DNA from: Clostridiaceae bacterium
Lineage (GTDB): Bacteria > Bacillota > Clostridia > DSM-8532
Length of the DNA: 64,000 nt
Reading direction: 5' to 3'
NCBI GenBank assembly: GCA_012728015.1
Contig: JAAYFY010000010.1
Coordinates: 1 to 64,000 of the forward strand
Shown: positions 1 through 64,000 of the stretch, in pieces
How the letters are laid out: every line of letters begins with the position of its first letter
Numbering within the stretch: the first letter of the stretch is position 1
The notes under the pieces: model-generated
Database searches by the model: none
What the model saw: only the letters and a program-made list of their open reading frames with translations
Told to the model about the DNA's origin: nothing
Made by a program: the position numbers and the translations under genes

Positions 1-71
1 CTCCTTTCAAATGTTGTGTGGTAACTTCATTTTACTCGAGATTTCAACTCCATGCTCTCTTTATTTGCAAA

Positions 72-116
72 AAATGTTGGAGCACCGAAGTTGTTTTCTT
101 CAGCACCCCAACATTT
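72..116. repeat. Inverted repeat upstream of spoVT
   Basis: AAATGTTGG (72-80) and CCAACATTT (108-116) are perfect 9-bp arms around a 27-nt centre; the centre also repeats AGCACC. The loop is too long for a standard terminator and there is no T-tract. It could be a weak hairpin ending an off-window transcript or a protein-binding site. Function unknown. Confidence 0.35.
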
Positions 117-141
117 ATTATAGAACCTCTTTTTTCATGCC

Positions 142-171
142 TGCATAAAATAAGGAATTAATCCAATACTA
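142..171 (+). promoter_or_regulatory. Sigma-G-type promoter of spoVT
   Basis: TGCATA (142-147) and AATACTA (165-171) are separated by 17 nt. The sigma-G consensus is TGMATA, 17-18 nt, CATAMTA, so the -35 is perfect and the -10 has one mismatch. It lies about 45 nt before the spoVT start. B. subtilis spoVT is a known forespore sigma-G gene, which supports the call. Confidence 0.6.
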
Positions 172-216
172 TGAATGATGATATTCTGACAGCTTGCACG
201 AAAGGAGGCAAATAAC

Positions 217-771
217 TTGAAAGCAACCGGCATTGTAAGGAGAATAGACGATCTGGGCCGGGTAGTCATACCAAAAGAGATCAGACGTACCCTGAGAATC
301 AGAGAAGGAGACCCTCTGGAAATCTACACAGACCGGGAAGGAGAAGTCATACTGAAAAAGTACTCGCCCATAGGTGAACTGAGTGATTTTGCCGAAGCCT
401 ATGCGGAATCCCTTCATAATACAAGCGGCCATATTATCGCAGTTGCCGACCGTGACTCCATCATAGCCGTATCGGGAGGTTCCAGGAAGGACCTGCTTGA
501 AAAACCGTTGAGTCCGGATATTGAGAAGATTATTGAAAACAGGGACACCTTTGTGGCAAATACCGCCGACGGCGCGAAGGTCCCAGTGATCACAGACGAA
601 AAAGGAAACGCCAAGTACACCTGTCATGTGATTTCTCCCATTATTTCCGAGGGGGATGCCATAGGCGCGGTTTTAATGATGTCAGCCGATCCCAAGGTAA
701 AAATGGGCGAGGTTGAAACAAAGCTTGTCCAGTCGGCCGCGAACTTCCTTGGCCGCCATCTGGAGCAATAA
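217..771 (+). CDS. spoVT: Stage V sporulation protein T, AbrB-type regulator
   Basis: SpoVT is a forespore transcription regulator that tunes late sigma-G-dependent genes and spore germination properties. The 184-residue protein is close to the usual length of about 178. Residues 1-50 form the AbrB swapped-hairpin DNA-binding domain, with the typical run IVRRIDDLGRVVIPKEIRR. The remaining part fits the GAF-like domain of the family. The start is TTG at 217, preceded by a strong RBS AAAGGAGG (201-208). A sigma-G-like promoter sits at 142-171 and a hairpin follows at 881-910, so the gene looks monocistronic. In Bacillus spoVT follows mfd; here it is some 12 kb before mfd with unrelated genes between. 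Identification is firm. Confidence 0.95.
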   Translation: MKATGIVRRIDDLGRVVIPKEIRRTLRIREGDPLEIYTDREGEVILKKYSPIGELSDFAEAYAESLHNTSGHIIAVADRDSIIAVSGGSRKDLLEKPLSPDIEKIIENRDTFVANTADGAKVPVITDEKGNAKYTCHVISPIISEGDAIGAVLMMSADPKVKMGEVETKLVQSAANFLGRHLEQ

Positions 772-880
772 TCAGTTGGATTGGAGGATATGATACAGCA
801 GCAGACATCTATACATCGTAGCAAATATCGGAGCAAATAAAGGAAGCAGATTAAATACCACCTTTTATCCAATAAATCGA

Positions 881-910
881 TAAAGGAGTTGTCGTATGAC
901 AGCTCCTTTA
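881..910 (+). terminator. Hairpin terminator candidate after spoVT
   Basis: A 13-bp stem (one G-T pair) with loop GTAT is formed by 881-893 and 898-910, with arms TAAAGGAGTTGTC and GACAGCTCCTTTA. The T-run after the stem is poor. The stretch 772-1139 holds no gene: it contains this hairpin and the pcrA promoter/LexA region near its end, and otherwise nothing I recognise. Confidence 0.55.
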
Positions 911-1048
911 CATATCCGCAATTCCCCTGTTCATACGCATGGCATCTGTTTTATTTCTAAAGACATAGCTGAATAACCAGACTTTATTAATGAAGTGTCT
1001 GATGCTATACTGGAATGATCAAAGATGCAACCGGGAACAGCGCTTTTT

Positions 1049-1062
1049 CGAACAAATGTTTG
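1049..1062. promoter_or_regulatory. LexA/SOS box at the pcrA promoter
   Basis: CGAACAAATGTTTG matches the Gram-positive LexA consensus CGAACRNRYGTTYC at every position but the last, with the key GAAC and GTTY half-sites intact. It overlaps the -35 hexamer at 1060-1065, where a bound repressor would block RNA polymerase. Regulation is inferred from position and match only. Confidence 0.6.
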
Positions 1063-1089
1063 ATTTACAGCGGCGTTTTATAATATAAT
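1060..1089 (+). promoter_or_regulatory. Sigma-A promoter of pcrA
   Basis: TTGATT (1060-1065) and TATAAT (1084-1089) are 18 nt apart. A second overlapping TATAAT begins at 1079. The promoter is about 50 nt before the pcrA start and is overlapped by the LexA-type box. Confidence 0.6.
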
Positions 1090-1139
1090 ACCGGTTAGGG
1101 GGTATTTGTCCATCCGCATCTATACGGAGGTAACCTGCA

Positions 1140-3347
1140 GTGATTTTGGAGAACCTTAACCAACAGCAGAGAGAGGCGGTTTTGCACACCGAAGGACCGC
1201 TATTGGTCCTGGCGGGAGCCGGATCGGGGAAAACCCGCGTTCTGACCCACAGGATAGCTTATCTTGTGGAAGAGATGGGAGTGCGGCCCTGGAACATACT
1301 GGCCATCACCTTTACCAACAAGGCTGCTCGTGAGATGAAAGAGAGGCTGGAAAAGCTCATTGGGTCCGAGGGCAACGACCTGTGGGTGGGAACTTTCCAT
1401 GCCTGCTGCGTCAGGATCCTGAGGCGGGAGATAGAGAGGCTGGGTTTTGACAAAAGCTTTGTGATCTATGACGTTGATGACCAGAAGGCCATGGTTAAGG
1501 GCTGCCTGGAGCAGCTTGGCTTCAACGAGAAGAATTTCCCCCCCAGCTCGGTGCTTCATACAATCGGCCATGCCAAGGATGAACTCATCAGTCCCTCACA
1601 GTTTCAAAAAATGTATGCTTCAGACTATCGCCTTGGCAAGATAGCGCAGGTTTACGATCTCTACCAGAGAAAGCTCAAAGCCAACAACGCGCTGGACTTT
1701 GACGATATCATCCTTTTTGCAATACGGATCCTTTCCGAGTTTCCCGAGGTGCTGGACCACTATGCGTGGAAATTCCGCTATATCCATGTGGATGAATACC
1801 AGGACACCAATACGGCGCAGTATATGCTGGTCAGGATGCTGGCATCGGCGCATGGCAACATCTGCGTGGTGGGCGATGACGACCAGATGATCTATGGCTG
1901 GAGAGGCGCCAATTTGCGCAACATCCTGGATTTTGAAAAGGATTTCAGGCCCTGCCGGGTCATAAAGCTGGAGCAGAATTACCGGTCCACTAAAAACATC
2001 CTGGAGGCCGCCAACCATGTGATCCAGAACAACATGGGAAGAAAGCAGAAGAGGCTCTGGACCGAAAATCCGCAGGGCAGCCTGGTGAATCGATACGAAG
2101 CTGCCGATGAGCGCGATGAAGCATATTACATAGCCGATATCATACGTTCCCTTCAGGCGTCAGGCAGGAGCTATAATGATATAGCCCTTCTTTACAGGAT
2201 CAATGCCCAGTCCCGCGTGTTTGAGGAGGCTTTCATGAGGCTGGGAATACCATACAAGATTTACGGCGGATTGAAGTTCTATGCCCGGAAAGAGATCAAG
2301 GATGTTATAGCCTGGCTTCGCCTGATCCAGAACTCCGATGACGATATCAGCTTTAGGCGGGCCATCAATGTCCCAAGGCGAGGGATCGGGAAAGTCACAC
2401 TGGATAGAGTCGAGTCTCTGGCTTCCCGTCAGGGTTTCAGCATGTATCGGGTAGCATCTCATGCCGAAGACTATCCGGAGCTTGGGAGGGCTTCCAAAAA
2501 CCTGCTTAACTTCTGCAGGTTCGTTGAGGAAATGAAGGCTGAATCCCGGGAGGAAGAACTGGTCGAGTTCATAGAACTCATGTTGGACAGGAGCGGAATT
2601 ATCAGGGAACTGGAAAAGGAGCAGACCGATGAGGCGATAACCCGTAAAGAAAATATAAAGGAGTTTATATCAGTGGCGCGGGAGTTTGCGCTCTATACCG
2701 AGGAAACCCCTACCCTGGAAGATTTTTTGGCCCATATCTCACTGGTGGCTGATATTGATGATACCGAGGAGGTTGGGGACAGGGTGGTCCTCATGACACT
2801 CCACAGCGCCAAGGGCCTGGAATTCCCTGTTGTGTTCATCGCGGGCATGGAAGAGGGGGTTTTCCCCAGCTACCAATCTCTCATGGAGGAAGACAGGCTG
2901 GAAGAGGAGAGGCGGCTTTGCTATGTGGGAATCACCCGTGCCCGGGAAGAGATATACCTGACAAACGCCAGGTGCCGCATGCTTTTTGGAAGCACCTCCT
3001 ACAACCGTGTATCCAGGTTTGTTGAAGAAATACCGGCTTCCCTTACAAAAAACAGCGGTCATTATACCGGGAAGCAAAGAGCGGCTTCGGGCGGCTGGCC
3101 CGAAAACCAGGCCAAACGGGTGGACCTGAGCGACCTGAAAAGCAGGATAAGGGCATTCAACAGGGCTTCCCAGGGAGACGCCGGAAGTGTGGACGTGGGA
3201 GACCGAGTGATACACAAGAAGTTTGGAACCGGCACGGTGGTAAAAAAGGTGCCGGAAAGCGGTGATCACCGTTTGGATATAGAATTTGACGATTACGGTC
3301 TGAAAAGGCTTATGGAAAGCTTCGCCAGGCTTAAAAAGATAGATTAA
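1140..3347 (+). CDS. pcrA: ATP-dependent DNA helicase PcrA/UvrD
   Basis: Superfamily 1 3'-5' helicase acting in nucleotide excision repair, replication restart and removal of recombination intermediates. The 735-residue protein has the full motif set: Walker A AGAGSGKT (25-32), Walker B DEYQDTN (from 218), GDDDQMIYGWRGA, QNYRST, LHSAKGLEFP and the arginine-finger region CYVGITRA. The last 50 residues (DRVIHKKFGTGTV onward) form the Tudor-like RNA-polymerase-interacting tail typical of PcrA. The start is GTG at 1140 with RBS CGGAGGT at 1125-1131. A LexA box overlaps its promoter, suggesting DNA-damage induction. The HAD gene follows after 13 nt and is probably co-transcribed. ligA, its usual Bacillus neighbour, is elsewhere at 25686. 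Confidence 0.96.
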   Translation: MILENLNQQQREAVLHTEGPLLVLAGAGSGKTRVLTHRIAYLVEEMGVRPWNILAITFTNKAAREMKERLEKLIGSEGNDLWVGTFHACCVRILRREIERLGFDKSFVIYDVDDQKAMVKGCLEQLGFNEKNFPPSSVLHTIGHAKDELISPSQFQKMYASDYRLGKIAQVYDLYQRKLKANNALDFDDIILFAIRILSEFPEVLDHYAWKFRYIHVDEYQDTNTAQYMLVRMLASAHGNICVVGDDDQMIYGWRGANLRNILDFEKDFRPCRVIKLEQNYRSTKNILEAANHVIQNNMGRKQKRLWTENPQGSLVNRYEAADERDEAYYIADIIRSLQASGRSYNDIALLYRINAQSRVFEEAFMRLGIPYKIYGGLKFYARKEIKDVIAWLRLIQNSDDDISFRRAINVPRRGIGKVTLDRVESLASRQGFSMYRVASHAEDYPELGRASKNLLNFCRFVEEMKAESREEELVEFIELMLDRSGIIRELEKEQTDEAITRKENIKEFISVAREFALYTEETPTLEDFLAHISLVADIDDTEEVGDRVVLMTLHSAKGLEFPVVFIAGMEEGVFPSYQSLMEEDRLEEERRLCYVGITRAREEIYLTNARCRMLFGSTSYNRVSRFVEEIPASLTKNSGHYTGKQRAASGGWPENQAKRVDLSDLKSRIRAFNRASQGDAGSVDVGDRVIHKKFGTGTVVKKVPESGDHRLDIEFDDYGLKRLMESFARLKKID

Positions 3348-3360
3348 GAAAGGAGATTCT

Positions 3361-4008
3361 ATGATCAAGGCTGTAGTTTTCGACATGGACGGTGTGATTA
3401 TAGACAGCGAACCTATCCACTGCGAGATTGCGGTTGAGGTTTTGAGAAGCTTCGGAGGGGAACCGAAAGAATATGAAATCCATGAGTTTATCGGCGTTAC
3501 AAACCAGGCCATGTGGTCTACACTGAAGGAAAGACATAACCTGGACGCAACGGTGGAAGAGATCCTGGAAAGACACCAGGAATACAAGAAAAGACACTTT
3601 TTCCAGGAGCGGATTGAGCTCATCGACGGGATTGAGGAATTGGTTAAGAAAGCCGCCGGCAGCGGCCTTAAGATAGCACTGGCCACCTCATCTCCAAAAT
3701 TCCTTGCGGAGCATATACTGAACAGTACCGGGCTGATGCCCTATTTTAATGTGGTGGTGACAGCCGACGACATCACCCGGAGCAAACCCGATCCGGAGAT
3801 ATATCTGAAAGCGGCGGATCTATTAGGTATCGAACCAAGGTTTTGCGTTGCCGTCGAGGACGCGGAACTTGGCATGAAGGCGGCCAGGGGCGCCGGGATG
3901 CGGGTGATTGCTTTTCTCAATCCGAATTCAGGAAAGCAGGATACAAGCAGCGCTGATTTTGTGGTATCATCAATACGGGATATAGATCTTTACAAGCTGA
4001 ACCCATAA
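3361..4008 (+). CDS. HAD-family phosphatase, beta-phosphoglucomutase-like
   Basis: A 215-residue haloacid dehalogenase superfamily hydrolase. Motif I is FDMDGVIIDSE near the N-terminus, with the two aspartates acting as nucleophile and acid/base. The helical cap follows, then motif II LATSS, the lysine of motif III in SKPDPEIY, and motif IV VEDAELGMKAA. This arrangement is subfamily IA and resembles beta-phosphoglucomutase and related sugar-phosphate phosphatases. The substrate cannot be told from sequence. RBS AAGGAG lies just before ATG 3361, and the gene is 13 nt behind pcrA, so both probably share a transcript. Confidence 0.85.
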   Translation: MIKAVVFDMDGVIIDSEPIHCEIAVEVLRSFGGEPKEYEIHEFIGVTNQAMWSTLKERHNLDATVEEILERHQEYKKRHFFQERIELIDGIEELVKKAAGSGLKIALATSSPKFLAEHILNSTGLMPYFNVVVTADDITRSKPDPEIYLKAADLLGIEPRFCVAVEDAELGMKAARGAGMRVIAFLNPNSGKQDTSSADFVVSSIRDIDLYKLNP

Positions 4009-4011
4009 AGT

Positions 4012-4026
4012 ATATACGCGGTATAT
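4012..4026. repeat. Short palindrome before the AAA gene
   Basis: ATATAC-GCG-GTATAT is a perfect 6-bp inverted repeat in the 68-nt gap between the HAD gene and the AAA ATPase. It could be an operator, but nothing else supports this. Confidence 0.25.
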
Positions 4027-4076
4027 TCATCCCCGATGATACCCCCTTTATGCTGATCTGAGAGGTATGAAGAACC

Positions 4077-5159
4077 ATGGACGATCCGAATAAATCAAAA
4101 ATGGATTATGATGATTTGAATAAGCTTCTTGAGGAGATGGATGGCGTCTTAAAGCGCAATCCGCTGGGCAGGCTTGGCAGCGTTTATGACGATATTTATA
4201 CCAGGAACAGAACGCCGGCTGTGGAAGACAGCGGGCAGTCCGGCCGGGATCAGGAGCCTCCTGTTCAATACAGTACCGGGGAAGGGATGCCAAGGGACGA
4301 GGAAATAGAGGATACCGCGCCCCAAAAAAGCCTTGATGAGCTCATGGCTGAATTAAACGGGTTGGTAGGTCTGCAGAAGGTCAAGGATGATGTCAAATCC
4401 CTGACCAACATGGTGAAGATTATGAAGATGCGCAAGGAGAGGGGCCTGCCGGAGGTGGATATGTCCCTGCACCTGGTCTTTACGGGGAACCCCGGGACCG
4501 GCAAAACGACGGTTGCCCGCCTTCTTGCGGGAATCTACCGCGAGATCGGCGTACTGTCCAAGGGGCACCTGGTGGAGGTGGACCGCTCACAGTTGGTGGC
4601 CAAGTATGTCGGGCAGACGGCTCCCCAGGTGATGGAAGTTGTAAAGGAAGCCCTGGGCGGGGTGCTTTTTATCGATGAGGCGTATTCCCTGGTATCCCGC
4701 CGGAGCGAGAACGATTTCGGGTACGAGGCTGTGGACACCCTTATCAAGGCCATGGAGGACCACAGGGACGACCTTATTGTCATCGTGGCAGGGTACCCCG
4801 ACAAGATGGAGGAATTCCTCGACTCCAATCCGGGGCTGGAATCCCGCTTCAACAAGTATATCAACTTTGATGATTATTCTCCTGAAGAGCTCATGGCCAT
4901 ATTCGACCGGATGTGCGAGAAGAACGGGTATAAAACAACCGACGAGGCCAGGAAGAAAGTGAGCTGTATGCTCAAAACCCTCTACGAGTCACGAAGCGAC
5001 AGCTTCGCCAACGCCAGGACGGTCCGCAACCTGTTTGAAAAGCTGCTGACCATACACGCCGACAGGATTGCCGGCAGGGAAAACGTGACCGACGAGGAAC
5101 TGGTGACCATTATGCCTGAAGATGTGGATAAAATCGACCTGGATGAAATGATGCGGTAG
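4077..5159 (+). CDS. SpoVK/CbxX-type AAA ATPase
   Basis: A 360-residue AAA+ ATPase of the CbxX/CfxQ/SpoVK family. Residues 1-95 are a charged, probably disordered acidic N-terminus. The AAA module has Walker A GNPGTGKTT (about 137-145), a conserved block around VLSKGHLVEVDRSQLVAKY, Walker B LFIDEAY and the arginine-finger region NPGLESRFNKYI. This closely follows the pattern of B. subtilis SpoVK, which is needed for spore maturation, but clostridia often carry several such ATPases, so orthology is not claimed. The family remodels protein complexes. ATG 4077 lies 68 nt after the HAD gene. No clear terminator follows. Confidence 0.82.
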   Translation: MDDPNKSKMDYDDLNKLLEEMDGVLKRNPLGRLGSVYDDIYTRNRTPAVEDSGQSGRDQEPPVQYSTGEGMPRDEEIEDTAPQKSLDELMAELNGLVGLQKVKDDVKSLTNMVKIMKMRKERGLPEVDMSLHLVFTGNPGTGKTTVARLLAGIYREIGVLSKGHLVEVDRSQLVAKYVGQTAPQVMEVVKEALGGVLFIDEAYSLVSRRSENDFGYEAVDTLIKAMEDHRDDLIVIVAGYPDKMEEFLDSNPGLESRFNKYINFDDYSPEELMAIFDRMCEKNGYKTTDEARKKVSCMLKTLYESRSDSFANARTVRNLFEKLLTIHADRIAGRENVTDEELVTIMPEDVDKIDLDEMMR

Positions 5160-5192
5160 ATCTTACCCACAGTATCATAACAAATCCCATTA

Positions 5193-5285
5193 TGTCATTG
5201 CGAGCAGAACGAATTCCTGTCCTGTCATTGCGAGCAGGCCGCCCTTTCCTGTCATTCCGGGGAACGCAGTGACGGGCAATCTCAT
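5193..5285. repeat. Interspersed repeat cluster (TGTCATTGCGAG type)
   Basis: TGTCATTGCGAGCAG starts at 5193 and again at 5223, and a diverged TGTCATTCCGG starts at 5250; the spacing is 30 and 27 nt. The last copy runs into GTGACGGGCAATCTCAT (5270-5286). A related element lies at 37754-37800. It is a non-coding, REP-like element scattered between genes. It occupies part of the gene-free stretch 5160-5554. Confidence 0.6.
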
Positions 5286-5318
5286 CAGAATGCCGCGCTT
5301 CTCTCACTGTGACAATCG

Positions 5319-5376
5319 TATCTCCAACCTATACCTCTAACTTCTAATCTCCCACCTCTCACCTAACCTCCATTCT
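5319..5376. repeat. G-free low-complexity tract
   Basis: Fifty-eight bases without a single G, made of irregular variants of ACCTCTAA and CTTCTAAT. The complementary strand is purine-rich with repeated GAGGTTAG-like units. It lies between the interspersed repeat and spoIIE and encodes nothing visible. The rest of 5160-5554 holds no recognisable gene; a TATAAT at 5426-5431 has no good -35 and I saw no Spo0A box. Confidence 0.5.
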
Positions 5377-5554
5377 GTTATTTCCCTTGTATCCGCCAAT
5401 AATGCTAAAACCTCGTCCAGGCGCATATAATTAATCGTGCGCGGCTTGCTGAGCGCTCCCCGGCATTATGGGCACAGCAGGAAAATATACGCGGAAAGAA
5501 CAAAGGGAAGCCGCCCATCAGCTTTTTACAAATGAGGAGAAACGGAGGATACGG

Positions 5555-7900
5555 ATGGATACATCGGAAATAAAGATGGGGAAACATGGCCTGAGGGCTT
5601 TTCTGTCCTGGTTTGAAAAGATCACCCTTTTTCAGCTTGCTGAAATCATTCTATGCTTCCTGTTTACGAGAGCCAGCATGTTTGAAGTGCTAAGGCCTTT
5701 CGGCCTGTCCCTGTACTGCGCTGCCCGGTTTACCGGACCCGCGAAGGTGCTGGCTGCCTTGGCATTGCTGATGGGGAATCTCGTCTACTCCGGTCCCTAT
5801 GAGGCGATTCGCCAATTGGCCGCCGTTTTGATATTTGAACTGGCATTACATTTCCAGAGGATAAGCGGCAATACGAAGCCCTCATCCCTGAACCGTTCGG
5901 TGACCCTGGGGATGACTGTTCTTGTTACCGGGCTTGTTAAAGGCGCTGTGCAGGGGTTCCATGTGTACGATATTGTTGCCTCCCTGTTATGCTCTGCTTT
6001 CGCATTCTCGGCTTCTGTACTTTTACAGCCGGCACTGGTGCAACGGGATGACATAAGGCCGGGGCAGTATGCCCGGAGTGGCAGGCTGACAGCGGCCAAG
6101 GCTATATTGGTATGCCTGGTTGTAATCAGCCTGAAAGACCTGTCCATAAGCCAACTTGATCTGAGCAGTATCATGGCTGGCCTGCTGGTTCTTGTCTTCG
6201 CGAAAAGTAAAGGAAGCGCTTATGGTGCCTGCCTGGGCGCCTGCGTAGGGTTTTTGCTGACCATGTACCGGATTCCAGGCTCCCTGGAACTGCCGGGTTT
6301 GTATGCCCTGGCCGGCGCGGCGGCCGGGCTGCCGTTTAAAAGGAGAGTATTCTCGACAGGCCTTTGGATGGCGATTATCCTCCTTTTTACCGGGCTTTCC
6401 ATATTGAATGGTGATATGATTGCAGGATACTACAGCGTCATGGTTTCGGGCGCCCTGTTCCTTTTTATCCCCCAAAAAGCCCTGAAATACATGTCAGAAT
6501 ACCTGGCTGGCCCGGTAACCCGAAAGGTTTTGGAGGACGAGGCCGGGAAACGGGCATCCCTGGAAGCCGCCGACAGGCTCTATATCCTGGGCAAGGCCAT
6601 TTCAAGGGTTTCCAGGAGCCTCCGGGAGTTCTTGAACGATGAAACCGATAATGAGAGAACTATGGCAGAAGCAGTTATGGAAACTGTTGCCGACAAGGTC
6701 TGCAGGCGATGTCCCCTGTGCGAGAGATGCTGGGGGACCAATTTTATCAGGACGTATAAGCTGGTGGAAAAGGCTCTCTCCGACCTGAAAACCGATGAAA
6801 CAGGGCTTTTGGAGATACCCGCGTGGTTCCGCACAGCCTGTACAAGGAATGATAAGTTCGTTGAAAGCCTGGGCAGAGCATTTACCATATATAAGGCCGA
6901 AAAACTCTGGCGGGCCAGGCTCAATGAGGCACGGGAACGCATTGCCGAGCAGGCCGGCATCATTTCGGGAAATATTATGAGTATTGCAAGATCCATTGCG
7001 GAACGCAGGAGCAGGGATTATGAAATAGAAGAGAGCTTTCTTGAGACCGCGGCAGGCCTTGGTATACCTGTCGCAGATATCAGGATTGGCTCGGACAGCG
7101 GTTCCAGGATCTCAGCCGACCTGGTCTGTGAGGGAATCCACAGGATTGACATGGATTTGCTGGACAGTACGGTAAGCGCCTTTCTGGGCAGCCAGATGGT
7201 AAGGGTTGGGGAGTTGAGACGGGATATAATGGGACATTCAGTTCTCAGATACATGAATAAGCCCAGGTACCGGACCATAACAGGAGTGGCCAGGCTCTCA
7301 AAGGAGAATTCATCCATATCCGGGGACAGCTTTACCTTCTTCATAAACGGGTCCGGTTTTCACATCAGCGCCATCAGCGATGGCACGGGCAGTGGCAGCA
7401 AGGCTGAGCGGTACAGCAAAAACACCATCCAGATGCTGGAGTACCTGATGGACGAAGGAGTGGACATGGCCTTTGCCATTCAGCTTATAAAGATGTACCT
7501 CGGCATCAGGGGTGACAGGGAATCCCTTGCTACCCTGGATGCGTGCTCCATAAACCTCCTGGATGGCAGCCTGAGATTTTATAAACTGGGGGCTCCGCCA
7601 TCGTACGTCAGGAATATGTCGGGAGTCAGCGAGATAGCCGGCGCCGGTCCGGACGGGGAGGTGGATGAAAGCGGAGATACTGCCGTACACAGAATTACCG
7701 AGGGGGATTTTGTGATCATGGTATCCGACGGGGTTTCCCATGCGTTTTGCAATAACGGGCAGCCTACCTTGCAGAAGTTTATTGCATCCATCGAAACGTT
7801 GAATCCCCAGCAGATGGCAGACATAATACTCACTGAGTCAACGCTGCGGGGCAGGGGAACCCAGGATGACATGACGGTACTGGTGACACGCCTATGGTGA
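5555..7900 (+). CDS. spoIIE: Stage II sporulation protein E, PP2C phosphatase
   Basis: Membrane serine phosphatase that dephosphorylates SpoIIAA in the forespore and so activates sigma-F; it also acts at the polar septum. The first half holds about ten membrane segments, then a linker with a CRRCPLCERC cysteine cluster, then a C-terminal PP2C domain. Metal-binding motifs are SGDSF (D591), ISDGTGSG (D609), VSDGVSHA and TQDDMTV. The 18-residue spacing D591-D609 equals that of the B. subtilis enzyme. An in-frame ATG exists at 5468, but the start at 5555 has RBS CGGAGG (5543-5548) and gives 781 residues; Bacillus SpoIIE has 827. The 3' end overlaps murC, on the other strand, by 9 bp. Confidence 0.93.
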   Translation: MDTSEIKMGKHGLRAFLSWFEKITLFQLAEIILCFLFTRASMFEVLRPFGLSLYCAARFTGPAKVLAALALLMGNLVYSGPYEAIRQLAAVLIFELALHFQRISGNTKPSSLNRSVTLGMTVLVTGLVKGAVQGFHVYDIVASLLCSAFAFSASVLLQPALVQRDDIRPGQYARSGRLTAAKAILVCLVVISLKDLSISQLDLSSIMAGLLVLVFAKSKGSAYGACLGACVGFLLTMYRIPGSLELPGLYALAGAAAGLPFKRRVFSTGLWMAIILLFTGLSILNGDMIAGYYSVMVSGALFLFIPQKALKYMSEYLAGPVTRKVLEDEAGKRASLEAADRLYILGKAISRVSRSLREFLNDETDNERTMAEAVMETVADKVCRRCPLCERCWGTNFIRTYKLVEKALSDLKTDETGLLEIPAWFRTACTRNDKFVESLGRAFTIYKAEKLWRARLNEARERIAEQAGIISGNIMSIARSIAERRSRDYEIEESFLETAAGLGIPVADIRIGSDSGSRISADLVCEGIHRIDMDLLDSTVSAFLGSQMVRVGELRRDIMGHSVLRYMNKPRYRTITGVARLSKENSSISGDSFTFFINGSGFHISAISDGTGSGSKAERYSKNTIQMLEYLMDEGVDMAFAIQLIKMYLGIRGDRESLATLDACSINLLDGSLRFYKLGAPPSYVRNMSGVSEIAGAGPDGEVDESGDTAVHRITEGDFVIMVSDGVSHAFCNNGQPTLQKFIASIETLNPQQMADIILTESTLRGRGTQDDMTVLVTRLW

Positions 7901-9286
7901 GCCTGCGCAGGAAAGGTACATCTCACCCACCCTGTAAATATCACCGGCTCCCATGGTTATGACCAGATCCCCGGTCTGGGCGTTTTCTTCGAGAAAACGG
8001 ACGATGTCGCCGAAATCAGAAATGTATACGGCATTCCCCGTATTCTTGTTGATACCTTCGGTTACGGCACGGGAATTGATAAGTCCGCTATCCTTTTCCC
8101 TGGCAGCGTAGATATCGGTTACTACTACTGTGTCCGCAAGGGCGAACACGCGTGAGAAATCATCAAGAAGCTCATAAGACCTGGTATAGGTATGGGGCTG
8201 GAAGACACAGATCAAATGGCCTGCCGCAAGGGTCCTCGCGGCTCTAAGCGAAGCCTGTATCTCTGTCGGGTGATGGGCATAGTCGTCCATGACCCGGATG
8301 CCGTTTCTCGTACCCTTGTCTTCCAACCTTCTGTGGGTTCCTTTATAGCTTTCCAGGCCTTTGATGACCGAAGTCCGGGGAACGCCCATGGCATGGCAGG
8401 CGGCTATGCTGGCCAGGGCGTTGGAAACATTGTGCAGACCGGGCACCTGGAGTTTCACCCTGCCCCAGGACGATTTCTTATAGCATGCCGTAAAGTCGGC
8501 GCATCCGTTTTCAAAGGATATATTCTCACAGGTCCAGTCTGCGTCCGCGGAGTTCAGGCCATAGCTTATAAAAGGCCTTGTGAGGGTTTTGGACAGCAGG
8601 CGGGTCTGGGGATCATCATAGTTCAAAACTATGGTTCCAGGGTTTCTTACATTGGAGAGGAAGGATTGGAATGAAGACCGGACATGGTCGACATCCCTGA
8701 AATAGTCCAAATGGTCGGCTTCAATATTCAGGACCACAGCAAGCGCCGGCCTGATTTTCAGGAAGCTGTCCTTGTATTCACATGCTTCGGCTATAAACCA
8801 TGAACTGCTGCCTATTCTTGTATTGCCCCCGATGGCATCAAGCATTCCACCCACATGGATAGTGGGATCAAGTCCACCTTCCAGCATGACCTGTGATATC
8901 ATGGAGGTGGTGGTGGTTTTTCCATGGGTTCCGGAAACGGCTATGCAATGCTGGAAATGGTCCATGATTACGCCCAATAGTTCAGCCCTGTCCATCACAG
9001 GAATCCCCCTGCTCCGCGCTTCAGCAAGCTCGGGGTTATCCTGCGGGATGGCGGCAGAATAGACCACAAGATCCTGATTTGTAATGTTTGAGGCGTCATG
9101 GGACGAAAAGACCACTGCGCCCATGTTCCTGAGTCTATTAATTATACCTGATTCACCGATATCGGATCCGGTGACTTTTGTACCTTTATGCATCAATATT
9201 TCGGCCAGGCCGCTCATGCTGATGCCGCCAATGCCCACCATGTGGATGGTAATATTTCCCGGGGCAAATGAAAAGCGATTTTTCAT
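7892..9286 (-). CDS. murC: UDP-N-acetylmuramate-L-alanine ligase
   Basis: MurC adds L-alanine to UDP-MurNAc, the first amino acid of the peptidoglycan stem peptide, in the cytoplasm. The 464-residue length is normal. Visible features are the N-terminal UDP-binding glycine-rich HMVGIGGISMSGLAE, the ATP-binding SGTHGKTTTT, NIEADHLDYF of the central domain, and the C-terminal DDYAHHPTEI. The chosen ATG at 9286 is preceded by GGAG 9 nt upstream; the open frame continues 21 codons further without an RBS. It is divergent from spoVG and tail-to-tail with spoIIE. A sigma-A-like promoter lies at 9320-9349 on the minus strand. Confidence 0.95.
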   Translation of the reverse strand: MKNRFSFAPGNITIHMVGIGGISMSGLAEILMHKGTKVTGSDIGESGIINRLRNMGAVVFSSHDASNITNQDLVVYSAAIPQDNPELAEARSRGIPVMDRAELLGVIMDHFQHCIAVSGTHGKTTTTSMISQVMLEGGLDPTIHVGGMLDAIGGNTRIGSSSWFIAEACEYKDSFLKIRPALAVVLNIEADHLDYFRDVDHVRSSFQSFLSNVRNPGTIVLNYDDPQTRLLSKTLTRPFISYGLNSADADWTCENISFENGCADFTACYKKSSWGRVKLQVPGLHNVSNALASIAACHAMGVPRTSVIKGLESYKGTHRRLEDKGTRNGIRVMDDYAHHPTEIQASLRAARTLAAGHLICVFQPHTYTRSYELLDDFSRVFALADTVVVTDIYAAREKDSGLINSRAVTEGINKNTGNAVYISDFGDIVRFLEENAQTGDLVITMGAGDIYRVGEMYLSCAGSP

Positions 9287-9319
9287 TAATACACGCTCCA
9301 GTGCAAATATGCCAGATAG

Positions 9320-9349
9320 ATTATATATCAGCGGACAGGATAGACACAA
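9320..9349 (-). promoter_or_regulatory. Sigma-A promoter of murC
   Basis: On the minus strand TTGTGT (9349-9344) and TATAAT (9325-9320) are 18 nt apart, about 35 nt before the murC start. The -10 is perfect and the -35 is partial. Confidence 0.45.
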
Positions 9350-9418
9350 GGTCCCCTAGGGAAGTATTCCAGCAAGAAGGAAAATATATGCAATTATTTT
9401 TTTAAAATTTATAAATAA

Positions 9419-9447
9419 GAAGGATATTTGAAATTTATGCCGAAATA
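9419..9447 (+). promoter_or_regulatory. Sigma-H promoter of spoVG
   Basis: GAAGGATAT (9419-9427) fits the sigma-H -35 RNAGGAWWW exactly. GCCGAAATA (9439-9447) fits the -10 RNNGAAT with one mismatch. The spacing is 11 nt, as expected. An A/T-rich stretch (about 9380-9418) lies directly upstream, as in B. subtilis spoVG, the classic sigma-H gene. Confidence 0.65.
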
Positions 9448-9456
9448 TTGTATTAT
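9428..9456 (+). promoter_or_regulatory. Overlapping sigma-A promoter of spoVG
   Basis: TTGAAA (9428-9433) and TATTAT (9451-9456) are 17 nt apart. The element is interleaved with the sigma-H promoter, so the two polymerase forms would compete for the same DNA. Confidence 0.5.
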
Positions 9457-9504
9457 TATTATACCAAATCTACATGTATTTAACGGAAGGTGGGCTGCTA
9501 AAAA

Positions 9505-9798
9505 ATGGAAATAACAGATATCAGGATTCGTAAGGTAGAAGCGGAAGGAAAAATGAAGGCTGTAGTATCGGTTACTTTCGATAACGAGTTTGTTGTCCAT
9601 GACATCAAGATTATTGAAAGTCAGAACGGCCTGTTTATCGCAATGCCGAGCCGCAAGACACCGGCGGGAGAGTTCAGGGACATAGCACATCCAATTAACG
9701 CGGATGCAAGGAACAAAGTCCAGAATGCCATTCTGGAGAAATATCAGTCGATGCTTGCGGAAGAAGAAGCGGCAGGAGCGCTTACAGGCGTCGAATAG
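9505..9798 (+). CDS. spoVG: Septation/sporulation regulator SpoVG
   Basis: SpoVG is a small conserved nucleic-acid-binding regulator that affects asymmetric septation, cortex formation and other genes. The 97-residue protein starts [19 protein letters not shown] and contains the typical [18 protein letters not shown] block followed by a C-terminal helix. RBS GGAAGGTGG lies at 9485-9493. The gene has sigma-H and sigma-A promoters and its own terminator at 9821-9853, so it seems largely monocistronic, followed by glmU as in Bacillus. Confidence 0.96.
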
Positions 9799-9820
9799 TA
9801 CAAGTACAGCACACTTATTT

Positions 9821-9853
9821 GGCACTTATGTAATAAGTGCCTTATTTATTTTA
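9821..9853 (+). terminator. Terminator after spoVG
   Basis: Stem GGCACTTA (9821-9828) with TAAGTGCC (9834-9841), loop TGTAA, followed by the T-rich TTATTTATTTTA. A good intrinsic terminator. No convincing promoter is visible between it and glmU, so glmU may rely partly on readthrough. Confidence 0.8.
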
Positions 9854-9938
9854 CGGCTTATTATCAGAGTGGACAATTGAAAACAATCGCCGAATATGAA
9901 ACAATAATTGTTGGAGAGCCACTGAAAGGAGCAATTCT

Positions 9939-11321
9939 ATGCAACCCCTGATTACAGTTATTCTTGCGGCCGGGGCCGGTACCAGGATGAAATCCGGCAC
10001 TGCCAAGGTCTTGCATAAAATCTGCGGACAGACCTTGCTGGCTTATGTTGTTGACGCGGCCAGAAAGGCCGGATCAAGCGAGATTATCGCGGTAATCGGG
10101 CATCAGGCCGACCTGGTGAGGGAATCGGTTAAGGATGTCACCTTTGTCCTGCAGGAGGAGCAATTGGGAACAGGTCATGCGGTAATGCAGGCACGTCACC
10201 TTCTGGAAGGGAAGGTTGGAACGGTGCTGGTTGTTTGCGGCGATACGCCACTTATAACCGCCCGGACTTTGAAGCAGGCTTATGAAACCCACCTGAAAGA
10301 TAAGAACCATGTTACTGTCATCACTGCCCGTGTCAGTGATCCCACTGGCTACGGAAGGATTATCAGGGGCCGGGACGGAAGGATTGGTTCCATAGTGGAA
10401 CATAAGGACGCCACCGAGGAGCAAAGGGCGATTAATGAGATCAACTCAGGAATTTACTTCTTTGAGGCGCCTGCGCTGCTTAAGGCGCTGGAAGGGCTGG
10501 GGAACGCCAACAGCCAGGGAGAGTATTATCTTACCGACACCATTGGGGCTATACTTTCGGACCATGGCTCGGCAGGCGCGTATCTTACCCACGACAGCAG
10601 CGAGATACTGGGAATCAATGACCGTTTCCAGCTTGCAGAGGCTGAAAGAACCATGAGGGACAGGATTATACATGAGCATATGAAAAACGGGGTTACCTTT
10701 ATTCTCCCCGAAACATCGGTAATAGGGCCCAATGTGGAGATAGGAAGGGATACCGTTATATATCCGGGAACCCTTCTGGAAGGCGGCACGAAAATAGGCG
10801 GCCGGTGCGTCATTGGCCCCTATACGCGTATTTCAGATTCTGTGGTCTGCGAAGATGTATATATCATGAATTCGGTTGTCCTGGAATCCCAAATCGGCTC
10901 AAATTCCAAAGTGGGGCCTTTTGCCTATCTGCGTCCCGGCAGCAGCATAGGGAATAATGTAAAGATCGGTGATTTTGTTGAGTTAAAGAATTCAGAGATC
11001 GGGGACAATACAAAAGTATCCCATCTTGCCTACATCGGGGACGCTCTTGTGGGGAAAAATGTAAACATGGGATGCGGGGTTGTGGTGGTAAACTATGACG
11101 GTTCCAAAAAGCACCGGACAGTGGTGGGCGACTATGCCTTTGTAGGATGCAATGTCAACCTGGTTTCACCTGTCGAGGTGAAGCCACATTCATATATTGC
11201 CGCGGGATCCACCATTACCGAAGAGGTGCCCGAGTATTCCCTGGCCATAGCACGCAGCCGTCAGACCATAATCAGTGACTGGGTGAAAAGGAAGGGATTT
11301 GATAAAAATAATAATGATTGA
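9939..11321 (+). CDS. glmU: Bifunctional GlmU: uridyltransferase/acetyltransferase
   Basis: GlmU makes UDP-N-acetylglucosamine from glucosamine-1-phosphate in two steps, acetylation then uridylyl transfer, feeding peptidoglycan and wall polymer synthesis. The 460 residues fit the family. The N-terminal pyrophosphorylase domain shows [11 protein letters not shown] (9-19) and VCGDTPL. The C-terminal half is a left-handed beta-helix of hexapeptide repeats (for example [13 protein letters not shown] and [13 protein letters not shown]) ending in the acetyltransferase site. ATG 9939 follows RBS GAAAGGA. prs follows, its RBS just past the glmU stop. Confidence 0.96.
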
Positions 11322-11341
11322 TTTTGGAGGTTTTGCTCGAC

Positions 11342-12304
11342 ATGAATCTTCACGGTAAGGATATTAAAATCTTTGCAGGAAACTCCAACCTCGAACTGGC
11401 TGAAGAGATTGCCCAAAAGATTGGTCTGCCCCTGGGTGAAGCAGTGGTGGGCCGGTTCAGCGACGGCGAAACCGCAATCAGCATCTACGAACCTGTCAGG
11501 GGTTCCGATGTTTTCATCATCCAGTCCACCAGTACTCCGGTAAACGAGAATCTTGTGGAACTGCTGATTCTGATCGACGCGCTGAGACGTGCTTCTGCCG
11601 GCAGGATAACCGCGGTCATGCCATACTTCGGCTATGCGCGGCAGGACCGTAAGGCCAAGGCAAGGGATCCCATATCGGCAAAACTGGTAGCCAATCTGAT
11701 CACCACGGCGGGGGCGGACAGGGTGCTGACCATGGATCTCCATGTCCCGCAGCTGCAAGGTTTTTTTGATATCCCAGTGGACCATCTGCTGGGTTTCCCC
11801 ATCCTGGCCAAGCATTTCTGGGAGAAGTTTAATGGGAAGGTTGACGACGTTGTGGTTGTTTCCCCTGATGTAGGCAGCGTGACAAGATCGAGGAAATTCG
11901 CGGAAAGCCTGGATGTGCCCATGGCCATTATTGACAAGAGGCGTCCCAAGGCCAATGTCTGTGAGATCATGAATATCATCGGAGATGTAAAGGGAAAGCG
12001 CGCAATTCTGATGGATGACCTCATCGATACCGCGGGGACGGTTGTCACCGCTGCTAATGCCCTGGCCGATATGGGCGCCGCCGAAATCTATGCCTGCTGC
12101 ACCCACCCGGTACTTTCAGGGCCGGCTGTCGACAGGATCAGGACATCGGTTATCAAGGAAATGGTGGTCTTAAATACCATCCAGCTTCCGAAAGAGAAGA
12201 TGATCAGCAAGATAACGATTCTTTCGGTGGCCGATATTCTCGCCGAAGCCATTGAAAGGATATACGGCGACATATCAATTTCCACGCTTTTCACACAGCA
12301 ATAG
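11342..12304 (+). CDS. prs: Ribose-phosphate pyrophosphokinase
   Basis: Makes phosphoribosyl pyrophosphate from ribose-5-phosphate and ATP for nucleotide, histidine and tryptophan synthesis. The 320-residue protein has the signature [18 protein letters not shown], the flexible loop, and the PRPP-binding loop [10 protein letters not shown]. The open frame could begin at 11318 inside glmU, but ATG 11342 has RBS GGAGG at 11326-11330 and gives the conserved N-terminus [13 protein letters not shown]-type (here [17 protein letters not shown]). It sits between glmU and pth. The ctc gene found here in Bacillus is absent. Confidence 0.95.
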
Positions 12305-12315
12305 GGGAGTATGCC

Positions 12316-12876
12316 ATGCATATCGTAGCAGGTCTTGGAAACCCAGGTGCAAGATATCACATGACCAGGCATAATGTGGGGTTTGACACCATTGATTTTT
12401 TAGCCGTCCAGTACCGGCTGACCCATTTCAGATCCAGGCACAAGGCCCTTGTAGCCGAGGGCATGATGCAGGGCAAAAAGGTTATGCTGGTAAAACCGCA
12501 GACCTATATGAACAACAGCGGTGAATCGCTGGCTGAGATACTCAGCTGGTACAAGGCAGATCCGGCGAAGCTCATCGTCATCTATGACGATGCTGATCTT
12601 GATCCGGGCAAGCTCCGGATCAGGCAGAAAGGCGGTCCGGGAACCCATAACGGCATGCGTTCCATTATCAGCCATCTTGGGGCAGAGGATTTTCCCAGGG
12701 TCAGGATAGGGATAGGCAAGCCCGGTTCCGAAATGGACCTGGCCGATTTCGTGCTGAGCAGATTCACACCGGAGGAGCGGAGCCTGGTCAATGATGCCAT
12801 TGAGCGGGCGGCCCTTGCGGTAGCGACCATGGTTTGCGCATCGGTAGAGGCGGCTATGGGGAAATATAACCGATGA
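12316..12876 (+). CDS. pth: Peptidyl-tRNA hydrolase
   Basis: Releases tRNA from prematurely dropped peptidyl-tRNA, recycling it for translation; called SpoVC in Bacillus. The 186-residue protein carries GLGNPGARYHMTRHNVGFD (catalytic histidine in RHN), PQTYMNNSGESL, and DDADLDPGKLRIR followed by GGPGTHNGMRS. Its last bases overlap the mfd start in an ATGA junction, which indicates translational coupling. The fin gene found between pth and mfd in Bacillus is missing. Confidence 0.95.
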   Translation: MHIVAGLGNPGARYHMTRHNVGFDTIDFLAVQYRLTHFRSRHKALVAEGMMQGKKVMLVKPQTYMNNSGESLAEILSWYKADPAKLIVIYDDADLDPGKLRIRQKGGPGTHNGMRSIISHLGAEDFPRVRIGIGKPGSEMDLADFVLSRFTPEERSLVNDAIERAALAVATMVCASVEAAMGKYNR

Positions 12877-15800
12877 AGCAGATGAATTTACCCAACTCTT
12901 TTCTGGAAGCGTCAGCCTGTCTGAAATCATTAGCAGGCAAAATCCGACCCGGCGCCGAAATAGTGGCGTCCGGTGTTTCCGAATCGCAAAAGCGGCATCT
13001 GGCCTGGCAGGCGGCCCGCCAATCCGGCATGAAGGGCGTTTATGCGGCCTGGAACGAAATGCAGGCCAGGCAAGCTTTTATGGACCTTTCCTGGCTTACC
13101 GGGGATCGGGCCATATACCTTCCAGGCCGTGAGATCATGCTCTATGATGTGGAGGCCAGGAGCTTCGAACAGACCTATGACAGGATAACTGCCCTGGTCA
13201 GGATCCTGAAGGGTGATTACGACTTTGTGGTAACCTCAGCCGAATCACTCCTCCATCGCCTTATGTCTCCCCGGGAACTGGCCCGGCATCTTCTGGAGCT
13301 CAGGACCGGCGGACAGGCAAGGATTGAGGATCTGGAAGAGAAGCTTCTGGAAATGGGCTATGAGCGTGTTGACAAGGTTGAGGGCAAGGCCCAGTATGCC
13401 GTAAGGGGTGGAATTGTGGATGTATTCCCCATCAATACCGATCTGCCCTGCCGTATTGAATTCTTTGATATAGAAATAGATTCCATTCGTGTCTTCTCCC
13501 CCGAAACCCAGCGCTCTGTCCAGGCAATTGAACACCTGGAGGTTTATCCCGCCAGGGAAATCATATATACCCGCAGCCAGATACCCGGCATAACCAGTCG
13601 TATACAGGAAGCTCTTGGTAAGGCCCTTGAGAAGGTTTCCCGGGATATAAAACATCTTTTTGCGAAAAACATCGATCGGTATATGGAAAAACTTCAGGAT
13701 AGCCACTATTTCACAGGGGTTGACAAGTTTATCCCGTTTATCCTGGAAAGCAGTGCCGACCTTTTTGAGTATACCGGGGAAGGGCATCTGTTATTTTTGG
13801 ATGAGCCGGCAAGGGCCCATGAAAGGATGGAAAACCAGCGGGAGGAATTCCGCGGCCTGTGCGATGTCCTTACCGAAAAGGGAATGATACTGGGCGAAAC
13901 CTACGACCTGCTCTTTGATACAGACACCATTCTTTTTTCTGCATTGAAGCATCCCGTCATAACCCTCGCGCCCCTTGAAGGTTCAGGGGCTATAACACCG
14001 CATCCCGCTGCCAGTTTTCATTTCAATGGCGCCAGCGTCAGCCCGTATATCGGGAAGATGGATCTGCTCTTCGACGATATCAGGAAATGGGCTGATCAGG
14101 GATACAGGGTACTTATACTGGTTTCCCGGGAGGACAGGGTAGGGCGGCTGATTGATGAATTCCGTGAAAGAGGGATGCCTGCGGCAAATGCCGGGCATTT
14201 TACAGCCTGGCCGGAAGGATGTGCTGTTGTTGTGGGCGTAGGCTGCCTGCACAGCGGCTTTGTCTATCGTGATGAGAAGTACGCGGTGGTAGCCGAGAGC
14301 GATATTTCGGCCAGGAGCATGAAAAGGGCGAGGAGGAAAGCCCCCGGGCGAGGAAGGCGGATTGAAACCTATACCGATCTAAAACCCGGGGATTATGTGG
14401 TCCACCAGGTCCATGGCATAGGTATCTACCAGGGTATTGAACAGCTGACGGTGGAAGGGCTCAGGAGGGACTACCTGAAGATTTCCTACAGGGATGGCGG
14501 TACCCTTTTCATTCCCACCACCAATATGGATCTGATCCAGAAATATGTGGGCTCCGAAGGCCGTGAACCCAGGCTGAACAAGCTGGGCGGGACCGAGTGG
14601 GCCAGGACGAAGAAACGGGTGAAGGAATCCTTAAAGGAACTGGCAGCCTCGCTGATCAGGCTCCAAGCCGAAAGGAAGAGCATCAGCGGTTACGCCTTTT
14701 CACCCGATACGGTCTGGCAGAGGCAGTTTGAGGAAGCCTTCGACTATGAGGAAACGCCGGACCAGCTCAAATGTGTTGAGGAGATAAAAAGGGACATGGA
14801 ATCCGATGTGATCATGGACCGGCTGCTGTGCGGGGATGTGGGTTACGGGAAAACCGAAGTGGCACTGAGGGCTGCGTTCAAGGCGGTAATGGACGGTAGG
14901 CAGGTGGCTTTCCTGGTACCCACCACCGTCTTATGCTCTCAGCATTATGAGAACTTCAAAAAGCGTTTTTCAGGATTCCCCGTCAGGGTTGAGATGCTGA
15001 GCCGTTTCAGGACCAACGCCGAGCAGCGCGCCATCCTCCGTGACTTGAAAACCGGCCGGATAGATATCATCGTCGGAACCCACATGCTCTTTTCGGAGGA
15101 GGTTAAGTTCAGGGATTTGGGCTTGCTTATAATTGATGAGGAGCACCGGTTCGGGGTAGCCCATAAAGAAACCATCAAGAACAGGTATCCCCATGTGGAT
15201 ACTCTTACCCTTTCTGCTACGCCCATACCCAGGACGCTGAACATGTCCCTGACGGGTATCCGTGATATCAGCACCATTGAGGATCCCCCGGAACACCGCT
15301 ATCCCGTGCAGACATATGTGGTGGAGTACCGGGAGGATATCGTCAGGGACGCCATACACAGGGAACTGGCCCGCAGCGGCCAGGTATTCTATCTTTACAA
15401 CAGGGTCCGGGGTATCCGGTCTAAGGCTGCCCAGATACAGAAGCTGGTTCCCGAAGCCCTGGTGGGTTTTGCCCATGGCCAGATGAGCGAGCGGGAACTT
15501 GAACAGGTTATACAATCCTTCCTTGACCAGGAGTTTAACGTGCTGGTCTGTACCACCATCATTGAGTCGGGGATCGATATGCCCAATGTCAATACCATCA
15601 TAGTGGAGGACTCCGATAAACTGGGCCTTGCCCAGCTGTATCAGCTCAGGGGGCGGGTGGGCCGGTCCAGCCGCCTGGCATATGCCTACCTGACCTACAA
15701 AAAAGACAAGGTTCTCGGCGAAACAGCCGAAAAGCGCCTGAAGGCGATAAGAGAATTCACCGAATTCGGTTCAGGTTTCAAGATAGCCATGAGGGACCTG

Positions 15801-16394
15801 CAGATCCGCGGAGCCGGAAACCTCCTGGGTCCGGAACAGCACGGCCACATGGAAAGCGTGGGCTATGATATGTACCTGAGGCTTCTTGATGAGGCCATTG
15901 CCGAGATGAAGGGCGAGCCGCCGAAGCGGGCCAGCCTCGAAACCAGCGTTGAATTCCGGGTCCCTGCCCATATCGATGCCAGGTATATCCCGGATGAGGA
16001 CCAAAGGATCGATATGTACAAGTCCATAGCGTCGGTGAAGGATGAAGAGGAAGCCATGGACGTAATGGACGAGCTTATAGACCGCTATGGCGACATACCT
16101 GAGGAAACCCGGAACCTGATCGACATAGCCCTGATCAAGAACATGGCCCTCTCGCTGGGCTTCAGTTCCATCAAGGAAAAGGACGATATGGTGGTTCTCA
16201 GCTATTCCGACCAGGCTGCCATAGACCCGAGGATCATCATGGAAATAACCAGGAGATGGAGGGGGCATTTGCTGTTCAGTGCCGGAAAGCAGCCCTATTT
16301 GTCATATCGGCTGAATGGCCAGGAAAGACGCGATCTTATAAGGAATATTAAGATTCTATTACATGACCTGGTGAAATTGAAGTCAACCGGCTGA
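12873..16394 (+). CDS. mfd: Transcription-repair coupling factor
   Basis: Mfd removes RNA polymerase stalled at DNA lesions and recruits UvrA, acting as a dsDNA translocase. The 1173 residues match the family: a UvrB-like N-terminal module, the CarD-like polymerase-interaction domain (from about 500, LKPGDYVVHQVHGIGIY), the RecG-like helicase with Walker A GDVGYGKTE (about 652-660) and DEEH (about 753), TLSATPIPRTL, a C-terminal helicase lobe with QLRGRVGRS, and the TRCF domain. The start overlaps pth by 4 nt. Confidence 0.97.
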   Translation: MKQMNLPNSFLEASACLKSLAGKIRPGAEIVASGVSESQKRHLAWQAARQSGMKGVYAAWNEMQARQAFMDLSWLTGDRAIYLPGREIMLYDVEARSFEQTYDRITALVRILKGDYDFVVTSAESLLHRLMSPRELARHLLELRTGGQARIEDLEEKLLEMGYERVDKVEGKAQYAVRGGIVDVFPINTDLPCRIEFFDIEIDSIRVFSPETQRSVQAIEHLEVYPAREIIYTRSQIPGITSRIQEALGKALEKVSRDIKHLFAKNIDRYMEKLQDSHYFTGVDKFIPFILESSADLFEYTGEGHLLFLDEPARAHERMENQREEFRGLCDVLTEKGMILGETYDLLFDTDTILFSALKHPVITLAPLEGSGAITPHPAASFHFNGASVSPYIGKMDLLFDDIRKWADQGYRVLILVSREDRVGRLIDEFRERGMPAANAGHFTAWPEGCAVVVGVGCLHSGFVYRDEKYAVVAESDISARSMKRARRKAPGRGRRIETYTDLKPGDYVVHQVHGIGIYQGIEQLTVEGLRRDYLKISYRDGGTLFIPTTNMDLIQKYVGSEGREPRLNKLGGTEWARTKKRVKESLKELAASLIRLQAERKSISGYAFSPDTVWQRQFEEAFDYEETPDQLKCVEEIKRDMESDVIMDRLLCGDVGYGKTEVALRAAFKAVMDGRQVAFLVPTTVLCSQHYENFKKRFSGFPVRVEMLSRFRTNAEQRAILRDLKTGRIDIIVGTHMLFSEEVKFRDLGLLIIDEEHRFGVAHKETIKNRYPHVDTLTLSATPIPRTLNMSLTGIRDISTIEDPPEHRYPVQTYVVEYREDIVRDAIHRELARSGQVFYLYNRVRGIRSKAAQIQKLVPEALVGFAHGQMSERELEQVIQSFLDQEFNVLVCTTIIESGIDMPNVNTIIVEDSDKLGLAQLYQLRGRVGRSSRLAYAYLTYKKDKVLGETAEKRLKAIREFTEFGSGFKIAMRDLQIRGAGNLLGPEQHGHMESVGYDMYLRLLDEAIAEMKGEPPKRASLETSVEFRVPAHIDARYIPDEDQRIDMYKSIASVKDEEEAMDVMDELIDRYGDIPEETRNLIDIALIKNMALSLGFSSIKEKDDMVVLSYSDQAAIDPRIIMEITRRWRGHLLFSAGKQPYLSYRLNGQERRDLIRNIKILLHDLVKLKSTG

Positions 16395-16463
16395 TTTATT
16401 ATAATAATGGCTGTACAGCGGGGCAATAATAATCTGGCCAGCTCGTATAAAAGGGTGAATTTT

Positions 16464-17618
16464 ATGGATAAAAAGATGAAAGCTGACCGGTACGGCAGGA
16501 AGAAAAAGCTGATCCGGACAAAACGCGAAACCATGATCATCAGAGCTGTAATAGTCCTGGTCATTCTCGCGGCTGCTTTTCTGGTATGGTATATGATCGA
16601 TTCCCGTAGTTATGTCGCCAGTGTTGCCGGATACAGGATCGAAAAATACGAATATGAATTCTTCCTGCGACAGCAGATTTTAAAATCCGAGCAGGATTGG
16701 GGCATATCGGGCAAATCCGATGAGGAGAAAGAGCAGTATTGGCTGAAAACCGAGGGCGGGCAGAATCCCTGGGAAGCCGCCAAGAATGAAACCCTCAACA
16801 CGTCAAAGAAATATATGATACAGCTTATCAAGGCCAGGGAGATGGGTATAACGGTAGACAACAACGTTAGAAACGAGGTTGTCCAGACCCTTTTATTATA
16901 CCAGCAGCAGCTTGGTTTGTCAGACAGCGATTTTGTCATGTGGGTGCAGCAGTCCACCGGCGTGACGCTGGACCAATACAGGAAGATACTTGAGAACACT
17001 AAGGTCAACGACAAGTTCAGAAGCGAATACCTGAAACAATACTATAAACCCGCTGAGATTACCGAGGAAGAGATACGGGCTGAGTATGAGAGCAATCCGG
17101 AACAGTATGACAGCGCCGACATAAGCTATATATGGCTCAGTAAGTATGATGAGATGGGAACCACCCTGTCCCAGGAAGAAATCGATGTGAAGATGGACAC
17201 AGCCGAAAGGATCCTGGAGAAAATCCGCAGCGGCGAAGATATGGACGAGCTGATAGAGCTCTACTCTGAAGAGGGTACCGAGGGTTCCGACCTGCCGCCT
17301 GGCAAGCTGACGGTGAACAGCAGCGCCTATCTGCAATACCCCTATTTTGAAGATCTTTTCGATTATGCCCTCAAGGGAAAGACCGGGGATTCGGATATAG
17401 TGGATACCGATATGGTCATATTTATCGTAAGGGTTGACAGGCACACCGAACTGGATGATGTCAGAGGCTCGGTAAAGTCCTACCTGGAAACCACCAGGGA
17501 AACTGAATGGTACAATAACGAGCTGGAGAAGTGGAACAGCGATACGAGGTTCAACATAATCAAGAACGATACCGTCTATGACTCCATTACCTACGAAACC
17601 TATCTGAAGAAGAAATAA
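16464..17618 (+). CDS. PrsA/SurA-like peptidylprolyl isomerase
   Basis: A membrane-anchored extracytoplasmic foldase. Residues 1-27 are basic, followed by one membrane segment (about 28-48) without a lipobox cysteine, so it is probably an uncleaved anchor rather than a lipoprotein as in Bacillus PrsA. A SurA-N-like helical region follows (about 60-210), then a parvulin-like region with YSEEGTEGSDLP and an FEDLFDYALKGKTGDS block. ATG 16464 gives 384 residues and has a weak AAGGGTG RBS; the frame extends 19 codons further upstream. It follows mfd after 69 nt and is closed by the terminator at 17662. Likely substrates are exported proteins, possibly spore envelope proteins. Confidence 0.82.
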   Translation: MDKKMKADRYGRKKKLIRTKRETMIIRAVIVLVILAAAFLVWYMIDSRSYVASVAGYRIEKYEYEFFLRQQILKSEQDWGISGKSDEEKEQYWLKTEGGQNPWEAAKNETLNTSKKYMIQLIKAREMGITVDNNVRNEVVQTLLLYQQQLGLSDSDFVMWVQQSTGVTLDQYRKILENTKVNDKFRSEYLKQYYKPAEITEEEIRAEYESNPEQYDSADISYIWLSKYDEMGTTLSQEEIDVKMDTAERILEKIRSGEDMDELIELYSEEGTEGSDLPPGKLTVNSSAYLQYPYFEDLFDYALKGKTGDSDIVDTDMVIFIVRVDRHTELDDVRGSVKSYLETTRETEWYNNELEKWNSDTRFNIIKNDTVYDSITYETYLKKK

Positions 17619-17661
17619 TCCACATTTCCAAAAAGAATATATTGTTACTGAAAGGAATGGG

Positions 17662-17692
17662 AAACCGCTGTTTGATTGGAACGGCGGTTTTT
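17662..17692 (+). terminator. Terminator after the PrsA-like gene
   Basis: An 11-bp stem, AAACCGCTGTT (17662-17672) with AACGGCGGTTT (17680-17690) and one G-T pair, loop TGATTGG, ending in a run of five T. It closes the glmU-to-PrsA group before spoIIIA. Confidence 0.75.
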
Positions 17693-17764
17693 CTATACAT
17701 ATCGGTCCGGCCGGCGGCATAGATTTAAGCATGTCCCCATATACGCATAAGAAGGTCGACAAGT

Positions 17765-18844
17765 ATGGACAAGGCGTATCAGGCAGGTGATCTGAGCCGG
17801 ATCAGCAATTATTTACCGGACCGTATAAAGAGGGTTGTGGACAGGATCAGCCCTGAGATGGCTTTGTGTCTCGAAGAGTTGAGGATAAACGCGGGCATCC
17901 CTCTCGTGGGAGTATTCAGCGGCCTTGACTGCTTCATTGCCGAAGACGGGTCCTTCACAGACAAACCCGAAACAGCCTTCCATGCTGGCCGCGAAGAAGT
18001 AGAAGAGCTTTTCTACAGGCTCTGCGAGCATTCGGTATACGCCTATCAGGAGGATATTGCCCGGGGGTTTCTTACCCTTAAGGGCGGCTGCAGGGCGGGC
18101 ATCTGCGGCAGGGTTGTATACCAGGGACAAACCATTAAAGGGCTGAAGGATATCTCATCGGTCTGCATACGTGTTTCAAGGGAATTGAAGGGCTGCGCGG
18201 AGGAGGTCTTCCCCTTCATAAGGTCAGGCAGACATGATATCTGCAATACCATGGTCATCTCGCCGCCCAGATGCGGGAAAACCACCATACTGAGGGATCT
18301 CTGCCGGATCATAAGCACCGGATCGAGAAAGGCCGACTTTGCCGGGCTGCGTACCGTCATAGTGGACGAACGATCAGAGATCGCAGCCTGTTACAGGGGT
18401 GTTGCCCAAAATGATTGCGGGCCGAGGACCGACGTTCTGGATGGATGCAGAAAGCCCGAAGGCATTGAAATGGCGCTAAGGGGTATGTCACCGGCCGTCA
18501 TCGTGGTGGATGAGCTTGGTTCAAGGCAGGATGCGGAGAGCGTAAGAATGGCATGGAATGCCGGCGCCAGGATTATTGCCACAGCCCACGCCTATGATAT
18601 CTCAGATCTCAGGGAGCGGTTGGGCTTTGGCATGCTGATCGGTAAAGGAGGTTTTGAACGCTATGTCGTCCTTGGGATACGGGATGGTAAAAGATGGATA
18701 AAGGTGACTGATGCTTATGGGAACCAGCTATATCACAATAATCAGACTCCTGGGATGCCTTATGGTATTCTTCGGATGCTCAGCCATGGGGATGATGCTG
18801 TCTGCGAGGCTGAAAGCCAGGCAGCTTGCGTTCCGGAAGCTTAA
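17765..18844 (+). CDS. spoIIIAA: Stage III sporulation protein AA, ATPase
   Basis: SpoIIIAA resembles secretion ATPases (VirB11/GspE type) and is thought to power the SpoIIIA-SpoIIQ channel from the mother cell side. Walker A is SPPRCGKTTILRD (about residue 168), Walker B VIVVDELGSRQDAE, with IVDERSEIAAC between. At 359 residues it is longer than the roughly 310 of Bacillus; the extra tail (about 45 residues) is encoded in the 134 nt that overlap spoIIIAB in another frame. ATG 17765 has AAGGT 8 nt upstream. First gene of an eight-gene operon in the standard order. Confidence 0.94.
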   Translation: MDKAYQAGDLSRISNYLPDRIKRVVDRISPEMALCLEELRINAGIPLVGVFSGLDCFIAEDGSFTDKPETAFHAGREEVEELFYRLCEHSVYAYQEDIARGFLTLKGGCRAGICGRVVYQGQTIKGLKDISSVCIRVSRELKGCAEEVFPFIRSGRHDICNTMVISPPRCGKTTILRDLCRIISTGSRKADFAGLRTVIVDERSEIAACYRGVAQNDCGPRTDVLDGCRKPEGIEMALRGMSPAVIVVDELGSRQDAESVRMAWNAGARIIATAHAYDISDLRERLGFGMLIGKGGFERYVVLGIRDGKRWIKVTDAYGNQLYHNNQTPGMPYGILRMLSHGDDAVCEAESQAACVPEA

Positions 18845-19256
18845 GGATATCCTCCTGTTTCTGGAAAATGAGATGTGCGCCTTGGGGAAACCTCTCAACA
18901 AGGTCTTTGAGGATCTGGCAAAAGGCAATTATGGAGGTGTCTGGACCCCGGTGTTCCACCGTTCGGGCAGCATATTGAAAGAGCAAAGCCTGGATGCGGG
19001 AAGCGCATGGAGGATAGCCCTGGAGGAGGCCGCGGCGGCCCTGCCCCTGGCCTGTGAAGACTTGGACCTCCTTAAGGATTTCGGGGAATTGCTTGGAAAG
19101 TCGGACCGTGAGATGCAACAGGCGGTCTTGAATATGGAAAAGGAAAAACTGTCGGCCATGGAGCAAAAAGCAAAAGAAGCCGCAGAAACAACCGGCAGGC
19201 TGTACCGCAATCTTGGGGCGCTATTAGGTGCTGCCATGGTTATTCTGCTGATATAG
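18711..19256 (+). CDS. spoIIIAB: Stage III sporulation protein AB
   Basis: SpoIIIAB is a membrane protein of the mother-cell half of the feeding channel, related to GspF-type platform proteins. It has an N-terminal membrane segment (about 8-30), a helical middle with FRKLKDILLFLENEM, and a C-terminal membrane segment ending LLGAAMVILLI. It has 181 residues; Bacillus has 171. The start at 18711 (or ATG 18717) follows AAAGGTG and keeps the whole first membrane segment, so the 134-nt overlap with spoIIIAA appears real. Confidence 0.9.
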   Translation: MLMGTSYITIIRLLGCLMVFFGCSAMGMMLSARLKARQLAFRKLKDILLFLENEMCALGKPLNKVFEDLAKGNYGGVWTPVFHRSGSILKEQSLDAGSAWRIALEEAAAALPLACEDLDLLKDFGELLGKSDREMQQAVLNMEKEKLSAMEQKAKEAAETTGRLYRNLGALLGAAMVILLI

Positions 19257-19266
19257 GAGCAAGGCA

Positions 19267-19461
19267 ATGGATGTGGATTTGATCTTCAAAATTGCAGCCA
19301 TAGGCATTCTGGTGTCTATACTGAATATTGTGCTAAACAAGTCCGGCAGGGAAGAGCAGGCCATGATGACCACCCTTGCTGGTCTTGTTGTCGTGTTGAT
19401 GCTGGTAGTCAGGGAGATTGCAAACCTGTTTGACACCGTGAAAGCGTTGTTCGGGTTTTAA
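19267..19461 (+). CDS. spoIIIAC: Stage III sporulation protein AC
   Basis: A 64-residue protein with two membrane helices, residues 5-25 and 34-56, separated by the typical loop LNKSGREEQA. Part of the SpoIIIA channel in the outer forespore membrane. It lies 10 nt after spoIIIAB, with GGAG before the ATG. Length and sequence match the family. Confidence 0.93.
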   Translation: MDVDLIFKIAAIGILVSILNIVLNKSGREEQAMMTTLAGLVVVLMLVVREIANLFDTVKALFGF

Positions 19462-19505
19462 CCGGGAACGGCGCCTGAGCCGGCATTTGGAAGGGTGATG
19501 CTGCT

Positions 19506-19895
19506 ATGGAAACCGAATTGGTCAGAATTGCGGGGATCGGTATTGTGGGCGCTGTCCTCGCGGTTTTGATTTCGGAAAAGAAGCCTGAAATGGGCATGCT
19601 GATCGGGCTGGCGTTTGGAGCCCTGGCCTTGGTGCTGGTGGCCGGCAAAGCCAGCGCGGTAATTAAGCTTATCAATGACAGCGTTGACAAGTCGGGAATA
19701 GACGCCAAACTCATCGTGCCGGTACTGAAGGTTACGGGGATGGCGTATGTAACCCAGTTCGCTGTGGATGCTTGCAGGGACGCGGGACAGAACAGCATAG
19801 CGTCCAAGATAGAAATAGCCGGAAAGATCATGATGCTTGCTGTGGCAGCGCCGATTGCCACGGCGCTTATCAGGATGATTACCACCATCATATGA
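19506..19895 (+). CDS. spoIIIAD: Stage III sporulation protein AD
   Basis: A 129-residue membrane protein with about four helices and little soluble part, homologous to SpoIIIAC in its first half. Visible are an N-terminal helix with GIGIVGAVLAVLI, the loop SEKKPEMG, and a C-terminal helix ending IRMITTII. It belongs to the mother-cell channel complex. Its stop overlaps the spoIIIAE start (ATGA), indicating coupled translation. Confidence 0.93.
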   Translation: METELVRIAGIGIVGAVLAVLISEKKPEMGMLIGLAFGALALVLVAGKASAVIKLINDSVDKSGIDAKLIVPVLKVTGMAYVTQFAVDACRDAGQNSIASKIEIAGKIMMLAVAAPIATALIRMITTII

Positions 19896-21118
19896 GCTTA
19901 TTGGTGAGGGCACTGAAGATGGCGAAATACGCGAAGATGTGCTTAAAACGGATCGGAAAGACGTGCCTGGCATTCCTTGTATCGATATGGCTGGTCATGC
20001 CGCAGTCTGTTCTTGCTGAGGACGGCACTGACGTTGGGATCAGGCAGCGGATCCTGGATGGCCAGTTGAACAATGACGAGGTCAATGCCATCAGGAAGGC
20101 GGTGGACCGGGCATTGGACGATGCCGGGGATTTTGACTGCGATTTAAGCGTGGATGAAATACTGGAAAACGCGGCAATGGGCAGGCCAATGGACCGCCTG
20201 GACGGGCTTCTTTCAGCCCTGCTTGGCCTTTTGGGGAAGGAACTTAAGAATAACGTCATTTTAGTTATGGAACTGTTTGCCGTCATGCTGCTGGCTGCCT
20301 TGTTTAAAGGGCTGCAGCCCATTGATGGAGGGATTTCCGGCGAAGCGGCGAAACTGGCCGTAAACGGCGCGCTGGCTGTTATAGCTGCGGCCAGTTTCGG
20401 AGGCCTGGTGCATATGGTCCAGGAAACCATAGAGTCCATGCAGATCCTGGCATCTGTCGCAATGCCGGCGTTGTACGCCATGATGGCGGCATCCGGGCAG
20501 GTTGTTTCGGCCACAGCCCTCCAGCCGCTGGCGCTCATCGGGGTCAATGCGGCCTGTCATCTTTTTAAAACCGTCCTGCTCCCACTGGCAGTGATGGCGG
20601 GGGTTTTGTTCCTGGTGGACAGCATTTCGGATCGGTTCAGGCTGAAGAACCTGGCGAAGCTGCTAAAGACGATAACCGTATGGATAACCGGAGCCATAAC
20701 CCTGGTGTTTGCTATCGCGGTAAACCTGCAGAAGGTATCGGGAAGCGCCGTGGACGCGGCAGCCGTAAAAACCGCCAAATTCGCCATCGGGACGCTGGTG
20801 CCCGTAGCGGGAAAGAATATGTCCGATGCCGCTGAAACCATCCTGGCATGCACATACGCTGTGAGAAAAGCGGCCGGAGTGGTGACGGTTATAGGATTAG
20901 GCATCATATTTGCCTTACCGTTTATAAAGGTGCTGGTGGTCATGTTGGTCTACCGGCTTGCGGCTGCTTTTGGAGCCCCGCTGGGAAATGACAATATCTG
21001 CGGCGCCCTTGAGGAAACTGCCGGATGCATGTCTGTCATGATAGGAATAATGGGCGCTTCATTGTTTGTCCTGGTCCTTTTAACAGGGACACTGATGAGC
21101 GGCACAGGATTCGCGTAA
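19892..21118 (+). CDS. spoIIIAE: Stage III sporulation protein AE
   Basis: A polytopic membrane protein of the SpoIIIA channel. A signal sequence (about 17-42, ending PQSVLA before EDG) is followed by a soluble stretch and about eight hydrophobic helices. The open frame extends 40 codons upstream inside spoIIIAD, but that part is out-of-frame spoIIIAD sequence; ATG 19892 gives an ATGA junction and 408 residues, near the usual 400. An ATG at 19919 is a less likely alternative. Confidence 0.92.
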   Translation: MSLLVRALKMAKYAKMCLKRIGKTCLAFLVSIWLVMPQSVLAEDGTDVGIRQRILDGQLNNDEVNAIRKAVDRALDDAGDFDCDLSVDEILENAAMGRPMDRLDGLLSALLGLLGKELKNNVILVMELFAVMLLAALFKGLQPIDGGISGEAAKLAVNGALAVIAAASFGGLVHMVQETIESMQILASVAMPALYAMMAASGQVVSATALQPLALIGVNAACHLFKTVLLPLAVMAGVLFLVDSISDRFRLKNLAKLLKTITVWITGAITLVFAIAVNLQKVSGSAVDAAAVKTAKFAIGTLVPVAGKNMSDAAETILACTYAVRKAAGVVTVIGLGIIFALPFIKVLVVMLVYRLAAAFGAPLGNDNICGALEETAGCMSVMIGIMGASLFVLVLLTGTLMSGTGFA

Positions 21119-21133
21119 GATTGGGAAGGAGGC

Positions 21134-21700
21134 GTGGATTCCCTGGACGCGCTAAGAGTATGGGTCATCAGCTTGATAACCATATCGGTAATATGCTCCC
21201 TGGCAGAAAAGTTAGCGCCGGAGGGAGGGGTTAACAAATATGTGAAGCTTGTCTGCGGCTTGGTTGCAGCCATTGTTATAATTGGCCCTGCCGTAAGATT
21301 TCTCGGCGGTGATTTCAAAATACAAGAGGTGGCATGGAACGATTATATGACTATGTCTAAGGGGGAAATGGAAAAAAGGATACGGCGTCTGGAAGAGAAA
21401 GATGCCGGGGAGCTTCTGGAAATATACCGACAGTCTATAATCTCAGACGTGAAATACCGCTACCAGGGAGAAAAGGATTTCGTGGTCGCGGGAGTGGACC
21501 TGGTTCTCCAGGAAGATAACAGAAGCAGCGATTATGGGGCAATAAGAGAACTGTATATAAGGGTTAGTCCGCCTACGGGAAATGAGAAAGCGGCCTTTGG
21601 CCGTCTTGATGAGGACAGGATCAGGGCTGAATTGTCCCAGGCGCTGGGGATTGATAAAGACAGGATTATTGTGGACAGCAGCAACTTTAAAGGAAGGTGA
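21134..21700 (+). CDS. spoIIIAF: Stage III sporulation protein AF
   Basis: A membrane protein with two N-terminal helices (about 8-25 and 37-55) joined by the conserved KLAPEGGVNKYVKLV, and a soluble ring-forming-type domain at the C-terminus. It is a mother-cell channel component. The GTG start at 21134 follows GGAGG (21128-21132) by only one base, which is too close; an in-frame CTG at 21143 would have 10-nt spacing and aligns better with the Bacillus N-terminus. The start is therefore uncertain; 188 or 185 residues. Confidence 0.9.
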   Translation: MDSLDALRVWVISLITISVICSLAEKLAPEGGVNKYVKLVCGLVAAIVIIGPAVRFLGGDFKIQEVAWNDYMTMSKGEMEKRIRRLEEKDAGELLEIYRQSIISDVKYRYQGEKDFVVAGVDLVLQEDNRSSDYGAIRELYIRVSPPTGNEKAAFGRLDEDRIRAELSQALGIDKDRIIVDSSNFKGR

Positions 21701-21705
21701 GGGCG

Positions 21706-22302
21706 ATGAAAAGGCTGGCATCCTTTTTTGTAAGGCAAAAAAAAGAGGGGGAGAAAAAGAAACTGACCGCATTTGAAAATCTGGTCATAATTGTGGTGGT
21801 TGGAGTAATAATCATCTTAGCGGGTGGTCTTTTCTCAAGACCGGGAGGTTCGGGGGATGCATCGAGGGCAGCCGCTTCAGCGCCGGATACTGACCGGGAT
21901 CCGTTGTCCCAGGCGTCCAGCCTTATAGGCGAGGATATAATCATGAACCTTGAGAAGCGCCTGGCCGGCCTGCTTTCACAGGTAGAGGGGGCTGGCGCGG
22001 TTGAGGTCATGATCTATGCCGATTCAAGCAGCGAGATGGTGCCGGCATATAATGACCAGTTAAACAGTAGGAGCGATGAAGAAACCGGCAGGATATCCCT
22101 TGAAAGCAGCGAAAGGCGTGAACTGGCATTGTCGGGCGATGACAAACCAGTTATCCTCAGGGTGGAGATTCCTGAGATTAAAGGAGTTGTGGTGGTGGCT
22201 GAGGGAGCTGATGATTTCCTCGTCAAACAGGAGCTTAACAGCGCTGTCTGCACGCTCCTGGGCGTTCCCGAACACCGGGTCCGGATTCTTAAGCACAAAT
22301 AA
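21706..22302 (+). CDS. spoIIIAG: Stage III sporulation protein AG
   Basis: SpoIIIAG forms a large ring in the intermembrane space between mother cell and forespore. The 198-residue protein has a basic N-terminus, one membrane segment (about 24-44) and a periplasm-facing domain with the ring-building fold, including VPEHRVRILKHK at the end. An upstream in-frame GTG at 21697 exists, but ATG 21706 fits the RBS GGAAGGTGAGGG better. It overlaps nothing and sits 5 nt after spoIIIAF. Confidence 0.92.
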   Translation: MKRLASFFVRQKKEGEKKKLTAFENLVIIVVVGVIIILAGGLFSRPGGSGDASRAAASAPDTDRDPLSQASSLIGEDIIMNLEKRLAGLLSQVEGAGAVEVMIYADSSSEMVPAYNDQLNSRSDEETGRISLESSERRELALSGDDKPVILRVEIPEIKGVVVVAEGADDFLVKQELNSAVCTLLGVPEHRVRILKHK

Positions 22303-22330
22303 TCGGTATGCTTGGTTTGGAGGGGAAGGT

Positions 22331-22912
22331 ATGAAAAGAAAACAGATTATTGTCCTTGGGCTTGTTCTGGTCATTACCGCTGTCGGCATATTGCAGTATC
22401 ATTCGGGAGGCTCGGGGGATTCGGGCGACCTGGCCATGACCGGAAACTATTATTTTGCCGATGGTGATGAAGAACCGGAGGACATTCCGGGAGCGGCTGT
22501 ATATGTAAAAGGCGAGGATGACCTGGATCAGGCGCTGGAAGCATCAAAGGACGCCATCTATTCGGGCTATTTCGCCGAGGCCAGGCTGGAACGCGACAGG
22601 GCCAGGAGCAGGCAGAAAGAAGAACTCAGATCCCTGGCGGAAAGCGGCGATACGGCCAACGCCGCCACCCTGCTGGCCCAGGAGAAACTTGTGGACGTAA
22701 TAAACCGGTGCGAACTGGAAACCACTATGGAAACACTGATAAAGCAAAGGGGGTTTGCGGATGCGCTGGTTTATATAAGCGATACCGACTATATTGATGT
22801 CATCGTCAATGCCAGCAGCCTGTCATCCCAGCAGGTAGCCGTCATAAGCGACATAGTGGTCCGGCATGCGCAGGTGCCCATGGAAAATATCACGGTAAAG
22901 AATGTCAACTGA
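22331..22912 (+). CDS. spoIIIAH: Stage III sporulation protein AH
   Basis: SpoIIIAH anchors the mother-cell side of the channel and binds SpoIIQ across the intermembrane space. It has an N-terminal membrane helix (residues 5-22), a variable linker, and the C-terminal ring-building domain with AATLLAQEKLVDVINRCELE and VIVNASSLSSQQVAVISDIV. ATG 22331 follows GGAGGGGAAGGT; the open frame extends 85 codons upstream within spoIIIAG without relevance. It has 193 residues. It is the last gene of the operon, closed by the hairpin at 22950. Confidence 0.94.
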   Translation: MKRKQIIVLGLVLVITAVGILQYHSGGSGDSGDLAMTGNYYFADGDEEPEDIPGAAVYVKGEDDLDQALEASKDAIYSGYFAEARLERDRARSRQKEELRSLAESGDTANAATLLAQEKLVDVINRCELETTMETLIKQRGFADALVYISDTDYIDVIVNASSLSSQQVAVISDIVVRHAQVPMENITVKNVN

Positions 22913-22949
22913 AGTGTGGCCGGGTATAAAAAGAATATGCGAAACAAAA

Positions 22950-22970
22950 AAACGTACATTAAGTACGTTT
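22950..22970. terminator. Bidirectional terminator, spoIIIAH / rpsT
   Basis: Perfect 8-bp stem AAACGTAC / GTACGTTT with loop ATTAA. A T-rich tail follows on the plus strand and a longer T-run follows on the minus strand, so it can end both the spoIIIA operon and rpsT. Confidence 0.8.
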
Positions 22971-23002
22971 ATTCTTTGTTATGTGAATATGCCCCGGAAG
23001 TA

Positions 23003-23263
23003 TCAGACTGAAGCCTTATAGGCCTTCATGAGTTGTGACTTCTTTCTGGAGGCGGTATTCCTGTGTATAACCTTCTTTGCGGCTGCCTGGTCCAGCTTTT
23101 TTATGGCGGCCTTGAGCAGCGCTTCAGAATTGTCTGCCTTGGAATCCAGGGCTTCGCGATAACGGCGGATGGCCGTTCTGAGCTCGGATTTCTTCATCTT
23201 GTTCCGCAAGCGTTTGGCCTGGGAAACCTTGACCCTTTTCATCGCAGACTTGATATTGGGCAT
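23003..23263 (-). CDS. rpsT: Small ribosomal subunit protein S20
   Basis: Ribosomal protein bS20, which binds 16S rRNA early in 30S assembly. The protein is 86 residues, highly basic and helical, starting MPNIKSAMKRVKVSQAKR. ATG at 23263 has an excellent RBS, AGGAGGTG, 7 nt away; the frame extends to a GTG inside the RBS, which is not used. It is monocistronic, divergent from gpr as is common in clostridia, with a promoter at 23300-23328. Confidence 0.96.
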   Translation of the reverse strand: MPNIKSAMKRVKVSQAKRLRNKMKKSELRTAIRRYREALDSKADNSEALLKAAIKKLDQAAAKKVIHRNTASRKKSQLMKAYKASV

Positions 23264-23299
23264 CTGATTCACCTCCTGAGCGTTAAGTCAACATCCAAT

Positions 23300-23328
23300 A
23301 TATTAACACGAACCATGTCACAATGCAA
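23300..23328 (-). promoter_or_regulatory. Sigma-A promoter of rpsT
   Basis: On the minus strand TTGCAT (23328-23323) and TAATAT (23305-23300) are 17 nt apart, about 37 nt before the rpsT start. The rest of 23330-23520 before gpr shows a CATAATA at 23473 but no matching sigma-G -35. Confidence 0.45.
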
Positions 23329-23523
23329 CATCTTTTTAGTGATATCCTGGTGGCCTCCCGTTCTCTTTATGCCCCTTTCGCATTCCTGTCCATACGCCGG
23401 GAGCGGTTTTTCCGGCGTGTCGCCTCTGGTATTCAGGCGCGGCACGACCGGGATGAAAAAACAGAAATGGTTCATAATAAGCACGGGGCATTAACCAGAA
23501 TTAAATGAAAGGCATGTGTTGCT

Positions 23524-24522
23524 ATGACCAAACCAGTGAGAAGCATTCGTACCGATATGGCCGACGAATCCCGCGCCGCGGGACCGGGACCAAGGATGAT
23601 ACAGCAGCAGGGTGTGCAGGACGGTATCCGTGTGGAGCAGGGTGGAGACGAGCAGGTCAGCATAACCCGGGTTCACGTGATATCTCCGCTGGGCGAGCAG
23701 AATACCGGAAAACCCATGGGTACCTATGTGACCATGGATATGCAGGCAATCCGCGAACGGAGCAGGGATCTCTATGAGAAAGCATGCAGGCTGCTGGCCA
23801 AAGAGCTTGAAAACATGATTAAGATCAATGACAGGGATACCGTGCTGGTGGTAGGGCTTGGCAACTGGAATGTCACAGCGGATTCCCTGGGACCCAGAGT
23901 ATGCTCCCATCTCATGGTAACACGACACCTGCACGAATTCCTGCCCGAAGAAGTGGATGACGGCGTAAGGCCGGTCTGCGCCTTGGCCCCGGGGGTCCTG
24001 GGACTGACAGGGATTGAGACCGGACATATTATCAAGGGTGTGGTGGAACAGATCAAACCGGCGCTGGTCATCGCAGTGGATGCCCTGGCATCCAGGAACA
24101 TGAACAGGGTAAACGCCTCTGTCCAGTTGGCCAATACCGGCATCGCACCGGGTTCGGGCATAGGAAACAAGCGTATGGCTATCGCCCAGGAAACCCTTGG
24201 AGTGCCGGTCATCGCCATAGGTATTCCCACCGTTGTGGATGCGGCCACGATCGTCAGCGACACCATTGATCTTCTGATGGAGGGCATGAAGCAGCAGAGC
24301 CCGCCCGACAGCGGCCTGTACAGGATGCTCTCCAGTATCGACCTTAATGAGAAATACCAGACCATCATTAACATCCTGGAACCCTATTCCGGAAACCTGG
24401 TGGTCACACCCAAGGACACCGATGAGATAGTGGAGTTTCTTTCCAAGATGGTGGCAAACGGCATCAACATGGCACTCCACAAGAACATTGACGCCAAGGA
24501 TGTGGACCGTTTCATCCAATAG
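23524..24522 (+). CDS. gpr: GPR spore endopeptidase
   Basis: Aspartic-type protease that cleaves alpha/beta-type SASPs early in germination, freeing the DNA and supplying amino acids. It is made as an inactive zymogen in the forespore. The 332-residue protein has the N-terminal RTDMADE segment where processing occurs, then VVGLGNWNVTADSLGPRV, APGVLGLTGIETG, AVDALASRNMNRVNASVQ and GNKRMAIAQETLGVP, all typical of the family. RBS GAAAGG precedes ATG 23524. Its substrate type is encoded at 40437-40667. No spoIIP follows, unlike in Bacillus. Confidence 0.96.
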   Translation: MTKPVRSIRTDMADESRAAGPGPRMIQQQGVQDGIRVEQGGDEQVSITRVHVISPLGEQNTGKPMGTYVTMDMQAIRERSRDLYEKACRLLAKELENMIKINDRDTVLVVGLGNWNVTADSLGPRVCSHLMVTRHLHEFLPEEVDDGVRPVCALAPGVLGLTGIETGHIIKGVVEQIKPALVIAVDALASRNMNRVNASVQLANTGIAPGSGIGNKRMAIAQETLGVPVIAIGIPTVVDAATIVSDTIDLLMEGMKQQSPPDSGLYRMLSSIDLNEKYQTIINILEPYSGNLVVTPKDTDEIVEFLSKMVANGINMALHKNIDAKDVDRFIQ

Positions 24523-24615
24523 GATGCCGGCGCGGCAAATGCCTGTTCCCCGCCGCGGACCTGCAGGACAAGAGGACAGCAGCCGCCTTTATCTCATTCT
24601 CGCAGGAAGTTTCGG

Positions 24616-24641
24616 CGCCTTATCGCAAGGCGACCTTGTTT
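24616..24641 (+). terminator. Terminator candidate after gpr
   Basis: Stem CGCCTT (24616-24621) with AAGGCG (24627-24632), loop ATCGC, followed by ACCTTGTTTTA. The stem is short. It lies in the 289-nt spacer 24523-24811, whose remainder is GC-rich, with no gene that I can support. Confidence 0.45.
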
Positions 24642-24756
24642 TACGGGATCCCTTCCCTGGCGCTGCTCTACCCTTCACTTCGGCCGGCCCGCGCCCGGCA
24701 TTGGTCTTTTTGCCTTAACAGGCTGAATATGGCACTCAAGTTGTACTATATTTTAC

Positions 24757-24784
24757 GCATATTTTATAGTATTATGGTTATACA
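24757..24784 (+). promoter_or_regulatory. Possible sigma-E promoter of the amidase gene
   Basis: GCATATT (24757-24763) matches the sigma-E -35 exactly and TATACA (24779-24784) resembles the -10 CATACA, 15 nt apart, about 27 nt before the gene. The -10 has mismatches, so this is tentative. Confidence 0.35.
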
Positions 24785-24811
24785 GCTACGTTACAGGAGT
24801 GATACATAATA

Positions 24812-27728
<2,917 letters not shown>

Positions 27729-27753
27729 TGGGCGGACGGCAAAACTTTCGACG

Positions 27754-27786
27754 GTTTATACTCGATAAATATTATAGAGTATAAAC
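27754..27786. promoter_or_regulatory. Perfect inverted repeat before the HD-GYP gene
   Basis: GTTTATACTC (27754-27763) and GAGTATAAAC (27777-27786) are exact inverted 10-mers around 13 nt. There is no T-run after it. A TATTAT at 27770-27775 within the loop could be a -10. It may be an operator for the HD-GYP gene or a hairpin ending ligA. Confidence 0.5.
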
Positions 27787-27810
27787 TAAAGACAAGGCAG
27801 GGGAGTCACG

Positions 27811-28878
27811 ATGAGCAGCAGGAGATTTGTTATCTCAGTGGATTCGTGCAGGCCGGGCATGCGCACCGCTGAGGCCATTTTCAATCAATATGGCGCGGTA
27901 ATCCTGTTTGAAAACACCATCCTTGACGAACATGCCATCGATCATCTCAGAAACATGGGTATCCAGTATATCCCTGTCTATGAGGAGAGTATGCTCTCGG
28001 TATCGGGCATGGATAAAGACTGGGCAATAACCGACGATGGATTTGGTTTTAATGTAAAATATGAACAGGATGTACATACCATAAAAAAGACCCTCACCGA
28101 CATATCATCCGGCAAGCGCCTGAACAGGGAAATCACCGATCAGATTGTGCACACAATGGTCGGCAGGCCGCAGCAAAACAGGCACATGGTTGATGCCGTC
28201 ATGCAGGTAAGAAGAATCGACGAATATACCTACTACCACTGCATGAATGTGGCCATGCTGTCCATGACCATAGCAAGGTGGATGAACTTTGATGATGCCA
28301 TGGTGAGAAGGTGTACCGAGGCGGGTCTTCTCCACGATGTGGGCAAGGCCAGGATACCGGTGGAGATCATCAATAAACCGGGCAAACTGACCGACAGTGA
28401 GTTTGAGGAGATGAAACGCCACTCGGAATATGGTTATATGATTGTTACACAGGACCGCAGGATCGACCACAACGTCGCTGTAGCCATTTTGACCCACCAT
28501 GAGAAGATGGATGGAAGCGGCTATCCCCTGGGCCTTACAGGCGACAAGATCAACCAGATTGCCAGGATTGTGGCCGTGGCTGACATCTTTGACGCCATGA
28601 CAGCCAACAGGGTATACAAGTACAAGGACACGCCCTTCAAGGTTTTCGAGCTCATGCAGCATAACAGTTTCGGCGTGCTTGACCCTTTGGTGCTCAACGC
28701 GTTTTTGAGTAACATGACCCACTACTATATCGGGTCCAAGGTCAGGCTCAGCACCGGTGAAACCGCCGAGGTGGTTTTCATGAACAGGCTGGATTTTTCA
28801 AGGCCGGTGGTCATGGTGGGCGACCGCTTCATTGATCTGGCTGTAACAAAGTCGGTTTCCATCGTGGAGTTCCTGTAG
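27811..28878 (+). CDS. HD-GYP domain protein, probable c-di-GMP phosphodiesterase
   Basis: The 355-residue protein has an N-terminal region (1-120, related to the DUF3391-type or other small domains seen ahead of HD-GYP) and a complete HD-GYP domain. Metal ligands are visible in HDVGK (H175, D176), the downstream [11 protein letters not shown] (GYP near 237) and [10 protein letters not shown]. The motif set is intact, so hydrolysis of cyclic di-GMP is likely; other cyclic dinucleotides are possible. ATG 27811 has RBS AGGGGAG. It lies 82 nt after ligA and just before two DUF881 genes. Confidence 0.87.
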
Positions 28879-28906
28879 ATCGTCCTTAAGGAGCAGGCAT
28901 ATTTAT

Positions 28907-29620
28907 ATGGTAAAGACACACAGAATACTTATGTTCATGGTATTCCTCCTGTTGGGGATGCTTATTTCCCTCCAGTTCAGGGGTATTATCAATAACCAGG
29001 ATAACAATATATCTGTAAGAGGGATGGCCTCAAGGCTCAAAGCCGAGGAAGCCGAAGGCAGAAAGCTTCTGGAAGAGCTGAACAATCTTGAAGCCGAATG
29101 GAGCCAGCTGCTGAACAATATCGGGAGCCGCCAGCGTGATCCCGAAATAAGGGAACTGATCAGGCAAAGGGATTATGAGTGTTTCAGGGCCGGTCTGACC
29201 AATGTCAGGGGAGACGGTATCGTGATCACCATGCAGGATGCCCAGACGGCCGGCGACATTATTGAGGACTATATCATTCATGATGCCGATATCACCGGTA
29301 TACTGAACGAACTTCGAGGCAACGGGGCAGAGGCCATATCCATAAACGGCGAACGGATCTTGGGAACTTCCAAGCTTGTTTGCGCCGGACCCACCATCTT
29401 CCTTAATAAAAGCCGGTATCCGCCTCCGTATGTCATCAAGGCCATCGGCGATCCCGACATTCTATACAATGCCATCGACCGGCTTCCCAATGTCGCGGTC
29501 ATGAGGCTCTATGGCATCAGGATTGACATCGGGAAGGAGTATGACATGGTTATCGAGAAGTACCGTCTTTACGAATCGGTTGATGAATGGTTGAGAAATC
29601 TGGAGGTGGTATCGGAGTGA
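28907..29620 (+). CDS. DUF881 family protein, first copy
   Basis: A 237-residue protein with one N-terminal membrane helix (about 7-25), a coiled-coil stretch (about 38-75, RLKAEEAEGRKLLEELNN) and an extracytoplasmic DUF881 domain with GDGIVITMQD, HDADITGILNELRGNGAEA and PYVIKAIGDPD. Related proteins (YlxW/YlxX) are usually found near division and sporulation genes; the function is unknown. It ends in a GTGA overlap with a second DUF881 gene, so the two are coupled. Confidence 0.85.
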   Translation: MVKTHRILMFMVFLLLGMLISLQFRGIINNQDNNISVRGMASRLKAEEAEGRKLLEELNNLEAEWSQLLNNIGSRQRDPEIRELIRQRDYECFRAGLTNVRGDGIVITMQDAQTAGDIIEDYIIHDADITGILNELRGNGAEAISINGERILGTSKLVCAGPTIFLNKSRYPPPYVIKAIGDPDILYNAIDRLPNVAVMRLYGIRIDIGKEYDMVIEKYRLYESVDEWLRNLEVVSE

Positions 29621-30315
29621 AGCTGTTCAAGACCATGGCATTAACCCTTGTCTGCCTGCTGCTTGGCATCGTGGTAGCCTGGCAGTATAACAGTGTCAAC
29701 GCGAACCTGGTGCTGGCACAGTACGAAAAGAAGAATCTCAGCCAACTGGTGGAAGAGCTTCTGCTGGAAAGGGAAAACAATGAAAAGCTCAAGACCAGGA
29801 TAGAAGAGCTCCAGCAGGAGGTAGCGGCTTTAAAAGACGATGAAAACATGGATATGAAATACGTGGAGGACCTTAAGAAGTCGGTCCTGATGGCCAGGGT
29901 CATGGCCGGGCTGGAAACCGTAAAGGGCACCGGGCTGGTTATCACGGTGGAAAGCGGCGGGCAGATCAGGGTCAGGGCCAGCCATATCCAGGAACTGCTC
30001 AATGAGCTTAAAGCCTCCGATGTCCAGGCAATCAGCGTAAATGACGAGAGGATTGTGGCAACCAGCGAAGTACGCGAGGCCGGCGATTATATCATGATAA
30101 ACGGCCGCCAATTGGTGCCGCCGTATACTATAAAGGCCATCGGCGACCCCGATAAGATGGAAAGATCGCTGAACCTGATGGGCGGCGTTCTGGCAAAATA
30201 CCAGGTGTACGAATTCAATGTAGGCCTGGAAAAGAATGAAAACGTGGTGATCCCGGGCGTAAGGGATGACGGGACTGTAATCCGGACCGACAAGCTGACG
30301 CCGGTGGTTCCGTAG
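29617..30315 (+). CDS. DUF881 family protein, second copy
   Basis: A paralogue of the preceding gene, 232 residues. It has one N-terminal membrane helix (about 5-22), a coiled coil (about 30-85, rich in EELLLERENNEKLKTRIEEL) and the DUF881 domain with GTGLVITVESGG, LLNELKASDVQAISVNDER and PPYTIKAIGDPDK. The GTG start at 29617 overlaps the previous stop and has RBS GGAGGTGG. Both would lie on the outer face of the membrane. A strong terminator follows at 30394. Confidence 0.85.
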   Translation: MKLFKTMALTLVCLLLGIVVAWQYNSVNANLVLAQYEKKNLSQLVEELLLERENNEKLKTRIEELQQEVAALKDDENMDMKYVEDLKKSVLMARVMAGLETVKGTGLVITVESGGQIRVRASHIQELLNELKASDVQAISVNDERIVATSEVREAGDYIMINGRQLVPPYTIKAIGDPDKMERSLNLMGGVLAKYQVYEFNVGLEKNENVVIPGVRDDGTVIRTDKLTPVVP

Positions 30316-30393
30316 GCTCAGGCCTGTGGCAAACCTGTTTCGGGTCCGGGCATTTTGGCCTGTCCATGGTTAATATAATAGTTACGGAAGTAT

Positions 30394-30425
30394 AGGAGTC
30401 ATTTATGATAAATGACTCCTTTTTT
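30394..30425 (+). terminator. Strong terminator after the DUF881 pair
   Basis: A perfect 12-bp stem, AGGAGTCATTTA with TAAATGACTCCT, loop TGA, followed by a run of T (30420-30425). Confidence 0.9.
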
Positions 30426-30472
30426 CTGGCCGGAACCGCACTGCAGGGTTCCGGTTTGCGGGGTGCTGTTCC

Positions 30473-31384
30473 ATGACTTTGAGGGATGCTGTGAAGAGAA
30501 ATATCAGCCATGTGTTCTCCATAGTGGTTATCGCTGTCATGCTGGTCCTTACGCTGCGAACCATAATTATGGCTGAAATAGGCCGACCTGCCGCCGATAC
30601 AGGGGAAGAGATCCCCAGACTGCTGTCTGACAGTTCCGGGGATACTTATCTGGATATCGCGGCGGAAGGCGTTAGCGGAAACAGCCTCCTTCAATGGGGA
30701 ATCGTACGGGGCGGGCCCGGCAGGCAGCCCAGGCCTGATCCGGGAACCCCCGAGCTCCTTGCAAAGTATAACAGTCTTTACATAGGCGATACCGGCAAAG
30801 GGGTTATATACCTCACCTTTGACGAGGGGTATGAGAAGGGGTATACCTCAAAGATACTCGATGTACTGTATGAGAATGAGGTAAACGCCATTTTCTTTAT
30901 TACGGGTCCATATCTTGAGAAGGAGGAAGCATTGGTCAGAAGGATGGTGGAAGAGGGCCATGCGGTGGGAAACCACACCGTAAGCCACAAAAGTCTGCCT
31001 GCCCTGAGCGATGAGGAGATCGAAAAGGAAACCACTGGCCTCGACCGCAAGTTTTACGGTAAGTTCGGAACCAACATGGTTTTTCTCAGGCCACCGAAGG
31101 GTGAATACAGCGAAAGGACCCTTAAGGTTACGTCAGACCTGGGATATATAAATGTATTCTGGAGCTTTGCCTACGATGACTGGAACACCTCAAACCAAAG
31201 GGGTTGGGAATATGCCTACAATAAAGTAATAAAAAACCTCCACAACGGGGCAATCCTGCTTTTGCACGCCGTGTCGTCCGACAACGCGGAGGCGCTGGAT
31301 GCCATCATCAAGGAAGCCCGCAGACAGGGCTATGAGTTTGGCAATGTTTATGACCTGGAAGATATGGCACGGAGGGAGAACTGA
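30473..31384 (+). CDS. pdaA: Delta-lactam-biosynthetic de-N-acetylase PdaA
   Basis: Removes the N-acetyl group from muramic acid during spore cortex synthesis, leading to the muramic-delta-lactam recognised by germination enzymes. The 303-residue protein has an N-terminal membrane anchor (about 15-35), the PdaA-specific block LLAKYNSLYIGDTGKGVIYL, and a NodB deacetylase domain with TFDEGYEKGY (motif 1), GNHTVSHKS (motif 2) and FLRPPKGEYSERTL (motif 3). The C-terminus RGWEYAYNKVI and ILLLHAVSSDNAEAL is diagnostic. It lies immediately before yqfC, sharing one base. Confidence 0.92.
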   Translation: MTLRDAVKRNISHVFSIVVIAVMLVLTLRTIIMAEIGRPAADTGEEIPRLLSDSSGDTYLDIAAEGVSGNSLLQWGIVRGGPGRQPRPDPGTPELLAKYNSLYIGDTGKGVIYLTFDEGYEKGYTSKILDVLYENEVNAIFFITGPYLEKEEALVRRMVEEGHAVGNHTVSHKSLPALSDEEIEKETTGLDRKFYGKFGTNMVFLRPPKGEYSERTLKVTSDLGYINVFWSFAYDDWNTSNQRGWEYAYNKVIKNLHNGAILLLHAVSSDNAEALDAIIKEARRQGYEFGNVYDLEDMARREN

Positions 31385-31701
31385 TGAAACTGGCCGGAAA
31401 GGAACCTGATAAAGGCGCGAAACCCAGGCGGTGGATCTTGGGCATCGGAGAGAAGCTGGCGGAATTATTCGAGCTTCCCCCTGACCTGTTCGGGAACAGG
31501 CCGAAAGTTACCGCTGTGGGCAGGGGTGAGGTGCTGATTGAGAACTTCAAAGGGATCATGGATTTCCGGGAGGACATGGTGCGCATAAACACCAGTACCG
31601 GTGTTATCAGGATAACGGGAAACGGGATAACCATAAGGGAGATTACAAGCGAAGCCGTCATTATTGGCGGAAAGATATCCAACATTGATTATGACGCGTA
31701 A
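31384..31701 (+). CDS. yqfC: Sporulation protein YqfC
   Basis: A 105-residue protein of the YqfC/YabP family, with the core MVRINTSTGVIRITGNGITIREI that forms a small beta domain. In Bacillus yqfC and yqfD are sigma-E genes of the mother cell. Its start shares one base with the pdaA stop (TGATG) and yqfD follows. The exact role is unknown. Confidence 0.88.
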   Translation: MKLAGKEPDKGAKPRRWILGIGEKLAELFELPPDLFGNRPKVTAVGRGEVLIENFKGIMDFREDMVRINTSTGVIRITGNGITIREITSEAVIIGGKISNIDYDA

Positions 31702-31736
31702 GGTTACGGCGGCGGGAAGCGGGTGCGGCAACGCTT

Positions 31737-32930
31737 ATGTTTCTGGTTCATCTGTGGAATTATATCAGAGGATATGTTATTATTATTGCAAAAGGCGGCG
31801 TCGAGCGGTTTATTAACATCTGCGCCAGAAGGCAGATCCTTCTGTGGGATATAGTAAGAAAAGACAACGACTCGGCAGTCATGAAGGCCAGCCTGAGAGG
31901 ATTTATGCTGATGCGTCCGGCCGCCCGGAAATCGGGATGCCGGATCGGTATCGTAAAAAAATGCGGGTTGCCCTTTTTTCTGCGTCGATTCAGAAAAAGA
32001 CGGGGCTTTAAGGCAGGGCTGCTCTTCTTTGCCGTATTGATTGTCTTTTTTACCTCCATGATATGGGAAATAGAGATCAGGGGCTGCGGCGGAGATACGG
32101 CACAGCGGATCATGAAGGTGCTGGAGGACCGTGACATCCGAAAAGGGAGCTTCAAAACAAGGCTTGACCCCAGGAGGATTGCCTCCGATATCCTGATGAA
32201 CGTAGATGATGTCGCTTGGGCAGGGGTGCAGATCCATGGCGTGAAAATGACCATATCGGTCCAGAGCATAACGCCAAGGCCTGAAGTGGTGGATGAAAGC
32301 CAATGCTGCAACCTGGTAGCAGAGAGGGATGGACTGATAACCAAGGTAGAAGTCCTTGCGGGGACTTTGAAAGTCATGGAAGGCGATACGGTCACCAAGG
32401 GCCAGTTGCTGGTTTCAGGAATACTGGAATCGCAGAATCCGGAGTTTGGCGCCAAAAATGTGCACGCACTGGGCAGGATAACGGCAAGGACCTGGTACGA
32501 TACGAAGGTACCCCTGTCGTATGAGTATACCAAACGCATAAGGACAGGAAGGACGCGTGAGAATACCTATATCCGGATTCTGAACATGAAGATCGGACTG
32601 TTTGGAAACCGCAGGGACTTTGAGCTGTATGACAGCGTATCCTATGACAGAACGGTGAAGGGGCCGTTTAACACAGAGATTCCCGTAGGCCTGACGGTGG
32701 AAAAACTCTATGAGGTAACCGAGAAAAAAGTAAGGCTATCAGCTGAGGAGGCTGAGGCCCTCGCGTTGGAAAAAGCAAGGCTGGATTTGAGTAAGGAACT
32801 GTCGCCGGACTGCAGGGTATTGGACGAAAGGATTAACATACTCAGGAGTGAAACCGGTGATGCATGGCTGCAGCTCATCGTAGAATGCGAGGAGGACATA
32901 GCCGGCCGGGAACCTTTGGGAGGAGATTGA
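31737..32930 (+). CDS. yqfD: Sporulation protein YqfD
   Basis: A 397-residue protein of the YqfD family. Residues 1-85 hold the conserved N-terminal region starting FLVHLWNYIRGYV, followed by one membrane segment (about 95-115, LLFFAVLIVFFTSMI) and an extracytoplasmic domain with ITPRPEVVDE, DGLITKVEVLAGTLKV and a VKGPFNTEIPVG stretch. It is expected to act in the engulfing mother cell, function undefined. RBS is weak. The next gene, phoH, begins directly after its stop. Confidence 0.88.
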   Translation: MFLVHLWNYIRGYVIIIAKGGVERFINICARRQILLWDIVRKDNDSAVMKASLRGFMLMRPAARKSGCRIGIVKKCGLPFFLRRFRKRRGFKAGLLFFAVLIVFFTSMIWEIEIRGCGGDTAQRIMKVLEDRDIRKGSFKTRLDPRRIASDILMNVDDVAWAGVQIHGVKMTISVQSITPRPEVVDESQCCNLVAERDGLITKVEVLAGTLKVMEGDTVTKGQLLVSGILESQNPEFGAKNVHALGRITARTWYDTKVPLSYEYTKRIRTGRTRENTYIRILNMKIGLFGNRRDFELYDSVSYDRTVKGPFNTEIPVGLTVEKLYEVTEKKVRLSAEEAEALALEKARLDLSKELSPDCRVLDERINILRSETGDAWLQLIVECEEDIAGREPLGGD

Positions 32931-33908
32931 TTGGAAGCAGTTGTAGAAAAGGTCATAATCCTGAATGACCCCAGGGAAGCAGCCGACGTGTTCGGGGAGT
33001 ATGACCGGAATGTCAGGCTTATAGAAGACAGGCTGGGCGTTAAAATAACCAACCGCAACAATGAGATCAGGATATCCGGGTTTGAGGGCAAGGCGGATAC
33101 GGCCTATGACATACTGAAAAAACTGATTGCCATATCCGGGGGCGGAGATCCTGTTTCGGAACAAAATGTTCGTTATCTGCTTGAACTGAGCAATGAGGAA
33201 CTGGTGAGCGGCGAGCTGCCGCTGGACCTGGTCTGTGTGACATACCGGGGCAAGCCGGTGAAGTCGAAGACCTTCGGACAGAAGAGGTACATTGAGGCCT
33301 TGCGTAAGTACCCCATCGTATTTGGCATCGGCCCGGCCGGAACAGGCAAGACATTCCTGGCTGTGGCCCAGGCCGTCAAGTCTTTCCGGGAGAAGAAGGT
33401 GAGCAGGATTATTCTGACCCGTCCTGCCGTGGAAGCCGGAGAGAGGCTTGGCTTTCTTCCGGGAGACCTTCAGAACAAGGTTGACCCATACTTAAGACCG
33501 CTATACGATGCCATGTATCACATCATGGGACCCGATACCTTCCATAACAATGTGGAAAAAGGAGCCATAGAAATCGCGCCCCTTGCTTATATGAGGGGAA
33601 GGACACTTGATGATTCGTTTATTATCCTTGACGAGGCCCAGAACACAACGCCGGAGCAGATGAAGATGTTCCTGACCAGGATCGGGGCCGGATCAAGGGC
33701 GGTGATTACCGGGGATGTTACCCAGGTAGATCTGCCAGGCGATAAGAAGTCGGGTTTGATTGAGGCGCAGCGCATACTGTCGGATGTGGAAGGCCTCGCG
33801 TTTGTCATGCTTTCCGAAAAGGACGTGGTACGCCATGAACTGGTCCAGAGAATTATAAGGGCTTATGAGCGTTATGAAAAGACACAGGGAAACAGGCGGA
33901 ACAGATGA
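32931..33908 (+). CDS. phoH: PhoH-like ATPase
   Basis: A P-loop ATPase of the PhoH family, often linked to RNA metabolism with YbeY. The 325-residue protein has an N-terminal KH-like region (DRLGVKITNRNNEIRISG) and the ATPase with Walker A GPAGTGKTFLA (about 134-144) and Walker B FIILDEAQNTTPEQ. The start is TTG 32931, right after the yqfD stop, with GGAGGA upstream. The order yqfC-yqfD-phoH-pgpH-ybeY-dgkA is as in Bacillus. Confidence 0.92.
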   Translation: MEAVVEKVIILNDPREAADVFGEYDRNVRLIEDRLGVKITNRNNEIRISGFEGKADTAYDILKKLIAISGGGDPVSEQNVRYLLELSNEELVSGELPLDLVCVTYRGKPVKSKTFGQKRYIEALRKYPIVFGIGPAGTGKTFLAVAQAVKSFREKKVSRIILTRPAVEAGERLGFLPGDLQNKVDPYLRPLYDAMYHIMGPDTFHNNVEKGAIEIAPLAYMRGRTLDDSFIILDEAQNTTPEQMKMFLTRIGAGSRAVITGDVTQVDLPGDKKSGLIEAQRILSDVEGLAFVMLSEKDVVRHELVQRIIRAYERYEKTQGNRRNR

Positions 33909-33929
33909 TAACGCCCGGGAGGTGTAAGG

Positions 33930-36182
33930 GTGGTTAAGAAGAACAAGAAGGCTGAAAACAGTCTGTTTGGTTTTTTGAAAAACGTATCTTTTCAACGGCT
34001 GATAGCGCTTGTGGTCACTTTTGTGGCTTTGGTGGCAATGGTTGCGTATGAGGCTGCGCCGAAAAAGTACAAGCTTTCTGTGGGCGATATCAGTCAGTAT
34101 GATATCAATGCTCCGAGAGATATTGAGAATACCCTGAAAACCCGTGAAAACGCAGAGCAAAAGGCAGCAGAGCTCAAGCCGGTCATAGTGCCGATCGAAG
34201 GGGCAAACGACAGCATTACAAGCGGTGCCTACGCATATTTTGACGGGCTTGCGACCCTCTTCGGCCAGGTGAGGAGCAGCCAGCAGGGGAAGGATGACCT
34301 GGCTGCCTTGATCCGGGAGTATGACAAGAGGAATTACTACGCCGTACTTGCTCAAATCCCGCAGGAAAAGCTGATGGCTCTCATTGCCGATGAGAGTGAG
34401 ATAACGCATCTCAAGTCGGTGGTTATAAACAGCATTCTTCCGGGGGTCAAGAGGAAGCAGCTGATGGAGGACTACCTGGAGTCTGAAAAGGAAGCCGCTC
34501 TGGCGCAGATAAAAATGGTATTCGATGATGAAAGCATTCATCTTATAGCCGCGGACCTGCTGGACAAGGTAGTTACTCCCAACAGCCGGATCGATGAAAA
34601 AGCCACCGAGGAGCAGAGGAATGCCTTTATTGAAACCGCCATAAAGGAAAACCCGGTGATCATATACAAGGATGAGCGCATCATCAGCAAGGATGACGTT
34701 ATAACCGAGGATAAGTACCAGATCCTTAAGGAACTCAACTACATAGACAGTGAGGGCAGACCGGATTATTTGCTTTATATAGCCGTATTCCTGCTCATAT
34801 TCGCGTTGTTCTTCCTTACTATGCTGTATCTCAGGAACTTCCATAAAAAGCTGTATTTTGACAAAAACGCTGTTATGCTGGTGGGGGTTTCGATCATTAT
34901 TACGAGCCTGTTTGCCCTGCTATTCAGGGAGTTCATACCACAATATGCCCACCTCATCATCCCCACACTGATAGCCCCTGTGCTCACCGCCATTTTCCTC
35001 GGCATACAACCGGCCATTGCCGTCAACCTGCTGCTGACCTTCAGTTTCGCGCTGATGCTGGGAGGGAATACCCAGTTCATATTCATGTCGTTTATCAGCG
35101 GCACCATCGCCCCGTACCTGACTGTCAACGCCACCCAGAGGAGAAAAATATCACTGGCGGGACTGATGCTGGGCGGGATCAATCTGCTGGTGGTGGTTCT
35201 TACAGGCATACTTGAAAAAAGGAGCCTGGAGAGCTTTCTGTACGAAGGCGGGATTGCCTTTCTGAACGGTATATTCTCCATCATACTGGCCATAGGCATA
35301 CTGCCATTCCTCGAAAGCACTTTCAATATAATAACTCCCATGAAACTGATTGAACTGGCCGACCCTAACCATCCACTGCTGAAAAGGCTTCTTCTGGAAG
35401 CGCCCGGAACCTACCATCACAGCCTGATGGTGGGTAACCTGGCTGAAGTGGCTACACGGGAAATTGGCGGCAACTCCCTGCTGTCGCGGGTGGGCGCCTA
35501 TTACCACGATATCGGGAAGCTTAAGCGTCCCCATTATTTCAAAGAAAACCAGATGGCTGAGAATCCCCACGACAGCCTGGCTCCAAGCATGAGCTCCAGG
35601 ATAATAACCTCCCATACCAGGGACGGTGAGGAGCTGGCATTAAAATACAAGCTGCCCAGGGTTATCCGCGATATGATCGTGCAGCATCATGGAACCACCC
35701 TCATGGTGTATTTCTATCATGCGGCGACCCAGAGCGGAAATACAGAGGAACTGAACGAAGACGACTTCAAATACCAGGGCCCATTGCCCGATACCAGGGA
35801 GGCGGCGGTGGTCATGCTGGCCGACTCGGTTGAAGCCGCTGTCAGGTCCGTGCCTGACAAGACCAGGGAAAAGATTGAAGGCCTGGTAAGGAAAATTATA
35901 AAGGACAAGCTGGATGACGGCCAGCTGGATCGCTGCGATCTGACCCTGAAGGAACTGACCATCATCGCGGGAAGCTTCATACAGGTACTTGGCGGCATCT
36001 TCCACGAAAGGCCGGAATACCCTGAGGTCGAGAAGAAGAAGGACCTTCTGGAACTGGATAACCGTATATACAACCTCCCGAGGAATTTAAAGAAAGAAGG
36101 TGCATTGGGTCCAAATGGCAGTAACAGTTTACAACCGGCAGAAAAAACTCAGCCTGCCGAGGAAAACAATAAACCTTCTTAA
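33930..36182 (+). CDS. pgpH: 7TM-HD phosphodiesterase, PgpH-type
   Basis: A 750-residue membrane protein: one helix (about 18-38), a large extracytoplasmic 7TMR-HDED domain, seven membrane helices (about 280-465) and a cytosolic HD domain with YHHSLMVGNLAE and YYHDIGKLKRP. Listeria PgpH hydrolyses cyclic di-AMP, so that activity is likely; Bacillus calls the gene yqfF. GTG 33930 has RBS GGGAGGTG. The last 25 residues are a disordered tail, encoded in the overlap with ybeY. Confidence 0.9.
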   Translation: MVKKNKKAENSLFGFLKNVSFQRLIALVVTFVALVAMVAYEAAPKKYKLSVGDISQYDINAPRDIENTLKTRENAEQKAAELKPVIVPIEGANDSITSGAYAYFDGLATLFGQVRSSQQGKDDLAALIREYDKRNYYAVLAQIPQEKLMALIADESEITHLKSVVINSILPGVKRKQLMEDYLESEKEAALAQIKMVFDDESIHLIAADLLDKVVTPNSRIDEKATEEQRNAFIETAIKENPVIIYKDERIISKDDVITEDKYQILKELNYIDSEGRPDYLLYIAVFLLIFALFFLTMLYLRNFHKKLYFDKNAVMLVGVSIIITSLFALLFREFIPQYAHLIIPTLIAPVLTAIFLGIQPAIAVNLLLTFSFALMLGGNTQFIFMSFISGTIAPYLTVNATQRRKISLAGLMLGGINLLVVVLTGILEKRSLESFLYEGGIAFLNGIFSIILAIGILPFLESTFNIITPMKLIELADPNHPLLKRLLLEAPGTYHHSLMVGNLAEVATREIGGNSLLSRVGAYYHDIGKLKRPHYFKENQMAENPHDSLAPSMSSRIITSHTRDGEELALKYKLPRVIRDMIVQHHGTTLMVYFYHAATQSGNTEELNEDDFKYQGPLPDTREAAVVMLADSVEAAVRSVPDKTREKIEGLVRKIIKDKLDDGQLDRCDLTLKELTIIAGSFIQVLGGIFHERPEYPEVEKKKDLLELDNRIYNLPRNLKKEGALGPNGSNSLQPAEKTQPAEENNKPS

Positions 36183-36639
36183 AAGGGGAGTTGGGATCTG
36201 TGCCGGGCAAAATGGTTTCGCACATCCCTTTGATGTTTCAGTTACGCTGGTGGATAATGACCGGATCGCGCAAATGAATTGGGAATACAGGAACATCCAG
36301 GTCCCCACCGATGTGCTCTCCTTTCCGCTTCTTGATTACAACCATGGCGTGCTGGACATCCAGCCCGGAGATTTGGACCCGTATACCAACAGGGTCGAGC
36401 TGGGTGATATTATCATATCGGTTGAGAAAGCTCAGGAACAGGCAGTAAGCTACGGCCATTCCCTGGAGAGGGAACTCGCTTTTCTGGCTGTCCATGGCAT
36501 GCTCCATCTGCTCGGGTATGACCATGAAGAACCTGATGAGGAGCAGGACATGATCCAAAGGCAGGAGAGAGTCCTTGAAGAGTTGGGACTTGCAAGGAAG
36601 CCTGTCTTTGGTGAAGGTAGCGGTAGGGATGAAGAATAA
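36115..36639 (+). CDS. ybeY: Endoribonuclease YbeY
   Basis: A zinc metalloprotein needed for 16S rRNA 3' processing and ribosome quality control. The metal site HGMLHLLGYDHE is intact, as is the upstream NVDVLSFPL-type motif (here VPTDVLSFPL). I chose ATG 36115, giving 174 residues; a GTG at 36100 has worse spacing. The first 68 nt overlap pgpH in another frame, and the end overlaps dgkA by 11 nt. Confidence 0.93.
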   Translation: MAVTVYNRQKKLSLPRKTINLLKRGVGICAGQNGFAHPFDVSVTLVDNDRIAQMNWEYRNIQVPTDVLSFPLLDYNHGVLDIQPGDLDPYTNRVELGDIIISVEKAQEQAVSYGHSLERELAFLAVHGMLHLLGYDHEEPDEEQDMIQRQERVLEELGLARKPVFGEGSGRDEE

Positions 36640-37000
36640 AAAACTGTCGGACAGCTTTAAGAATGCCTTAATGGGTATTTCGCAGGCCTTTGCCCGTGAG
36701 CGGAATATGCGGTTTCACCTGGTGGCGGCGGTTCTCAGCGTGATACTGGGTATCATCCTTCGCCTTGACATACTAAGATGGTCGGTTCTGTTCATTGCCA
36801 TCGGCCTTGTGCTTGTTGCCGAGCTGGTAAATACGGCAATTGAGAACCTTGTGGGCATGATTACCGGCGAGTACTCCGAAAAGGCGAAGACCGTGAAGGA
36901 TATTGCGGCGGGAGCCGTATTTGTCGCGGCGGCTGTGGCTGTTATCCTGGGTGTTTTGGTCTTTCTTCGCCCGATACTTCAACTTGCAGGCTTATTATGA
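36629..37000 (+). CDS. dgkA: Undecaprenol/diacylglycerol kinase DgkA
   Basis: A small integral membrane kinase that phosphorylates lipid alcohols, in Gram-positives mainly undecaprenol, supplying lipid carrier for wall synthesis. The 123-residue protein has three membrane helices and the signature ELVNTAIENLVGM. ATG 36629 is chosen over the longer frame because it gives the normal N-terminus. Bacillus then has cdd and era; here a site-2 protease follows. Confidence 0.92.
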   Translation: MKNKKLSDSFKNALMGISQAFARERNMRFHLVAAVLSVILGIILRLDILRWSVLFIAIGLVLVAELVNTAIENLVGMITGEYSEKAKTVKDIAAGAVFVAAAVAVILGVLVFLRPILQLAGLL

Positions 37001-37020
37001 AATGAGGTGTCTATTATAGT

Positions 37021-37701
37021 TTGAAATCGATATTGGATATACTGGCTGATGTAATTATAATGATACCTATTCTTCTCATAGCGCTCCCTTTCCATGAATA
37101 TGCCCATGCCTATGTGGCATATAAGCTGGGGGATCCCACGGCGAAAAACATGGGTCGTCTGACCCTGAACCCTCTGAAGCATCTTGATCTCTTCGGGACA
37201 CTGATGATGTTTGTTGCCAGGGTGGGATGGGCCAGGCCCGTCCCTGTCAACTCAGGATATTTCAAGGACAGGCGGAAAGGAATAATCCTCGTATCCCTGG
37301 CCGGACCCATGTCCAACCTGCTATTGGCTTTTGCTTTCATGCTGGTATGGGGTATCATGGTCAAACTGCTGGTGATTGAGGTAATCCCCATAAGAAGTGA
37401 AACCATGGTGACTGTCATCACCTGGCTCCAGGTATTTTTCCAGGTGTCGATCCTGGTCAATATCAGCCTTGCGGTCTTCAACATGATTCCTGTGCCGCCC
37501 CTGGACGGCTCCAGGCTCATATCTTCCTTCATTCCTGAAGAGAGCTATTACCGGTTTGCCCGGTATGAGCAGTTTATAGGGCTGGGCTTTCTGGCGCTGG
37601 TAATCTTTGCCCCCAACGCGCTTAGCTCTGTTATACGTTTTTTTGCAGATCCTATCTACAACAGCATGCTCACGGTAACCTCCTTAATCCTTGGACTGTA
37701 A
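37021..37701 (+). CDS. Site-2 protease family (M50) membrane protein
   Basis: A 226-residue intramembrane metalloprotease homologue. The zinc motif HEYAH (about residues 25-29) lies in the first helix region, and a second conserved block MIPVPPLDGSR supplies the aspartate ligand. About five hydrophobic segments. It belongs to the compact YwhC/YdiL-like group, not to RseP with its PDZ domain. Substrate unknown. The TTG start at 37021 has GAGGTG about 12 nt upstream. Confidence 0.85.
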   Translation: MKSILDILADVIIMIPILLIALPFHEYAHAYVAYKLGDPTAKNMGRLTLNPLKHLDLFGTLMMFVARVGWARPVPVNSGYFKDRRKGIILVSLAGPMSNLLLAFAFMLVWGIMVKLLVIEVIPIRSETMVTVITWLQVFFQVSILVNISLAVFNMIPVPPLDGSRLISSFIPEESYYRFARYEQFIGLGFLALVIFAPNALSSVIRFFADPIYNSMLTVTSLILGL

Positions 37702-37753
37702 CCCCTGTTGCATAGAGAGGAAGCACAGCCGACCAAGCGATCCCTTACCCTTA

Positions 37754-37800
37754 TGTCATCGCGAGCCGACGAAGTGCGGCGGAGATTGCCACACCCGGCT
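37754..37800. repeat. Interspersed repeat, second locus
   Basis: TGTCATCGCGAGC (37754-37766) followed by GGCGGAGATTGCC resembles the TGTCATTGCGAG elements at 5193-5285, with a longer right half. It lies between the site-2 protease gene and scpA. Confidence 0.55.
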
Positions 37801-37826
37801 TTGCCGCGCTGGTGTTTTCAAAACGG

Positions 37827-37856
37827 TTGGCTTTCGGGGCATTTATAATATATAAT
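37827..37856 (+). promoter_or_regulatory. Sigma-A promoter before scpA
   Basis: TTGGCT (37827-37832) and TATAAT (37851-37856), 18 nt apart, about 105 nt before the chosen scpA start. The -10 is perfect, the -35 partial. Confidence 0.45.
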
Positions 37857-37961
37857 ATTATGAAACACTCCTGGTTCGATGATATGGTGCGTTGTCCGAT
37901 GTCCGGAAGGTCATGAAGACAGGTGGGATATAATCCTATATCGGGAAGGGGACTTTGGAGA

Positions 37962-38756
37962 TTGAAAAGTGCGCTTACCGACGCATGCACACTTAGGCTG
38001 AATAATTTTGAAGGGCCATTTGATCTGCTGTTTTTTCTCATCGAGAAGAACAAAATAGACATCTATGACATACCCATTTTTGAGATAACCGAGCAGTATA
38101 TGGAGTACCTGGCTGCCATGCAGGAACTGGACCTGGAGATAGCCAGCGAGTTCCTGGTTATGGCGGCTACCTTACTTCATATCAAGTCCTGTATGCTGCT
38201 GCCCAAGCATGACGAAAAAGCTGCCGAAGAGCTTGACCCGAGGGAGGAACTGATCCTTAAGCTGGTGGCATATAAGAAATACAAGGAATTCTCGGGGATC
38301 CTTAAAGACCGGGAGGCTGCCTGGTCGAGGGTGCATTACAAGCTCCCTGAGGTCATTCCTGTCATCCAGCAGGAAGAAGAGCTTGAAGTATCGCCGGTCA
38401 TCCTCTGGCAATGCATGGTGGAAGTCCTTAACCGCTCCCGGGAGAGGATGAGCGACGATAACAAAAAGATGAAGCGGATTCTTGACCAGGAAAGGGTTTC
38501 GCTGAGAGCCAAGGTCCGGGAGATTCTCGGCATTCTTGCCAAGGGCATACGGTTCTGCTTTTCCAAGGTTTTTTCGCCTTTAACCAGGAGCAGGATTGAG
38601 ATCGCAACAGGATTCCTCGCCCTTCTTGAGATTGTGAAGATGGGACGGGCGAGCCTGGATCAGCCGGTGGCCTTCGGAGACATCTATGTCACACCCGAAA
38701 AGCCCAGGAAGAAAAGGGAAAAACGTGAAGCTGAGAAGGAAAGTGATTTGTCTTGA
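37962..38756 (+). CDS. scpA: Segregation and condensation protein A
   Basis: The kleisin subunit that bridges SMC heads with ScpB to form bacterial condensin. Residues 14 onward show FEGPFDLLFFLIEKNKIDIYDIP, then LVMAATLLHIKS and the C-terminal winged helix. TTG 37962 has RBS AAGGGGA with 9-nt spacing and gives 264 residues with a normal N-terminus; the open frame extends to GTG 37923. It overlaps scpB by 4 nt. Confidence 0.93.
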   Translation: MKSALTDACTLRLNNFEGPFDLLFFLIEKNKIDIYDIPIFEITEQYMEYLAAMQELDLEIASEFLVMAATLLHIKSCMLLPKHDEKAAEELDPREELILKLVAYKKYKEFSGILKDREAAWSRVHYKLPEVIPVIQQEEELEVSPVILWQCMVEVLNRSRERMSDDNKKMKRILDQERVSLRAKVREILGILAKGIRFCFSKVFSPLTRSRIEIATGFLALLEIVKMGRASLDQPVAFGDIYVTPEKPRKKREKREAEKESDLS

Positions 38757-39304
38757 GCGCTGTTATGGATTGTGAAACTATCATTGAAGCTGTTTTATTC
38801 GCATCAGGAGACCCGGTGCCGCTCGAAAAGCTGGCTGAGATCATCGAAAAGGATAAAAAGACCACCAGGGGGATCCTGGCAAATATGCAATACAAGTTTG
38901 AGCATTCATCAAGGGGCATCCTGCTGCGGGAATTAGACGGGTCATGGCAGTTTTGCACCAAGCCCGAGCTTGATCGGTATATAGCGAAGCTGGGCGCCAC
39001 GAGAAAAAAGCCGGGCCTTACCCAGGCGGCCTACGAAACCCTTGCAATTGTCGCTTACAACCAGCCGGTTACAAGAGCTTACATAGAGCAGATCCGGGGC
39101 GTAAATTCCGACAGCGTGATCATGACTTTAATGGAACGAAACCTTATAAGGGAGGCGGGAAGGGAAGACGCGCCCGGCAGACCCAAGCTCTATGAAACCA
39201 CCGAGGAGTTTTTGAGGGTGTTCGGGTTTTCATCCCTCAGGGAGCTTCCGCCCCTGGAGATGAATGAGATACCCGAGGCATTTGAGAGCCTGCCCTCGGA
39301 TTGA
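38753..39304 (+). CDS. scpB: Segregation and condensation protein B
   Basis: The condensin accessory subunit, made of two winged-helix domains. The 183-residue protein contains IIEAVLFASGDPVPLEKLAE, QAAYETLAIVAYNQPVTRA and IRGVNSDSVIMTLMERNLI. TTG 38753 overlaps the scpA stop (TTGA) and has AAGGAAAG upstream; ATG 38765 is an alternative four codons later. It is coupled to scpA as in most Bacillota. Confidence 0.93.
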   Translation: MSAVMDCETIIEAVLFASGDPVPLEKLAEIIEKDKKTTRGILANMQYKFEHSSRGILLRELDGSWQFCTKPELDRYIAKLGATRKKPGLTQAAYETLAIVAYNQPVTRAYIEQIRGVNSDSVIMTLMERNLIREAGREDAPGRPKLYETTEEFLRVFGFSSLRELPPLEMNEIPEAFESLPSD

Positions 39305-39362
39305 GCGGGATCTATAAGGAATATTCTGTCATAAGCCGGAGAAGCTATGTCAGGGTGATGAT

Positions 39363-39938
39363 ATGCTTCTTGCGGCTTTTATTATTATCCTCATCGCGGC
39401 TGCCGTACTGCTGCCGCTGACCTTTACGGCCTCGGCAGTATTTGACGAAGGCGGTTTCAGCCTGAATATACGTGTCAGGCTTGCCCATATTATAACACTG
39501 TTTGGCTGGGACTCCGGTGAGGAGGGATTGAATTTCCTGTTCAAAAAACGCGCGCGGGGGGAGAAAAAAAAGAAAAAACGGATGAACAGGATCATCCGGA
39601 CCATTTTTAACCCGGACTCGCTGCTGAACATTAAAGGCATGACTGTTGCCAGGTTTGAGATCCGGGGAGTGATCGCCACCAACGACGCCGCAAGGACCGC
39701 CATGCTTTATGGCTCCCTCTGCGCAGCCCTGTCAGCCATTATTCCTTTTCTCAGGCGCAGCAGGACGCTTGTTGACTTTTACCCCGATTTCCAGAAGAAA
39801 AAGCCTGACTTTCTCATTAGTTGCATAATCAGGATCAGGATAATCCATATTATATATCTGATAGCAATTCTTTATGTGGCGAAGAATCTGAAAGGAAGGT
39901 GGCACAGCTTATGGAACCGCATCCCATTGAAGAGCTGA
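39363..39938 (+). CDS. DUF2953 family membrane protein
   Basis: A 191-residue protein with an N-terminal membrane helix, a lysine-rich stretch (GEKKKKKR, about 67-76) and a C-terminal hydrophobic segment IIHIIYLIAILYV. The pattern and its place between scpB and ytfJ match the DUF2953 sporulation-associated family. Function unknown. ATG 39363 has RBS AGGGTGATGAT. It overlaps ytfJ by 28 nt. Confidence 0.8.
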   Translation: MLLAAFIIILIAAAVLLPLTFTASAVFDEGGFSLNIRVRLAHIITLFGWDSGEEGLNFLFKKRARGEKKKKKRMNRIIRTIFNPDSLLNIKGMTVARFEIRGVIATNDAARTAMLYGSLCAALSAIIPFLRRSRTLVDFYPDFQKKKPDFLISCIIRIRIIHIIYLIAILYVAKNLKGRWHSLWNRIPLKS

Positions 39939-40375
39939 TGAAGACGGCCATGGAAAGCATAAAGGAAATGGTTGATGTAAATACTATTGTAGGAGACGCG
40001 GTGCAGACAGTGGACGGTACGGTGATCATTCCCGTATCCAGGGTGTCCTTTGGTTTTGCGGCAGGCGGAGGCGAATACGCCAAGGGGGATAATAAGAACC
40101 AGGATTCCAAATTCCCCTTTGCGGGCGGAAGCGGAGCGGGAGTGTCGATCAATCCGGTTGCGTTTATGGTTGTGGGACGCAACAATACAATCAAAATGAT
40201 ACCTGCTTCTTTCAATAATCCCATAGACAGGCTTATGGAAACCATACCAAATGCCATCGAGCATATCAAAAAAACCATGACAGGAAAAGACCAGGGAAAG
40301 CCATGCAAAAAAAAGGATAACGGGAAGGAGGGTGAAACAAAGGAGGAAGAGAATAGCGATAAGCGGGAATCGTGA
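39911..40375 (+). CDS. ytfJ: Spore protein YtfJ/GerW
   Basis: A 154-residue protein of the GerW/YtfJ family, a spore protein implicated in germination. The conserved core is GDAVQTVDGTVIIPVSRVSFGF, the glycine-rich FAAGGGEY and AGVSINPVAFMVV. A lysine/glutamate-rich tail follows (about 125-154). ATG 39911 has RBS AGGAAGGTGG; the longer frame lies within the DUF2953 gene. A terminator at 40400 closes the group. Confidence 0.9.
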   Translation: MEPHPIEELMKTAMESIKEMVDVNTIVGDAVQTVDGTVIIPVSRVSFGFAAGGGEYAKGDNKNQDSKFPFAGGSGAGVSINPVAFMVVGRNNTIKMIPASFNNPIDRLMETIPNAIEHIKKTMTGKDQGKPCKKKDNGKEGETKEEENSDKRES

Positions 40376-40399
40376 TTCCGACCCACAAAAAGTAAATAA

Positions 40400-40417
40400 A
40401 GGGGGCTTTCGCCCCCT
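40400..40417. terminator. Bidirectional terminator, ytfJ / SASP
   Basis: Stem AGGGGGC / GCCCCCT with loop TTTC. On the minus strand it is followed by a T-rich tail, fitting the SASP gene best; on the plus strand the tail is weak. Confidence 0.75.
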
Positions 40418-40436
40418 GATCTCTATTAACTACTGG

Positions 40437-40667
40437 TTATTTGCTCATTGTTCCGGAAGCGCCCTGCTGGGCCTGGTTGGTTTCCACAGGATACTGGTTT
40501 CCGGTGTAGGACTGGAAAACTTTCTTAACGATATTTCCGCCGATTCTTCCGGCATCATGGCTGGTGATGTCGCCGTTATAACCCTGCTTGAGGTTGATGC
40601 CCAACTGGCCGGCAATCTCATACTTCATGTTGTCAAAAGCAGTTCTGCTTCGGCTGTTGCGTGCCAT
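40437..40667 (-). CDS. Alpha/beta-type small acid-soluble spore protein
   Basis: A 76-residue SASP that coats spore DNA and protects it from UV and chemicals. The sequence starts MARNSRSRTAFDNMKYEIA; the EIA stretch contains the usual GPR cleavage site, and HDAGRIGGNIVKK is the second conserved block. RBS GAGGAGGTG is at 40675-40683. It is degraded at germination by the GPR protease encoded at 23524. I could not find a convincing sigma-G promoter. Confidence 0.95.
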   Translation of the reverse strand: MARNSRSRTAFDNMKYEIAGQLGINLKQGYNGDITSHDAGRIGGNIVKKVFQSYTGNQYPVETNQAQQGASGTMSK

Positions 40668-40743
40668 TGAATTTCACCTCCTCAGTTCTTATTATTTCTT
40701 TTCACCCATGCATTATAAGTAGAAAGTTATGGTGAGACCGCAG

Positions 40744-40766
40744 CGGCCGTTTTTTGGCCGTTTTTT
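40744..40766 (+). terminator. Terminator-like hairpin with tandem repeat
   Basis: CGGCC (40744-40748) and GGCCG (40756-40760) pair around GTTTTTT, followed by six T. The same bases are a perfect 11-bp tandem repeat, GGCCGTTTTTT twice (40745-40766). It lies upstream of the flagellar operon and has no gene just before it on this strand. Confidence 0.45.
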
Positions 40767-40818
40767 AATAATATGTGCCTGGGTTGACAAAATATTGGTT
40801 ATAATGACAGAAGATTTA

Positions 40819-40847
40819 TTGTTTTATTCGATATATTGTGATATATT
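40819..40847 (+). promoter_or_regulatory. Possible promoter of the flagellar operon
   Basis: TTGTTT (40819-40824) and TATATT (40842-40847) are 17 nt apart. It includes a tandem GATATATTGT repeat (40830-40849), with a TGAATA/TATTCA inverted repeat just downstream (40854-40869) and a hairpin ACGAGA/TCTCGT at 40917-40933 before the flgB RBS. Confidence 0.35.
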
Positions 40848-40949
40848 GTTCAATGAATACATATATTCAGTTAATACGAGGTCTGAAAAGAGGGTAAATA
40901 ATAAACACATGATAAAACGAGATTCACTCTCGTAAAGGAGATGATTCCT

Positions 40950-41330
40950 GTGCTGCAGAACATCTTGTTTCCCAGGAGCAATCTTCAGAAAGCCCTGGAT
41001 GCTGCCTGGCTGAGGAACGAGGTCATTTCCAACAATATCGCCAATGTTGATACGCCGGGGTATAAGCGTAAAACCGTCAAGTTCGAGGAATTTCTCAGCA
41101 GCGAAATGAAAACAGGAAGAATCGGCAAGGGACGGAAAAGGTTCCAGTCACCTCAAATCATTGTTTCCCGTGATTACAGCACACTAAGCTACCGTTCAGA
41201 CGGCAATAACGTGGATATCGAAAACGAGATGGCCGAACTGGCCGCCAATTCATTACGCTACAATACTTTAATACAAAAGATGAACGGCGATTTCCAGAAC
41301 CTTCGTAAGGTGATCAGGGGAGGTGCTTGA
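40950..41330 (+). CDS. flgB: Flagellar basal body rod protein FlgB
   Basis: A proximal rod protein of the flagellar basal body, exported by the flagellar type III system. The 126-residue protein shows NNIANVDTPGYKRKTVKFEEF near its N-terminus, the family signature. ATG 40941 directly abuts the RBS AAAGGAG (40934-40940), so GTG 40950, 9 nt away, is the likely start. First gene of the 23-kb flagellar operon. Confidence 0.93.
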   Translation: MLQNILFPRSNLQKALDAAWLRNEVISNNIANVDTPGYKRKTVKFEEFLSSEMKTGRIGKGRKRFQSPQIIVSRDYSTLSYRSDGNNVDIENEMAELAANSLRYNTLIQKMNGDFQNLRKVIRGGA

Positions 41331-41332
41331 TA

Positions 41333-41788
41333 GTGTCTTTTTTCAAATCGTTCAACATCAGCTCTTCGGCGCTGACAGCGCAAAGGCTTCGCATGGATAT
41401 AATCGCGCAGAACATTGCCAATGCTAACACCACCAGGACCGAGGATGGAACACCGTACCGCAGGAAGACGCTGGTATTCCAGGAGCGCGAGGGTACCCCG
41501 TTTTCCCAATACCTTTCCAGGGCGAGCAGGGAGCGCTTTCTAAGCGGCAATGCCGCCGGCGGCGGTGTCAAGGTAACAGCTGTCGTCGAGGATCAGTCCC
41601 CGTTCAGGGAGGTCTATGATCCAGGCCATCCCGATGCGGATGAGAACGGCATTGTACAGATGCCAAATGTGGATATCATTACCGAGATGGTCAACATGAT
41701 TTCGGCGACAAGGGCCTATGAAGCTAACGTAACAGCCTTGAACGCATCAAAATCCATGGCTTCCAAGGCGCTTGAAATCGGAAGATAA
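41333..41788 (+). CDS. flgC: Flagellar basal body rod protein FlgC
   Basis: A rod protein with the N-terminal SALTAQRLRMDIIAQNIANAN motif and the C-terminal helix VEMVNMISATRAYEAN-type (here EMVNMISATRAYEANVTALN). 151 residues. GTG 41333 follows the flgB stop by 2 nt and has RBS GGGGAGGT 8 nt upstream. Located between flgB and fliE as usual. Confidence 0.94.
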   Translation: MSFFKSFNISSSALTAQRLRMDIIAQNIANANTTRTEDGTPYRRKTLVFQEREGTPFSQYLSRASRERFLSGNAAGGGVKVTAVVEDQSPFREVYDPGHPDADENGIVQMPNVDIITEMVNMISATRAYEANVTALNASKSMASKALEIGR

Positions 41789-41829
41789 GCCGGATGCAGG
41801 CATGAATCGTGCCGGAAGGGGATGATTAT

Positions 41830-42132
41830 ATGGCGTTTGATGCCATAACTTCAATAAGCGGAACGCCGCAGGGTATAAGGCCGGTGAAAACTACGGGTTC
41901 CGGTCAAGGCGACGTGAGTTTTAAAGACATGCTTTTGGATGCTATAAACGGCGTTAACCAATTGCAGCGTGAATCCGACGCCATAACCGAAGATTTCATA
42001 GCCGGACGGACAGACAGCATTCACGACGTTATGATTGCCGGGACTAAGGCAAGCCTGGCCCTGGATTTCATGATTGAAGTCAGGAACAAGATCATGGATG
42101 CCTATCAGGAAATAATGCGGATGCAGGTGTAG
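41830..42132 (+). CDS. fliE: Flagellar hook-basal body protein FliE
   Basis: The adaptor between MS ring and rod. The 100-residue protein has a helical C-terminal half with SIHDVMIAGTKASLALDFMIEVRNK, typical of FliE. ATG 41830 has RBS AAGGGGATGAT; the open frame begins seven codons earlier within that RBS region. Essential for export gate assembly. Confidence 0.94.
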   Translation: MAFDAITSISGTPQGIRPVKTTGSGQGDVSFKDMLLDAINGVNQLQRESDAITEDFIAGRTDSIHDVMIAGTKASLALDFMIEVRNKIMDAYQEIMRMQV

Positions 42133-42200
42133 GATAAATCCCGCGTGCGCGGGAAGGAATGTACAAATGAAAGACCCTTTGTCGGAAGGAAGATGATGAG

Positions 42201-43763
42201 ATGCCAGAGGGAATAAAAAAACTGTATGAAAAGATAAAGACTTACTGGAATGACCTTGAGAAAAGCCAGAAAGTCAGGATTTACGTCATGGCGGGAATCG
42301 TTCTGCTTGCTGTTGTCGCAACCCTGGTAATGACATTGCGGGTGGATTACGCCCCTTTGTTTGATTCATCTGAAACCGTCAACTTAAGGCCCGTTGTTGA
42401 ATATCTCGAAGAAAACAACATCAAATACAGAAAAGGCACCAACCAGGTTTATGTTGACAGCAGGAAGAAGAAGGATATTGAGTTTGATCTGACTGCCCAG
42501 GGCATTGTATCCCCCGAGGTGACCTTTGCGGATACCTGGTCGAAGCTTTCACTTACAGCCACCGAGGCCGACAAACAGAACCTGTGGAAGAATTATCTGA
42601 CCAATGACCTGGTATACAAGCTCAAGAAATTTGAAAATGTTGAAAACGCGACCGTCCAGTATACCAAGCCCGAAAAAACCTACTGGGCAAGGGATGGTGC
42701 CGAAGACCAGGGCAGCGCATACGTTATGCTGAAGACAAGAAGCCCTCTTACGCCTGACCAGGTGGACGCTGCGGCCCGAGTTGTGGCGGCATCCATCGGT
42801 GTCCCCTCCGAAAGGGTGACCATTGTTGACCATAATCTTAATCCGCTGAGCCGCCAGGGCAGCAGCGACCTGACACGGGCGTCGACGCAGGATGAGATGA
42901 GGCGTCAGCGTCAGCTGGAGCTGGAGAGCAAGGTTTATGAAACATTCAAGATTGGCGTGGTCCAGAACGCGAATTTTGATACCATGAGCGTTTCCGCCAA
43001 TCCCGCCCTCGACTTTGATACGCATAAGAGCGTTTCAAAGGAATATTCGGCCCCGGACCCGGATGGGCAGGGTTACAGAAGCAGCCATGAGTATTTGGAG
43101 GAGAACCTGACCAACGGTGAAGCGGGAGACATTCCCGGGACCGATAACAATCCCGAAACCATGCCGGCTTATCAGTTCGGTGATAGCGGACGCTCAAATT
43201 ACAGCAGGGTTCAGTCTTATGAAGAGAGGCTGTTAAACGAAACCAATTCCGAAACCGAGAAAGCGTTGGGCAAGCTGATAAGCGGCCAGTCAACCATGTC
43301 CATCGTGCTTTGGTATGGCAAAGTGGTGGAAACAGCAGATGGCCTGACCTCTGAATACCTGGAAGAGGTGAGGCACCTGGCCTCGGACGCTACCGGCATA
43401 CCCGTGCAGAATATCACCGTAAGCATACAGAAGCTGGTTCCCGAGCCCATGCCGGTTGTAACACTGGCCGATACACTCATGGAACTGTTCGACAGGTATG
43501 GCTTATACGTGCTGATGCTAATCCTTCTTATTGTAATGGTGGTGACAGCCATGCCCAGGAAGAAACACGAAACCGCTCTGGAGTTTGCGGCTGCCGAAGC
43601 CGCTGCCGGCGGCGCGTTCCCGGAAGATGGGAAGGAACCCCTACCCGATATCAGTGTTGAAGAACAATCAGAGCTTAAGAAACAGATTGACAGGTTCGCG
43701 CAGCAGAATCCTGATGCGGTGGCACAGCTTTTGAGGAACTGGATCGCCGAGGATTGGGAGTAA
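42201..43763 (+). CDS. fliF: Flagellar MS-ring protein FliF
   Basis: The MS ring on which the motor is built. The 520-residue protein has membrane helices at about 28-48 and 436-455, the ring-building domains between them (with VEYLEENNIKYRKGTNQVYV and RVTIVDHNLNPLS), and the C-terminal FliG-binding tail RNWIAEDWE. RBS GAAGGAAGATGAT precedes ATG 42201. Confidence 0.95.
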   Translation: MPEGIKKLYEKIKTYWNDLEKSQKVRIYVMAGIVLLAVVATLVMTLRVDYAPLFDSSETVNLRPVVEYLEENNIKYRKGTNQVYVDSRKKKDIEFDLTAQGIVSPEVTFADTWSKLSLTATEADKQNLWKNYLTNDLVYKLKKFENVENATVQYTKPEKTYWARDGAEDQGSAYVMLKTRSPLTPDQVDAAARVVAASIGVPSERVTIVDHNLNPLSRQGSSDLTRASTQDEMRRQRQLELESKVYETFKIGVVQNANFDTMSVSANPALDFDTHKSVSKEYSAPDPDGQGYRSSHEYLEENLTNGEAGDIPGTDNNPETMPAYQFGDSGRSNYSRVQSYEERLLNETNSETEKALGKLISGQSTMSIVLWYGKVVETADGLTSEYLEEVRHLASDATGIPVQNITVSIQKLVPEPMPVVTLADTLMELFDRYGLYVLMLILLIVMVVTAMPRKKHETALEFAAAEAAAGGAFPEDGKEPLPDISVEEQSELKKQIDRFAQQNPDAVAQLLRNWIAEDWE

Positions 43764-43783
43764 ATGCGGAGGTTTGAACGATT

Positions 43784-44806
43784 ATGGCCGTGAAAAGCGA
43801 ACAATTGAGAAGTCTGAGTGGCAGGGAAAAGGCTGCCATGTTGCTGATCACGCTGGGGCCTGAACGTTCCGCGCAAATCTTCAAGCACCTCAAGGAAGAG
43901 GAAATCGAGCAGCTAACCCTGGAAATAGCCAATATCAGGACTGTTTCACCCGCGGAGCGTGAAAAGGTTCTGAGTGAATTCTATTCTTTATGCCTGGCCC
44001 AGCAATATATAACCGAGGGCGGTATCAGCTATGCCAAGGAGATCCTGGAAAAGGCCCTCGGTACTGAAAAAACAATGGAGATCATCAACAAGCTGACCGT
44101 TTCCCTCCAGGTAAGGCCTTTCGATTTTGTCAGAAAGGCTGATCCTTCACAGATCCTGAACTTCATACAAAGCGAGCATCCCCAGACCATAGCGCTAATC
44201 CTGGCCTATTTGAAACCTGTGCAGGCTGCCGCGGTGCTGTCCGCGCTGCCCCAGGACAAGCAGGCGGACGTGGCTAAAAGGATCGCGACCATGGACAGGA
44301 CATCACCCGAGATCATCAAGGAAGTGGAAAGGGTCCTTGAAAAGAAACTATCCAATCTTGTAACAGAGGATTTCACAGCGGTGGGCGGTATCCAGGCCAT
44401 TGTTGATGTGCTGAACTCGGTTGACAGGGGAACCGAGAAGTATATCATGGATACCCTTGAAATTGAGGATGCAGATCTTGCCGAGGATATCCGCAAGAGG
44501 ATGTTTGTATTCGAGGATATTCTGCAGCTTGATAACCGCGCCATCCAACGCTTCCTGCGTGAGGTGGACAACAGCCAGCTTGCGTTGGCGCTTAAAGTCG
44601 CTACCGAGGAGGTTCAGAATGTTATATACAGCAATATGTCCAAGCGTTTGGCCGAAATGATCAGGGAGGATATCGAATACATGGGCCCTGTGCGGCTGAA
44701 AGACGTGGAAGAAGCGCAGCAGAAGATCGTAAACGTGATAAGGAAGCTGGAAGATGCGGGAGAGATCATAATATCACGCGGCGGAGGAGACGAAATCGTT
44801 GTATAG
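43784..44806 (+). CDS. fliG: Flagellar motor switch protein FliG
   Basis: C-ring component that couples torque from stator to rotor. The 340 residues have the N-terminal FliF-binding domain, the middle domain with SEHPQTIALILAYL and the C-terminal torque helix with DLAEDIRKRMFVFEDI and its charged residues. ATG 43784 follows GGAGGTTTGAACG. It overlaps fliH by 8 nt. Confidence 0.96.
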   Translation: MAVKSEQLRSLSGREKAAMLLITLGPERSAQIFKHLKEEEIEQLTLEIANIRTVSPAEREKVLSEFYSLCLAQQYITEGGISYAKEILEKALGTEKTMEIINKLTVSLQVRPFDFVRKADPSQILNFIQSEHPQTIALILAYLKPVQAAAVLSALPQDKQADVAKRIATMDRTSPEIIKEVERVLEKKLSNLVTEDFTAVGGIQAIVDVLNSVDRGTEKYIMDTLEIEDADLAEDIRKRMFVFEDILQLDNRAIQRFLREVDNSQLALALKVATEEVQNVIYSNMSKRLAEMIREDIEYMGPVRLKDVEEAQQKIVNVIRKLEDAGEIIISRGGGDEIVV

Positions 44807-45554
44807 CAATTCATATGGGTACGGGGTATATAAAAAAAACCAGGTCAATATGGGCAAGCCTTTGCAGATAAAAAGCAGCATTCCAAAGAAGGCCTCTTTT
44901 GACGAGCCTGATCTAAAAAAACCCGATGATCCTGAAAAGAAGGCAACCGATATTATCACCAGGGCAAGGGAGGAAGCAAAGCTCATAATCCAGGAGGCCG
45001 AGCTGGAGGCCAGGCGCCTGCTGGAACAGGCAAAGACCCAGATAGAGGAGCATATTGAGGAAACCGAGCAAAAAGCAAAGGAAGAAGGATACAAGAAAGG
45101 GGAGTGCCTGGCGCAGCAGCACTACCAGGAACTCCTCGCTGAGGCTGAGGATCTCAGGAACAGGACAAGAACCGAGTACGAGGAAACCATCCGATCGCTG
45201 GAGCATGACATCGTGGAGTTGGCGGTGAACATAGCGCGAAAAGTACTGGAGGCCGAGCTCGAAACCAGCAGTGAAACCATCCTGAAGATTGCCAGGGCAG
45301 CCATCGAGGCATGCCTGAACCGGGACAGTATCCTGCTTAGGGTTTCGGCTGATGATTACGACTTTGTGATGGAAAACAGCGAACGCATCAAAAACATGGC
45401 AGGGGATATCGGAGAGCTTGAGATCCGGAAGGACCAGACATTGACAAAAGGATCCTGCATAGTGGATACCGGTTATGGAATGGTGGATGGCGGATTGGAG
45501 ACCAAGCTGGAAATGGTGGAGCAGGCTTTCCGTGAAGTAATGGGCGATAGGTGA
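44799..45554 (+). CDS. fliH: Flagellar assembly protein FliH
   Basis: Regulator of the export ATPase FliI. The 251-residue protein has a long charged coiled coil (about 45-110, REEAKLIIQEAELEARRLLEQ) and a C-terminal FliI-binding domain with VSADDYDFV and GSCIVDTGYGMVDGGLETKL. TTG 44799 lies inside the end of fliG with RBS GGAGGAG 10 nt upstream, and the N-terminus fits relatives. Confidence 0.9.
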   Translation: MYSNSYGYGVYKKNQVNMGKPLQIKSSIPKKASFDEPDLKKPDDPEKKATDIITRAREEAKLIIQEAELEARRLLEQAKTQIEEHIEETEQKAKEEGYKKGECLAQQHYQELLAEAEDLRNRTRTEYEETIRSLEHDIVELAVNIARKVLEAELETSSETILKIARAAIEACLNRDSILLRVSADDYDFVMENSERIKNMAGDIGELEIRKDQTLTKGSCIVDTGYGMVDGGLETKLEMVEQAFREVMGDR

Positions 45555-45564
45555 AGGAACAGGA

Positions 45565-46893
45565 ATGAATAACCATACCCTTTTGGATAAATACAAGAAA
45601 CTGCTGGACGAAAGAAGCTTTGTCCGCCACATGGGCAGAGTCACCAAGGTAGTTGGTCTTACCATCGAATCGGAAGGCCCCGAAACCCATGTCGGGGCTT
45701 TGTGCACTATCAGATCCCGCGGGAATAAGCACATTATGGCGGAGGTTGTGGGTTTCAGGGACAATAGCGTCCTTTTGATGCCGATAGGGGATATGTCAGG
45801 CATTGGCCCCGGCAGCACGGTGACAGTCTACCACAAGGACCTGGAGGTAGGTATGGGTGAGTCCCTGCTGGGCCGTGTCTTAAACGGGCTGGGCCACCCC
45901 ATGGATGGTAAGGGCCCTATTGTGCCTGAATGCTATTACCCGGTATCCAACAGGCCGCCTAATCCCATGGCCAGGCCAAGGATCAGACAGGTGCTCCCTT
46001 TGGGTGTCAAGTGCATCGACGGCCTGCTTACCGTGGGCAAGGGCCAGCGCATTGGTATCTTTGCCGGAAGCGGAGTTGGTAAAAGCACCCTGCTGGGCAT
46101 GATAGCCAGGAATACCAAGGCCGATATCAACGTCATTGCCCTGATCGGAGAGCGGGGAAGAGAGGTCCGCGAATTCCTGGAAAGGGATTTGCAGGAAGAG
46201 GGCCTGAAAAGGTCGGTGGTGGTCATCGCCACCTCGGACCAGCCTGCCCTTATCCGCCTAAAGGGCGCCATGGTAGCCACTGCCATCGCAGAGTATTTCC
46301 GGGACAAGGGAAAAGATGTCCTATTCCTCATGGATTCCCTGACGCGCTTTTCCATGGCCCAGCGGGAGATCGGGCTGGCAATAGGGGAACCTCCCGTATC
46401 AAGGGGATACACTCCTTCGGTGTTCGCGATCCTGCCAAAGCTGCTGGAGCGGGCCGGGACGTCCGAGAAAGGCTCCATAACTGGCCTCTATTCTGTGCTG
46501 GTGGATGGCGACGATATGACCGAACCCATAACCGATACTGCCCGGGGCATACTGGACGGCCATATAGCCCTTTCCAGGCAGCTGGCCCACCGGAACCATT
46601 ATCCGGCCATCGATGTACTCGGGAGCGTCAGCCGTGTCATGACCGATATAGTGGAAGAGGATCACCTGGAATATGCCAACGAGCTAAGAAGGGCTCTTGC
46701 CATCTACCGCGACGCGGATGACCTGATCAATGTGGGCGCTTATGTAAAAGGCAGCAATCCTGCCATAGACTGGGCCATCAGCCTGCACGACACCATTAAC
46801 GAATTCCTGGTCCAGGGCGTATTTGAACGTTATACCTTCCATGAAACCATCGAAAAACTGAAGCAGGCGGTTACCCCCAAGGAATCAGCCTGA
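45565..46893 (+). CDS. fliI: Flagellum-specific export ATPase FliI
   Basis: F1-beta-like ATPase that energises and unfolds export substrates at the base of the flagellum. The 442-residue protein has Walker A GSGVGKST (about 169-176), the LIGERGREV block, Walker B VLFLMDSLTRF and the catalytic site SRGYTPSVFA. RBS AAGGAACAGGA precedes ATG 45565. Linked to fliH and fliJ as usual. Confidence 0.96.
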   Translation: MNNHTLLDKYKKLLDERSFVRHMGRVTKVVGLTIESEGPETHVGALCTIRSRGNKHIMAEVVGFRDNSVLLMPIGDMSGIGPGSTVTVYHKDLEVGMGESLLGRVLNGLGHPMDGKGPIVPECYYPVSNRPPNPMARPRIRQVLPLGVKCIDGLLTVGKGQRIGIFAGSGVGKSTLLGMIARNTKADINVIALIGERGREVREFLERDLQEEGLKRSVVVIATSDQPALIRLKGAMVATAIAEYFRDKGKDVLFLMDSLTRFSMAQREIGLAIGEPPVSRGYTPSVFAILPKLLERAGTSEKGSITGLYSVLVDGDDMTEPITDTARGILDGHIALSRQLAHRNHYPAIDVLGSVSRVMTDIVEEDHLEYANELRRALAIYRDADDLINVGAYVKGSNPAIDWAISLHDTINEFLVQGVFERYTFHETIEKLKQAVTPKESA

Positions 46894-46952
46894 ACCGGGA
46901 TGCGACGGAACGGCTGCCCTTGGACCGGCCGTCCGGTGTTGTGGAGTAGATT

Positions 46953-47420
46953 ATGGCGGTTTTCAGGTTCAGATTGCAAAAGCTGCTCGATTTGAAGCAG
47001 CAGTTGGAGGACAAGATAAAAAACGAACTGGGGCTGGCCATACAAGCCCATGAGCAGGAGAAGGAAAAGCTCGCGTTGATTGACGCGGGCATTTCGCGTT
47101 TGACTGAGGATTTCAGAAAGGCCTGCTCAGGAACGATTCAGCCTGGCAAGATCAAAGAGATAAAGGCCTGGCTCGAGGTCCAGAAGGAGGCCAGGGAGCG
47201 GCAGCTTGAAGCTGTTAAGAGAAGCCGTGAAAATGTCGATAAAATAAGAGCAAGGCTCGTTACCGCAATGCAGGAGAAGAAGGTCCTGGCAAACCTGAAG
47301 GAAAAGGAGTTTGAAAAATTCAGAAAGCAGGAGGAAAGGAACGAGCGGAAGCTTACGGATGAGCTTGTCAGTTACAGGGAGAGCGTAAAAAAGGCCTCCG
47401 AGGAACCGGGAGAGCAATAA
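46953..47420 (+). CDS. fliJ: Flagellar export protein FliJ
   Basis: A 155-residue, almost wholly coiled-coil protein that sits in the FliI ring and activates export. It starts MAVFRFRLQKLLDLKQQLE, typical of the family, and has many lysine and glutamate heptads. It follows fliI after 59 nt. Sequence conservation in FliJ is low, so context carries weight. Confidence 0.9.
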   Translation: MAVFRFRLQKLLDLKQQLEDKIKNELGLAIQAHEQEKEKLALIDAGISRLTEDFRKACSGTIQPGKIKEIKAWLEVQKEARERQLEAVKRSRENVDKIRARLVTAMQEKKVLANLKEKEFEKFRKQEERNERKLTDELVSYRESVKKASEEPGEQ

Positions 47421-47462
47421 ATCACGGACGAGAATTGTTCCCCTTCGCAGGGGAGATAAATA

Positions 47463-48281
47463 ATGGCTGATAAGGCAAAGAATATTTCAAAGAATCCCAA
47501 ACCGACTGGGCGGAGTCCGGAAGGCAAGTCAAGAAAAATTCTGCAGGGATTTCTGGCGGTAATGCTGGCATTGGTTGTTGTCGCCATGGTCTTCTGCGGT
47601 GTTTTTTATATTATTCTGAAAAACAATGTCTATGGTCTGGGAGAAGCCTTCAGGCCGGTATTCCAAAACAATCCAATACTGAAGCTTGCCCTTCCGCCCC
47701 TCCCTGGGGAATTTGATCCGGACGCGCCCGAGAATCTCACCGACGCGGAAATCCGAAAGAAATACGCTGAATACAGGCAGAAGGTGGCCGAACTCACGGC
47801 GCGGCTTGATGAGGCCAATGAACTCATCGGCCAGTATGAGAGCGACCAGAGCGTCCTGGAAGAAAACAGGGTGGTGCTTGAAGCCAACGAGAAATTGCTG
47901 GCGTCCATCGAAAAAGAGCAGGAAAAGCTTGAGCAGCAGAAGCTTGAGGTTACCGAATTGATAGCCTCGGGCAACAAGGAAGGGTTTTTGGAGTACTTTG
48001 CGCAGATAGACCCTGAAACAGCGGAAGCTATATATAAGGAGCTTGCCAGGGAAGATATCAACCGGCAGGTTAAAGCGGAACTGGCCAAGCCCTATGCTGC
48101 CATGGACCCTGCCAGCGCTGCCAGGGTTTTAGCAGAACTGTGGAGCAAGGACCAGGAAACCGCCATTGGCGTGTTTGAAGGATTGAACGCCAATGCCAAG
48201 GCGCAGATCCTTGAGAAGATGGAAGCATCATTGGCAGCCGAGATCACCAAAACCCTCTCCGACAGGATGCTCATCAAATAA
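47463..48281 (+). CDS. MotE-like flagellar protein (MgtE-N-like domain)
   Basis: A 272-residue protein with one membrane helix (about 27-52), a coiled coil (about 95-165) and a C-terminal MgtE-N-like helical domain with YFAQIDPETAEAIYKEL, YAAMDPASAARVLAEL and ILEKMEASLAAEITK. It matches the position of YlxF in Bacillus and of MotE-type chaperones near fliJ and fliK. Likely role in motor or stator assembly, inferred from family and context. RBS GGGGAGAT lies before ATG 47463. Confidence 0.8.
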   Translation: MADKAKNISKNPKPTGRSPEGKSRKILQGFLAVMLALVVVAMVFCGVFYIILKNNVYGLGEAFRPVFQNNPILKLALPPLPGEFDPDAPENLTDAEIRKKYAEYRQKVAELTARLDEANELIGQYESDQSVLEENRVVLEANEKLLASIEKEQEKLEQQKLEVTELIASGNKEGFLEYFAQIDPETAEAIYKELAREDINRQVKAELAKPYAAMDPASAARVLAELWSKDQETAIGVFEGLNANAKAQILEKMEASLAAEITKTLSDRMLIK

Positions 48282-48346
48282 CTGGCATGCTGTATCCGAA
48301 AGGATGAAGGCATAGAAAAATTATGTGCGAAAGGAGGTGAAGGGGG

Positions 48347-49873
48347 ATGGAGAGCAGTATTTTGGCCAGCTTAATGGTATCCGGAACCGCTGCTCCCGGT
48401 AGGAAAGGGATGGTCAGGAAACAGGAAGCCGATGATTCCTTTTCGGGCATCCTTGCGGAAAAGATGCAGGGAAGCAGGAACTCGGGGACAAACAGCGCGA
48501 ACAAGGCTGACAAGGCAGTCGGGACCGGAAGCCGGGACAGACCTGGGACCAGGGTCCGAAAGGATCCAGACCGTGACCAAAGCCCCGACGTGAGCCTGAA
48601 GTCCGCTGCGCCCGAAAGCAGAAGAGATGCTGGAGTAAAGCGCAATATCACGTCCGAAGCGGATATGTCAGCCCACGAAGCAGAAAAGACCGATGAAGCG
48701 AAGAAAAAAGAGCTGATCAATGAGATCATCCTGCTTTTGGAAACGCTATTCGCGGAAAACTACGAGGCACTGTTGGGGCAGAATTCTTTTGGGGAAGCAG
48801 GCGAGGAAACAGCAGAAGCCAGTGATCTTCACCAGCTCATACAGGCATTGCCGGCCGCGCTGGACCGAAGACTGGACAGGCTTCAGGAACTGCTGGACCG
48901 TATTGGTTCCATGGCGAAGGATAATTTGGCACAGGACGGGTTCCTTGCCCTGCTGGATGAAGTTGAGACGCTGATTACAAAGATACAGGACAGCCTGACA
49001 GGCAGGGATGCCATGGGCACGATAGGCGTGATGAAGGGCGGCGAAGACCTGGAAAGCCTGATTTCCCAGCTCCAAAGCCAATGCCAGGAGATTGCCCAAA
49101 GGCTGAGAACCATGCAGGACAGTGAAACACGGGTCAAGTTTCCGGAAGATAGCGAAAAGGCGACTGATCCCATTATTGATTCAGCCGGACAGGTCCAGGA
49201 GGCCGGTAAACCTGAGAGCCCTGCCAGTAGAAGGAATTCCAGGGCTGATAAGGAAACGGCCAGTGTGACTGATAAGACGCATGGGGCGGCGGCTGAAAGG
49301 ATCGGAACACCTGAAAACGCCGAAACCCGGGAAGGGTATGAAACCGCTGCCCATGGACAGCAGGCTCCCGGCACGGGACTTTCCCGCACGCCGGACCTAA
49401 GGGCCGAGCATACAAACTACTACCTTTCCGACAGGCAGATCAGCCAGACCGTCACCAGCCAGGTGACCATGAAAATAAGGCTGATGGCCGGCGAGGACAA
49501 ACAGGAGCTCGAGATGCAGCTGAAGCCCGACAGCCTGGGCAGGCTGAACCTGAAAATCATCCACGAACGCGGACAGGTCCTGGCCAGGATTACGGCCGAG
49601 AATGAGCAGGTCAGATCGATCCTGGAAAACAATATGCAGCTTCTGAAGGACGCCCTTGAGAGGAACGGCTACTCGGTGCAAAGCCTGGAAGTGTCGGTGG
49701 GAAACCAGGACAACGGGAGCAGGCAGACCCGCCGTCGGGAACAAGGCAGGCGGGACCGTGTTGAGGAGCCGGTGGCAGAGAAGGCTTCGGTCGGCGCAAG
49801 GCGGTTATCACCGAGCGGCCTGTACCGGTTGGACATACCGGGAGTTTCGCAGCAGATCGATCTTATAGCATGA
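48347..49873 (+). CDS. fliK: Flagellar hook-length control protein FliK
   Basis: The molecular ruler that measures hook length and triggers the switch of export specificity in FlhB. The 508-residue protein has a poorly conserved, glycine/serine/arginine-rich N-terminus and a conserved Flg_hook domain (about 370-460) with LQLKPDSLGRLNLKI-type sequence (here MQLKPDSLGRLNLKI) and LLKDALERNGYSV. A very strong RBS, AAGGAGGTGA, precedes ATG 48347. Precedes flgD as usual. Confidence 0.93.
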   Translation: MESSILASLMVSGTAAPGRKGMVRKQEADDSFSGILAEKMQGSRNSGTNSANKADKAVGTGSRDRPGTRVRKDPDRDQSPDVSLKSAAPESRRDAGVKRNITSEADMSAHEAEKTDEAKKKELINEIILLLETLFAENYEALLGQNSFGEAGEETAEASDLHQLIQALPAALDRRLDRLQELLDRIGSMAKDNLAQDGFLALLDEVETLITKIQDSLTGRDAMGTIGVMKGGEDLESLISQLQSQCQEIAQRLRTMQDSETRVKFPEDSEKATDPIIDSAGQVQEAGKPESPASRRNSRADKETASVTDKTHGAAAERIGTPENAETREGYETAAHGQQAPGTGLSRTPDLRAEHTNYYLSDRQISQTVTSQVTMKIRLMAGEDKQELEMQLKPDSLGRLNLKIIHERGQVLARITAENEQVRSILENNMQLLKDALERNGYSVQSLEVSVGNQDNGSRQTRRREQGRRDRVEEPVAEKASVGARRLSPSGLYRLDIPGVSQQIDLIA

Positions 49874-49888
49874 GAAAGGGGTGAAAAG

Positions 49889-50932
49889 GTGTCCGAAGTC
49901 AGTACGGTAACAAGTACACAGAAAACAATCGAACAAATCATCGCCGAGCAGGCCAGCAAGTCCAGTAACACAAGAAATACTGGGGAGCTTGGGAAAAACG
50001 ATTTCTTAAAGCTTCTCATAACACAAGTGCAGCACCAGGACCCGCTGGATCCCCAATCCGACACCGACTTCATTGCCCAGATGGCCCAGTTCAGCACCCT
50101 GGAACAAATGCAGAACCTTAACAATGCCTTTTCCATGACCAAGGGCTTTGGCATGATCGGCAAGTATGTAATAGCTCAGACTTCCGACGAGGAAACGGGC
50201 AGGTCCAGCTTTGTTTCAGGCATAGTCGAATCGATCCGGACCAAGGGCGGCATAGTCTATGCCATCGTAGACGGACAGGAGATCGAGATTGACAAGATCA
50301 CCGAGGTTGCCGACACCGCCCTGGGCAGCGCCGGCAGGAGGATATCGGATTACGGCGGGCTGGTGGGTATGCTTGGCAGTGCCTACCTGTTTAACCAGGA
50401 CGGTGACAGGGCTGCCATCAAAGGCATTATATCCTCTCTTGAGCAGAGGATGGATGGAATATATGCCCGCCTGGACGAGGTAGACATCAGGCCTCATAAC
50501 CTGGACATGACAGGCTTTGAGAGCCCGGAGGAATATGTGCTGGCCTATGCGGGCAAGGAGGTTACGGTCAGGTATAAAGATCCTGAATCTGATACGGTGG
50601 TGAAGATAACCGGCACGCTGCGGGACGGCTATCTGGATGACAGCGAAAGGCTGCATTTGATCCTTGACGGTGTCGCTCTTCCTGTAGAAACCATATACTC
50701 AACTGAAAGGGTTGACCTCTACTCGAGCGAACACATGCTTCTCCAGCAGATCCTTTACATACTCCGGGACAAACTGGGTGTGGGGAATGAGGACACGAAC
50801 CCGGAGCAGGAGACCGGTGAGCCAGGTGCCGTGACCGAGCCGGAGCAGGAAAACGGTGAGCCTGATGGCGTAACCGAACCGCATCCGGCTGAAGCCGAAA
50901 CCCAGACCGGTTCGGAAGGAGGGGTTGGATGA
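49889..50932 (+). CDS. flgD: Flagellar hook capping protein FlgD
   Basis: A scaffold for hook assembly. The conserved N-terminus NDFLKLLITQVQHQDPLDPQ and FIAQMAQFSTLEQMQNL is intact. At 347 residues it is longer than most FlgD: after the hook-cap region there is an extra domain (about 200-300) and an acidic tail with repeated GEP-VTEP units ending GSEGGVG. GTG 49889 has RBS AAAGGGGTG. Its stop overlaps the next gene (ATGA). Confidence 0.92.
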   Translation: MSEVSTVTSTQKTIEQIIAEQASKSSNTRNTGELGKNDFLKLLITQVQHQDPLDPQSDTDFIAQMAQFSTLEQMQNLNNAFSMTKGFGMIGKYVIAQTSDEETGRSSFVSGIVESIRTKGGIVYAIVDGQEIEIDKITEVADTALGSAGRRISDYGGLVGMLGSAYLFNQDGDRAAIKGIISSLEQRMDGIYARLDEVDIRPHNLDMTGFESPEEYVLAYAGKEVTVRYKDPESDTVVKITGTLRDGYLDDSERLHLILDGVALPVETIYSTERVDLYSSEHMLLQQILYILRDKLGVGNEDTNPEQETGEPGAVTEPEQENGEPDGVTEPHPAEAETQTGSEGGVG

Positions 50933-51312
50933 ACATCAACAAGCCTGTTCAAAGCATTAACCAATACCTGAACACTGTCCCGAAACCGGCGGCCGGACGA
51001 GTGAAGACCCAGGCCGAAGAGTTTTCAAGCATCCTGAGCCAGAAGCTCAGCCAGGGCAGGGATGTGAAGATTTCGAAACACGCGGCTATGAGGCTGGAAT
51101 CCAGGGATATCAGCCTGGATGCCCAAAGGCTTGAAAAACTGAGGACAGCGGTTGACAGGGCCCAGGCCAGGGGAGTAAGGGATTCGCTGGTGGTGATGGA
51201 AGATGTGGCGCTTGTTGTGAACGTTCCCAACAGGACCGTTATTACGGCTGTGAAACAGAGCGAACTGAAGGACAATATCTTTACCAATATCGACGGAGCG
51301 GTTTTTACTTGA
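50929..51312 (+). CDS. Flagellar operon protein, TIGR02530-type
   Basis: A 127-residue protein conserved in many Bacillota flagellar operons between flgD and flgE. The core is VKISKHAAMRLESRDISLDA followed by SLVVMEDVALVVNVPNRTVITA. Its function is unknown; an assistant role in hook assembly is inferred from context. The ATG overlaps the flgD stop by 4 nt. Confidence 0.86.
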   Translation: MNINKPVQSINQYLNTVPKPAAGRVKTQAEEFSSILSQKLSQGRDVKISKHAAMRLESRDISLDAQRLEKLRTAVDRAQARGVRDSLVVMEDVALVVNVPNRTVITAVKQSELKDNIFTNIDGAVFT

Positions 51313-51421
51313 GTATAATCCGCAGATTAAAGCATTTGGAACCAACTATTCAGCCGGACCCTTCCGGGAGGCTGATCGTTTCTGAATGACAGACGAAGCG
51401 AAAACGGGAGGTTGATAATTT

Positions 51422-52873
51422 ATGATGATGTCCATGTTTTCAAGCGTTTCAGGCTTGAAATCACACCAAATCAAAATGGACGTAATAGGCAACAATATTG
51501 CCAATGTGAACACCATCGGCTTCAAGGGAGCCAGGGCGACATTCCAGGAAATCTTCTCACAGACTCTTTCATCGGGCGGAGCTCCTGATCTCATGACCGG
51601 CAGGGGCGGAACCAACCCCATGCAGATCGGTCTTGGCATGAACGTGGATGCCATATCCACCGATATGGGGCGGGGCAGCGTGCAGCGCACCGAAAGCCCT
51701 ACCGACCTTTCCATAGAGGGCGAGGGCTTCTTTGTGGTCAGGAGCGGAAATGAAGGGGCTTACACCTTTACCCGGGCAGGGAATTTCACCATTGACAAAG
51801 CCGGGAACCTGGTTACATCCACCGGCAAGAATGTCTACGGCTGGATGCGATACGTCTATGGGGACAACGGTTATGAGTTTGATACCCAGGAACCCATAAG
51901 GCCGATCAATCTCTATGAGGACATCTACAACATGAACAAGCGCATCATAGCGGCCAAGGCCACCACCGAGGCGATACTTTCCGGCAACCTGGACGCCACC
52001 AGGCCGGCGATATTCGGAACTACAACCAGCAATGAACCTGTACCTGTCACTGATGAATATTTGGCTGACGGAACAGCGTCTGCTGATGGGGATGGAATAC
52101 CGGATGTGGACGGACAGAATGTAGATCCTCACTTCATCGTCCCCATAAATGTCTACGACGACCTTGGCAACGAGTACAAGATCAACCTGAAGTTCTGGAA
52201 GACCTATGTGTATTACAACGAGAGCGAAGATCCGGATATGCGTATGACCCAGTGGTACTACCTGGTGGATCCCGCCAACGGCGCTACGGCCGAGTCGAGT
52301 GATGAGACTATCGCCTCGGGCTACCTGTGCTTTGACTCCCAGGGCAGGATTGTTACCACAGACACCAATTTCCCCATATCGGCCGATTTCGTGCTTAAAC
52401 CCGCGCCTGAAACAGGAGCAGGCCCGTTCACCGTCAGGCTGGACATGAGGCAGCTGTCCCAGTATGCCGACGATTCGTCGGTGAAACCCATGCGGGTGGA
52501 CGGCTATCCTCCCGGAACCCTGGTGACCTTTAGCATAGGTGATGATGGAGTCATTACCGGCGTTTACGACAACGGCCGGCAACAGCCGCTGGGCCTGATC
52601 GCACTGGCGACCTTCGAGAACCCGGCCGGTCTGGAAAAAGTGGGAGCCAACGAGTTCAGGCAGACCACCAACTCCGGCGATTTCAAGCTCCCGAATAAGC
52701 CGGGCACCAGCGGCGCGGGAACCCTGGTCCCCGGAACCCTCGAAATGTCCAACGTGGACCTGGCGGGGCAGTTTACCGATATGATCATCACCCAGAGAGG
52801 CTTCCAGGCCAACAGCAGGGTTCTGACAACTTCTGACGAGATTCTCCAGGAACTTGCCAACCTGAAACGGTAA
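51422..52873 (+). CDS. flgE: Flagellar hook protein FlgE
   Basis: The hook subunit, exported through the flagellar type III apparatus. The 483-residue protein has the N-terminal rod-like motif MFSSVSGLKSHQIKMDVIGN with NIANVNTIGFKGAR, a variable middle domain and the C-terminal motif QRGFQANSRVLTTSDEILQ. RBS GGGAGGT lies upstream of ATG 51422. It is followed by three hairpins before flbD. Confidence 0.95.
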   Translation: MMMSMFSSVSGLKSHQIKMDVIGNNIANVNTIGFKGARATFQEIFSQTLSSGGAPDLMTGRGGTNPMQIGLGMNVDAISTDMGRGSVQRTESPTDLSIEGEGFFVVRSGNEGAYTFTRAGNFTIDKAGNLVTSTGKNVYGWMRYVYGDNGYEFDTQEPIRPINLYEDIYNMNKRIIAAKATTEAILSGNLDATRPAIFGTTTSNEPVPVTDEYLADGTASADGDGIPDVDGQNVDPHFIVPINVYDDLGNEYKINLKFWKTYVYYNESEDPDMRMTQWYYLVDPANGATAESSDETIASGYLCFDSQGRIVTTDTNFPISADFVLKPAPETGAGPFTVRLDMRQLSQYADDSSVKPMRVDGYPPGTLVTFSIGDDGVITGVYDNGRQQPLGLIALATFENPAGLEKVGANEFRQTTNSGDFKLPNKPGTSGAGTLVPGTLEMSNVDLAGQFTDMIITQRGFQANSRVLTTSDEILQELANLKR

Positions 52874-52884
52874 TGGAGGGCATT

Positions 52885-52974
52885 AAGGGCCGGTTGTAAG
52901 CCGGCCCTTCCCGGCTGCTGCCGGGCATGTCCGGCAGCAGCCGGGGATCCCTGCTTGGCAGGCGGTTTCGCCTG
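52885..52974 (+). other. Three consecutive hairpins between flgE and flbD
   Basis: Hairpin 1: AAGGGCCGG (52885-52893) with CCGGCCCTT (52901-52909). Hairpin 2: 15-bp perfect stem 52910-52924 with 52931-52945, core GGCTGCTGCC/GGCAGCAGCC, loop GCATGT. Hairpin 3: CAGGCG (52959-52964) with CGCCTG (52969-52974). No T-tract follows any of them. They may protect the flgE message or partly reduce downstream expression. Confidence 0.75.
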
Positions 52975-52994
52975 ATAAACGGAGGTGCGAATAT

Positions 52995-53219
52995 ATGATC
53001 AAAGTTTCAAGATTCAACGGCACCAGCTTTGTCATCAACTGTGAGTGGATTGAAACGGTGGAATCCACCCCTGATACCGTCATAACCCTTGTCAACGGGA
53101 AGAAGTACGTGGTGAATGAGGGTGTTGATGATATAATTAATATGGTAATAGATTATAAGCGGAGAGCGGGGTTTATCCACAGACCAATTAATCCGTTGCA
53201 GGAAAATGACGATAAATGA
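52995..53219 (+). CDS. flbD: Flagellar protein FlbD
   Basis: A 74-residue protein of the FlbD family, located after flgE as in many Bacillota. It begins MIKVSRFNGTSFVINCEWIETVE and has VTLVNGKKYVV-type sequence (here ITLVNGKKYVVNEGVDDI). Function is not well defined, perhaps in hook export. RBS GGAGGTG is 8 nt before ATG 52995. Confidence 0.88.
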   Translation: MIKVSRFNGTSFVINCEWIETVESTPDTVITLVNGKKYVVNEGVDDIINMVIDYKRRAGFIHRPINPLQENDDK

Positions 53220-53250
53220 CATAGAATAGTAAAAAAAGGGGTGTCCCGAT

Positions 53251-53787
53251 TTGCAGGGTAAGTCTTTGTATGCCATATTGATTTCCATTATCGCGGTTCT
53301 CGCGCTGGCGCTGGCCGTGATGGTAATCTTTTTGTTCGCCACCTATAACCGCATAAATACCAGCCCGGAGGCCAACAATGTCAAAGACTTGCCTCAGCAG
53401 ACCAGGGAAGTGCCTCCTGAAGAAGAGGCAAGGCTTAATCTTTATGCCATGGAAGACGGGACCGGCGGCGACGCCATTTTCAACCTGAAATCCTCTCCCG
53501 CCCATGAAAACAGCTTCCTGAAGGCTTCCATCACCATTGTTTACGACGCGGGAGAGAAGAGAAAACATCTGGAATCCCGCACCGAGCTGGTGAAGAACTG
53601 CGTCGGCGAGTTCAAGGAGGCGTGCATAGAGTATTTCAGAAGCCAGACTTTCGAACAGCTCACCGATGAAGCCGCCATGGAAAAGGCGAGGGATGCCCTG
53701 AGGAATAAGTTTAATGGTATAGTGTCCAAAAGAACCGACGAGCGGATAATTCTTCGGGTTATCTTTGAAGATTGGATAGTACAGTAA
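53251..53787 (+). CDS. fliL: Flagellar basal body-associated protein FliL
   Basis: A stator-associated membrane protein. One N-terminal membrane helix (about 7-30), then an extracytoplasmic domain ending in RVIFEDWIVQ, typical of FliL. 178 residues. TTG 53251 has RBS AAGGGGTG. In most clostridia motA and motB sit between flbD and fliL; here only 31 nt separate them. Confidence 0.88.
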   Translation: MQGKSLYAILISIIAVLALALAVMVIFLFATYNRINTSPEANNVKDLPQQTREVPPEEEARLNLYAMEDGTGGDAIFNLKSSPAHENSFLKASITIVYDAGEKRKHLESRTELVKNCVGEFKEACIEYFRSQTFEQLTDEAAMEKARDALRNKFNGIVSKRTDERIILRVIFEDWIVQ

Positions 53788-53804
53788 TGGGAGGCGAGCA
53801 GGCT

Positions 53805-54791
53805 GTGGGAGATATTCTTTCCCAAAACGAAATAGACAGGCTGCTTGCGCAGCTAAATGCGGGAGAGCTTGATGTCAAGGAGTTTTCCAAGGAGACCACC
53901 GAGAAGAAGGTACGCAACCATGATTTCAGGCGCCCCAGCAAGTTTGCCAAGGACCACATCCGGACCCTCAATATCATCAATGAGAACTATGCCCGGCTGC
54001 TTACAAACTTCCTGTCCGGGTACCTGAGGACGCTGGTCCAGGTGGACGTCCAAACCGTGCAGCCGCTCCAATACTCGGAATTCACAAACTCCATAGCCAA
54101 CCCGGCAGTTCTGGGAATTGTAAATTTTGACCCGTTGCCCGGATCCATCATCTTTGAGATCAACCCTTCCATCGCATACTCCCTGATCGACAGGATCCTT
54201 GGGGGCAAGGGAATAGGGATTGACAGGGTAAGAGGTTTTACCGATATAGAACTCGCCATACTCATGAGGCTAATGACCCAGATGCTGTCGCTTATGAAGG
54301 AGCCCTGGGAGAATGTCACTGAGATCAGGCCTTCACTTGACAGGATTGAAACCAACGCGCAGTTTGCGCAGCTGATGTCTCCCAATGAGATGGTGGCTCT
54401 GGTTACCTTCACCGCGAAGATTGGTGAGGTTGAAGGTTTTTTTAACGTATGTATTCCCCATATGGTGGTAGAGCCTGTTATGCCGAAGCTGTCCACTAAG
54501 CTGTGGTTCTCCCTGATTGAGAAGGGATCTACTGAGGAATCAAGGGAGTCCATAGAAATAAAGGTAAGGGAAACCGCCATTCCCGTAATTGCGGTCCTCG
54601 GAAAAACCACACTATCGGTACAGGAATTCCTGATGCTTCAGGAGGGGGACGTACTAATGCTGAATACCGGCATCAACGGCAAGCTGGAGGTATATGCCGG
54701 GGACATCCTGAAGTTTTATGGAAAACCTGGCGTGAGGAACAAGAAAAATGCCGTTAAGATAACCGAAATAGTCAGATCGGAGGATGATTAA
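53805..54791 (+). CDS. fliM: Flagellar motor switch protein FliM
   Basis: C-ring protein that binds CheY-P and switches rotation. GTG 53805 gives the canonical N-terminal CheY-P-binding segment MGDILSQNEIDRLLAQL; the frame extends upstream to 53787 or 53772 without the right RBS, whereas GGGAGG (53789-53794) is 10 nt before this GTG. The middle CheC-like domain includes LGGKGIGIDRVRGFTDIE and the C-terminus a SpoA-type domain. 328 residues. Confidence 0.95.
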   Translation: MGDILSQNEIDRLLAQLNAGELDVKEFSKETTEKKVRNHDFRRPSKFAKDHIRTLNIINENYARLLTNFLSGYLRTLVQVDVQTVQPLQYSEFTNSIANPAVLGIVNFDPLPGSIIFEINPSIAYSLIDRILGGKGIGIDRVRGFTDIELAILMRLMTQMLSLMKEPWENVTEIRPSLDRIETNAQFAQLMSPNEMVALVTFTAKIGEVEGFFNVCIPHMVVEPVMPKLSTKLWFSLIEKGSTEESRESIEIKVRETAIPVIAVLGKTTLSVQEFLMLQEGDVLMLNTGINGKLEVYAGDILKFYGKPGVRNKKNAVKITEIVRSEDD

Positions 54792-56009
54792 ATGGGCGAT
54801 ATGTTGTCGCAGGAAGAAATTGATGCCCTGCTTCATGGAGTAAGTTCTGAAGATGAGAGTCCAAATGAGGAGAAGACCGATTCCCCTGCCGGATCTGAGG
54901 ATACGTTGCTGACACCTGAGGAGATCGATGCCCTGGGTGAAATCGGTAATATAAGCATGGGTACATCGGCAACTACCTTGTACGCCCTGCTTGGCCAAAA
55001 AGTGAGGATTACCACGCCGCGGGTCGAAGTGACCACATGGGATGAGATCGCCAAGCTTTTTGTCAAGCCTTTTGTGGCTGTTAAAGTGCAGTATGTCAAC
55101 GGACTTGAAGGGGCTAACCTGTTGATTGTTAAGGAAGAAGATGTCAAGGTCATCACCGATCTCATGATGGGTGGTGATGGCTTGAGCAACGTCTCAGGCG
55201 AACTCACAGAACTTCATCTGAGCGCCATATCCGAGGCCATGAACCAGATGATAGGTTCTGCTTCCACCTCCCTTTCATCCATGTTTGACAAAAGGGTTGA
55301 CATATCTCCCCCCGAATCCACGCTGGTTGATGGGGCTTCCAACATAGACAGGATCAAGATAGATACCGACTCCTCCATCGTCATGGTCAGTTTCAAGCTC
55401 CAGGTGGGAGACCTTTTAGACAGCGAGATCATGCAGCTTTTGCCCATTCCGTTTGCCAAAAGCATGGTGGTAAACCTTATGGACAAGAACAAACTAAAAC
55501 CCGCCGGAGAAGCCGGAGAAACGCAGGAGCCGCCCGCACAGGCGCAGGAACCTCCGGCTGGGCAGCCCCAGGCTCAGCAGCCGCAACAGGTTCCACCGCA
55601 AATGCCGTCCCCGACGCCACAGTACTCCCAGCCTGTTCAGCCGGCACCGGGCTACGGCATGCAGACGCCGCCCGCGGGGCGCCCTCAGCTGCCTGCTGTT
55701 CCTGTCAACGTGCAACCGGCACAGTTCCAGTCATTTGAAGATGAGGAGTTTGTTTACGATTCCAATAATATTGGGCTTCTCATGGACGTTCCTCTCCAGA
55801 TTTCGGTTGAGCTTGGCCGCACCAGGAAGAAAATAAGGGAAATACTTGATTTCGGGCAGGGGTCCATCATTGAGCTGGACAAGCTGGCCGGCGAGCCTGT
55901 GGACATCCTGGTGAACGGCAAGGTCATCGCAAAGGGAGAAGTGGTTGTAATCGACGAGAGCTTTGGTGTGCGCATAACCGATATTCTTCATCCTTCAAAA
56001 AGACTTTAA
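54792..56009 (+). CDS. fliY: Flagellar switch phosphatase FliY (FliN domain)
   Basis: A C-ring protein that dephosphorylates CheY-P and has a FliN domain. The 405 residues begin with a FliM-like segment SQEEIDALLHG. The CheC-like domain has two intact active-site motifs: DALGEIGN (D46, E50, N53, with P 23 residues later) and SAISEAMN (S144, E148, N151, likewise). Residues about 237-312 are a proline/glutamine-rich linker and the SpoA/FliN domain follows. ATG 54792 abuts the fliM stop. Confidence 0.94.
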   Translation: MGDMLSQEEIDALLHGVSSEDESPNEEKTDSPAGSEDTLLTPEEIDALGEIGNISMGTSATTLYALLGQKVRITTPRVEVTTWDEIAKLFVKPFVAVKVQYVNGLEGANLLIVKEEDVKVITDLMMGGDGLSNVSGELTELHLSAISEAMNQMIGSASTSLSSMFDKRVDISPPESTLVDGASNIDRIKIDTDSSIVMVSFKLQVGDLLDSEIMQLLPIPFAKSMVVNLMDKNKLKPAGEAGETQEPPAQAQEPPAGQPQAQQPQQVPPQMPSPTPQYSQPVQPAPGYGMQTPPAGRPQLPAVPVNVQPAQFQSFEDEEFVYDSNNIGLLMDVPLQISVELGRTRKKIREILDFGQGSIIELDKLAGEPVDILVNGKVIAKGEVVVIDESFGVRITDILHPSKRL

Positions 56010-56051
56010 ATTTGTCAATATATCATATATAATCGTATTAGCCGTATATAA

Positions 56052-56081
56052 TTGATAAATTTCGGTATATAGTGGTATGAT
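56052..56081 (+). promoter_or_regulatory. Internal promoter before cheY
   Basis: TTGATA (56052-56057) and TATGAT (56076-56081), 18 nt apart, about 38 nt before cheY, in an A/T-rich 109-nt gap. Suggests an extra start for cheY and downstream export genes. Confidence 0.5.
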
Positions 56082-56118
56082 TTTATGTGGATAGACTTTT
56101 AAGGAGAGGATATGACCT

Positions 56119-56478
56119 ATGGCAACTATTCTGATCGTTGATGATGCTGCTTTTATGCGCATGATGATCAAGGACATCCTTACAAAGAATGGATACACTG
56201 TTGTAGGTGAAGCTGAGAATGGTGTCCGTGCTGTGGAAAGATATAAAGAACTTAATCCCGATCTCGTCATTATGGATATCACTATGCCGGAAATGGACGG
56301 CATCCAGGCGGTACGGCAGATAAAAGCCCTTAACGCCGCCGCGAAGATCATCATGTGTTCCGCTATGGGTCAGCAGGCCATGGTCATTGAATCCATACAG
56401 GCAGGCGCGCGCGATTTTATTGTAAAGCCTTTCCAGGCCGAGCGCGTTATAGAAGCGGTAAGGAAGGTCGTTGGCTGA
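56119..56478 (+). CDS. cheY: Chemotaxis response regulator CheY
   Basis: A 119-residue single-domain receiver. The acidic pair is D8/D9, the phosphate acceptor D53 (IMDITMPEMDG), S81 and K103 complete the switch. Phosphorylated by CheA and dephosphorylated by FliY and CheC. RBS AAGGAGAGG lies 9 nt before ATG 56119. As in Bacillus, the gene lies between fliY and fliO. Confidence 0.96.
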   Translation: MATILIVDDAAFMRMMIKDILTKNGYTVVGEAENGVRAVERYKELNPDLVIMDITMPEMDGIQAVRQIKALNAAAKIIMCSAMGQQAMVIESIQAGARDFIVKPFQAERVIEAVRKVVG

Positions 56479-56495
56479 AAGACCGGAAGGAATGT

Positions 56496-56993
56496 ATGCC
56501 GATGGGTACTGAAGACATCATCTTATTGCTGGGTTTGCTGATAATATTTTCGGCAGTACTGTTCATAGCCTGGCTTACCACAAGGCTGTTGGGAAGGAAG
56601 ATGGCCGGGGCGTCAAAGAATAAATTGATGAGCGTTGTTGAAACACTTCAGGTTGGATTGGATCGATACCTCTATCTTATAAAAACAGGTGATCGCTTTT
56701 TTCTTTTTTATAATACCCGTAAGGGAATGGAGCTGGTATCAGAGATAAAGATTGACGAAGAAGCGCTGGCCGCGAGGGATGAAGCCTCGGGCAGCAATGG
56801 GTTTAACTTCAGACGGATCTTTGACTTTTATTCCGGCCTGTCCAGAAAGGGCAAAAGCCAGGTTACAAAGGATATTGAGCCGGACCGGCAGGAGGAGGCT
56901 GATGGACAGCGCCAGGCCGGCGGCCTTCCAGAGAGCATACAAAAGCTCCGGAAACTAAACCACGACCAGAACGAGGATCAGTACAAAGGCTGA
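56496..56993 (+). CDS. fliO: Flagellar biosynthetic protein FliO/FliZ
   Basis: A 165-residue protein with one membrane helix (about 8-30), followed by LMSVVETLQVGLDRYLYLIKTGDRFFLF, the FliO signature, and a hydrophilic tail. It assists FliP ring assembly in the export gate. Starts ATG 56496 with GGAAGG upstream. Lies before fliP as usual. Confidence 0.9.
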   Translation: MPMGTEDIILLLGLLIIFSAVLFIAWLTTRLLGRKMAGASKNKLMSVVETLQVGLDRYLYLIKTGDRFFLFYNTRKGMELVSEIKIDEEALAARDEASGSNGFNFRRIFDFYSGLSRKGKSQVTKDIEPDRQEEADGQRQAGGLPESIQKLRKLNHDQNEDQYKG

Positions 56994-57011
56994 ATTCAGG
57001 CGGTGGAAGCC

Positions 57012-57779
57012 ATGCTAAAGAAAAAGCTTTGGGTAATAATCATACTTGCCATTCTGTGCATGAACCTGCTCGGCACGGAAGCCTTTGCCGCTCCAGGCAT
57101 TTCACTGACCGACAACGGCATAACCATTCAGTCTACTGATGATACCCAGGAAATTTCCAACAGCATAAAGTTACTATTACTCCTAACGGTATTATCGGTA
57201 TTACCGTCCATACTCATTATGATGACTTCCTTCACCAGGATTGTCATCGTATTTTCTTTTTTGCGGAATTCCATGGGAACACAGCAGATTCCTCCGAACC
57301 AGGTTATTATTGGTCTTGCCCTGTTTTTGACCTTTTTCATCATGACGCCGGTTTTATCCGACCTTAACCAGAATGCCCTTGAGCCTTTCTCCAATAACGA
57401 GATAACCCTGGAAGAGGCTATGGACAGGTCCTCCGAAACTATGAAAGATTTCATGCTGGACTTTACCCGGGAAAAGGACCTGGCGCTTTTTGCCGGGATT
57501 GCCAGGGTACAGCCGACAGGGAATCTGACCGACCTCCCCTTAAGCGTGGTGGTGCCGGCTTTCATGATAAGTGAGCTGAATACGGCATTCCGGATGGGCT
57601 TCATGTTGTACATACCTTTCCTGGTTATTGACATGGTGGTGGCCAGTACCCTGATGGCCATGGGTATGATGATGCTTCCGCCTTCCATGATATCCATGCC
57701 TTTTAAGATTCTGTTGTTCCTGCTTGTGGACGGGTGGAACCTTTTGACTGAAACCATTATTAAATCATTCGTGCGGTAG
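57012..57779 (+). CDS. fliP: Flagellar export gate protein FliP
   Basis: Core export-gate membrane protein. A signal sequence (residues 1-25, ending EAFAAPG) precedes four helices and the conserved SLIPSILIMMTSFTRI-type segment (here VLPSILIMMTSFTRIVIVF) and RNSMGTQQIPPNQVIIGLALFL. ATG 57012 is preferred over GTG 57003. 255 residues. Operon order P-Q-R-FlhB-FlhA is standard. Confidence 0.96.
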   Translation: MLKKKLWVIIILAILCMNLLGTEAFAAPGISLTDNGITIQSTDDTQEISNSIKLLLLLTVLSVLPSILIMMTSFTRIVIVFSFLRNSMGTQQIPPNQVIIGLALFLTFFIMTPVLSDLNQNALEPFSNNEITLEEAMDRSSETMKDFMLDFTREKDLALFAGIARVQPTGNLTDLPLSVVVPAFMISELNTAFRMGFMLYIPFLVIDMVVASTLMAMGMMMLPPSMISMPFKILLFLLVDGWNLLTETIIKSFVR

Positions 57780-57840
57780 GCGGGATGATTGTCTGCGTTT
57801 AAATCAGCGAAACCGGGATAATTCCCCGAAAGGAGCGGTT

Positions 57841-58110
57841 ATGGAGCAGTTCTTGCTTGATATGTCGAGGGACGCCATGATGACAATACTGAAGATCTCG
57901 GTCCCGGTATTGCTCGCCGGTCTGATTGTAGGGCTTGCGGTAAGCATATTCCAGGCTACCACTCAGATCCAGGAGCAGTCCCTCCACTTTGTGCCTAAGA
58001 TCATTGCAATGCTTGTTGCCCTGCTGGTTCTGGGAGCCTGGATGCTGACCGTGATGAAGGAATTTACCCTGCGCGTGTTTGATGGCATGCTGAAGTTCAT
58101 AGGCATGTAG
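57841..58110 (+). CDS. fliQ: Flagellar export gate protein FliQ
   Basis: An 89-residue protein with two membrane helices that forms part of the export gate with FliP and FliR. The pattern ISVPVLLAGLIVGLAVSIFQ followed by TQIQEQSLHFVPKI is typical. RBS GAAAGGAG precedes ATG 57841. Confidence 0.96.
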   Translation: MEQFLLDMSRDAMMTILKISVPVLLAGLIVGLAVSIFQATTQIQEQSLHFVPKIIAMLVALLVLGAWMLTVMKEFTLRVFDGMLKFIGM

Positions 58111-58132
58111 TTTATGATGGGTGTGATAGGGA

Positions 58133-58921
58133 ATGACCATACCTCTTGACGGGATATTTAACTTGTGGAACATCTTCCTGATAGTGCTTGTCCGCATCTC
58201 GGGCATGTTCTTTTTATCGCCCATCTTTGGACGGAGGAATATCCCCAACTATTACAAGGTGGGTTTTTGCTTTATCCTGACTATCATCACGGCCCAGTCA
58301 ATTACGGTTCCCGATATTTCCTCATATTCTTCCCTGGTATCATATATGGCGCTTATAGGAAAAGAGCTTCTTCTGGGGGTTACCATAGGCTTTATCTCAT
58401 ACGCGCTGTTTTCGGCCATTTATATCGCCGGGCAGCTTATAGATACACAGATTGGTTTTGGCATGGTTAATGTGATAGATCCGCTTACCAACCTCCAGAT
58501 ACCTATCACGGCAGATTTTTATGTCATACTGGCCACCCTTTTCATGTTGGTGACCGATACACATCATCTGCTTATTAAGGCCATCGTTGACAGCTATTCC
58601 ATAATCCCTCCGGGAGGCGCTGGTTTCGGAGGAGGAGCGGTGCGCCAGTTGGTGGATCTGTTTTACCATACCATGGTCATCGGGTTTAAAATAGCTGCAC
58701 CCGTTACGGCGGCCATTCTGATAACCAATGTGGCCCTTGGCATAATCTCAAAAGCCATGCCCCAGATGAACGTGTTCATACTGGGAATGCCCATGAAGAT
58801 CATTGTGGGCCTTATCATCATCCTGATTACAATAGCTGCATTCAGAGGAGTTGTAACCTTCATACTTGAGGGTACTTACAGGAATATCCACGATTTTTTG
58901 CGAAACGCGGCCGGGACCTGA
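58133..58921 (+). CDS. fliR: Flagellar export gate protein FliR
   Basis: A 262-residue integral membrane protein of the export gate with about six helices. Conserved features are RISGMFFLSPIFGRRNIPNYYK, AGQLIDTQIGFGMVNVIDP and the C-terminal QMNVFILGMPMKI. ATG 58133 follows ATAGGGA. Next to flhB. Confidence 0.95.
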   Translation: MTIPLDGIFNLWNIFLIVLVRISGMFFLSPIFGRRNIPNYYKVGFCFILTIITAQSITVPDISSYSSLVSYMALIGKELLLGVTIGFISYALFSAIYIAGQLIDTQIGFGMVNVIDPLTNLQIPITADFYVILATLFMLVTDTHHLLIKAIVDSYSIIPPGGAGFGGGAVRQLVDLFYHTMVIGFKIAAPVTAAILITNVALGIISKAMPQMNVFILGMPMKIIVGLIIILITIAAFRGVVTFILEGTYRNIHDFLRNAAGT

Positions 58922-58936
58922 CAGGGAGGGTAAACC

Positions 58937-60085
58937 TTGAAAACACTCGGACTCAGGCATAAAAACAATACAGAATACAGGGGTCTGGCCCGGATTAACC
59001 TCCAGCTTTTCGCCGATACCAGCGGAAAAACTGAAAAAGCAACCCCGAAAAAGCGGGAGGAGCTGAGAAAAAAGGGTCAGGTCATGCAGAGCAGGGAAGT
59101 GACCTCAAACCTGATCCTCCTGATGATTTTCCTGTCCTTTAAGCTGGTGGGCAATTATCTCTATGCCGAATTCAAAACGCTCTTTAACCTGTTTCTGACC
59201 GATACGGCGGCTTATAACCTGGCCGATCCCAACGAGATCATGCGGCTGGCTACCTTTGCCGCCCTGCAGATTGCCAAGATGGTTGCCCCCTTCCTTATCA
59301 TAGCTTTAGTTTTTGGAATACTCGGTTCGTATTTTCAGATAGGCTTCCTTTTCACCCTGGAGCCCATCAGGCCAAAGTTCTCCCACATTAACCCCATTAA
59401 CGGCCTAAAAAGGATTTTTTCCTCCCGGTCGCTGTTTGAACTGGTCAAATCCATTACCAAGGTTATTATTGTGGCATGGGTGGCGTGGTCATCCATACAG
59501 GGCGAGTTTCTGAACCTGACAAAGCTGATGGCCCTGGATCTGGGCCAGATAGTGCTGTACACTCTCGGCTCCTCTGTGGATATCGGAATCAAGATCTGTC
59601 TTGCCCTGCTGGCTGTCTCTGCGGCGGACTATTTCTTCCAATGGCGCAAGTATGAAAAGGATATACGCATGACAAAGCAGGAGGTCAAGGAGGAGTACAA
59701 ACAGCTGGAGGGGAATCCCGAAATAAGGTCCAGGATCAGGCAGAAGCAGCGTGAGATATCCATGAGGCGAATGCTGAGCGAGGTCCCCAAGGCTGACGTG
59801 GTTATAACCAACCCGACCCATTTTGCCGTCGCCATCAGGTACGAGCCTCAGAAGAAGCCGGCGCCCTATGTGGTAGCCAAGGGAGCTGACTATCTGGCTG
59901 AGCGGATCAAGGAAATCGCAAGGAAGAGCAGGGTTGAAATCGTGGAAAACAAACCCCTTGCCCAGGCGCTCTACCAATCAGTTGACATAGGAGATGTAAT
60001 ACCGCCCGAACTGTACAGGGCTGTTGCCGAGGTACTGGCATTCGTATACAACCTGCAGGGCAAAAATCCCCAGGCGGCGCTTTGA
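58937..60085 (+). CDS. flhB: Flagellar export switch protein FlhB
   Basis: The export gate protein that switches substrate class after autocleavage. The 382-residue protein has LQLFADTSGKTEKATPKKREELRKKGQ at its N-terminus, split across the text here as LQLFAD and TEKATPKK, four membrane helices, and the autocleavage motif NPTH (N292-H295). TTG 58937 has RBS AGGGAGGG. Partner of FliK and FlhA. Confidence 0.95.
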   Translation: MKTLGLRHKNNTEYRGLARINLQLFADTSGKTEKATPKKREELRKKGQVMQSREVTSNLILLMIFLSFKLVGNYLYAEFKTLFNLFLTDTAAYNLADPNEIMRLATFAALQIAKMVAPFLIIALVFGILGSYFQIGFLFTLEPIRPKFSHINPINGLKRIFSSRSLFELVKSITKVIIVAWVAWSSIQGEFLNLTKLMALDLGQIVLYTLGSSVDIGIKICLALLAVSAADYFFQWRKYEKDIRMTKQEVKEEYKQLEGNPEIRSRIRQKQREISMRRMLSEVPKADVVITNPTHFAVAIRYEPQKKPAPYVVAKGADYLAERIKEIARKSRVEIVENKPLAQALYQSVDIGDVIPPELYRAVAEVLAFVYNLQGKNPQAAL

Positions 60086-60102
60086 GGGGGAGGATCAAAG
60101 TA

Positions 60103-60131
60103 TTGTATTAAACATCCAATTCATATAAAAT
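60103..60131 (+). promoter_or_regulatory. Weak promoter candidate before flhA
   Basis: TTGTAT (60103-60108) and TAAAAT (60126-60131) are 17 nt apart in the 155-nt gap between flhB and flhA. Neither hexamer is perfect. The gap holds nothing else I recognise. Confidence 0.3.
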
Positions 60132-60240
60132 ACTATTATAGGATAAAAGCTCGCATATTTCGACAGCAGGGTCATTACGGCATCCTGTCATGCGGACAGG
60201 CATTTTACAAAAGATTGTAAGGTACTGGAGGGAAAGCAGG

Positions 60241-62265
60241 ATGAAGAATAAGAGTATGGCGGTGGCAATAGTTGCTGTCATCATAGTGCTTTTCATCATT
60301 GTTCCCATTCCTCCGATTCTTTTGGACGTCCTGCTGGTTGTCAACATCGCCCTTTCCATCCTGATCCTGATCAACGCCATTTATGCCCCGGACGCGCTGT
60401 CCATGTCCTCTTTCCCCACCATGCTGCTGTTTACCACATTATACAGGCTGTCCCTTAACATTATCTCTACGCGCCTCATTGTGGGGAAGGCGGAAGCAGG
60501 TGAAGTCATCAGAAGCTTCGGGCGCTTTGTGGGCGGAAATGACCTGATTGTCGGATTCATCGTCTTTCTCATCATCATGATCGTCCAGTTCCTGGTCATT
60601 ACCAAGGGCGCGGAGAGGGTTTCCGAAGTTGCCGCAAGATTCACCCTGGATGCCATGCCTGGAAAGCAAATGGCCATCGATGCCGATCTGAATTCCGGGC
60701 TCATCAATGAAGCCGAAGCCAGGGAGAGAAGAAAGAGAGTGCAGCGGGAAGCCGACTTCTATGGCGCCATGGACGGTGCCACCAAGTTTGTCAAAAATGA
60801 CGCCATTTTCGGGATAATCGCAACCGCCATCAACATTTTCGGCGGCATCATCATGGGCCTGGTCAGGCTTGGCAGGACCTTCGAGGAGGTCCTGGAAACA
60901 TATACCGTCCTCACCATCGGCGACGGCCTTGTAAACCAGATTCCCGCCCTGCTGATCTCAATCGCCACAGGTATCATTGTTACCAGGGCAGCCGCCGAGA
61001 GCGACCTTGGGGGAGATCTGATCAGGCAGATCTTCAATAGTTCCAGGGTTATGTATATCGCGGCGGGCGCGTGCGCAGTCCTTATGCCCATCCTCTGGCA
61101 ATGGTCCCTGCTGCTTGTGGGCGGTTTCCTGGTCTACCTGGGCATGCAGATCGACAAGCGCAGGGTTGCGGAATCCAAACAGGAGGAGCAGAAGATTGAG
61201 GAGCAGGAAGTAGAAGAGATCAGGAAGCCTGAGAACGTAGTTTCGCTGCTCCAGGTTGACCCGATTGAGCTGGAGTTCGGTTATGCCATCATACCCCTGG
61301 CGGACAAAAACCAGGGTGGGGATCTCCTGGACCGTGTAGTGATGATCAGGCGTCAGCTGGCAATAGAACTGGGGGTTATTGTCCCCACCATACGGCTTCG
61401 TGATAACATCCAGCTAAGCCCTAACCAGTATCTTATAAAGATCAAGGGAGTTAAGGCGGCTTCAGGCGAGCTTATGCTGGACCATTATATGGCCATGGAC
61501 CCGGGAACCGCGGAAGAGGAGATAGAGGGCATCCCCACCCATGAGCCGGCCTTCGGACTTGCTGCCCTGTGGATTCATGAAAACCAGAGAGACCGCGCTG
61601 AGATGCTTGGTTATACGGTCGTGGATCCCCCCTCCATTGTGGCCACCCATATGACAGAGGTCATAAAACGGCATATCCACGAGCTTCTGAGTCGCCAGGA
61701 TGTCCAGACCCTGGTGGATAATGTCAAGACCGCATATCCCGCAGTGGTTGAGGAGCTGATACCTAAAGTCATGAACCTGGGCGAAATACAAAAGGTTCTG
61801 AGCAACCTCCTGAGAGAAGGGGTATCTATCCGGGATATGATGACTATCCTGGAAACCCTGGCGGATTACGCGCCCATCACGAGGGATATCGACATGCTCA
61901 CCGAGTATGTGCGGCAAGCCCTTGGGCGGGCTATTTCAAGAACCTATATACATGAGGACAATGCTGATGTAATAACCCTTGACCCGAAACTGGAACAGCT
62001 CATCATGGATTCTGTCCAGAAAACCGAGGCGGGATCCTATATTGCCATGGATCCTGCCATGAGCAATAGAATTGTGAGAGAGGCGGCAGCTATGACCGAG
62101 AAGGTAGCGCAGTCCGGGAAGATGCCCATCGTCCTGGCGTCGCCCGTGGTCCGTCTCTACTTTAAACGGCTGACCGAAAACAGCATCCCGGGATTGGTGG
62201 TCTTGTCCTACAATGAACTCGATCCGGCTTTGGAAGTGAATTCGGTTGGTATGGTAAGCGTATAA
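60241..62265 (+). CDS. flhA: Flagellar export gate protein FlhA
   Basis: The large export-gate protein that docks substrate-chaperone complexes. The N-terminal half has about eight membrane helices with the FHIPEP signature region (here SMSSFPTMLLFTTLYRLSLN) and LDAMPGKQMAIDADL; the C-terminal cytosolic half forms the ring. ATG 60241 with RBS GGAGGG (60227-60232) gives 674 residues; the frame extends to 60190. Confidence 0.95.
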   Translation: MKNKSMAVAIVAVIIVLFIIVPIPPILLDVLLVVNIALSILILINAIYAPDALSMSSFPTMLLFTTLYRLSLNIISTRLIVGKAEAGEVIRSFGRFVGGNDLIVGFIVFLIIMIVQFLVITKGAERVSEVAARFTLDAMPGKQMAIDADLNSGLINEAEARERRKRVQREADFYGAMDGATKFVKNDAIFGIIATAINIFGGIIMGLVRLGRTFEEVLETYTVLTIGDGLVNQIPALLISIATGIIVTRAAAESDLGGDLIRQIFNSSRVMYIAAGACAVLMPILWQWSLLLVGGFLVYLGMQIDKRRVAESKQEEQKIEEQEVEEIRKPENVVSLLQVDPIELEFGYAIIPLADKNQGGDLLDRVVMIRRQLAIELGVIVPTIRLRDNIQLSPNQYLIKIKGVKAASGELMLDHYMAMDPGTAEEEIEGIPTHEPAFGLAALWIHENQRDRAEMLGYTVVDPPSIVATHMTEVIKRHIHELLSRQDVQTLVDNVKTAYPAVVEELIPKVMNLGEIQKVLSNLLREGVSIRDMMTILETLADYAPITRDIDMLTEYVRQALGRAISRTYIHEDNADVITLDPKLEQLIMDSVQKTEAGSYIAMDPAMSNRIVREAAAMTEKVAQSGKMPIVLASPVVRLYFKRLTENSIPGLVVLSYNELDPALEVNSVGMVSV

Positions 62266-62306
62266 ACAGGTAGTTATAGATTTTTGAAAGGATGCCGGAG
62301 GAAGCC

Positions 62307-63740
62307 ATGGTGATTCGAAGATATACCTGTAATAACATGCAGGAAGCCTTGCTGAAGGTCAAGATGGACCTGGGAAGCGACGCTGTGATAATGAACAGCC
62401 GCAAGGTGAGAAGAAAGGGGCTCATCGGGCTGTTCGCGAAGCCCATGATTGAAGTTGTGGCGGCCATTGATGATGATTATATCAGGCCATCAAGAACCCA
62501 GGCGCGGGCTGCTCCGCCTTCAGGGGCCAATGCAGGCCGGTATTATGAAAACGCGCCGCCGGCTTATCCGGCAGGAGGGTTTCCCCAGGCCCCGGCCAAC
62601 GGTCAGGCACCCTATCAGGCCCAGGAATACCAGCGGGGAGCACACACCCAACAGACTTCGGCACCGCCACAGCCGCAGCAGGTGCCTCAACCTAATCAGT
62701 TCCAGGCAGGAAAGGAGCCGCAGCAGCCATTGCAGCCACCGCAGGAAGCCGACTCGACACAAGCATCGGCGGGTTCCTCTTCTGATGCCATGGACCTGGC
62801 CGATCACCCTAAGCTTGTTGAACTGGAAACCAAGGTTAAGAACATGGAAGCTATGCTGGAGAAGATATACCAGTCTGTCAGGGGGAAAGATGCCCCGGCA
62901 CGGCCAGAATCCGCAAACGGGAAACCTGAAACATCAGCTTCTCCTGCCCGGGATGATCTCTCCTCCATAAGAAAAGCCCTTACCGATATGGAACTGGACA
63001 GCAGATTGGTAGACAGGATTGTAGATAAGGTCAGGGAAAGGGGCGGAAGCGCTCAAAAACCCGAAGAGGCGCTGTCCCTGGCCGCCAGGGTCATGACGGT
63101 TCTTCTGGGTGAGCCCGATACCATCAAGCTAAGATCCGACGGACGCCCGCAGGTTGTTATATTCATCGGTCCCACCGGAGTGGGCAAGACCACGACCCTT
63201 GCGAAGATAGCGGCGGATTTCACCCTGAACAGGCAAAAGAAAGTCGGGCTCATTACTGCCGACACATACCGGATCGCCGCGGTGGAGCAGCTTAAAACCT
63301 ACTCTGAGATCCTGAATATACCCATTTTGGTCGTATATTCCCCCAACGAGGTGCAGGACGCCATCAGGGAGCTTTCGGACAAGGACCTGATCCTGATTGA
63401 CACCGCGGGAAGAAGCCACCGGAACAAGAGCCATTTTGATGAGCTGAAGGCCTTGGCAAAATCGGCGGAAGCCGATGAAGCCTACCTGGTGGTCAGCGCC
63501 AACACAAGCAAGCATGCGATGAAAGAGATCCTGGAATACTACTCCTTCATCAAGGATTACAAACTGCTCTTCACAAAACTTGATGAAGCTCCTGTTCCCG
63601 GTGCTATCATAAATGCCCGTTACCTTACAGGCAGGCCTCTGTCATATACCACAGCCGGCCAGAGTGTTCCCGACGATCTGGATGTCGCGAACCCCCGGGC
63701 AATTGTCGCAAGCCTTCTGGGCTCCGGGACAAACAAGTGA
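62307..63740 (+). CDS. flhF: Flagellar GTPase FlhF
   Basis: SRP-type GTPase that sets flagellar number and position. The N-terminal domain MVIRRYTCNNMQEALLKVKM is followed by a long proline/glutamine-rich linker (about 70-160), then the NG domain with GPTGVGKTTTLAKIA (G1, from about 288) and DTAGRSHRNKSH (G3). ATG 62307 has GGAGG 6 nt upstream; ATG 62292 is less likely. 477 residues. flhG follows. Confidence 0.94.
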   Translation: MVIRRYTCNNMQEALLKVKMDLGSDAVIMNSRKVRRKGLIGLFAKPMIEVVAAIDDDYIRPSRTQARAAPPSGANAGRYYENAPPAYPAGGFPQAPANGQAPYQAQEYQRGAHTQQTSAPPQPQQVPQPNQFQAGKEPQQPLQPPQEADSTQASAGSSSDAMDLADHPKLVELETKVKNMEAMLEKIYQSVRGKDAPARPESANGKPETSASPARDDLSSIRKALTDMELDSRLVDRIVDKVRERGGSAQKPEEALSLAARVMTVLLGEPDTIKLRSDGRPQVVIFIGPTGVGKTTTLAKIAADFTLNRQKKVGLITADTYRIAAVEQLKTYSEILNIPILVVYSPNEVQDAIRELSDKDLILIDTAGRSHRNKSHFDELKALAKSAEADEAYLVVSANTSKHAMKEILEYYSFIKDYKLLFTKLDEAPVPGAIINARYLTGRPLSYTTAGQSVPDDLDVANPRAIVASLLGSGTNK

Positions 63741-63778
63741 GAAAACCCAGAACCCCATTTGAGGGCATGGAGGTAGTC

Positions 63779-64000
63779 ATGAACGATCAGGCAGAAATGC
63801 TTCGCAGAATAGTTGGCAATATGAATAACGGCCTGGCTGCGCCGGATGTACCGAAGCCGGAGAAGAGAGCCCGCGTTATTACTGTTACCAGCGGAAAGGG
63901 AGGAGTAGGGAAAACCAGCGTAACAGTCAATCTGGCCATTGCCTTAAGCAGGCTTGGCTTGAGAATTGCGATCCTTGACGTGGATTTCGGCCTGGCCAAT
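63779..64000 (+). CDS. flhG: Flagellar number regulator FlhG (partial)
   Basis: MinD-like ATPase that works with FlhF to limit flagellar number; YlxH in Bacillus. Only the first 74 codons lie in the window. The deviant Walker A SGKGGVGKTSV and the following LDVDFGLAN motif are visible. RBS GGAGGT (63769-63774) precedes ATG 63779. The gene runs off the right edge, 38 nt after flhF. Confidence 0.93.
   Translation, partial: MNDQAEMLRRIVGNMNNGLAAPDVPKPEKRARVITVTSGKGGVGKTSVTVNLAIALSRLGLRIAILDVDFGLAN

Follow-up and report, generated by a model that had tools for sequence, protein, structure and literature searches.

A DUF881 gene pair beside the pdaA-yqfC-yqfD-phoH block of Clostridia: a probable displaced counterpart of YlxW/YlxX with a lineage-specific HD-GYP neighbor

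The stretch of DNA analyzed, termed the window, comprises 64,000 nucleotides (positions 1 to 64,000 of contig JAAYFY010000010.1, Clostridiaceae bacterium, assembly GCA_012728015.1) and contains an HD-GYP gene followed by two tandem DUF881 genes, termed DUF881-A and DUF881-B (Table 1). An earlier note on this DNA had described a complete HD-GYP gene beside two DUF881 genes, and this arrangement is confirmed by the open reading frames at the coordinates claimed and by Pfam matches to HD_5 and, twice, to DUF881 (123.1 bits for DUF881-A and 115.5 bits for DUF881-B, with a cut-off of 25). The HD-GYP and DUF881-A genes are separated by 28 nt, and the GTGA overlap described as joining the DUF881 genes is seen at 29617-29620, shared by the end of DUF881-A and the start of DUF881-B. 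Upstream of the HD-GYP gene lie spoIIIA genes, gpr, a cwlD-like amidase gene (TIGR02883, 119 bits with a cut-off of 222) and ligA. The genes that we take to be phoH, gpr and spoIIIA are named from translation and position and not from a profile search. The 7TM-HD protein is probably another nucleotide-signal enzyme close to the pair. The genome has only these two DUF881 genes, and a single-protein scan of genome contigs returned only four close relatives, including Thermoclostridium caenicola, which places the window near Thermoclostridium.

Table 1. Coordinates of the genes and signals surrounding the DUF881 pair in the window
Feature	Position	Strand	Remark
ligA	25680..27728	+	upstream neighbor in the window's family
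Perfect 10-bp inverted repeat, 13-nt spacer	27754-27763 / 27777-27786		before the HD-GYP gene
HD-GYP (putative phosphodiesterase) gene, 355 aa	27811..28878	+	Pfam HD_5, E 9.6e-32
DUF881-A, 237 aa	28907..29620	+	PF05949 1.1e-35; lineage II, YlxX-like by tree and motif
DUF881-B, 232 aa, GTG start	29617..30315	+	PF05949 2.4e-33; lineage I, YlxW-like by tree
Intrinsic terminator-like hairpin after the DUF881 pair	30394..30420	+	kept in L033 and L035
pdaA-type spore cortex deacetylase	30473..31384	+	TIGR02884 296.6 bits, just under the cut-off of 298
yqfC (YabP family), sporulation	31384..31701	+	PF07873 3.8e-17
yqfD, sporulation	31737..32930	+	PF06898 2e-116
phoH-like gene	32931..33908	+	name from translation and place
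7TM-HD (PgpH-type) protein	33930-36182		downstream, same block as the DUF881 pair

The terminator that had been noted after the pair is present as a hairpin of 12 pairs followed by a T run, and the hairpin and T run are retained in two relatives. It has the longest stem among 11 terminator-like hits in the region 25000-32500, a number modestly above the 7.1 (sd 2.4) obtained in shuffled sequences. Promoter-like hits occur at the chance level (8 versus 7.5 in shuffles), and Rfam at gathering thresholds gives no match within 22000-34000. The inverted repeat preceding the HD-GYP gene was considered as an operator and rejected, four close relatives sharing only its AT-rich core.

Both DUF881 proteins have a single hydrophobic helix at the N terminus and long helices after it, as judged from the sequences and from modest AlphaFold2 models (pTM 0.53 and 0.47), and would be externally exposed coiled-coil proteins. 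A fold search with DUF881-B gave PDB entry 3gmg as the sole structural match at E 0.001 or better (E 1.3e-10), together with weak ferredoxin-like/PII-like and other matches; the sequence of 3gmg matches DUF881-B with 4.9e-9 and DUF881-A with 7.8e-5. The HD-GYP catalytic motifs (HDVGK and HHExxDGSGYP) are intact in the window and in 21 relatives, the second motif being masked in one more sequence, and the protein is a putative c-di-GMP phosphodiesterase. The genome contains 12 GGDEF matches and five HD_5 matches, one of them weak, indicating that c-di-GMP signaling is likely present and that c-di-GMP is likely made.

The window's family comprises 32 genomes (G000-G031), all of which contain DUF881, nearly always as a clean tandem pair; the pair is cut by a contig end in G001 and G031, and the second gene of G029 matches in two pieces. 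The gene order cwlD-ligA-[HD-GYP]-A-B-pdaA-yqfC-yqfD-phoH-pgpH is kept wherever the contigs reach, except in G007 and G013, where pdaA-yqfC-yqfD are missing from the locus. An HD-GYP gene occupies the slot before DUF881-A in 25 of the 32 genomes, comprising 23 (window included) and two (G015 and G031) in which it directly follows ligA where the contig ends, in keeping with this order. The adjacency is thus not unique to this genome; uniqueness was an outcome that the earlier note had named as counting against its proposal. DUF881 is missing in none of the family, and the HD-GYP gene is missing from the slot in seven genomes (G006, G007, G012, G020, G021, G024 and G029), where the best match to the window HD-GYP has at most 43% identity (34% in G012, whose assembly is a single contig). 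On a tree of DUF881-A, DUF881-B, PhoH and YqfD (22 genomes with and 7 without HD-GYP, with the window excluded, G031 left out and G015 and G032 given no state), presence and absence require four changes, all forced by well-supported branches and most simply read as four losses. The ligA gene in the same slot is 34-38% identical to that of the window in L041, L043-L045, L047, L049, L052-L054 and L056 and 57-92% identical in the remaining family loci where visible, which suggests that it has been replaced or has strongly diverged in those ten loci.

A survey across Clostridia, as the earlier note had proposed, shows that the adjacency is not general in the class: outside the family, 64 genomes with 67 DUF881 loci were covered, and none of these loci has an adjacent HD-GYP related to that of the window (three of them, L067, L069 and L120, have less than 500 bp of upstream sequence visible). 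In G032, the one genome sampled from the sister family (L067), the nearest HD-GYP relative is on another contig near murA. An HD-GYP hit at L142 was rejected because its translation looks by eye like RNase Y, and the HD-GYP-like gene of L107, a division-type locus, is placed more than 4 kb from DUF881. The 7TM-HD gene is found downstream of the pair in many more spore-block loci than HD-GYP is outside the window's family.

Among 22 measured relatives, the HD-GYP and DUF881-A genes lie 19-39 nt apart in 15, in which an operon is plausible, and 132-856 nt apart in the other seven (the longest gap, 856 nt, in G009). G014 and G018 have clear terminators inside this gap, and four others have weaker candidates. 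The proposal that the three genes form one likely unit is plausible for the closely spaced loci and does not extend to the widely spaced ones or to the seven genomes of the 32 from which HD-GYP is missing. As judged from the gaps and terminators, separate promoters, the other outcome named as counting against it, are probably present in part of the family. HD-GYP and the pair are not always retained jointly, which an operon conserved as a system would require. What stands of the suggested link between signaling and envelope processes is that the genes are real and their adjacency is conserved in one family; HD-GYP is missing from seven family genomes that have the pair, which leaves the link weak and unproven and points to HD-GYP as a lineage-specific neighbor.

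Of 253 sampled Clostridia genomes, 132 contain DUF881, with a maximum of three copies per genome, and the loci of 95 genomes other than that of the window were fetched and annotated. Loci were typed by the presence of at least two division genes or, failing that, of at least one of pdaA, yqfC, yqfD, phoH and pgpH in the fetched region. DUF881 is located in the division cluster with ftsQ and sbp in 44 of the 95 genomes (33 families) and at the pdaA/yqfCD/phoH block in 46 (13 families), and five are undecided because the region ends (G001, G004, G014 and G030 of the window's family, and G145). An extra DUF881 copy elsewhere is present in at least three division-locus genomes (G070, G083 and G210), and in the spore-block genome G263 (L139) the DUF881 genes are about 6 kb from pdaA and not beside it. 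The conserved neighbors of the pair are the downstream genes pdaA-yqfC-yqfD-phoH, an association that is wider than that with HD-GYP and is not mentioned in the earlier note. The window pair does not lie between ftsQ and sbp; in the same genome ftsQ abuts sbp on contig C38, in the order ftsW-murA-ftsQ-sbp-ftsZ, with no DUF881 between them, the window's genome being the one in which this site was examined.

Other arrangements are apparent at individual DUF881 loci. A gene of about 820 codons, the start of which resembles by eye a sugar nucleotidyltransferase, is placed upstream of the pair in L071, L101, L103, L104, L129 and L139, which span several families outside that of the window. Three of the five fetched genomes of family f52 have a third DUF881 gene of lineage I within several kb of the pair (L101 3543-4259, L102 2165-2980 and L139). 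In family f39, sbp is found between the two DUF881 genes in all eight loci with sbp (L093-L096, L131, L132, L138 and L140).

The tree of 70 rows calculated with LG+C20 places the first spore-block copies in one clade (99/96) and the second spore-block copies in another (100/97), with the first division copies and second spore copies forming one side of a branch with support of 100/96. A simpler model with 100 rows also pairs the two spore copies with different division copies (support 90). The second division copies require two changes in the 70-row tree, and, depending on how the tree is rooted, the first spore copies lie within them. The 100- and 70-row trees exclude single-copy loci, three-copy loci and long branches, and the first DUF881 tree was built from 131 of 179 usable rows with most family members left out. 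The family relatives of DUF881-A group with the second DUF881 of division loci and those of DUF881-B with the first, and the two adjacent genes belong to distinct lineages (I and II). The motif [IVL][HN]xxD[ILMV], which was picked after viewing the sequences, agrees with this grouping: at division loci it occurs in 28 of 30 second copies and 4 of 30 first copies, and at spore-block loci in 28 of 41 first copies (of the 16 outside the window's family, in 10) and none of 41 second copies. Set against the orthology support of 100/96, an arrangement with gene order kept is not rejected by the AU test (p 0.08 with 70 rows; 0.20 with the simpler model). The RpoB tree of 56 of the 60 requested genomes (no match was found in G007, G059, G183 and G071) has two changes of locus type, with f15/f51/f25 placed outside the main clade at a weakly supported node, which means that two events or a transfer are possible. 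The simple reading of these trees is one move of the pair with the gene order swapped. No description of a relocation of the DUF881 pair was found in a partial, mostly open-access literature search.

We consider that the DUF881 pair represents displaced YlxW/YlxX-type division proteins that would still act mainly in vegetative division, with HD-GYP as a lineage-specific neighbor, and assign this reading a probability of roughly 0.6. It is based on the ftsQ-sbp site without the pair, the grouping of each spore-block copy into a single clade and the either/or occurrence of the two locus types. A YlxW/YlxX-type pair would have moved from the ftsQ-sbp interval to a position upstream of the pdaA-yqfC-yqfD-phoH block, and HD-GYP would have been added on the upstream side in the ancestor of the window's family or close to it, where its co-transcription with the pair may occur in only part of the family and where it appears dispensable for retention of the pair. 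Both proteins may be membrane-anchored, with coiled-coil stalks carrying small outer domains, and function jointly at the septum, probably in a hetero-complex with a structural or regulatory role. A two-protein septal complex is thus the function that we infer, with a vegetative role more likely than a sporulation-specific one. The three alternatives considered below and this reading are not mutually exclusive, and their probabilities need not sum to one.

Independent duplication would give rise to a spore-block pair that is not the moved division pair. The AU test does not reject the two spore-block copies as one clade (p 0.31 with 70 rows; 0.36 with the simpler model), and in the best trees the two spore copies nevertheless pair with different division copies, the shared motif sorts the copies likewise and the division site of the window's genome lacks the pair, making this origin very improbable. 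The signaling unit suggested by the earlier note, in which c-di-GMP turnover by HD-GYP would be coupled to an envelope complex of the pair, is in keeping with the short gaps of the window and most relatives, the intact catalytic motifs and the GGDEF content described above, and c-di-GMP is reported to inhibit early sporulation in C. difficile (PMC8653836). It is nonetheless improbable given the seven family genomes that keep the pair without HD-GYP, the four changes on the tree, the long gaps with terminators, the 67 outside-family loci, the position of the G032 relative near murA, and the HD-GYP sequence itself, which has no obvious membrane or outer part that would contact the DUF881 domains.

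Recruitment to sporulation, with the pair acting at the asymmetric septum, in engulfment or in the cortex alongside CwlD, PdaA, YqfC and YqfD and having moved for co-regulation, is unlikely, although several observations favor it. Within the family the pair lies between the cwlD-like amidase gene and pdaA, and most spore-block genomes have it ahead of pdaA, of yqfC-yqfD or of both. In published reports, yqfC and yqfD are named as SigE-driven cortex genes (PMC3533761) and division-cluster synthases of Clostridia are described as able to take sporulation roles (PMC10693644). Of the 253 genomes, 116 have both DUF881 and SpoIVA, 16 DUF881 only, 75 SpoIVA only and 46 neither, so that SpoIVA is found in 116 of 132 DUF881-bearing and 75 of 121 DUF881-less genomes, a comparison that ignores relatedness among genomes that are not independent and that could hint at a tie to sporulation. 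Against such recruitment, phoH directly follows the pair in G007, G013, G043 and G218 (completeness 83%, 75%, 83% and 97%), with pdaA-yqfC-yqfD missing between them at the locus and no match to SpoIVA in these genomes. The pair appears not to be lost together with sporulation genes, being kept in G007 and G013 at the completeness given, and its retention in the four genomes speaks against a function confined to sporulation. G030, G031 and G032 likewise gave no SpoIVA match; pdaA, yqfC and yqfD are kept in G031 and G032, which shows that absence of SpoIVA alone proves little, and the contig of G030 ends before them. A terminator lies between the pair and pdaA both in the window and in two relatives, and C. 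difficile ylxW and ylxX, located downstream of ftsQ, are described as expressed in vegetative cells (PMC12548448). A fuller scenario is rather doubtful, in which the pair left the division cluster once in a large branch of Clostridia, with its gene order exchanged and without sbp, took up a place in the spore cortex block and underwent a change of use, now shaping the sporulation septum or engulfing membranes, with the HD-GYP of one family adding c-di-GMP control.

The probable displacement of the division pair is more informative than the HD-GYP adjacency. YlxW and YlxX are conserved proteins, found at the division site in C. difficile, and lineages that have the pair apart from ftsQ/sbp, or that keep it while apparently devoid of sporulation genes, are natural experiments separating proteins that work with FtsQ/Sbp, that work in sporulation or that work alone as a pair. 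The locus also cautions that an adjoining signaling enzyme can be a recent, easily lost neighbor.

The catalytic domain of solved HD-GYP phosphodiesterases (PDB codes 4mcw and 5z7c) matches window residues about 137-305 together with the motifs, and the N-terminal part of the window protein falls outside these matches. Rv1825, the M. tuberculosis DUF881 protein of PDB code 3gmg, is similar to DUF881-A and DUF881-B in sequence, and to DUF881-B also in fold, and differs in belonging to another phylum. The closest counterparts are YlxW and YlxX of B. subtilis, with the gene order divIB-ylxW-ylxX-sbp (PMC6827917), and of C. difficile, where RFP fusions are reported to localize to midcell (PMC12548448). 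Like the window pair, these are encoded by two adjacent DUF881 genes, each product having one N-terminal hydrophobic helix, and by tree the window pair corresponds to the two lineages of the Clostridia ftsQ-sbp loci, the names YlxW and YlxX for the window proteins being based on position and family. The window pair differs from YlxW/YlxX in being placed away from ftsQ-sbp and before pdaA-yqfC-yqfD, in an apparently swapped gene order, and in having HD-GYP upstream.
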